Source: a virus
Length of the DNA: 25,451 nt
Strand: one strand, 5' to 3'
Virus record (IMG/VR): IMGVR_UViG_3300048125_000049
Location: 1 to 25,451 of that record
Below are positions 1-25,451 of this stretch, one piece after another (position 1 is the first letter of the stretch; every line of letters starts with the position of its first letter). The notes under the pieces are model-generated. The model did not search any database. It saw nothing but the letters and a program-made list of their open reading frames with translations, and was not told where the DNA came from. The position numbers were made by a program, and so were the translations under genes.

Positions 1-1
1 C

Positions 2-2311
2 GATGTTGTTGCAGACATGAATCTGCTTGCTACGTCAGATATTGTGTCTGACATGAACACGCTGGCTACGTCCAGTAATGTCACTGCAATGAGCAACTGT
101 TCTGATGACATCAGTAACATTAACACTGTTTCTGGTTCTATCAGCAATGTCAACACTGCTGCTGGTTCGATTAGTAACATCAACACTGTCGCTACTAACA
201 TTAACAGCGTTAACGATTTCTCTGATCGTTATCGAGTCAGTGCATCCGCACCAACCACGTCTTTGCACGATGGTGATTTGTGGTTTGATACTACTGCTGA
301 TACGCTGAAAATTTACAATGCTACAGCTAGTGCATGGCAAGCTGGTGCTACTGAGACTTCTGGTTTTGTTACCACCGCTGGTGCAACCATGACAGGTCAG
401 TTGACTACCATTACTCCTACGTCAGGTGGTCACGCAACCAATAAAACCTACGTTGATGGTACGATTGATACCAAAATTGACAGTGCATTGACTGGTGATA
501 TTGTTGGTGGTACTGGTATTACTGTTAGCGACAACACGCCTGGTAGCGGACAGATTACTGTTGCTGTGACTGCAGGGTCTATTGGTGCTTCGCAATTAGC
601 TAGCACTGCTGTTACTGCTGGTAGCTATGGCTCTAGCTCTGCTATTCCGTCAATTACTGTCGATGCTGATGGCCGGATTACTGCTGCTTCTACTAGTTCT
701 ATTGACAGCACTGCTATTACCAATGGCACGTCTAATGTGTCGGTGGCAAATAATGGTGAAGTCACTGTGGTCCGTGCAGGCTCACAAAAGCTGACGACCA
801 AATCTGATGGTGTTGACGTAACCGGCGAAGTCCAGTGCGACACACTTGACGTTGACGGCAGCGCCAACTTTTCTGGTGATGTTCAAGTAGGTGGCGACCC
901 ATACTCTGAAACTGGTGTAGATATTAGATCAATTGGTCTTGTTAAAGCCGCTAGGGTAAATGCAACTGATAGCCTCTGGGCTGGATATACAACAGGCAAT
1001 AGTTCAGCCACTAGCGAGATTTTTGCGAACGGCAGCGCCTCGTTTGGTGTTAATGCAAGCACTTATCAAACAGGCGTAAATATTAACCATTCATCTAACC
1101 TGTCTACATTAACCGTCTATTCAGCAAACAGCTCTTCACATAGGTCTTTTGTCGTTTACGATAATGCTCAGTCTGGTGATGCAAGATATCGAGCCAGCAT
1201 CAATGCTGACGGCAGCGCCTCGTTTGCTGGCAACGTTACTCTGAATGCCAACCTTGACATGCAGGATAACGATAAGATCCTGCTAGGTACTGGTGATGAT
1301 TTAGAAATTTATCATGATGGCAGCAACTCTTACATAAACGAAACAGGAACTGGCGGCTTAATCGTTAAAAGCGGTGATGTTTATATTAGAAATCCATCCA
1401 ATCAGGATATGATTCATGCATCGTCTGGATCATTTGTAAAACTATACCATAATAGCTCCAAGAAACTTGAAACGAAATCAGACGGCGTAGGCATCACTGG
1501 CGAACTGGAATGTGATACTCTTGATCTCCAAGGAAACCTTGATATACATGCAACTAGAATTAGTTACGATACTTCCAGTGAGCACTTAAAATTCCTTGAC
1601 AATATAAAACTTGTTTTTGGTAACGGTAATGACTTACAGATTTATCATGATGGAAGTCATTCTTATGTTCGTGATGTTGGGACAGGAGACCTTAGATTAG
1701 CTTCTGACGGTACTACAGCAATCACAAAAGGTACCTCAGAAATGTGTGCCGGTTTCAATGTAGACGGAGCCGTAGAACTTTATTACGATAACTCCAATAA
1801 ACTTCAGACCAAAGCAGATGGTGTCAACATTACCGGTCAACTTCAATGCACCGACCTAGATGTTAATGGTCCGTCAGACTTTGAAAACGACGCAACGTTC
1901 CGAGGTGGTGCGAATGCTGTCAATATTGCAGCTAACAGTGATATTCGTTTAGCAAACGGAAACTGGACTGGAAACACCACAAGTCCAAAAATTCAAGCTC
2001 ATAACAGTCAGCTTTACATTTGCGGCGGTCCTTCTGGAATTGTTTTCCGCGAAAATGGTAGTGACCGGGCTTATTTTGACGGCAGTGGTCATTTCCGCCC
2101 TGGAGCTAACAATACTTACGACTTAGGCATAAGTTCCGCCCGCTGGCGCAATGTCTACACCAATGACCTCAACCTCAGCAATGAAGGTAGCACTAACGAT
2201 GTCGATGGAACGTGGGGCAGCTTCACTATCCAAGAAGGTGAGGATGACCTATTCCTTATCAACCGCCGTAGCGGTAAGAAATACAAATTTAATCTCACGG
2301 AGGTAAACTAA
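2..2311 (+). CDS. Tail fibre protein, 5'-truncated by window edge
   Basis: The frame is open to the left edge; the first ATG (17) lies inside a repeat already under way (VADMNLLAT then VSDMNTLAT), so this is a C-terminal fragment of about 770 residues. Visible order: short NIN/V repeats to about residue 70, a small domain ending DGDLWFDTTADTLKIYN, then long beta-type repeats. Three copies of a K-L-x-T-K-[SA]-D-G-V unit followed by TGxLxC occur, and two copies of DLxIYHDGSxSY. The C-terminus has YDLGISSARWRNVY and a final GEDDLFLINRRSGKKYKF block. These repeat types are typical of cyanophage tail fibres and virion proteins; the likely role is host receptor binding. No catalytic motif or chaperone domain is seen. 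The fibre-to-lysis-to-terminase order matches T7 gp17 position. Confidence 0.85.
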   Translation, partial: DVVADMNLLATSDIVSDMNTLATSSNVTAMSNCSDDISNINTVSGSISNVNTAAGSISNINTVATNINSVNDFSDRYRVSASAPTTSLHDGDLWFDTTADTLKIYNATASAWQAGATETSGFVTTAGATMTGQLTTITPTSGGHATNKTYVDGTIDTKIDSALTGDIVGGTGITVSDNTPGSGQITVAVTAGSIGASQLASTAVTAGSYGSSSAIPSITVDADGRITAASTSSIDSTAITNGTSNVSVANNGEVTVVRAGSQKLTTKSDGVDVTGEVQCDTLDVDGSANFSGDVQVGGDPYSETGVDIRSIGLVKAARVNATDSLWAGYTTGNSSATSEIFANGSASFGVNASTYQTGVNINHSSNLSTLTVYSANSSSHRSFVVYDNAQSGDARYRASINADGSASFAGNVTLNANLDMQDNDKILLGTGDDLEIYHDGSNSYINETGTGGLIVKSGDVYIRNPSNQDMIHASSGSFVKLYHNSSKKLETKSDGVGITGELECDTLDLQGNLDIHATRISYDTSSEHLKFLDNIKLVFGNGNDLQIYHDGSHSYVRDVGTGDLRLASDGTTAITKGTSEMCAGFNVDGAVELYYDNSNKLQTKADGVNITGQLQCTDLDVNGPSDFENDATFRGGANAVNIAANSDIRLANGNWTGNTTSPKIQAHNSQLYICGGPSGIVFRENGSDRAYFDGSGHFRPGANNTYDLGISSARWRNVYTNDLNLSNEGSTNDVDGTWGSFTIQEGEDDLFLINRRSGKKYKFNLTEVN

Positions 2312-2313
2312 TT

Positions 2314-2754
2314 ATGGCTTTTAATGGCAGCGGGGCGAGCATCACGAACCTCGTCCAAGGCACTAATGGAACATCTACATCAACGTCATCCAACAGGCAG
2401 CTATCGAGCAGCTTTGTAACGCACCTGTCCAGGTCATTGACTGTTCCTTCAGGACATACAAGTCACGTTCTTTGTATCGGTCACTTTGCACAGGCGTATG
2501 AACAAGACGCTGGCGGGTGGGAAACACGATGTGTTGTCTCTGGTACGCAAAGCATTACTGGGACAACTTTTACAAACCACCTGGGCCATCACAGCAACAA
2601 CGCCGGATCGTGCCAGCCCTGTTGGGCGTTCACGTTGCCAGCAGGCAGCTACACTTTTAGCTTGCAAGCTAGAGAGTGGAATGGCTTTATTGAATTAAAC
2701 CGCCATAGCGGTAATGACACTTTTGTGGTTCAAGCTTATCACGTGAGGGACTGA
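2314..2754 (+). CDS. Small virion-associated-like protein, unknown function
   Basis: A 146-aa protein that I do not recognise. The N-terminus (GSGASITNLVQGTNGTSTSTSS) is Gly/Ser/Thr-rich, and the rest looks like a beta-sandwich rich in aromatic and Gly residues, with four cysteines and no signal peptide or membrane segment. The start is supported by a GGAGG Shine-Dalgarno at 2299-2303, 10 nt before the ATG and overlapping the end of the fibre gene. Its stop overlaps the next start (TGATGG). Being co-transcribed directly behind the fibre gene, it may be a fibre tip, adhesin or fibre-assembly factor. That is inference from position only. Confidence 0.7.
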   Translation: MAFNGSGASITNLVQGTNGTSTSTSSNRQLSSSFVTHLSRSLTVPSGHTSHVLCIGHFAQAYEQDAGGWETRCVVSGTQSITGTTFTNHLGHHSNNAGSCQPCWAFTLPAGSYTFSLQAREWNGFIELNRHSGNDTFVVQAYHVRD

Positions 2755-3161
2755 TGGAGTACAACTACGCGCTTCAGTACAACCGAGACGATGAACTCTC
2801 TATCGTCGAACTTGCCCGGTATTTATACAAAGACAAGGGCTGGGTCGTTGAATACGCCAACAGCGAGGGTGAATTCGGTAACGGCGATTCCGCTACTGGT
2901 GAAGAACGCTTTACATGGGAAGACGACCCGGATGAAGCTGTAACTCACACTGACCTTGTAGCACGTCGAGCAGAGCTGGGTCCAATTATTGAGATGGGTC
3001 GGCTGCGTTATGTGCGCGACGAAAAACTTGCTGAAACAGATTGGTGGGCTATTGGTGACCGCACTATGACAGATGAGCAACGTGCTTATCGTCAAGCATT
3101 GCGTGACCTGCCTTCCAATACAACTGATCTTAAAAACCCTACCTGGCCTACTAAACCATGA
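2754..3161 (+). CDS. Phage tail assembly chaperone-like protein
   Basis: A 135-aa acidic protein. The C-terminal part (about residues 85-130) has the pattern R-x-x-K-L-A-E-T-D-W-W, then M-T-D-E-Q-R-A-Y-R-Q-A-L-R-D-L-P. This is the hallmark of the phage tail assembly chaperone family (Phage_tail_APC type) often found next to tail fibre genes. The N-terminal 80 residues do not match anything I know. It is expected to act in the cytoplasm, helping fibre folding or attachment. The start overlaps the previous stop by one base, indicating translational coupling; the stop overlaps the next start in an ATGA. Confidence 0.7.
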   Translation: MEYNYALQYNRDDELSIVELARYLYKDKGWVVEYANSEGEFGNGDSATGEERFTWEDDPDEAVTHTDLVARRAELGPIIEMGRLRYVRDEKLAETDWWAIGDRTMTDEQRAYRQALRDLPSNTTDLKNPTWPTKP

Positions 3162-3328
3162 TTACACTTATTCGCCCAATTCTCTTTTCTTTTCTCCAGT
3201 CCCAGAAGGTCAAGCTACTCATTGTAGATATGCTGACCAAACTGGCTGAATCTACTGATAACGATGTAGATGATAAAGCTGTGGAATTTATCCGTAACGG
3301 TCTATTTCCTGCTAAGCCTCTGGACTGA
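3158..3328 (+). CDS. Small conserved-looking protein (56 aa), unknown
   Basis: Begins MITLIRPILFSFLQSQKVK and ends RNGLFPAKPLD, 56 residues. The N-terminal 15 residues are hydrophobic and amphipathic; the remainder is acidic then basic. It starts in an ATGA overlap with the chaperone-like gene and stops in a TGATG overlap with the next gene, so it sits in a perfectly coupled chain, which is the main argument that it is real. No function can be assigned. A short lysis or membrane-associated role is possible but unsupported. Confidence 0.65.
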   Translation: MITLIRPILFSFLQSQKVKLLIVDMLTKLAESTDNDVDDKAVEFIRNGLFPAKPLD

Positions 3329-3774
3329 TGGACTTAGGTGAGCCACCGGTACTACCGTATATACGGCTCCCTGAGCCCCTTCTTCTACCCCGTCCGGTAC
3401 TAGATGTCCCACGAGCGGATTTGCCCTCATACAGACCGCTTGTGGTGCCTCCTAGCGACCTTCGGCCACCTCCGGGAGTCAAAGGAACTACAGAGTCCGA
3501 CAAAGAGAAACCAAAACCTAAACCACCTCCGGTTAAAATACCGGACATACCTATACCTAAAGACACACGAGAGATAGACATTCCATTCACGGATGTCACG
3601 ATGCCTCTCCCGTCTAACGAAATACTTGTCACGGCTGGTACTACTGCCACCGTGTCTGTTGCAGCCACCCTTACAGCAACAGCAGTCTTTAAATGGACTG
3701 TAACTGCTATGAAACCCATCCTTAAACAAGCATGGACCAAGATAACAACGAACAAAAAAAGAAAGGGTTCCTAG
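3328..3774 (+). CDS. Proline-rich protein with one membrane segment
   Basis: 148 aa. The first 95 residues are extremely rich in Pro with interspersed Leu, Arg and Lys (PPVLPYIRLPEPLLLP; KPKPKPPPVKIPDIPIP). A hydrophobic Ala/Thr/Val stretch at about residues 100-125 could span a membrane, and the tail is basic (KKRKGS). Similar proline-rich proteins lie between fibre and holin genes in cyanopodoviruses and have been called virion structural proteins. Whether this one is structural or part of lysis cannot be told from sequence. The last 43 bp overlap the holin candidate in another frame. The long antisense ORF here is a shadow of the proline codons. Confidence 0.7.
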   Translation: MDLGEPPVLPYIRLPEPLLLPRPVLDVPRADLPSYRPLVVPPSDLRPPPGVKGTTESDKEKPKPKPPPVKIPDIPIPKDTREIDIPFTDVTMPLPSNEILVTAGTTATVSVAATLTATAVFKWTVTAMKPILKQAWTKITTNKKRKGS

Positions 3775-4028
3775 TTAAAGTTAAAGAAAACACAGAAGAT
3801 GAATTACAAATTCTCGGTACATTTGTCCGTTTAGGTGTAGTTATTTGGAGTGGTTTTATTATTACCCTTAACTATGTCGAACTGCCCATGATCAAAAAAG
3901 GTCAAAGTGGTGGTGATATAACATTTGTTGCCAGTGTTTTTACTGGAGCCTTAGCTACGTTCGGATTAACTACATCTAACAGTAAACAGAATTCCAAATC
4001 ACCTGACATTAAAAAAAAGGAAGAATGA
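3732..4028 (+). CDS. Putative holin
   Basis: 98 aa with a charged N-terminus (DNNEQKKKGF), two hydrophobic segments (about residues 30-48, VRLGVVIWSGFIITLNYVEL, and about 62-80, ITFVASVFTGALATFGL) and a lysine-rich tail. Two TM segments with a basic C-terminus fit a class II-type holin, which would permeabilise the inner membrane at lysis. Its place just upstream of TerS matches T7 gene 17.5. It starts 43 bp inside the previous gene and ends in an overlap with the next start. No endolysin gene is found in this window, so the partner must lie elsewhere. Confidence 0.65.
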   Translation: MDQDNNEQKKKGFLVKVKENTEDELQILGTFVRLGVVIWSGFIITLNYVELPMIKKGQSGGDITFVASVFTGALATFGLTTSNSKQNSKSPDIKKKEE

Positions 4029-4375
4029 AAAAGCTACTTTTGTTGCTGCTGTTGGCTGCTCCAGTTTCAGCACAAACTGTTACCCCACAGTTCACTCAGG
4101 GGTCAATGCAATCGACTACCACCACCACGGTTGACATTGAAAGAACAATCGAACAAGAAATCATGGGTGGTGATTATTCATCATGGAGTGGTTCAAACGT
4201 TACACCCAGTTCCGATATCGCTGGAGAAAGTACAACATTTTCCGTAACTACGGCTGGAGATCCCTGGACTCTAGAGCTGACAACACGATCAGCAGGTGTA
4301 GTGGAAACAATCGATATCACAGAAAGCATCGACCAAACTTCTACTACTACATCGCTTTCTATCTTCTCGCAGTAA
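4025..4375 (+). CDS. Small secreted protein with signal peptide
   Basis: 116 aa. A textbook signal peptide, MKKLLLLLLLAAPVSA, ends in an AxA-like VSA cleavage site before QTVTPQF. The mature part is Thr/Ser-rich and acidic (STTTTTVDIERTIEQEI; SIDQTSTTTSLSIFSQ). It is expected in the periplasm. A protein of this style, followed by a second exported protein in an overlapping frame, recurs in cyanophages to my knowledge, but the function is unknown; lysis or envelope interaction is possible from the neighbouring holin and spanin candidates. GGAAG at 4019-4023 is so close to the start that translation may instead be coupled to the upstream gene. Confidence 0.65.
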   Translation: MKKLLLLLLLAAPVSAQTVTPQFTQGSMQSTTTTTVDIERTIEQEIMGGDYSSWSGSNVTPSSDIAGESTTFSVTTAGDPWTLELTTRSAGVVETIDITESIDQTSTTTSLSIFSQ

Positions 4376-4899
4376 CACCTGCATTTGCAGAACCTGAAGT
4401 ACAAAATACATCTAACCCAGTTGCAGCCGCAACGGGAAATGTTACTAATCAGGCTGTGCAATTCCAGAACAATGGTGCACCATCACGACAATTCTTTGGA
4501 GCCAACAATTCTTGTAATGGATCAACGATGACGTTTAGCCCATTTTATATGGGCAACGATACGATACCTATGGAGTCTGATGGTTATGTTCGGTCTAATA
4601 ATTACGGTGCACAGATCAACTTTATGTTTCCACTAGATGGTGGCATGATTGAACAATGCAAAGAAATTGCTAGACGACACGAACAGAAGATGCGTCTTAA
4701 CTACGAGATGGTGCGTGCATTGAAATGTACAGAGATTATGAAAGCCGGTTTTACTTTTAGACCCGGTAGCCGAGTAGAAGTGTTGTGTCATGACATCATA
4801 CCAATCGTATCCTTAAATGATAGAAGCGATAGTAAGTCTCTCGATAGCAGTAGTAGCAGCGGGAGCAACACTGAACAACAGACTACACCAACGGATTAA
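4351..4899 (+). CDS. Exported protein of unknown function, start unresolved
   Basis: From 4351 the frame reads IAFYLLAVTPAFA then EPEVQ, a short but convincing export signal. It is followed by a mature region with NPVAAATGNVTNQAVQFQN, SCNGSTMTFSPFYMGND and a Cys/Arg-rich middle (EQCKEIARRHEQKMRLNYEMVRALKC). The tail is Ser-rich. The frame has no ATG, GTG or TTG between 4186 and the signal; the upstream ATG at 4183 would add about 56 very basic residues that are just the out-of-frame reading of the previous gene. The true start could be ATC at 4351, ATG at 4183, or a -1 ribosomal shift from the preceding gene. GTG near 4456 would lose the signal. The end overlaps the next gene by 83 bp. Confidence 0.6.
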   Translation: MAFYLLAVTPAFAEPEVQNTSNPVAAATGNVTNQAVQFQNNGAPSRQFFGANNSCNGSTMTFSPFYMGNDTIPMESDGYVRSNNYGAQINFMFPLDGGMIEQCKEIARRHEQKMRLNYEMVRALKCTEIMKAGFTFRPGSRVEVLCHDIIPIVSLNDRSDSKSLDSSSSSGSNTEQQTTPTD

Positions 4900-5071
4900 T
4901 AGCGTACATGAACGTATCAGTAGCCTTGATCGTCGTATTGACCACGTAGAACTGACTGTTGCTCAGGATTACGTTTCTAAATCAGAACTCAAGTCAATGA
5001 TTGACCGTATGGAAGATCATATGGTACGTATCGAAGGTAAACTAGACCAAATCGTACTTAGAAATGCCTAA
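4817..5071 (+). CDS. Spanin-like or virion protein: TM plus coiled coil
   Basis: 84 aa. An N-terminal hydrophobic segment (residues 3-18, EAIVSLSIAVVAAGAT) is followed by a long heptad-patterned helix (RLHQRINSVHERISSLDRRIDHVEL ending near residue 48, then KSMIDRMEDHMVRIEGKLDQIVL). This architecture, an inner-membrane anchor with a periplasmic coiled coil, fits an i-spanin (Rz type), and T7 places its Rz gene (18.5) between TerS and TerL, close by. There is no sequence-level proof, and similar small coiled-coil proteins of cyanophages are annotated as hypothetical. It begins inside the previous gene in another frame and ends overlapping TerS. Confidence 0.6.
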   Translation: MIEAIVSLSIAVVAAGATLNNRLHQRINSVHERISSLDRRIDHVELTVAQDYVSKSELKSMIDRMEDHMVRIEGKLDQIVLRNA

Positions 5072-5312
5072 GAAAAAAGCTACAGAAGACCAGTTTAACG
5101 AGCTGCATAATCTAGTTACAAAGGAGTTTCTTACCCGTATTAAAGCAGGTGAGGCTTCTACAGCTGATCTTAAAGCAGCTTGCGACTGGCTCAAGACTAA
5201 TGACATCAGTGGTGTTGCCCTAGAAGGTAGCCCACTGTCTAAACTGGCAGCAGTGATGCCACAGGTTAACCCTGAATTAGTACAACGGAGGCTACATGGC
5301 TCGCACGTCTAA
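5064..5312 (+). CDS. terS: Terminase small subunit (DNA maturase A, gp18-like)
   Basis: 82 aa. The sequence FNELHNLVTKEFLTRIKAGEAST, then DLKAACDWLKTNDISGVA and SPLSKLA, matches what is known of short cyanopodovirus TerS proteins. In these phages TerS binds the packaging site on concatemeric DNA and feeds it to TerL. The helical middle (DLKAACDWLKTN) would be the DNA-contacting helix-turn-helix-like part by analogy. It overlaps the coiled-coil gene by 8 bp and the next gene by 17 bp. Unusually, the TerL gene does not follow directly: three genes and 1.9 kb intervene. Confidence 0.75.
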   Translation: MPKKKATEDQFNELHNLVTKEFLTRIKAGEASTADLKAACDWLKTNDISGVALEGSPLSKLAAVMPQVNPELVQRRLHGSHV

Positions 5313-5532
5313 ACACAGCGGTGCTAAATACGCTAACGGTAACTATAAGTCGTATCAAAAACGGTACGACTCATCTAAACTACAGATCAAGAAACGATCT
5401 GCATTAAACAAAGAAAACAGAAAACGGGGAACCTATGGCAATGGTGACGGTAAAGATGTATCACACAAAAAGAATGGTAAAACATTCCTTGAAAAAGCAT
5501 CTAAAAACCGAGCACGTAAAGGCCGAGCATGA
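5296..5532 (+). CDS. Small basic protein, degenerate HNH-like
   Basis: 78 aa, about one third Lys/Arg. It begins ARTSKHSGAKYANGNYKSYQKRYDSS, a pattern I associate with small HNH-type proteins near cyanophage packaging genes. In those, the middle reads roughly DHKKP, followed by N and a final NRRK. Here the equivalent is DVSHKKNGK, then ASKNRARKGRA, so the first catalytic His seems kept but the Asp-His order and the Asn helix look reduced. It may be a decayed or minimised HNH nuclease or simply a DNA-binding protein. It overlaps TerS by 17 bp and the next HNH gene by 4 bp. Confidence 0.55.
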   Translation: MARTSKHSGAKYANGNYKSYQKRYDSSKLQIKKRSALNKENRKRGTYGNGDGKDVSHKKNGKTFLEKASKNRARKGRA

Positions 5533-5858
5533 CCCCATTACTTCCAACTCCTGACGATTACCTTTTCAACTTAATAGCTATGACCTCTCCAGAAGCCAAG
5601 CGCCTGTGGAGGCGCTCTATTAAGGAACATTTTGACCACACTTGCATTTATTGCGGAAAAACTTATGACCTTAGTAACCTATCTATCGATCATGTTCACC
5701 CTCGCTCTCGCGGTGGAAGGGATGTCGCAACAAATGTTGTATGCGCCTGCACACAATGTAATCAGGAAAAAGGAAGTACTCACGTCCTAGAATGGATGAG
5801 GGCTAAATTTGGAGTTAATAAACTCCGTGAACACTTACTTATGGAGTATATTAATTAA
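5529..5858 (+). CDS. HNH endonuclease
   Basis: 109 aa with a complete HNH core. CIYC (about residues 38-41) and CTQC (about 74-77) form the zinc knuckle pair; DHVHPRSRGG (about 54-63) carries the catalytic His; N68 and N78 with the following K complete the motif. This is the general HNH fold that nicks or cuts dsDNA with a metal ion. Being next to terminase genes it could assist packaging, as shown for HNH proteins of some cos phages, or be a homing-type selfish gene. T7 has no HNH gene at this place. Coupled by overlaps of 4 bp upstream and 1 bp downstream. Confidence 0.85.
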   Translation: MTPLLPTPDDYLFNLIAMTSPEAKRLWRRSIKEHFDHTCIYCGKTYDLSNLSIDHVHPRSRGGRDVATNVVCACTQCNQEKGSTHVLEWMRAKFGVNKLREHLLMEYIN

Positions 5859-7234
5859 TGGAAAAACCTGATCAAAAAGATTATGATTTTTCTTCACAAG
5901 AAGGTTATGATCAATATGATGCAGCAGTAGCTAAATACGAACGTATTCAAAAAGGACCAATGATTGGTACCGGATTTGTTGATACTGTTGAAGATGTTGT
6001 ACAATCTGCAGGTGAACAGATTTCTAAAATCCCTGGAGTTAGCGTAGGACTGCAATATTTTGGTGGCGCTGTAAAAACTGTTGACCAAGTTATGAGCCAA
6101 GACCAAGGACTAGGTGGTATGGTTTATCGTACTTACAAAAATGTACGATCGGCTGCTGAAGAAGGTTTTGGTGATCTTGCAGAAAATCTCGGTGTTGATC
6201 CAAGGATTGGTTCATTTGCCGGTGGTGAGTTTGTAGATACACTAGCTACTGCCGGTTTGGGCTCCGTTGCTAAAAAAACAGCAGCTGTTGTAGATAAACT
6301 TCCTCCTGGTGGTATGTCACCACAGCTTGCTATGGCTGGTGGTATGACAGCTCCAACTCAACTAGCACCACAAATAACAAAAGGTGGTGTAGTAATGAAA
6401 GCTGTTACTACTACTGATCAGCCAACTTTGGAAGCTGTACGAGGTGGTGTAAAAACTGGTGATAAACTTGTTACCCCTACTCAAGGTAAGCGTCTTATTA
6501 GACGTGATGTTGAGATTGACAGACTTAAAGGTAGTATTGAACAAACTAACGTACAGTTAGATGCTCTACTAGAGCTGCAGGGTGACCCTAACAATTTACG
6601 TCTTTTCCTTAACGACAATCCAGAAGTTGAAAAGCTTATGGGTATGTATGAAGGCAGACCTGATCAAATTAAAAAAGTTGCCAACCGTTTACGTGAACGT
6701 CGTATCGGCGCTCAAGAATCTTTAAGCAGACAGCAGTCTAACATCCTACCTTTTGACGAAACTGATCCTAATTTCTTTAGAAGTAAAGAGGGTTTGGTTG
6801 CTAAAAAACAAGAAGAGGTAAGACGTAGTATTGAAGGTTACCTGGAGCAGCATCATTTATTTCCTAAAGGTATTAGTGCTGCTTTTTTTGGTAGAATGGA
6901 TGACCTTATTAGCAAAGGTAAAGCAGACAAAGATGATCTTATTTTAATGGCAGAGTATGCTGTTGCACAAGGTAAACGAACTGGTGACGTTAAGAGTAAT
7001 CTTATTAACATGCAAAAAGACCCACATAATGAATTACATACTATGCTTAGAGCTTCTGGAGCTGAACTTGGTAAAACAGATTATGTACGGTCTTTAAAGG
7101 ATGTTAAAGATGTTAATGAACTGATGCGTCGTTGGCGTGCTATGCTGGATTCTGATGTAGCATATAATGTAGATACTGCTAAAGTTTGGGAACCTTTGGA
7201 TGACCTTATTAAAGAAGTTCGTTCTACTAAATAA
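5858..7234 (+). CDS. Large protein with toxin-like HNH/AHH-type nuclease C-terminus
   Basis: 458 aa. Residues 30-65 (GTGFVDTVEDVVQ...SKIPGVSVG) and 118-150 are Gly/Ala-rich amphipathic or hydrophobic stretches. Residues 215-330 are charged helices. Residues 331-400 hold QHHLFPKG (H332, H333), NLINM (N384) and DPHNELHTML (H390, N391, H394). The HH-x-F-P-K plus HNxxxH arrangement resembles the His-Me finger nuclease domains (AHH/LHH type) seen at the ends of polymorphic toxins. I infer a nuclease, but not its target. The amphipathic front recalls cyanophage virion proteins, so it might be ejected with the DNA. It sits between an HNH gene and TerL, with only 3 bp to the TerL start. Confidence 0.6.
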   Translation: MEKPDQKDYDFSSQEGYDQYDAAVAKYERIQKGPMIGTGFVDTVEDVVQSAGEQISKIPGVSVGLQYFGGAVKTVDQVMSQDQGLGGMVYRTYKNVRSAAEEGFGDLAENLGVDPRIGSFAGGEFVDTLATAGLGSVAKKTAAVVDKLPPGGMSPQLAMAGGMTAPTQLAPQITKGGVVMKAVTTTDQPTLEAVRGGVKTGDKLVTPTQGKRLIRRDVEIDRLKGSIEQTNVQLDALLELQGDPNNLRLFLNDNPEVEKLMGMYEGRPDQIKKVANRLRERRIGAQESLSRQQSNILPFDETDPNFFRSKEGLVAKKQEEVRRSIEGYLEQHHLFPKGISAAFFGRMDDLISKGKADKDDLILMAEYAVAQGKRTGDVKSNLINMQKDPHNELHTMLRASGAELGKTDYVRSLKDVKDVNELMRRWRAMLDSDVAYNVDTAKVWEPLDDLIKEVRSTK

Positions 7235-7237
7235 CCT

Positions 7238-8962
7238 ATGAACACCCTAGACCTCCTTAGAGGTGATTTTAAGCTCTTCCTACAAGCATTGTGGGCGGAG
7301 CTTGATCTACCTAACCCTACACGTGCACAATATGCAATCGCAGACTATCTTCAGCATGGACCTAAGCGTCTTCAAATACAAGCTTTCCGTGGAGTGGGAA
7401 AAAGCTGGATTACTGGAGCCTTTGTTCTGTGGACGCTTTTTAATGACGCTGAAAAAAAGATAATGATTATATCTGCATCTAAAGAACGTGCAGATAACAT
7501 GTCAATCTTTCTACAGAAACTGATTATTGAAACACCTTGGCTGGTGCATATGCGCCCTAAATCTGATGACTCACGTTGGTCCCGCGTATCTTTCGACATT
7601 CTTTGCTCCCCTCACCAAGCTCCTTCTGTTAAATCAGTGGGTATTACAGGTCAGCTTACCGGTTCTCGTGCTGACTTAATGATCCTTGACGATATCGAAG
7701 TCCCTGGTAACTCAATGACAGAAATGATGAGGGAGAAATTACTTCAACTCTGTACCGAGGCTGAATCAATCCTTACTCCAAAGGATGACTCCCGCATCAT
7801 GTACTTAGGTACTCCACAAACTACATTTACGGTCTATAAACGCCTTGCAGAACGCTCCTACAAACCGTTCGTTTGGCCTGCACGTTACCCACGTAAAACA
7901 ACAAACTACGAAGGTCTCCTAGCGCCTCAGCTGGTTGAAGACCTAGAGAAAGGTGTTGATAAATGGGACGTTACAGATGACCGTTTTGATAATGAAGACC
8001 TGATTGAACGTGAAGCGTCAATGGGTCGTAGCAACTTTATGTTGCAGTTCATGTTAGACACTAGTTTATCCGATGCTGACAAATTCCCTCTTAAATGTGC
8101 AGACCTTATTGTTACTTCCGTTAACCCTAAGTCTGCTCCTGAGTCCGTCATCTGGTGCTCAGACCCCCAAAACGTTATCAAAGAACTACCAACTGTTGGA
8201 TTACCTGGAGATTATTTCTACTCTCCAATGCGACTCCAAGGAGAATGGGATGTTTACTCCGAAACAATATGCTCGGTTGACCCGTCGGGTCGTGGCTCAG
8301 ATGAGACAACAGCAGCTTATATCTCCCAACGCAACGGTATCCTGTACTTGCACGACATGCGTGCTTACAGAGACGGATACTCAGACAACACACTCCTGGA
8401 CATTCTAAAAGGTTGTAAAAAGTATGAAGTATCTAAGCTTGTCATTGAAACTAACTTTGGTGACGGTATTGTTAGCGAGCTTTTCCGTAAGCATCTTCAA
8501 CAAACAAATCAAAGAGTGGATATTGAAGAAGTCCGTGCAACAGTTAGAAAAGAAGATCGAATCATCGATTCCCTTGAACCCGTCCTCAATCAACACCGAC
8601 TCGTTATTAACAAGTCCGTTATCGAATGGGACTTCAAGTCTAACCCCAACGAAGCTCCTGAACGTAGACTAATGTACATGCTATTCTATCAAATGTCTCG
8701 CATGTGTCGTGAAAAAGGCGCAGTGAAACACGACGATAGAATTGATTGTCTAGCTCAAGGTGTCCAATACTTTACAGATGCTATGGGTATATCAGCCCAA
8801 GAAGCAATCAAAGAACGTAAACGTATGGAGTGGAATCAGATGTTAGAAGACTTTATTGATGACCCACAATCCTCTGCAAATCACATGGTTTTAAACATGA
8901 ATTATGACCAAAGACAACAAGCAAGAGGTAATAATAAGACATCAGTCCCTAACTGGATTTAG
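7238..8962 (+). CDS. terL: Terminase large subunit (gp19-like packaging motor)
   Basis: 574 aa, close to T7 gp19 (586). ATPase half: Walker A FRGVGKSW (K55, S56), Walker B LMILDDIE (D151, D152, E154) and the coupling-type GTPQTT at 191-196. Nuclease half: acidic residues in VDPSGRGSDETT (D348), VIETNFGDG (E404) and HDDRIDC (D499, D500), the RNase H-like triad. It docks on the portal, pumps DNA with ATP and cuts concatemers. The start at 7238 follows the previous stop by 3 bp. Overlapping reading-frame ORFs inside are shadows. It ends at an intergenic stretch carrying a strong terminator, so it is the last gene of the late unit. Confidence 0.95.
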   Translation: MNTLDLLRGDFKLFLQALWAELDLPNPTRAQYAIADYLQHGPKRLQIQAFRGVGKSWITGAFVLWTLFNDAEKKIMIISASKERADNMSIFLQKLIIETPWLVHMRPKSDDSRWSRVSFDILCSPHQAPSVKSVGITGQLTGSRADLMILDDIEVPGNSMTEMMREKLLQLCTEAESILTPKDDSRIMYLGTPQTTFTVYKRLAERSYKPFVWPARYPRKTTNYEGLLAPQLVEDLEKGVDKWDVTDDRFDNEDLIEREASMGRSNFMLQFMLDTSLSDADKFPLKCADLIVTSVNPKSAPESVIWCSDPQNVIKELPTVGLPGDYFYSPMRLQGEWDVYSETICSVDPSGRGSDETTAAYISQRNGILYLHDMRAYRDGYSDNTLLDILKGCKKYEVSKLVIETNFGDGIVSELFRKHLQQTNQRVDIEEVRATVRKEDRIIDSLEPVLNQHRLVINKSVIEWDFKSNPNEAPERRLMYMLFYQMSRMCREKGAVKHDDRIDCLAQGVQYFTDAMGISAQEAIKERKRMEWNQMLEDFIDDPQSSANHMVLNMNYDQRQQARGNNKTSVPNWI

Positions 8963-8967
8963 ATCGA

Positions 8968-8984
8968 TGGCGGATGTATACAGG
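8968..8984 (+). repeat. 17-nt sequence shared with the RNA polymerase gene
   Basis: TGGCGGATGTATACAGG, just after the TerL stop, is identical to 14375-14391 inside the RNA polymerase gene, where it codes GGGCIQ. The first copy is non-coding and lies 29 nt before a terminator. A promoter-like or recombination-derived origin is possible; chance is not excluded. Confidence 0.4.
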
Positions 8985-9012
8985 AGGAGGGAAGGGTGGA
9001 CCCGAATTCTGC

Positions 9013-9067
9013 GAAGGAAGGAACTCGGCGGTTGTCTTAACGACAACCTCCTCCTTCCTTCTTTATT
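9013..9067 (+). terminator. Rho-independent terminator after terL
   Basis: Outer stem GAAGGAAGGA (9013-9022) pairs perfectly with TCCTTCCTTC (9052-9061); inner stem GGTTGTC (9030-9036) pairs with GACAACC (9042-9048) around a TTAAC loop, leaving a small internal loop. A short T-rich run (CTTTATT) follows. It would end late transcription from the structural and packaging genes before thyX, as T7 terminator positions would suggest. Confidence 0.75.
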
Positions 9068-9128
9068 AGATGATTCGTTTTCGTTCATCCTGTAAGTACT
9101 ACCACCAACTACGTTAACCACCTATTAC

Positions 9129-9761
9129 ATGTATCATACAGTATCATTAGTACATACCACTCCAGATGCTGAACAACTTATAGCGTATATGGCTAGGGTA
9201 TCTAATCCTGATAACCAGGATAACCCCGAGTCTGAACGTCTGATTAAATACCTTATTAAACATAAACATTGGTCACCATTTGAAATGGTTAACATGTGTG
9301 TAGAAATAGAGACAACCCGAAGTGTTGCTGCTCAAATCCTACGCCATCGTTCCTTTAGTTTTCAAGAATTCTCTCAACGATACGCTAAAGTGGCTAAACC
9401 TGCCGCTATCCCCCAACTGCGTAGACAAGATACCAAGAATAGACAGAATAGTGTTGATGATTTAGATTTCTATACTATTAAAGACTTTAATGTTAAAATT
9501 AATAGCTTATTTGAACTTAGTGATAGCTTATATACTGAGATGTTAGCTGCAGGTGTAGCAAAGGAGTGTGCTAGAGATATCTTACCCCTATCAACACTTA
9601 CTAAACTCTATATGAACGGTACCCTCCGCTCCTGGATACACTATATCGACCTCCGTACCGCTAATGGCACCCAACATGAGCATAAACTTGTCGCTCAAGG
9701 GGTTAAACAGGTCTTTAAAGAGCAATTCCCACTTATCTATCGTGCTGTATGGAAGCCTTGA
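9129..9761 (+). CDS. thyX: FAD-dependent thymidylate synthase ThyX
   Basis: 210 aa. The ThyX signature RHRxxSxxxxSxR is present as RHRSFSFQEFSQR (about residues 73-85). Other family blocks are WSPFEMV (about 49-55) and the C-terminal SWIHYIDLR, near TANGTQHEHK, for substrate and flavin contacts. The enzyme makes dTMP from dUMP using methylene-THF, FAD and NADPH, supporting phage DNA synthesis together with the RNR pair encoded downstream. ThyX rather than ThyA is usual in cyanophages. No strong ribosome site is seen before ATG 9129. It follows the post-TerL terminator, so it needs its own promoter or read-through. Confidence 0.95.
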   Translation: MYHTVSLVHTTPDAEQLIAYMARVSNPDNQDNPESERLIKYLIKHKHWSPFEMVNMCVEIETTRSVAAQILRHRSFSFQEFSQRYAKVAKPAAIPQLRRQDTKNRQNSVDDLDFYTIKDFNVKINSLFELSDSLYTEMLAAGVAKECARDILPLSTLTKLYMNGTLRSWIHYIDLRTANGTQHEHKLVAQGVKQVFKEQFPLIYRAVWKP

Positions 9762-9913
9762 TACTGTTTATAAAGATATGTACCTCTAATACACATAACC
9801 TCTACAGTTGCTTACCTGTTTGGCAGTACTTACCTGCTTATGTTGATGATTATATTGAGTTTAAGACGCGGAAACCGTACTATAGAGAAAAAGAAGCTTT
9901 GAAACAGTTATGA
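9749..9913 (+). CDS. Micro-ORF, 54 aa, unknown
   Basis: Starts 13 bp inside the end of thyX and ends in an ATGA overlap with the next ORF. The product starts MEALILFIKICTSNTH and contains YLPAYVDDYIEFKTRKPYYREKE. It has three Cys/His-rich positions near the front and a charged tail. There is no recognised domain. The tight coupling on both sides is the reason to list it. Confidence 0.45.
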   Translation: MEALILFIKICTSNTHNLYSCLPVWQYLPAYVDDYIEFKTRKPYYREKEALKQL

Positions 9914-10005
9914 TTGTTTGGGGTGTCGTTTGGATGATCGCTATCCTGCTGATAGCGGTCTCTTATGTGATTTATCTGATCTTAAATTTTGACAAAAATT
10001 TGTGA
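9910..10005 (+). CDS. 31-aa single-span membrane peptide
   Basis: ATG 9910 overlaps the previous stop. The product is almost entirely one hydrophobic helix (VVWMIAILLIAVSYVIYLIL) with a short NFDKNL tail, so it would be an inner-membrane peptide. T7 has a comparably small hydrophobic protein, gp19.5, right of TerL, a positional parallel only. Its stop codon lies inside a sigma70-like promoter. Confidence 0.5.
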   Translation: MIVWGVVWMIAILLIAVSYVIYLILNFDKNL

Positions 10006-10017
10006 GCCCTATATCTT
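9989..10017 (+). promoter_or_regulatory. Sigma70-like promoter P0 with overlapping inverted repeat
   Basis: TTGACA (9989-9994), 17-nt spacer, TATCTT (10012-10017). The -35 is inside an inverted repeat, AAATTTT (9984-9990) and AAAATTT (9995-10001), which could be an operator. A transcript would start near 10024 and run at once into the CCCCC/GGGGG hairpin, so its product may be a short leader RNA. Confidence 0.5.
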
Positions 10018-10036
10018 AATGAGAACCGTTCGCAAT

Positions 10037-10062
10037 ACCCCCTTGGGGGTGCCAGTTTTTTT
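10037..10062 (+). terminator. Possible terminator or attenuator hairpin
   Basis: ACCCCC TT GGGGGT palindrome, then GCCAG and seven T. The stem is short and 5 nt away from the T run, so efficiency is doubtful. It lies just after promoter P0. Confidence 0.45.
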
Positions 10063-10160
10063 AGTGTCCGCTCGCTACGCTCGCTTTTTTATCCTGTGCC
10101 ATGCCGTGTGACACTGCGCTAACCGGTGCGCTGGCGGAGCGAGCACGTAGTGCGAGCGGG

Positions 10161-10182
10161 TTTTCCACAGGGTTGTGGATAA
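10161..10182. promoter_or_regulatory. Pair of inverted DnaA-box-like sites
   Basis: TTTTCCACA on the plus strand (one mismatch to TTATCCACA), 4 nt, then TGTGGATAA (exact box on the minus strand). It may bind host DnaA and help replication start or early transcription. T7-like phages are not known to need DnaA, so this is only a motif match. Confidence 0.35.
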
Positions 10183-10237
10183 AGGCGAAGCCATCTGTCT
10201 GCCGGTTAACGCCAGTGAACGAACTGTCTACTACATG

Positions 10238-10266
10238 CTGACAGCAGCGCTGATGTGTGCCATACT
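10238..10266 (+). promoter_or_regulatory. Sigma70-like early promoter P1
   Basis: CTGACA (10238-10243), 17-nt spacer, CATACT (10261-10266) within TGCCATACTA, the same -10 context as P2 and P3. The transcript would start near 10273, 20 nt before the gene at 10293, which has a GGAGAG ribosome site. Confidence 0.65.
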
Positions 10267-10292
10267 ATATGCATACCAAACGGAGAGACACC

Positions 10293-10622
10293 ATGCGAAA
10301 GATTGAGCAACAGATGATTGATGCAATCAAAGGAAAGCGTACGTTATGCAAAGATAACACAAGTGTTACATATAACTATCAAACAAACAGTAGTGGTGTG
10401 TATCTACATGGTAATCATATTGCAACAGTAGGTGTTAACTATGTAGAGATATTCGATGGTGGCTACCAATCCAATACAACTAAGTCAAGGTTAAATGCAT
10501 TAATCAATGGGTTGTGTGATGGTTACACTTGCGGTGTATATCAACATAAGTTTGAGTGGTTTATCACTGATGATAAGTTGATTCATCAGTTCGAGAACGG
10601 TTACACATTTGCACGAGTTTGA
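10293..10622 (+). CDS. Early conserved hypothetical protein (109 aa)
   Basis: Start chosen at ATG 10293 because GGAGAG (10282-10287) precedes it by 5 nt; an in-frame GTG at 10257 would lie upstream of the transcription start. The product begins MRKIEQQMIDAIKGK and has NTSVTYNY, VYLHGNHIATV and TTKSRLNALINGL. I associate this K-I-E-Q-Q-M...LHGN-x-I-A...T-T-K-S-R-L-N-A-L pattern with a small family in early regions of marine T7-like phages, of unknown function. It is probably made early from P1 by host RNA polymerase. It ends in an ATGA overlap with the next gene. Confidence 0.75.
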   Translation: MRKIEQQMIDAIKGKRTLCKDNTSVTYNYQTNSSGVYLHGNHIATVGVNYVEIFDGGYQSNTTKSRLNALINGLCDGYTCGVYQHKFEWFITDDKLIHQFENGYTFARV

Positions 10623-10774
10623 TGAAACTAAAAGAAACCACATTCACACTCGGCAGTAAACCAATCAAGACGCTGTTATGGTGTAACACACAGAAGCGAG
10701 CTAAGCGTAACAAACCAGCCAAACTAAACGGCATTGTTGTCACTAACACAATCGAGGTATTCCATGATTTCTGA
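10622..10774 (+). CDS. Small basic early protein (50 aa), unknown
   Basis: ATG overlaps the previous stop (TGATG-type overlap); the stop overlaps the start of the next ORF by 11 bp. Sequence MKLKETTFTLGSKPIK then NTQKRAKRNKPAKLNGIVV. Strongly basic centre, possibly nucleic-acid binding. No known domain. Listed for its coupling within the P1 operon. Confidence 0.5.
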   Translation: MKLKETTFTLGSKPIKTLLWCNTQKRAKRNKPAKLNGIVVTNTIEVFHDF

Positions 10775-10883
10775 TGAAATGATTGCATGGATTCAGCAAC
10801 ACGAACTAGAGTGTTATGAGGAATGGATGAATGACGAATCTAACTGGAGTGAACCAGTTGACAAACCGTCTACCACCGCTTGA
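10764..10883 (+). CDS. Small acidic early protein (39 aa), unknown
   Basis: ATG 10764 with GAGG at 10754-10757. The product, MISDEMIAWIQQHELECYEE to the end PSTTA, is acidic with three Trp. The stop codon TGA is inside the -35 box of promoter P2 (TTGACT), and the last codons (accGCTTGA) are repeated at the end of the following gene. It could mimic DNA or bind a host protein, as many tiny early proteins do, but that is speculation. Confidence 0.5.
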   Translation: MISDEMIAWIQQHELECYEEWMNDESNWSEPVDKPSTTA

Positions 10884-10908
10884 CTTTTCACCGATTCTCT
10901 GCCATACT
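10880..10908 (+). promoter_or_regulatory. Sigma70-like early promoter P2 (leaderless)
   Basis: TTGACT (10880-10885), 17 nt, CATACT (10903-10908). The next ATG is at 10915, where transcription itself would start, so the mRNA would have no leader. A 16-nt block ATTCTCTGCCATACTA (10894-10909) is identical in P3. Confidence 0.7.
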
Positions 10909-10914
10909 ATAAGC

Positions 10915-11088
10915 ATGAACAAACAAACCTTCCGATTCGTCTTGACTCGCACCGCTAACGGTGTATCCAAAGATTTTGATTACTACACTGCACAGTATGA
11001 TGCAGAGCGTGCGCTACAGCGTGCTCGCATGAACAACGGTTATTATCAATACCATATGACACGCGAGGAACTGTCCACTACCGCTTGA
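10915..11088 (+). CDS. Small basic early protein (57 aa), unknown
   Basis: The start is set at ATG 10915 because promoter P2 ends 6 nt upstream; the longer in-frame ORF from 10831 would cross the promoter. Sequence MNKQTFRFVLTRTANGVSK, then DFDYYTAQYDAERALQRARM and a final STTA. The beta-then-helix layout and a QYDAERALQRARM amphipathic helix suggest a compact alpha/beta fold. No family recognised. The stop TGA lies within the -35 of P3. Confidence 0.6.
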   Translation: MNKQTFRFVLTRTANGVSKDFDYYTAQYDAERALQRARMNNGYYQYHMTREELSTTA

Positions 11089-11113
11089 CTTTCCCTCCAT
11101 TCTCTGCCATACT
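11085..11113 (+). promoter_or_regulatory. Sigma70-like early promoter P3 (leaderless)
   Basis: TTGACT (11085-11090), 17 nt, CATACT (11108-11113), ATG at 11120. Same geometry as P2, including the 12-nt CCGCTTGACTTT and the stop codon of the upstream gene nested in the -35 box. Confidence 0.7.
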
Positions 11114-11119
11114 ACGTAC

Positions 11120-11323
11120 ATGACTTACACACGCGATCAACTCATCAACGCATTGTCTTACGAGTACACATTACTATGTCATGACGACTTCGATCCCGAT
11201 GTTGACATGTCATCTTCAGATCATCGTTCTTATCTAAACTCATTGTCTTATGATGAGCTTGTGTCAGAGGCATGTACCGATGACATATTCACGCTTGACG
11301 AGTTCATCCTCAACTACGGTTGA
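11120..11323 (+). CDS. Small acidic early protein (67 aa), unknown
   Basis: Starts 6 nt after the -10 of P3, so it is probably translated from a leaderless mRNA. The product is strongly acidic (DDFDPDVDMSSSDHRS; DDIFTLDEFIL) with the helix YDELVSEACTDDIF. Tiny acidic early proteins in T7-like phages often bind host enzymes or imitate DNA; no homologue is recognised, so that is only a suggestion. Confidence 0.65.
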   Translation: MTYTRDQLINALSYEYTLLCHDDFDPDVDMSSSDHRSYLNSLSYDELVSEACTDDIFTLDEFILNYG

Positions 11324-11379
11324 TAGTTACACTGAGGCTTTATGCTTCTCTGTAGCTTTCATCGCTACTCTTTCCACTC

Positions 11380-11394
11380 TATTTTACATTCACA
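11380..11394 (+). repeat. Leader repeat TATTTTACATTCACA, copy 1
   Basis: TATTTTACATTCACA is exactly repeated at 11754-11768, each time directly before the ATG of a KTSC-like gene. It may be a -10-type box (TATTTT) with a near-leaderless start, or a translation signal. ACATTCACA also occurs in the 26-nt elements downstream. Confidence 0.5.
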
Positions 11395-11395
11395 C

Positions 11396-11677
11396 ATGCT
11401 TTCCAATCAACTCATCGCACTTCGTTCTTCTGACGCTGTTGACGTTATGTTTGCCAATCCTTTGACTGGTGTCGTTGAGATTCTATTCCAAACTGGACAC
11501 GCTTACACGTACAAAAACGTTAGCCGTCGTGCTATCGTCAACCTAATTCTCAATCCAAACATGTCACTTGGTTTCTGGATTAACGAGAACCTCGTTCGTT
11601 CACAGCGTGTTGAGTATAAATCACAAGGTAGACTCAACCCTGAATTGTCTGCTCTTTCCTGTTATCAAGCTGCCTGA
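11396..11677 (+). CDS. KTSC-like domain protein, paralogue 1
   Basis: 93 aa from ATG 11396, directly after the leader repeat; the longer frame from 11342 adds a stretch that is not protein-like. VVEILFQTGHAYTYKNVSRRAIVNLIL followed by SLGFWINENL fits the KTSC pattern (L-x-V-x-F-x-x-G-x-x-Y-x-Y-x-x-V ... S-x-G-x-x-x-N). KTSC is a small beta domain of uncertain role found in phages and bacteria. It is similar in layout to the gene at 11769, suggesting a tandem duplication with divergence. Confidence in the family is moderate. Confidence 0.65.
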   Translation: MLSNQLIALRSSDAVDVMFANPLTGVVEILFQTGHAYTYKNVSRRAIVNLILNPNMSLGFWINENLVRSQRVEYKSQGRLNPELSALSCYQAA

Positions 11678-11703
11678 TTGCAGCTAGTTAGCTGATGCTT
11701 ACC

Positions 11704-11748
11704 TCTAGCCACTTCGGTGGTTAGATGTAGGTTTCACACCTACTTATT
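11704..11748 (+). terminator. Tandem hairpins, one with a UUCG tetraloop
   Basis: TCTAGCCAC (11704-11712), TTCG, GTGGTTAGA (11717-11725): 9-bp stem, one wobble. Then GTAGGT (11727-11732), TTCAC, ACCTAC (11738-11743), followed by TTATT. It could be a terminator or a processing site for RNase III between two early genes. A weaker CAGCT/AGCTG pair lies at about 11680-11694. Confidence 0.55.
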
Positions 11749-11753
11749 CACCT

Positions 11754-11768
11754 TATTTTACATTCACA
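11754..11768 (+). repeat. Leader repeat TATTTTACATTCACA, copy 2
   Basis: Exact copy of 11380-11394, abutting ATG 11769 with no Shine-Dalgarno between. It may drive or assist initiation of the second KTSC-like gene. Confidence 0.5.
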
Positions 11769-12008
11769 ATGTTCTTTGTTCCTGCTGCACGTAACGCTAT
11801 CAAGTCTACATCTATCGAGCAACTTGAGGTATCACCTCTGCAAAATCAAGCACTAGTTACCTACAAAAACGGTAATCAGTATCTTTACAGCAACATTGAC
11901 GAAGATGCTATGTTTGACATCTTGTTCCACAATGTCGAGTCTTTCGGTAAGTGGGTAAACAAGTTCTGTAAAGCTGACGGTGTTGCTGTCTTCCCAATCG
12001 CTGCCTAA
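11769..12008 (+). CDS. KTSC-like domain protein, paralogue 2
   Basis: 79 aa. LEVSPLQNQALVTYKNGNQYLYSNIDEDAMFDILF then ESFGKWVNKF follows the same KTSC-like order (strand, F/Y-x-x-G-x-x-Y-x-Y, helix, S-x-G-x-x-x-N) as the gene at 11396. It abuts the leader repeat. The product is compact, cytoplasmic and without signal. The function of the domain is not established; in an early region it may act on a host target. It is probably co-regulated with paralogue 1 but separated from it by hairpins. Confidence 0.65.
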   Translation: MFFVPAARNAIKSTSIEQLEVSPLQNQALVTYKNGNQYLYSNIDEDAMFDILFHNVESFGKWVNKFCKADGVAVFPIAA

Positions 12009-12050
12009 TTATTGTCACTCATCAAACAACACATCTACAACACTTTCATC

Positions 12051-12383
12051 ATGCCTGAAACACTCACTGAGTTTCAACAATTCCTTGCAAATCATCTTGG
12101 TATTGATAGCGTAACTCGCACGGATTTATTCCGTCACGAGCTAGATGATTATGGTATCGAAAGTGTACAAGACTTTGAAGATTCTTACTTCGGATGTTAT
12201 CCAGATGTGCAAACGTTTGTTGAGGACTTCGTGAACGAATGTTATTCTGATTGTATCAAAGAACTACCAACATGGTTGCAAACTGCTATTGATTATGAGA
12301 TGATTTGGTACCAGAATTTGCGACATGATTTCTTTGAAATTTCGTTTGACGGTGAGGTTTACATCTTCAATCGTCACTGGTAA
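12051..12383 (+). CDS. ArdA-like antirestriction protein
   Basis: 110 aa from ATG 12051 (a TTG at 12012 in frame would add 13 residues). It is acidic. Residues 42-60 (FEDSYFGCYPDVQTFVEDF), then LPTWLQTAIDYE (72-83), NLRHDFF and a final YIFNRHW follow the C-terminal half of ArdA proteins (Y-x-G-x-Y-x-s-x-x-x-F, then L-P-x-x-x-x-x-Y-I-D-Y-E, L-x-x-D-F, FNRHW). ArdA mimics DNA and blocks type I restriction enzymes in the cytoplasm. Length is shorter than plasmid ArdA (about 165 aa), so only the C-terminal domain may be present. Functionally it would parallel T7 Ocr (gp0.3), also an early gene. Moderate confidence, from pattern only. Confidence 0.6.
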   Translation: MPETLTEFQQFLANHLGIDSVTRTDLFRHELDDYGIESVQDFEDSYFGCYPDVQTFVEDFVNECYSDCIKELPTWLQTAIDYEMIWYQNLRHDFFEISFDGEVYIFNRHW

Positions 12384-12450
12384 GTAACACATAATGGCAT
12401 ATGTGTCACACTAACTAACAGATAGGCGGCATTATTGTCGCCTCTTTCTG
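12384..12450 (+). terminator. Inverted repeat followed by a terminator hairpin
   Basis: Directly after the ArdA-like stop: ACACATA (12387-12393), 6-nt loop, TATGTGT (12400-12406), extended by GT/AC. Then AGGCGGC (12424-12430), ATTATT, GTCGCCT (12437-12443) and CTTTCTG. The second is a good 7-bp stem but a poor T run. It probably ends or attenuates early transcripts ahead of the middle set. Confidence 0.5.
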
Positions 12451-12464
12451 TCGCTCACATTCAT

Positions 12465-12490
12465 CACATTCACACATCACAAGGACGCAG
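12465..12490 (+). repeat. 26-nt element, copy A (intergenic)
   Basis: CACATTCACACA, TCA, CAAGGACGCAG. 23 of 26 positions match copy B at 13528. Here it is non-coding and includes AAGGA, a possible ribosome site 11 nt before ATG 12497. Candidate phage RNA polymerase promoter or leader element. Confidence 0.6.
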
Positions 12491-12496
12491 CTACCA

Positions 12497-12730
12497 ATGG
12501 CAACTGTTTATGTTCTCCGTTATCGCACTGAATACGATAGCCATGAGATGGTTTCTGTCTATTCTAATCTGCGAGGTGTACTGAATCGCCTTGAGATTAG
12601 TGACCTTCATGGTAACTTTGACGAAGACGAAACCATAACTATTGAGTGCATGGAAGTAACATCCGAAGAAGACTCTCTCATACGCCTCAACAACATCCGC
12701 AAACACTACGCAAACAAGGAGAACAACTGA
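12497..12730 (+). CDS. Small acidic protein (77 aa), unknown
   Basis: Start ATG 12497, preceded by the 26-nt element A with AAGGA at 12481-12485. The product has a beta-rich N-terminus (ATVYVLRYRTEYDSHEMV), an acidic middle (NFDEDETITIECMEV) and a charged helix (LIRLNNIRKHYANKENN). No family recognised. It is the first gene of a coupled group to the RNA polymerase gene; the stop overlaps the next ATG (TGATG). Confidence 0.65.
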   Translation: MATVYVLRYRTEYDSHEMVSVYSNLRGVLNRLEISDLHGNFDEDETITIECMEVTSEEDSLIRLNNIRKHYANKENN

Positions 12731-12849
12731 TGCTTTGGGACGAATCAACCATCATCCTTGCCATTGTTGGCATGGTAGGATTGTTCAGCACTGCTATCAT
12801 CTGGCAGCGCTCTAACCGTATCACCTCTAAATACTATGGAAAACGTTAA
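12730..12849 (+). CDS. 39-aa single-span membrane peptide
   Basis: MLWDES, then a hydrophobic span ILAIVGMVGLFSTAIIW and a basic tail QRSNRITSKYYGKR. An inner-membrane anchor with the positive end inside would follow the positive-inside rule. The ATG overlaps the preceding stop. Its partner is unknown. Confidence 0.55.
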   Translation: MLWDESTIILAIVGMVGLFSTAIIWQRSNRITSKYYGKR

Positions 12850-13030
12850 ACCACATGATGATGACTTCTACATCCGCAATGCAATCTATTGTTGGTTGCA
12901 TTACTTTAATGAAGAACATCAATGGCACGCTAAGTATTCAGAACTAGCTAAGCGTGATACATACCTACCAAAACCACGACGCGCAAAGCGCAGGAAAGCA
13001 CCCAATGCAGTTACAGAACTCCTCTCTTAA
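12836..13030 (+). CDS. Small basic protein (64 aa), unknown
   Basis: MENVKPHDDDFYIRNAIYCW, a His/Trp-rich middle (HYFNEEHQWHAKYS) and a strongly basic segment PKPRRAKRRKAP near the end, typical of nucleic-acid binding. It starts 14 bp inside the previous gene; the last 26 bp overlap the next one. No domain recognised. Confidence 0.55.
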   Translation: MENVKPHDDDFYIRNAIYCWLHYFNEEHQWHAKYSELAKRDTYLPKPRRAKRRKAPNAVTELLS

Positions 13031-13169
13031 AGAGTGGGAATATACACAAACAGATGGTCAGGTTTGCTATTTATTAGCACCCGATTCAGAGCACGCTGCG
13101 TGGGCTGCTGCTGAATTGTCCGGTGGCACAGAGTTCCTTAAAAATGTGAGGTTATGCGATGAGTGGTAA
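13005..13169 (+). CDS. Small protein (54 aa), unknown
   Basis: ATG 13005 is preceded by AGGAAA (about 12991-12996), which decides this start over the upstream in-frame one at 12954. Contains SLKEWEYTQTDGQVCYLLAPDSEHAAWAAAELSGG; the DSEHAAWAAAELS helix is amphipathic. No function recognised. It overlaps both neighbours. Confidence 0.55.
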   Translation: MQLQNSSLKEWEYTQTDGQVCYLLAPDSEHAAWAAAELSGGTEFLKNVRLCDEW

Positions 13170-13464
13170 GTATTTCCCGAACAACTGGGAGGCATGGATG
13201 GACATGCCCTCAGAATATCTTGTCACACCTACGTGGGAAGAGTTTGAAGATTGGAAGCTACGCGGCTGGGAGATTCCTAGTTCAGTGTGTTGCATTATCC
13301 GCGCAAAAAATACCAAAGGTAAAATCAAAGAATACGTTTACCAAAAAGCACATGCTGCTGAAAATCGTATTCAACAACTCATCAATGAAGATGCAGAGTT
13401 TACCGTCTGCACTGATGATGAGTTACGTCATATTGCACCCGTAAAATTTAATGAGTTTAATTAA
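13159..13464 (+). CDS. Conserved-looking protein (101 aa) upstream of RNA polymerase
   Basis: Contains YFPNNWEAWMDMP, TWEEFEDWKLRGWEIPSS and VCCIIRAKN, then KEYVYQKAHAAENRIQQLI. I associate the NNW and D-W-K-x-x-G-W-E-I-P-S-S pattern with small genes upstream of RNA polymerase in cyanopodoviruses. Trp-rich front, basic helical back half. Function unknown. The start ATG overlaps the preceding gene by 11 bp with a GAGG just upstream. Confidence 0.65.
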   Translation: MSGKYFPNNWEAWMDMPSEYLVTPTWEEFEDWKLRGWEIPSSVCCIIRAKNTKGKIKEYVYQKAHAAENRIQQLINEDAEFTVCTDDELRHIAPVKFNEFN

Positions 13465-13585
13465 TCTTGAACAGTTCGAGCAACTTAGGGAAGCATATCC
13501 TGAGCTAGCTGAGTGCTACGATCTCTCCACATTCACACAATGCAAGGACGCAGAGGAGCCTATTGCCAACACCCGCGCAGATTGA
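13451..13585 (+). CDS. Micro-ORF (44 aa) overlapping the RNA polymerase start
   Basis: MSLINLEQFEQLREAYPELA, then ECYDLSTFTQCKDAEEP and a final ANTRAD. Acidic and helical. Starts 14 bp inside the previous gene and ends 23 bp inside the RNA polymerase gene in another frame, so it could couple translation. The 26-nt element B lies within its codons, so it may alternatively be chance coding of a DNA signal. Confidence 0.45.
   Translation: MSLINLEQFEQLREAYPELAECYDLSTFTQCKDAEEPIANTRAD
13528..13553 (+). repeat. 26-nt element, copy B
   Basis: CACATTCACACA, ATG, CAAGGACGCAG, ten nt before the TTG start of the RNA polymerase gene. It sits in the third codon phase of the 44-aa micro-ORF. Followed by GAGGAG, a ribosome site for the polymerase. 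Confidence 0.6.
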
Positions 13586-15899
13586 CGAACAGATACAACT
13601 TGAGCGTGATGCCATTGCTCAAGGGTTAAAGAAACTACACAAGAACACACGCGACTTAGAAGGTAAAGAGTATGCGTCTGCTACTGTGTATGGAGCTACT
13701 TCTATTGATACCTTGCTGCCTCTTGTGGTGGCACGTATTGAAGCAACTACCAATCGCATAAAAGAGGGTAAAACTGGCGCTGCATTTGTTGAGATACAGA
13801 AGTATCTTGCTGATGTAGAACCACTTGCTGCAGCTGCTATTGCTGTTAAACTGACCTTTGACAAAGTATTCTCATACAAAGAAAAAAGTAATCGAGCTGT
13901 CAACGTATGCGATTCTATTGGTCTTGCTGTTGAACAAGAGTGTCAGATGCGGCACTATGAAAAGCACGCACCTGGTCTACTCAAAGTACTGAAAGACAAC
14001 TATTGGCACCGTTCTATCGGAACTGAGCAGAAAGTAGTTGTTATACGTACATTGATGAACCGTTATGGTGTTGAACAGTGGAAACCGTGGGGAAGAGCTA
14101 ACCGTACTAAACTCGGTGGCTGGTTACTAGACTGCATCATGCAGAGTAGCGGTTGGTTTACAAAGGACATGCAACAGGAGGGAAATAAACGTGCTCAATT
14201 CATCATCCCAACCCCTGAGTTTTTGGAAATCAAGGACGCAGTAATGAGAGATGCTGAACTATTCAGTCCACTTGCATGGCCGATGATTATCGAACCCAAC
14301 GATTGGGAACACGATAGACAAGGCGGATACATTCTTAACGAGGTGATGCGTGGGCATGATATGGTGCGGCGCGGTGGCGGATGTATACAGGGAGATAAAC
14401 CACTGGAATTTTTAAACAAGATCCAGAAGGTTGCTTATCGGCTAAACCCCTTTATTGTAGGGGTAGCGGAAGAGCTAGATAGATTGGAACGAGCTGTTGG
14501 TAAGTTTCTCCCTATTATTCACCATGAACTACCACCCAAGCCTGTAGATATTGCAGAGAACGAAGAGTCTCGCAAGTCATACAGGAGAACTTGTGCTGAG
14601 GTTTACAACCTACAAAAACAAGAGTTCAACAAGTCATGCCGAACACGTATGACGATGGAAGCAGTTGCTAGATTCAAGGATCGTGATAAGTTCTACATTC
14701 CGTGGTCTTTTGATTACAGAGGTAGAGCCTACCCAATCCCTGCCTTCCTCACACCCCAAGATACAGACTTTGGAAAAAGTTTGTTAAACTTTGCTGATAA
14801 GTCTTATATGACTCCTGAAGCAGAGGACTGGTTAGCGTTTCAAGTTGCTACAACATATGGTCTTGATAAAGCTCCTATGGCTGAACGTTTGGACTGGGTA
14901 AAGGACAACACACATATAATCTCTTGTGTCGCTTCTGATCCTATACGCCACATTCACGAATGGGAAGCTGCTGATGAACCATGGCAATTTCTTGCAGCAT
15001 GTGATGAGTATTATCATTGCGTGTTAAAATGTGATCGTAACTTTACATGTCTTCCTACGGCGACGGACGCCACCTGTTCAGGATTACAAATTTTAGCAGG
15101 TTTAGCCAGAGATAAGAGCACAGCTAAGTTAGTTAACGTTCTACCATCTGATAAACCGCAGGATGCTTATGCTGTCGTTGCTGCTACTGCTACTCCTTAC
15201 TGTCCTAACTCTATCCGCTTATATATGGATAGAAAAACTGTCAAGCGAGTAGTGATGACCGTACCTTACAATGCAAAGCCCTTCTCAAACCGTGGGTACA
15301 TCAAGGACGCACTAAAGGAGAAGGGTGTTGAGATTGATAAAGATGACTTGACAAAGACTGTGGTCGCTGTTAGAAATGCTATGGATGAGGTTGTACCTGG
15401 TCCTATGGCTGTCATGTCTTGGATTGAATCTGAAGTTGCTAAGGCAATCGACAGAGGCAAAACAGAGCTAACGTGGGTTACACCATCTGGCTTTGTCGTC
15501 AATCAAAGGTTGATGAAGAAACAGATTGAGACAGTCAAGTTGCAATTACTAGGTCGTTGTGAAATCCAGGTCGCAGTTAAAGACTCTGACAAGGTTGACA
15601 AGCAACACCACAAGAACGCAACAGCACCGAATCTTATACATTCACTCGATGCATCTCTTCTCCACTTCAGTGCGCTTCGTTTCGACGCACCGATCGCTCT
15701 CATTCATGATTCTGTATTGTGTCGTGCTACCGACATGTCTTCTCTCAGTGCAATTGTACGAGAGACATATATGCACCTCTTCGCAGAGCATGATTACTTG
15801 CGAGACTTCGCTCACCAAATAGAAGCGGAGACTGAACCACCGATCATTGGAGACCTTGAACCGGAATCCGTGATTGAATCCACTTATTTTTTCTGTTAA
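13563..15899 (+). CDS. T7-type single-subunit RNA polymerase
   Basis: 778 aa, versus 883 in T7. Catalytic residues by comparison with T7: D502 in TDATCSGLQ (T7 D537), K561 in TVKRVVMTVPYN (K631), Y569 (Y639) and D716 in LIHDSV (D812). The palm motif FDYRGRAY (383-390) and the APNLIHSLDAS block (688-698) are clear. It transcribes phage middle and late genes from its own promoters. The start is TTG at 13563, after GAGGAG at 13553-13558; no ATG fits, and a TTG start may keep expression low. It ends in a TAATGG overlap with SSB. Confidence 0.95.
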   Translation: MPTPAQIDEQIQLERDAIAQGLKKLHKNTRDLEGKEYASATVYGATSIDTLLPLVVARIEATTNRIKEGKTGAAFVEIQKYLADVEPLAAAAIAVKLTFDKVFSYKEKSNRAVNVCDSIGLAVEQECQMRHYEKHAPGLLKVLKDNYWHRSIGTEQKVVVIRTLMNRYGVEQWKPWGRANRTKLGGWLLDCIMQSSGWFTKDMQQEGNKRAQFIIPTPEFLEIKDAVMRDAELFSPLAWPMIIEPNDWEHDRQGGYILNEVMRGHDMVRRGGGCIQGDKPLEFLNKIQKVAYRLNPFIVGVAEELDRLERAVGKFLPIIHHELPPKPVDIAENEESRKSYRRTCAEVYNLQKQEFNKSCRTRMTMEAVARFKDRDKFYIPWSFDYRGRAYPIPAFLTPQDTDFGKSLLNFADKSYMTPEAEDWLAFQVATTYGLDKAPMAERLDWVKDNTHIISCVASDPIRHIHEWEAADEPWQFLAACDEYYHCVLKCDRNFTCLPTATDATCSGLQILAGLARDKSTAKLVNVLPSDKPQDAYAVVAATATPYCPNSIRLYMDRKTVKRVVMTVPYNAKPFSNRGYIKDALKEKGVEIDKDDLTKTVVAVRNAMDEVVPGPMAVMSWIESEVAKAIDRGKTELTWVTPSGFVVNQRLMKKQIETVKLQLLGRCEIQVAVKDSDKVDKQHHKNATAPNLIHSLDASLLHFSALRFDAPIALIHDSVLCRATDMSSLSAIVRETYMHLFAEHDYLRDFAHQIEAETEPPIIGDLEPESVIESTYFFC
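14375..14391 (+). repeat. Second copy of the 17-nt TerL-downstream sequence
   Basis: TGGCGGATGTATACAGG inside the RNA polymerase gene, identical to 8968-8984. It continues GGAGATAA, giving ATACAGGGAGA, loosely like a T7-type initiation region (TATAGGGAGA). Possibly an internal promoter, possibly coincidence. Confidence 0.35.
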
Positions 15900-16465
15900 T
15901 GGCACGTACTATCCACAAGACCGAACAGCCTGTTATCCTTGAAGGTTATCAAGCTGTGATGAAGCCGAGTAAGTTCGGCTATTCCCTGTCTGCTATCATT
16001 GATGGCAGCATGGTTGAAGCCCTAGAAGATGATCGTATTAATTCTCTTGAATGGGCACAATCTAAACTAAAGAACCCTAAGCGTTCTACCCTGAAGCCTG
16101 AGCCATGGGAAGAAGTTACTGAAGGTCAATTCAAAGTAAAGTTCAGCTGGAATGAAGACAACAAGCCACCGGTCGTTGACACCGAAGGTTCACCTGTCAC
16201 AGACGAGAATACGCCCATGTATTCTGGTAGCCAAGTTAAGCTGGCGTTCTATCAGAAACCATACATCCTCAAGGATGGGGTTACTTATGGAACAAGCCTT
16301 AAACTGGTTGGTGTACAACTGGTGTCTCTCAATTCAGGAGCTGGTGTAGACACTGGCGATATGGCTGCTGAAGATGTAGCTGCCCTGTTTGGTAAGACTG
16401 AAGGCTACAAGTCTGCTGATCCTGTTGTCACTGTCATCCCGGAGAACATTTCTGATGACTTCTGA
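15899..16465 (+). CDS. Single-stranded DNA-binding protein (gp2.5-like)
   Basis: 188 aa. By position and layout the counterpart of T7 gp2.5. It begins ARTIHKTEQPVILEGYQAVMKPSKFGY and has YSGSQVKLAFYQKPYILKDGVTYGTSLKL, like the OB-fold part of these proteins, and VQLVSLNS before a flexible acidic end. It ends PENISDDF: an acidic tail with terminal Phe, which in gp2.5 contacts the DNA polymerase and helicase. It coats ssDNA during replication. It starts at an overlap with the RNA polymerase stop and ends at an ATG overlap with endonuclease I. Confidence 0.9.
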   Translation: MARTIHKTEQPVILEGYQAVMKPSKFGYSLSAIIDGSMVEALEDDRINSLEWAQSKLKNPKRSTLKPEPWEEVTEGQFKVKFSWNEDNKPPVVDTEGSPVTDENTPMYSGSQVKLAFYQKPYILKDGVTYGTSLKLVGVQLVSLNSGAGVDTGDMAAEDVAALFGKTEGYKSADPVVTVIPENISDDF

Positions 16466-16818
16466 TGGCATTTAGATCCAAGCTCGAAGAAAAGGTAGCT
16501 GATCTACTTGTCGATCTTGGAGTTAAATACGAGTACGAAACAACTAAAGTAAATTACATTATACAGCACGTTTATACACCTGACTTCGTATTACCGAATG
16601 GTGTCGTGCTGGAATGTAAGGGTTACTGGGAACCTGAAGATCGGCGCAAGATAAGGGCAGTAAAGGAGCTGAATCCTAACCTTGACTTACGTATGGTCTT
16701 CCAGGCACCGTTCAATAAGATCAGTAAGAAATCTAAAACTACATACGCTAAGTGGTGCGATAAGCATGACATTCTTTGGACATCATTCCAAAACATCCCC
16801 ATCGAATGGCTCCTCTGA
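16465..16818 (+). CDS. Endonuclease I (gp3-like Holliday-junction resolvase)
   Basis: 117 aa. The PD-(D/E)xK core YTPDFVLPNGVVLECKGYW gives D40, E50 and K52, equal to D55, E65 and K67 of T7 gp3. The N-terminal FRSKLEEKVADLL and the C-terminal SKTTYAKWCDKHDILW also follow gp3. It resolves branched DNA and breaks down host DNA to feed nucleotides. Slightly shorter than T7 gp3 (149). It overlaps SSB by one base and the primase-helicase by 53 bp. Confidence 0.92.
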   Translation: MAFRSKLEEKVADLLVDLGVKYEYETTKVNYIIQHVYTPDFVLPNGVVLECKGYWEPEDRRKIRAVKELNPNLDLRMVFQAPFNKISKKSKTTYAKWCDKHDILWTSFQNIPIEWLL

Positions 16819-18388
16819 ATTCCTATTTCATGCGCCATGCGAAGAGTGTGGATCATCAGATGGTAAGAGTGTCTATGATGACGGTCACACATATTGTTTT
16901 GTTTGCCATTACTATACGTACGGTGATGGTGAACCTTCTTCACACATTCACCAATTGCAAGAACGCAGTGTGCAAATGACAGGCTCAGCCCAAAGGCTGC
17001 AGAAACGTAACATCTCACAGAAAGTATGTGAGAAGTACAAAATCTACCGTGATGGTGATAAGCTACGCTTTTACTATCATGACGAATCAGGCATTGTCAA
17101 AGGTGCCAAGGTAAAAACAAAGGGTAAGTCGTTCTCGTATGAGGGTGAGGTACCTGGTACATTTTTTGGACAACATCTCTACCCTACAACTGGTAAACGT
17201 ATCGTCATTTTTGAAGGCGAGATGGATGCAGCTAGTGGGTCTGAGTGTATGCCAGGATGGCCGATGGTTTCTGTACCATCTGGTGCTGCTGGTGCAAAGA
17301 AAGCTGTACAAAAGCAACTACCATTGTTGCAGGGTTACGATGAGATCGTAATCTTCTATGACAATGACCCACCAGGTCGTCAGGCAGCTGAAGAGTGTGC
17401 TAGTGTACTACCGCCTGGTAAAGTCAAGATTGCCCACCTTCAAGGCGCTTACAAGGACGCATCGGATGCACTACAAGGTAACGACTCCGACGCTGTATGT
17501 CGAGCTATCTGGGACGCTAAGCCGTTCCGCCCTGATGGTATTGTCGATGGCAAGACACTACTAGAACTTGTAACCACACCATCACCCGCTGCAGATCATG
17601 ACTACCCATTTCAAGGATTACAATCAAAGCTTCACGGGATCCGGTACGGAGAACTTGTCACAATTACTAGCGGATCTGGACAGGGAAAATCGTCCGTCTG
17701 TAGAGACTTGGCTGCTCACTTGTTATCGAAGGGAGAACGGGTCGGTTACTTGGCGCTTGAAGAGTCAAACCGCCGTACTGCTCTAGGACTTATGTCTCCT
17801 ATTGTTGGTAAAGCATTACACATGGGTGAACATGATCGTTCTACGTTGACTGAAGCCTATGATAAAACGCTTGCCAATTGGGATTTATTTCTTTTTGATG
17901 GGTTTGGATCTTTTGATCCTGATATTATCTACAATCGTATTGAATATCTTGCTGCAGGTTTGGATACCAAGGTTATCTTTCTCGATCACCTGTCTATCCT
18001 CCTCAGTGGATTGGATGGAGACGAAAGACGTATGATAGATACTACAATGACACGCCTACGTTCATTAGTTGAACGCACAGGCATCGCTTTATTTCTTGTG
18101 TCGCATCTTAAGCGCACATCATCGGATCAAAATCATGAGGAAGGTGCACGTGTTACACTCGGACAACTTAGAGGAAGTGCGGCAATCGCTCAACTTAGCG
18201 ATGCAGTTATTGGGCTCGAAAGAGATCAGCAGGGTGGATCTAAACACTCTGATACAACTGTTAGAATTCTCAAAAATCGCTACTCTGGGGAAACAGGCGT
18301 TGCTTGTCGATTAAACTACGATTTATCTACCTGTAAATTCTATGAAACTCAACCAGAACAAGAGTTCAACGCAGCAACTGATTTCTGA
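16766..18388 (+). CDS. Primase-helicase (gp4A-like)
   Basis: 540 aa, near T7 gp4A (566). The N-terminus has a zinc ribbon, C25-x2-C28 and C44-x2-C47. TOPRIM primase: IFEGEMDA (E150) and FYDNDPPG (D199, D201). DnaB-type helicase: Walker A SGSGQGKSS (K308), Walker B VIFLDHLS (D407) and FLVSHLKR. It unwinds the fork and makes primers for the phage DNA polymerase. The start is ATG 16766, the first Met before the zinc ribbon; an in-frame ATG at 16682 would add 28 out-of-family residues. The 26-nt element C lies at residues 60-68. Confidence 0.93.
   Translation: MTFFGHHSKTSPSNGSSEFLFHAPCEECGSSDGKSVYDDGHTYCFVCHYYTYGDGEPSSHIHQLQERSVQMTGSAQRLQKRNISQKVCEKYKIYRDGDKLRFYYHDESGIVKGAKVKTKGKSFSYEGEVPGTFFGQHLYPTTGKRIVIFEGEMDAASGSECMPGWPMVSVPSGAAGAKKAVQKQLPLLQGYDEIVIFYDNDPPGRQAAEECASVLPPGKVKIAHLQGAYKDASDALQGNDSDAVCRAIWDAKPFRPDGIVDGKTLLELVTTPSPAADHDYPFQGLQSKLHGIRYGELVTITSGSGQGKSSVCRDLAAHLLSKGERVGYLALEESNRRTALGLMSPIVGKALHMGEHDRSTLTEAYDKTLANWDLFLFDGFGSFDPDIIYNRIEYLAAGLDTKVIFLDHLSILLSGLDGDERRMIDTTMTRLRSLVERTGIALFLVSHLKRTSSDQNHEEGARVTLGQLRGSAAIAQLSDAVIGLERDQQGGSKHSDTTVRILKNRYSGETGVACRLNYDLSTCKFYETQPEQEFNAATDF
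16943..16968 (+). repeat. 26-nt element, copy C (inside primase-helicase)
   Basis: CACATTCAC, CAATTG, CAAGAACGCAG, matching copies A and B at 22 of 26 positions or close to it, with the same length. Here the first base is in codon position 1 (HIHQLQER), unlike copy B, so the match is at DNA level. Confidence 0.5.
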
Positions 18389-18488
18389 ATTCAAAGCGCT
18401 GAAGCTGCATAAGCCTAACCCACCTACCACCGAAGCTATTGAACGTGCTCAATTTAAAAACCGGACGTTCAAATGGAATGGGAAGTGA
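18342..18488 (+). CDS. Small basic protein (48 aa) between helicase and polymerase
   Basis: MKLNQNKSSTQQLISEFKAL, then KPNPPTTEAIERAQFKNRTFKWNGK. It overlaps the end of the helicase by 47 bp and the start of the exonuclease by 16 bp. There is no ribosome site, so it would depend on coupling. The ERAQFKNRTFKWNG tail looks like a real conserved patch rather than random. No function assigned. Confidence 0.5.
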   Translation: MKLNQNKSSTQQLISEFKALKLHKPNPPTTEAIERAQFKNRTFKWNGK

Positions 18489-19003
18489 GTCTAGTCTTTG
18501 ACATAGAAACAAACGGATTACTTTATGATGTTAGTACCATCCACTGCCTTGCTATCTATGATCTCTCTACAGATGAGACAATTGCGTACAATGACACTGG
18601 ATCTAGTGAGCCGATATCAAGAGGCTTGCAAAGACTACAGGATTCGGACAGGGTTATTGGTCACAACATTATTGGTTACGACCTACCTGTTATCCGTAAA
18701 CTCTACCCTTGGTTTGGTAACCCTGCTTATGTGGTGGATACTCTATTACTTAGCAGACTTTACCATCCGGACATGATCAACTTGGATAAGCAGCGTACCT
18801 GGGATGGTATGCCTCTCAAGTTGTACGGCAAACACTCACTAGAATCTTACGGCTACAGATTAGATGAACGTAAAGGTGACTATGGTTCCACTTCTGATTG
18901 GGCGGACTGGTCCCAAGAAATGGAAAATTATTGTATACAAGACGTTCACGTTACCACCAAACTATGGAAACATTTCCAGCCATACCTGAATGGGTCACGC
19001 TAG
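18473..19003 (+). CDS. DNA polymerase 3'-5' exonuclease domain (split N-terminal part)
   Basis: 176 aa forming the proofreading domain of a T7-like family A polymerase: ExoI FDIETNG (D10, E12), ExoII IGHNIIGYDLPVI (D70), ExoIII YCIQDVHVT (D157), all intact. It ends QPYLNGSR at a TAG, 40 bp after the polymerase ORF (18964) has begun in the -1 frame. In T7 these are one protein. It could be a true split gene whose halves assemble, a programmed frameshift, or a sequence error. The gene overlaps the 48-aa ORF upstream. Confidence 0.88.
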   Translation: MEWEVSLVFDIETNGLLYDVSTIHCLAIYDLSTDETIAYNDTGSSEPISRGLQRLQDSDRVIGHNIIGYDLPVIRKLYPWFGNPAYVVDTLLLSRLYHPDMINLDKQRTWDGMPLKLYGKHSLESYGYRLDERKGDYGSTSDWADWSQEMENYCIQDVHVTTKLWKHFQPYLNGSR

Positions 19004-20235
19004 AACATGAAGTCGCAGAAATCCTCACCAAACAAGAACTACATGGATGGTATTTTGATGAACGCGCTGCATGGGAACTTGCATCAACTCTCCGAAAAGA
19101 GCTTGAGCAAACTTATCAACTACTACGTGACAGGCATCCTTACGTTGCAGGATCGGTGTTTACTCCTAAACGAGATAATCGAACCCAAGGTTATGTCAAA
19201 GATGCTCCACTCACACGCCTTAAAGAATTAAATCCTACATCACGAGATCATATAGCATGGATCCTGCAAACATTTCATGGCTGGACTCCGACACAGAAGA
19301 CACCTACTGGGAAGTCTATCATCGACGAGCCGATACTGAAGGAGATCGGGAGCCCGACTGCCCTTGCATTCCTCCGGATTTTGACGATAACGAAGATGCT
19401 TGGAATGATCAGCGAAGGCGCGAACGCTTGGCTCAAGTTGAGTACGAGTGTTAACCGAATCCATCACCATTGTTCAGTTGCTACTAACACCCACAGATGT
19501 GCACACCGAAATCCAAACCTTGGGCAAGTTCCATCAGATGAAAGATTTAGACGCCTTTTTATACCGAGCCCTGGTCTCTCCATGGTTGGTGCCGATCTTA
19601 GTGGTATCGAGCTTCGTATGCTCGCTCATTATCTTGCACGGTATGATGGAGGAAGATACGCGAGACTACTACTTGAGGATGACATCCACCAAATCAACGC
19701 AGACAAGATTGGTATCTCCAGACGACAAGTCAAGACCGTAACTTATGCTATGCTATATGGTGCCGGTGATGAAAAAATTGGACACAGCTATGATCTCCAA
19801 CTCTCCACTGCAAAAGCTAAATCAAAGGGTAAAGAAATCCGTGCAGCATACGTCGAAGCAATTGAAGGATTGGGTGACTTACTTACAGCTATCAAGAAAG
19901 CTTCGGAGAGAGGGTTCATCAAGTCTATCGACGGAAGAAAAATTACGGTTGATTCACCTCACAAATCGCTAAACTACTGCCTCCAGTCAGGAGCTGGTGT
20001 GATCGCGAAGAGGTGGATGGTCATTAATCAACAAACAATGCGAGAAGCACAGATATGTGCATCGCAACTAGGATTCATTCATGACGAGTTACAGTTCGAG
20101 TGTGCCCCAGAGCACGTCAAAGATTTATCTACATCCTTGGTATATAGCGCTACAGCAGCTGGAGAATACTACAACATGCGAATCCGACTCGACGCGGAAG
20201 CAACACACGGAAACAACTGGAGCGAAACCCACTAA
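18964..20235 (+). CDS. DNA polymerase, family A polymerase domain (split C-terminal part)
   Basis: 423 aa from ATG 18964; upstream frame-open residues to 18898 are not family-like. Motif A VGADLSGIELR (D211, E216), motif B RRQVKTVTYAMLYGAG (K257, Y261 at the position of E. coli Phe762) and motif C FIHDELQF (H373, D374, E375) are all present. The N-terminal LEHEVAEILTKQELHGWYFD is the region that follows the exonuclease in T7 polymerase. Tyr at the 762 position is typical of lytic phages. It lacks the exonuclease half, which is encoded just upstream. Its stop overlaps the next start (TAATG). Confidence 0.92.
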   Translation: METFPAIPEWVTLEHEVAEILTKQELHGWYFDERAAWELASTLRKELEQTYQLLRDRHPYVAGSVFTPKRDNRTQGYVKDAPLTRLKELNPTSRDHIAWILQTFHGWTPTQKTPTGKSIIDEPILKEIGSPTALAFLRILTITKMLGMISEGANAWLKLSTSVNRIHHHCSVATNTHRCAHRNPNLGQVPSDERFRRLFIPSPGLSMVGADLSGIELRMLAHYLARYDGGRYARLLLEDDIHQINADKIGISRRQVKTVTYAMLYGAGDEKIGHSYDLQLSTAKAKSKGKEIRAAYVEAIEGLGDLLTAIKKASERGFIKSIDGRKITVDSPHKSLNYCLQSGAGVIAKRWMVINQQTMREAQICASQLGFIHDELQFECAPEHVKDLSTSLVYSATAAGEYYNMRIRLDAEATHGNNWSETH

Positions 20236-20354
20236 TGTACAGCAAGAAAAGTAAGACTGAGGTTAAATCAGTCGCAAAGAAAACACGCCAAGGCCAAGGA
20301 CGTAACTCCGTACCCAAACGTGGTAAGAAAGCTTATCGAGGACAAGGCAAGTGA
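20235..20354 (+). CDS. Very basic micro-protein (39 aa)
   Basis: MYSKKSKTEVKSVAKKTRQG, then QGRNSVPKRGKKAYRGQGK. More than one third of residues are Lys or Arg. A similar ...RQGxGxNxxPxxxKKxYRGQGK ending occurs, as far as I recall, in micro-ORFs of several marine phages. It probably binds nucleic acid. Start in TAATG overlap with the polymerase, stop overlapping the GTG of the exonuclease. Confidence 0.65.
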   Translation: MYSKKSKTEVKSVAKKTRQGQGRNSVPKRGKKAYRGQGK

Positions 20355-21091
20355 AGATGCTTGTAGACGCCGATTATGTGGTCTACAAAAGCTGTGCCGG
20401 AGCCGAGACAGAAATAGATTGGGGCGATGATGTAATTCTTGTTACAAGTAAATTTAGTGAAGCGTATGCTAACGTTAAGCGAGACCTACTTAAAATCATT
20501 AACAACTTTCTTTGGGATGTACCTGAACTAATTCTGTTTTTTAGCGACAGTGTAAACTTTCGTAAATCAATCCAGCCCTCATACAAAGGGCATCGCAATC
20601 GCAAGAAACCTTGTGGTTATAAACGTGTGATCAACCAACTCAAGACTGAGTATAAGGTTGTTATCATGCCTACACTTGAGGCTGACGATGCCTTAGGTAT
20701 CTACGCTACACAAAATCCCGGTAGTGTTATCTGCTCACCAGACAAGGACATGCGCCAAATACCTGGTAAACTCTTTGACATGTCAGAATTGATGAATGTG
20801 GAAGATGCAGAGGGTAAGAAGTGGCACCTTGTACAAACATTAGCAGGTGACCAAACTGACGGCTATAGTGGCGTACCCGGCATTGGAGTCAAACGTGCGG
20901 TCACACTTTTTGAAGAGAAAGGTTACTCTTGGAAGACTGTCGTTCAAGCATTTGCTGACAAAGATCTTTCGGAAGATGTCGCACTTGAAAATGCAAGACT
21001 TGCAAAGATCCTTACAGCCGATGATTATGACTTCGACAAGCAACAGCCCATTCTTTGGTCCCCCTCCGCCGATTATCGAGTTGACGCTTGA
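20351..21091 (+). CDS. 5'-3' exonuclease (gp6-like, FEN family)
   Basis: 246 aa. N-terminal LVDADYVVY (acidic metal site), FRKSIQPSYKGHR with the arch-type basic residues, LEADDALG, SPDKDMRQIPG and a helix-hairpin-helix-like GDQTDGYSGVPGIGVKRA. This is the T7 gp6/FEN fold, which removes RNA primers and degrades host DNA. The start is GTG 20351 in a GTGA overlap with GAGG 9 nt upstream; ATG 20357 with AAGG 9 nt upstream is equally possible and would lose two residues. The 3' end overlaps the next ORF by 65 bp. Confidence 0.9.
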   Translation: MKMLVDADYVVYKSCAGAETEIDWGDDVILVTSKFSEAYANVKRDLLKIINNFLWDVPELILFFSDSVNFRKSIQPSYKGHRNRKKPCGYKRVINQLKTEYKVVIMPTLEADDALGIYATQNPGSVICSPDKDMRQIPGKLFDMSELMNVEDAEGKKWHLVQTLAGDQTDGYSGVPGIGVKRAVTLFEEKGYSWKTVVQAFADKDLSEDVALENARLAKILTADDYDFDKQQPILWSPSADYRVDA

Positions 21092-21263
21092 GCAGGATCT
21101 AAAAATAAGAAGGTTAAACGACCTTCTGCCTGATGCAGAAAAGGATGACATTATTACTGTCTTCCTTGCATTGCAAAAGCAAAACTTTGTCCTATCCAAC
21201 ACCGTCAGTAACTTAGTCAAGAAATGGCCCAATCACCTACCCACTACACACGAGGACTTATAG
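21027..21263 (+). CDS. Small protein (78 aa) after the exonuclease, unknown
   Basis: From ATG 21027 (another at 21021): MTSTSNSPFFGPPPP, IIELTLEQDLKIRRLNDLLP and DIITVFLALQKQNFVLSNTV. The second half is helical and Leu-rich with a regular heptad look, like a small dimerisation or replication-accessory protein. Everything before 21021 in this frame is the out-of-frame reading of the exonuclease. It overlaps the exonuclease by 65 bp and the next gene by 40 bp. Confidence 0.6.
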   Translation: MTSTSNSPFFGPPPPIIELTLEQDLKIRRLNDLLPDAEKDDIITVFLALQKQNFVLSNTVSNLVKKWPNHLPTTHEDL

Positions 21264-21523
21264 AGGTCTGGGATTTCATTCGAGACCAACAACTGAATTA
21301 TCACTTAGGCAATGCTATTAAATATATTTGCAGAGCCGGTTACAAGTCTTCTGAATCGAAAGAGAAGGATCTTAAAAAGGCTATCCACTACCTTGAAAAT
21401 GAACTCAAACATACAACACTGCAAATCGAACAGTCCGAGCGATCAAGCAATTCAATTCCGTACAGCTTATGGGATCCAGAACAGTTCGGAGAACCGGACT
21501 ATGCAACTGGCTTTGATCGATGA
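21224..21523 (+). CDS. DUF3310 family protein (gp1.7-related)
   Basis: 99 aa. SPTHYTRGLIEVWDFIRDQQLNYHLGNAIKYICRAGYK, then DLKKAIHYLENEL, is the DUF3310 pattern (HY-x-x-G-x-I-E-x-x-D, GNAIKYI-x-RAG-x-K, DL-x-KAI-x-YL). T7 gp1.7 carries this family and has nucleotide kinase activity, so a role in dNTP supply is plausible next to MazG and RNR. The C-terminal third overlaps the MazG-like gene in another frame for 125 bp. Confidence 0.8.
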   Translation: MAQSPTHYTRGLIEVWDFIRDQQLNYHLGNAIKYICRAGYKSSESKEKDLKKAIHYLENELKHTTLQIEQSERSSNSIPYSLWDPEQFGEPDYATGFDR

Positions 21524-21782
21524 AGAATTTAAAGAATTCAATAGTGCGGTTCACAAAGAGCCCTACGAAAATGAACTGAAAGAGCTTGCAGATCTTGTCT
21601 ATGTTTGTTTTCAATATGCTGAGAATATGGAGTGGGATTTAGAAGAGGCGCTAAATCGCGTCCATAAAAGCAACATGTCTAAGCTAGGCTTGGACGGTTT
21701 ACCTATACGACGTAGAGATGGTAAGGTTTTAAAAGGACCAAACTATCAGCCTCCTATTTTGAACGATCTTATCAAACCATGA
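21399..21782 (+). CDS. MazG-like nucleotide pyrophosphohydrolase
   Basis: 127 aa from ATG 21399. The family motif QAIQFRTAYG then ALIDEEFKEFNSAV, and ELADLVYVCFQYAE, carries the E-E-x-x-E and E-x-x-D metal ligands of the all-alpha NTP pyrophosphatase fold. The end GLDGLPIRRRDGKVLKGPNYQPP is the phage-type MazG C-terminus. It may hydrolyse non-canonical or excess dNTPs, or alter (p)ppGpp in the host; the exact substrate cannot be told. The QAIQFRTAYG block must be translated, which requires this start and hence a real 125-bp overlap with the DUF3310 gene. The stop overlaps the RNR start. Confidence 0.82.
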   Translation: MNSNIQHCKSNSPSDQAIQFRTAYGIQNSSENRTMQLALIDEEFKEFNSAVHKEPYENELKELADLVYVCFQYAENMEWDLEEALNRVHKSNMSKLGLDGLPIRRRDGKVLKGPNYQPPILNDLIKP

Positions 21783-23155
21783 CCACATCTTATATTTCTC
21801 GCACGGGACGTGTCCAATCTTGGTTGGATAACCCAACGTCCAGACTTCCGGTATCGTGCACGGTATTCACCGTTGAAGACTCAATCACAGGGGACAATGG
21901 AATTGAAGCATCCTGGAAATTTGTATCACATGCTCTACGATATGGAGCAGGTTGCGCGGTTCACCTGTCGAAACTGCGACCCAAAGGAACAGAAAATGAC
22001 AAAGGATTGGTTGCATCTGGACCAGTCTCTTTCGCGAAAATCTACAGCACCTTAAATGAAGTACTCCGCAGAGGTGGCGTATATAAAAACGGCGCTGTTG
22101 TGTGTCACCTTGATCTCAGCCACCCTGATGCACTTGAGTTTATTAAAACTCCACGCCACGAGCTGCCCTGGGTCAAACGATGCATCAACATCACAGATGA
22201 GTGGTGGGAGAGGTGTACGTTTAAGGAGGATCTCCTCTTCGGTATCAAATCAGGTGACATCTGGCTCAACAAAGTAAAGTATGACAATGAAGGAAAACGC
22301 ATCCGAGGTAACGTCTGCCTTGAGGTTTACCTGCCCTCACGAGGTACCTGTTTACTCCAACATGTATCTCTCGGTGGCTGTGAATTCGACGACATCCCTC
22401 GTGCTTTCCTTGAAGGTATGTCCCAGTTGTGCACACTCCATGGTAAAACAGGTATTGGCGAAAGCGGAGAGTATCTCCCAAGCGAAACTGACAGACAAGT
22501 GGGGCTCGGGATGCTCGGACTCGCTAACCTACTTCGTCGATACGGAGTAACGTATGATCAATTTGGTCGTGCATTAGAGCATTTTAACAACGGAGAATCA
22601 GTACGATCTGCAGCTTATGAATTGGTCAGTCAAATTAACAATGGAATTGAGCAAGCAGCCAGCATTGCTCGCAGCCATAACATGGTTCGAGCCTTTGCTA
22701 TCGCGCCAACCGCCAGTTGCAGTTATCGAAGCGTGGATCTGGATGGCTATACTTGCACACCAGAAATCGCTCCACCTATCTCACAGACAGTCGATCGCGA
22801 CAGCGGTACTTTCGGAGTACAAACTTACAACTATGGTGACGTAGAGATCGCCTCTAAGGTGGGCTGGGAAGCCTACAAACGTGTTGCCGATGGCATCATG
22901 ACTCTACTTAACAGGACTGGACTTCTACATGGTTACAGCTTCAACTCGTGGTCCGATATGGTCACGTATGATGAAGGGTTTATCCAGGAGTGGCTTAAAT
23001 CGCCCCAGACTTCTCTTTATTATAGTCTCCAAGTTATGGGTGACGTTCAAGATAAGTCAAGTGCGTATGCTGCTCTCGAAGAAGACGACGTAAATGACTA
23101 TCTGAACAGCCTACTTGATGACACCCCTGAACCTCAATGTGATTGTGCAGAATGA
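21779..23155 (+). CDS. Ribonucleotide reductase, alpha subunit (short viral class I)
   Basis: 458 aa, against about 760 in E. coli NrdA. The catalytic core is kept: C27 in PVSCTVF with C191 in RGTCLLQHVSLG as redox pair, N178, C180 and E182 in GNVCLEVYLP (thiyl radical site), and a tyrosine pair in SLYYSLQ (about 414-415). The end CDCAE (C454, C456) is the thioredoxin-reducible tail. There is no N-terminal ATP cone. It makes dNDPs from host NDPs. Cyanopodovirus RNRs of this short type were once taken for class II; the beta gene directly downstream shows class I. Start ATGA overlap with MazG; its stop overlaps the beta start. Confidence 0.9.
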   Translation: MTTSYISRTGRVQSWLDNPTSRLPVSCTVFTVEDSITGDNGIEASWKFVSHALRYGAGCAVHLSKLRPKGTENDKGLVASGPVSFAKIYSTLNEVLRRGGVYKNGAVVCHLDLSHPDALEFIKTPRHELPWVKRCINITDEWWERCTFKEDLLFGIKSGDIWLNKVKYDNEGKRIRGNVCLEVYLPSRGTCLLQHVSLGGCEFDDIPRAFLEGMSQLCTLHGKTGIGESGEYLPSETDRQVGLGMLGLANLLRRYGVTYDQFGRALEHFNNGESVRSAAYELVSQINNGIEQAASIARSHNMVRAFAIAPTASCSYRSVDLDGYTCTPEIAPPISQTVDRDSGTFGVQTYNYGDVEIASKVGWEAYKRVADGIMTLLNRTGLLHGYSFNSWSDMVTYDEGFIQEWLKSPQTSLYYSLQVMGDVQDKSSAYAALEEDDVNDYLNSLLDDTPEPQCDCAE

Positions 23156-23868
23156 ACCCTTACGAAAAACTAATGGCGCGGAAGCGCAAATGGACACCAG
23201 TACAGACAACTGCTGGTACATGCAAAGAAGGTGCGGAGGAAGCTATCCACCGTGCCCTTGCATTGCGACATATGGAACTACCTGTGGGAGATTTTATAAC
23301 TGATGCCCTGGCTAATGAAGTTCCAGACATGGCACGGGAGTTACTCTTATCAAACGTCAAAGACGAAGAAAACCACGACTTGGCTCTTGGTTACATCGCC
23401 AATGCTTACGGGGTGGATGAAAAGGCTGAAGCCGAAGCAATACGGTTACGTGATGCTTGGGTCGCGCATCCTGATCACACGATTACGAAAGCGATGGTTG
23501 CCGAGCGTTCAATTTTCTTCGTTCTTTTACCATTCTTCCGCGCTAATGGTGACGCTGGAATGCGAACAGTGAGCGCAGATATCAGCCGAGATGAACAATT
23601 GCATGTCGCATGTAACTCGCTTGTATGTAGAGAACTAGGGCTGGAGATCTCTCCAAGCCTTGATAAACTACGTAAAGCAACCATTAATTGGGTGATGCAG
23701 CCATTAGGTATTAATACTACCTACAAGAATTTGGATAAAAAATTTTGGTTGAAATCTAGTGATAACTTAATGTATCAGGGTAAAGCTCCTGAACTTTCCT
23801 TCACTAAATCAGCACGTATGCCTGCCTTCTTCGAGCACAGTAATGTCAATCTCCCCCAATATGCTTGA
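23152..23868 (+). CDS. Ribonucleotide reductase, beta subunit (short viral class I)
   Basis: 238 aa from ATG 23152, an ATGA overlap with the alpha stop (a TTG at 23143 is also in frame). Metal ligands by pattern: E29 or E30, ExxH at E72-H75 (DEENHD), E118 (VAERSIFF) and ExxH at E148-H151 (DEQLHV), the ferritin-like di-metal fold. At the position of the E. coli radical Tyr122 (four residues after the first His) there is Leu79, with the nearest Tyr at 81. So it may use a metal-based or other radical instead of a canonical tyrosyl radical; inferred from alignment by eye. It lacks much of the usual length (about 375). Confidence 0.85.
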   Translation: MNPYEKLMARKRKWTPVQTTAGTCKEGAEEAIHRALALRHMELPVGDFITDALANEVPDMARELLLSNVKDEENHDLALGYIANAYGVDEKAEAEAIRLRDAWVAHPDHTITKAMVAERSIFFVLLPFFRANGDAGMRTVSADISRDEQLHVACNSLVCRELGLEISPSLDKLRKATINWVMQPLGINTTYKNLDKKFWLKSSDNLMYQGKAPELSFTKSARMPAFFEHSNVNLPQYA

Positions 23869-24025
23869 GGTTCTTGGGATGAACTCCCGAGGACTTATCC
23901 ATACACTAGAAGAATCTTTCCCACCCACTAACCCTACACCTGACGATACAATGGAAAAGATTATGTACCGAGCCGGTCAACGTAGTGTCGTTGAGTGGGT
24001 CATTAAATATATGGAGGAAAACTAA
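23843..24025 (+). CDS. Small conserved-looking protein (60 aa), unknown
   Basis: MSISPNMLEVLGMNSRGLIH, then EESFPPTNPTPDDTMEKIMYRAGQRSVVEWV. The IMYRAGQRSVVEWV helix recurs in cyanopodovirus proteins to my knowledge. Alternative starts are at 23861 and 23879; none has a good ribosome site. It overlaps the RNR beta gene by 26 bp and the next start by one base. Possibly the start of the late unit ahead of the portal. Confidence 0.65.
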   Translation: MSISPNMLEVLGMNSRGLIHTLEESFPPTNPTPDDTMEKIMYRAGQRSVVEWVIKYMEEN

Positions 24026-24588
24026 TGTTTGGTTTTCTTGCAGCAGCAGCTATAGGTTCATTCTTTGGTAGCCGTGGACGTAGCAAACAAACTGTTAATG
24101 TCCAACAACCACAGTACCGTGCTGATCCTGAACAAGCTAAACGTATTGCGTCTTTGGAAGATCAGTTAAAGATTTCTCAACGCCGCTCAGAAGAGATGAC
24201 AGCTACCATGGCTGGTATTAGAACAGAATCTGAGCAATACAGGAAACAAGCTGATGAAACGTTGGCTGCAGCAGACGAAAGACTGAAGCAATTCCAGATT
24301 GAAACTACAAAAGCAGATGAACGTCGCCGTGTGGAAACTGCTGAAGCTGAACAACGTCGTCGTCTAGACATTGCTGGCGCTGAGAAACGTCAACAAATAG
24401 CTTCACAAGTTGGTGCTGCTAACCGTTTGATGGAAGGTCGTGAAGCAGATCTTCAGATCCAACCTACTGGTGATACACCTAAAACTTCAGGTGCTCAACA
24501 ATTCCGCCGTCGTAAACAACAATTTAATATTCCAACAGGAACCTATCAAGGACTAAGTAAAATTAAATCAGGAATGGTTAATCCGTAA
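24025..24588 (+). CDS. Coiled-coil protein upstream of portal
   Basis: 187 aa. A hydrophobic N-terminus (FGFLAAAAIGSFFG) is followed by basic residues, then a long charged coiled coil (about 38-135, with RRRVETAEAEQRRRLDIAGAEKRQQ repeats) and a basic C-terminus QFRRRKQQFNIPTGTYQGLS. Position before the portal matches T7 gp7.3, a tail-associated protein, but the sequence is not clearly the same. It may be a virion or scaffold-type protein. The stop overlaps the portal ATG (TAATG); GGAGG at 24012-24016 precedes its own start. Confidence 0.7.
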   Translation: MFGFLAAAAIGSFFGSRGRSKQTVNVQQPQYRADPEQAKRIASLEDQLKISQRRSEEMTATMAGIRTESEQYRKQADETLAAADERLKQFQIETTKADERRRVETAEAEQRRRLDIAGAEKRQQIASQVGAANRLMEGREADLQIQPTGDTPKTSGAQQFRRRKQQFNIPTGTYQGLSKIKSGMVNP

Positions 24589-25451
24589 TGACAGCTAAGC
24601 AACGCTATGACAGACTGTCTTCACGCCGTTCCCAGTTCCTCAATTCTGCTAGACAAGCATCAGATCTAACTCTCCCTTATCTTATTCGGGAAGATGAACT
24701 TACCTCCAAAACAAGCTTGAGGTTGCCACAACCGTATCAATCAACTGGAGCCAAAGGTGTGGTGACGCTTGCAAGTAAACTAATGCTTGCACTGCTACCT
24801 CCACAAACTAGCTTCTTCAAGCTGCAGGTAAATGATATCAATCTCCCTCAAGAGTTGGGACCACAGATCCGGTCTGAACTTGACTTGTCGTTTGCTAAGG
24901 TAGAACGTACTATCATGGAATCCATTGCGGAGTCCGGTGATCGTGTCATTCTTCACCAAGCACTGAAGCATCTGGTGGTAGCTGGTAATGCTCTTATCTT
25001 TATGAGTAAGGATGGGCTAAAGCTCTATCCTCTCAACCGCTATGTGGTAGATAGAGATGGTAATGGTAATGTTATTGAGATCGTAACAAAAGAAACAGTC
25101 TCGAAAAAACTGGTAAAAAATTTTTACCCTGATCTCATGAAACCTGGTGTGGTAGATGATACCACTATGCCAGATGATGAATGTATTATTTATACACACG
25201 TCACACGTGACAACAACCGCTGGCTGTGGCACCAGGAGATGTTCGATGAAGTCCTACCCAAATCTCAGGGTAAGGCACCTATTGACGCTAACCCCTGGCT
25301 CGTGCTACGCTTCAACCATGTTGACGGCGAGGTCTATGGACGTGGTAGAGTGGAAGAGTTCATGGGTGATCTAAAGTCACTTGAAGCTCTGTCACAAGCC
25401 ATCGTCGAAGGGTCCGCTGCAGCTGCTAAGGTAGTGTTTACTGTTTCACCG
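24588..25451 (+). CDS. Head-tail connector / portal protein (gp8-like), 3'-truncated
   Basis: The frame from ATG 24588 is open to the right edge (288 codons, against 536 residues in T7 gp8). RYDRLSSRRSQFLNSARQASDLTLPYLI at the front, SLRLPQPYQSTGAKGVVTLASKLMLALLPP, VVAGNALIFM, LYPLNRYVV and NPWLVLRFNHVDGEVYGRGRVEEFMGDLKSLEALSQ are portal hallmarks of the podovirus connector. The dodecamer sits at one capsid vertex, is the DNA gate and docks TerL. The start overlaps the preceding stop. The C-terminal half is outside the window. Confidence 0.93.
   Translation, partial: MTAKQRYDRLSSRRSQFLNSARQASDLTLPYLIREDELTSKTSLRLPQPYQSTGAKGVVTLASKLMLALLPPQTSFFKLQVNDINLPQELGPQIRSELDLSFAKVERTIMESIAESGDRVILHQALKHLVVAGNALIFMSKDGLKLYPLNRYVVDRDGNGNVIEIVTKETVSKKLVKNFYPDLMKPGVVDDTTMPDDECIIYTHVTRDNNRWLWHQEMFDEVLPKSQGKAPIDANPWLVLRFNHVDGEVYGRGRVEEFMGDLKSLEALSQAIVEGSAAAAKVVFTVSP

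Follow-up and report, generated by a model that had tools for sequence, protein, structure and literature searches.

An S-RIP1-like podovirus carries a repeated 26-nt element

The window, meaning the whole stretch of DNA analysed here, is a virus record of 25.5 kb. It derives from an uncultured oceanic Synechococcus podovirus of the S-RIP1-like kind, whose RNA polymerase is 87-88% identical to those of Synechococcus phage S-RIP1 and the uncultured phage MedDCM-OCT-S04-C24. The DNA polymerase (18473-20235) is encoded in two overlapping frames, one for the exonuclease part and one for the polymerase part, a split also annotated in P-SSP7 and S-TIP37. Host-type promoters (TTGACT-17-CATACT) were observed in two near-identical copies, at 10880-10917 and 11085-11122. 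Their ATGs, at 10915 and 11120, come some 7 nt behind the -10 box, an arrangement that would fit leaderless early mRNAs, and a similar promoter, the third, is found at 10238-10266.

The 26-nt element, CACATTCACACA-N3-CAAGGACGCAG, occurs in three copies on the + strand, named A, B and C (Table 1). The first-pass annotation had reported the three copies at these positions and had read B in the third codon phase of a micro-ORF and C in the first, that of the primase-helicase frame; both positions and phases were confirmed. Copies A and B match all 23 of the 23 specified bases, while C has 3 mismatches. Scanning the window with up to 3 mismatches allowed returned these three copies only, and 100 dinucleotide-preserving shuffles gave 0 matches, with 0 expected by chance. 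The halves of the element are also the commonest repeated words of the window, found on the sense strand only: CAAGGACGCA is its most repeated 10-mer (5 on the + strand, 0 on the - strand) and ACATTCAC its most repeated 8-mer (8 and 0, respectively). Within the polymerase gene, CAAGGACGCA also occurs alone at 14231 and 15302; there the codons vary among relatives as coding sequence normally does, and both occurrences were therefore treated as coding matches rather than counted as the element, and a polymerase site near +604 was set aside as partly natural QQGRKR coding. An Rfam search of the element gave no match up to E 1, and no description of the motif was found in the literature searched or in two genome papers on cyanopodoviruses.

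Table 1. Features of the window discussed in the text
Feature	Coordinates	Strand	Position and content
P1, predicted phage RNA polymerase promoter	8964-8986	+	TATA at 8977-8980; directly after the terminase stop at 8962
Terminator-like hairpin (12424-12443) with extra CACATTCA	12407-12464	+	Upstream of copy A; terminator scan, RNA fold z -2.7
Copy A	12465-12490	+	5' leader of a small gene with start ATG at 12497
Micro-ORF (MSLINLEQFEQL...)	13451-13585	+	3' part contains copy B and overlaps the polymerase start
Copy B	13528-13553	+	Just upstream of GAGGAG and the TTG start of the RNA polymerase gene
P2, predicted phage RNA polymerase promoter	14371-14393	+	TATA at 14384-14387; inside the polymerase gene
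Copy C	16943-16968	+	Primase-helicase linker, following the zinc domain
Conserved in-frame internal start, helicase part	16970-16978	+	GTG at 16970, ATG at 16976

The three copies lie ahead of different kinds of start

At A, B and C alike, the element lies directly upstream of a start codon. The arrangement at copy A recurs in relatives: at 41 distinct A-like sites, CGCA stands 1-11 nt ahead of a start codon that opens a reading frame. This tally left out B and C by pattern and includes a few sites that are not A proper. Another 14 matches had no start within 25 nt and were mostly contig ends, coding matches or copies at a further, optional site, D, which lies 31-53 nt upstream of the start of the next small gene. 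The gene downstream of A differs among relatives while the element stays. Compared with shuffles, the 85 nt upstream of the A-like sites folded much more strongly, with a median z of -4.3 and 35 of the 41 below -1.5; the corresponding fold in the window is the terminator-like hairpin at 12424-12443. The CA half alone, as ACATTCAC or ACATACAC, stands immediately before the ATG of further early genes, in the window as well as in S-RIP1 and MedS04C24.

The micro-ORF that carries copy B was present in 61 distinct sequences, with indels that preserve the frame, and the element core was found in 55 of 66 distinct polymerase upstream regions. The codons for Lys-Asp-Ala (KDA) at B were AAG in 40/40, GAC in 44/44 and GCA in 44/44 cases, compared to 15/29, 100/228 and 45/175 for the same codons elsewhere in the micro-ORF; these rows are related and not independent, and the contrast with the rest of the micro-ORF is large. 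Because the KDA codons never vary synonymously in 44 sequences, selection at B appears to act on the nucleotides. The polymerase start of relatives mostly has its own GAGGAG after B, and the RNA around the polymerase start was less folded than control stretches (p 2e-5).

Copy C is followed by an in-frame start between the zinc domain and the helicase part of the primase-helicase, and this start is conserved among relatives. At the start column, GTG accounts for 88 of 101 Val codons, compared to 12% of Val codons gene-wide, and sequences lacking that GTG nearly all carry, a few codons before it, an ATG in frame. The second half of the element is missing at C in most relatives, which nevertheless conserve the internal start, so that this half is optional there. 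The RNA of copy C was not more open than random RNA (0.36 versus 0.45).

The element is conserved at equivalent sites in related phages

Copies at equivalent places in related phages, one of the checks named by the first-pass annotation, were looked for and found among IMG/VR relatives. The near-exact pattern matched 17 other IMG/VR stretches, at the same sites as in the window: before a small early gene, before the polymerase and in the primase-helicase linker. Copies A and B are also present in S-RIP1. With a looser pattern, B excluded, the polymerase relatives gave 64 matches in the sense of the genes and 0 on the opposite strand. In each of 19 records the core 10-mer was confined to one strand, the sense of its genes as derived from locus orientation, and in near-complete genomes it was confined to about -1.8 to +7 kb of the polymerase start, positions being derived from the loci of the polymerase relatives. 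The scripted site classes include misplacements, with polymerase and primase coding matches filed under A, and the counts quoted here come from separate tallies. The earlier argument that protein conservation does not explain the match, made from the different reading frames, gains from the synonymous invariance at B and the conserved sites in relatives, and the element is best described as a nucleotide-level signal.

In one subgroup CAAGTCCGCAG replaces CAAGGACGCAG, in most cases throughout the copies that a genome carries, and AAGGA, a possible Shine-Dalgarno sequence present in the CAAGGACGCAG form, is absent from this GTCC form. The GTCC variant occupies A, B and C alike in L041 and L054, and mixed variants occur within one genome (L108) and between B and C on the contig of L014/L044. 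Spacing between the two halves ranges from 0 to 16 nt across relatives. A small number of copies are located within genes, the polymerase gene among them, at a distance from known starts (L108, L109), and one genome (L065) carries identical ~20-nt versions at A, D and B.

A different repeat is predicted to be the polymerase promoter

A second repeat, TGGCGGATG-TATA-CAGG, is distinct from the 26-nt element and forms the pair P1/P2. The promoter of the Syn5 polymerase, ATTGGGCACCCGTAA, occurs twice in the Syn5 genome, once in the polymerase gene (PMC3950665); its positions in the Syn5 record are 4929, within the polymerase gene, and 44797, directly behind the terminase. At the equivalent places the window carries CGATGGCGGATGTATACAGG (8965) and CGGTGGCGGATGTATACAGG (14372), and TATACAGG has only 2 occurrences in the window. 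In most relatives that cover both places, the two copies share their variable part, which differs between genomes.

Across 78 relatives, the variable bases covary with polymerase residues 178, 205, 210, 659, 665, 667 and 669. Residue 178 and the base adjoining TATA combine as R-G in 58 polymerases, S-C in 15 and V/I-T in 5, with no exceptions; residue 210 covaries with the next base, and residues 659, 665, 667 and 669 with bases further out. Independent pairs, taken on a polymerase tree built excluding the covarying columns, agreed in 9/9 cases for residue 178 and 11/11 for residue 210. In an alignment read by eye, residues 659, 667 and 669 fall on T7 N748, R756 and Q758, which are known promoter contacts. 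The predicted pair P1/P2, and not the 26-nt element, is most likely the promoter of the phage RNA polymerase, and the covariation would provide a natural specificity table that is directly testable in vitro. At none of the three copies did the + strand show host sigma-70 -35/-10 hexamers, and a host promoter at these sites was rejected on this ground.

The element as a candidate leader module

Comparison among relatives shows that the element is real, conserved at the nucleotide level, restricted to the sense strand and located ahead of starts. For its role, we propose a sense-strand module of mRNA 5' leaders that would belong to the translation-initiation regions of early and middle genes in this cyanopodovirus group, a proposal drawn from sequence comparison that we judge about equally apt to be right or wrong. 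Our confidence is held at this midpoint by the GTCC form, the optional second word at C and the copies away from starts. The polymerase's own GAGGAG at B and the RNA of copy C, no more open than random, also count against the proposal. In the proposed module, the G-poor CA leader ACATTCAC would be joined to a second word, CAAG-NN-CGCAG. Copy A would form the 5' leader for the gene that comes first behind the terminator-like hairpin. Copy B would act from a position shortly before the polymerase start, within the micro-ORF that overlaps it, and copy C would precede the internal start of a short, helicase-only form of the primase-helicase. We infer that the element exerts translational control, in that it may help ribosome loading or may let a common factor co-adjust the translation of these genes; the partner of the second word could be the ribosome, a protein or an RNA. 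A plain Shine-Dalgarno role was considered and is weakened by the GTCC form, which removes AAGGA.

The control might instead be exerted in trans, by a phage or host RNA-binding protein, a small RNA or a sequence-specific ribonuclease that recognises the word CAAG-NN-CGCAG in transcripts of the early and middle genes, which would thereby come under joint control. Such a factor would suit an element that is sense-only, near several gene starts and limited to the early/middle region, with variants often common to all copies of a genome, as in L041 and L054. However, the mixed-variant genomes argue against it, no candidate factor was found, and a small-RNA partner is disfavoured by the lack of an antisense 10-mer in the phage genomes (19 records), so we regard joint control by such a factor as conceivable but on the unlikely side. 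An extended version, which we think unlikely, is a phage-wide post-transcriptional switch: a factor reading the same word in early and middle leaders, including those of the polymerase and the helicase internal start, would co-time transcription and replication genes, and the word would drift concertedly among the copies within each genome. Quite doubtful, in our estimation, is a short repeat of little or no function that spreads to permissive places (linkers and gene junctions) when ectopic recombination or template switching copies it. The identical versions at A, D and B in L065, its presence in protein linkers that are variable and are read in more than one frame, and the different genes behind A all speak for it, and the tendency of copies within one genome toward the same variant would suit copying or recombination in general; the strict strand bias, the constant placement of A ahead of start codons and the invariant codons at B point to selection instead.

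The first-pass annotation had named a promoter, an RNA element and a recombination site as candidates, and of these the RNA element fits best. Recombination is retained as a low-ranked and improbable rival, in the form of a boundary sequence aiding the exchange of small-gene modules by homologous recombination. Different genes do adjoin one side of the constant element among relatives, but this applies downstream of A only; B and C stand at fixed core genes, a crossover between copies would delete the polymerase region, and the listed ORFs of the window included none recognised as an integrase or recombinase. The promoter candidate, for the phage single-subunit RNA polymerase, is lower still. 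The element does have few copies in one direction, one of them just before the polymerase gene, yet both known Syn5 promoter positions are occupied by the other repeat, matched within each genome, and it is bases of the P1/P2 type that covary with the polymerase in the 78 relatives. The element core is unchanged across K667, E667 and Q667 polymerases, whereas the TATACAGG pair does covary, and the variable distance between the halves departs from the fixed spacing of a promoter. We consider this reading very unlikely and keep it in view because the KP34 polymerase uses two unrelated promoter classes (PMC6834552).

A leader module of this kind, if real, would show how abundant marine cyanophages initiate early-gene protein synthesis and how they produce the primase-helicase in two forms. 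The analysis also corrects a natural mistake: in these genomes the repeat that catches the eye near the polymerase gene is most likely a leader, and the promoter a pair that is easier to miss and whose recognition part changes fast.

Comparison with known systems

The Syn5 promoter resembles the element in its few copies, one of them near or in the polymerase gene, all in the same direction. The element is absent from the Syn5 promoter positions, and another matched repeat lies exactly there in the window. In S-CBP42 (L036), a matched pair of CATCTGGCCCATGTAAGCAGGGAGA was observed at 26984 and 33671, the Syn5 promoter positions. The promoter predicted earlier for this phage is CACTTCCACTCAACCAACCG, a prediction that was put through a screen (PMC11475235); like the element, CACTTCCACTCAACCAACCG is a CA-rich repeat with some copies directly before start codons. 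By positional argument, the S-CBP42 promoter would be the CATCTGGCCCATGTAAGCAGGGAGA pair rather than CACTTCCACTCAACCAACCG.

Shine-Dalgarno and CA-rich 5' leaders are found in phage and cyanobacterial genes. The element is likewise G-poor before starts, and most of its copies contain AAGGA; unlike such leaders, it has a long shared word beyond AAGGA, recurs at an internal start and within a micro-ORF, and has a variant that lacks AAGGA. In T7 gene 4, an internal in-frame start after the zinc-binding domain gives the helicase-only gp4B. The 4A/4B internal start occupies the same position after the zinc-binding domain as the start downstream of copy C, which would also yield a helicase-only product. 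In contrast to T7 gp4B, the start in this group is mostly GTG with a CA-rich leader, and its helicase-only product is a predicted one.
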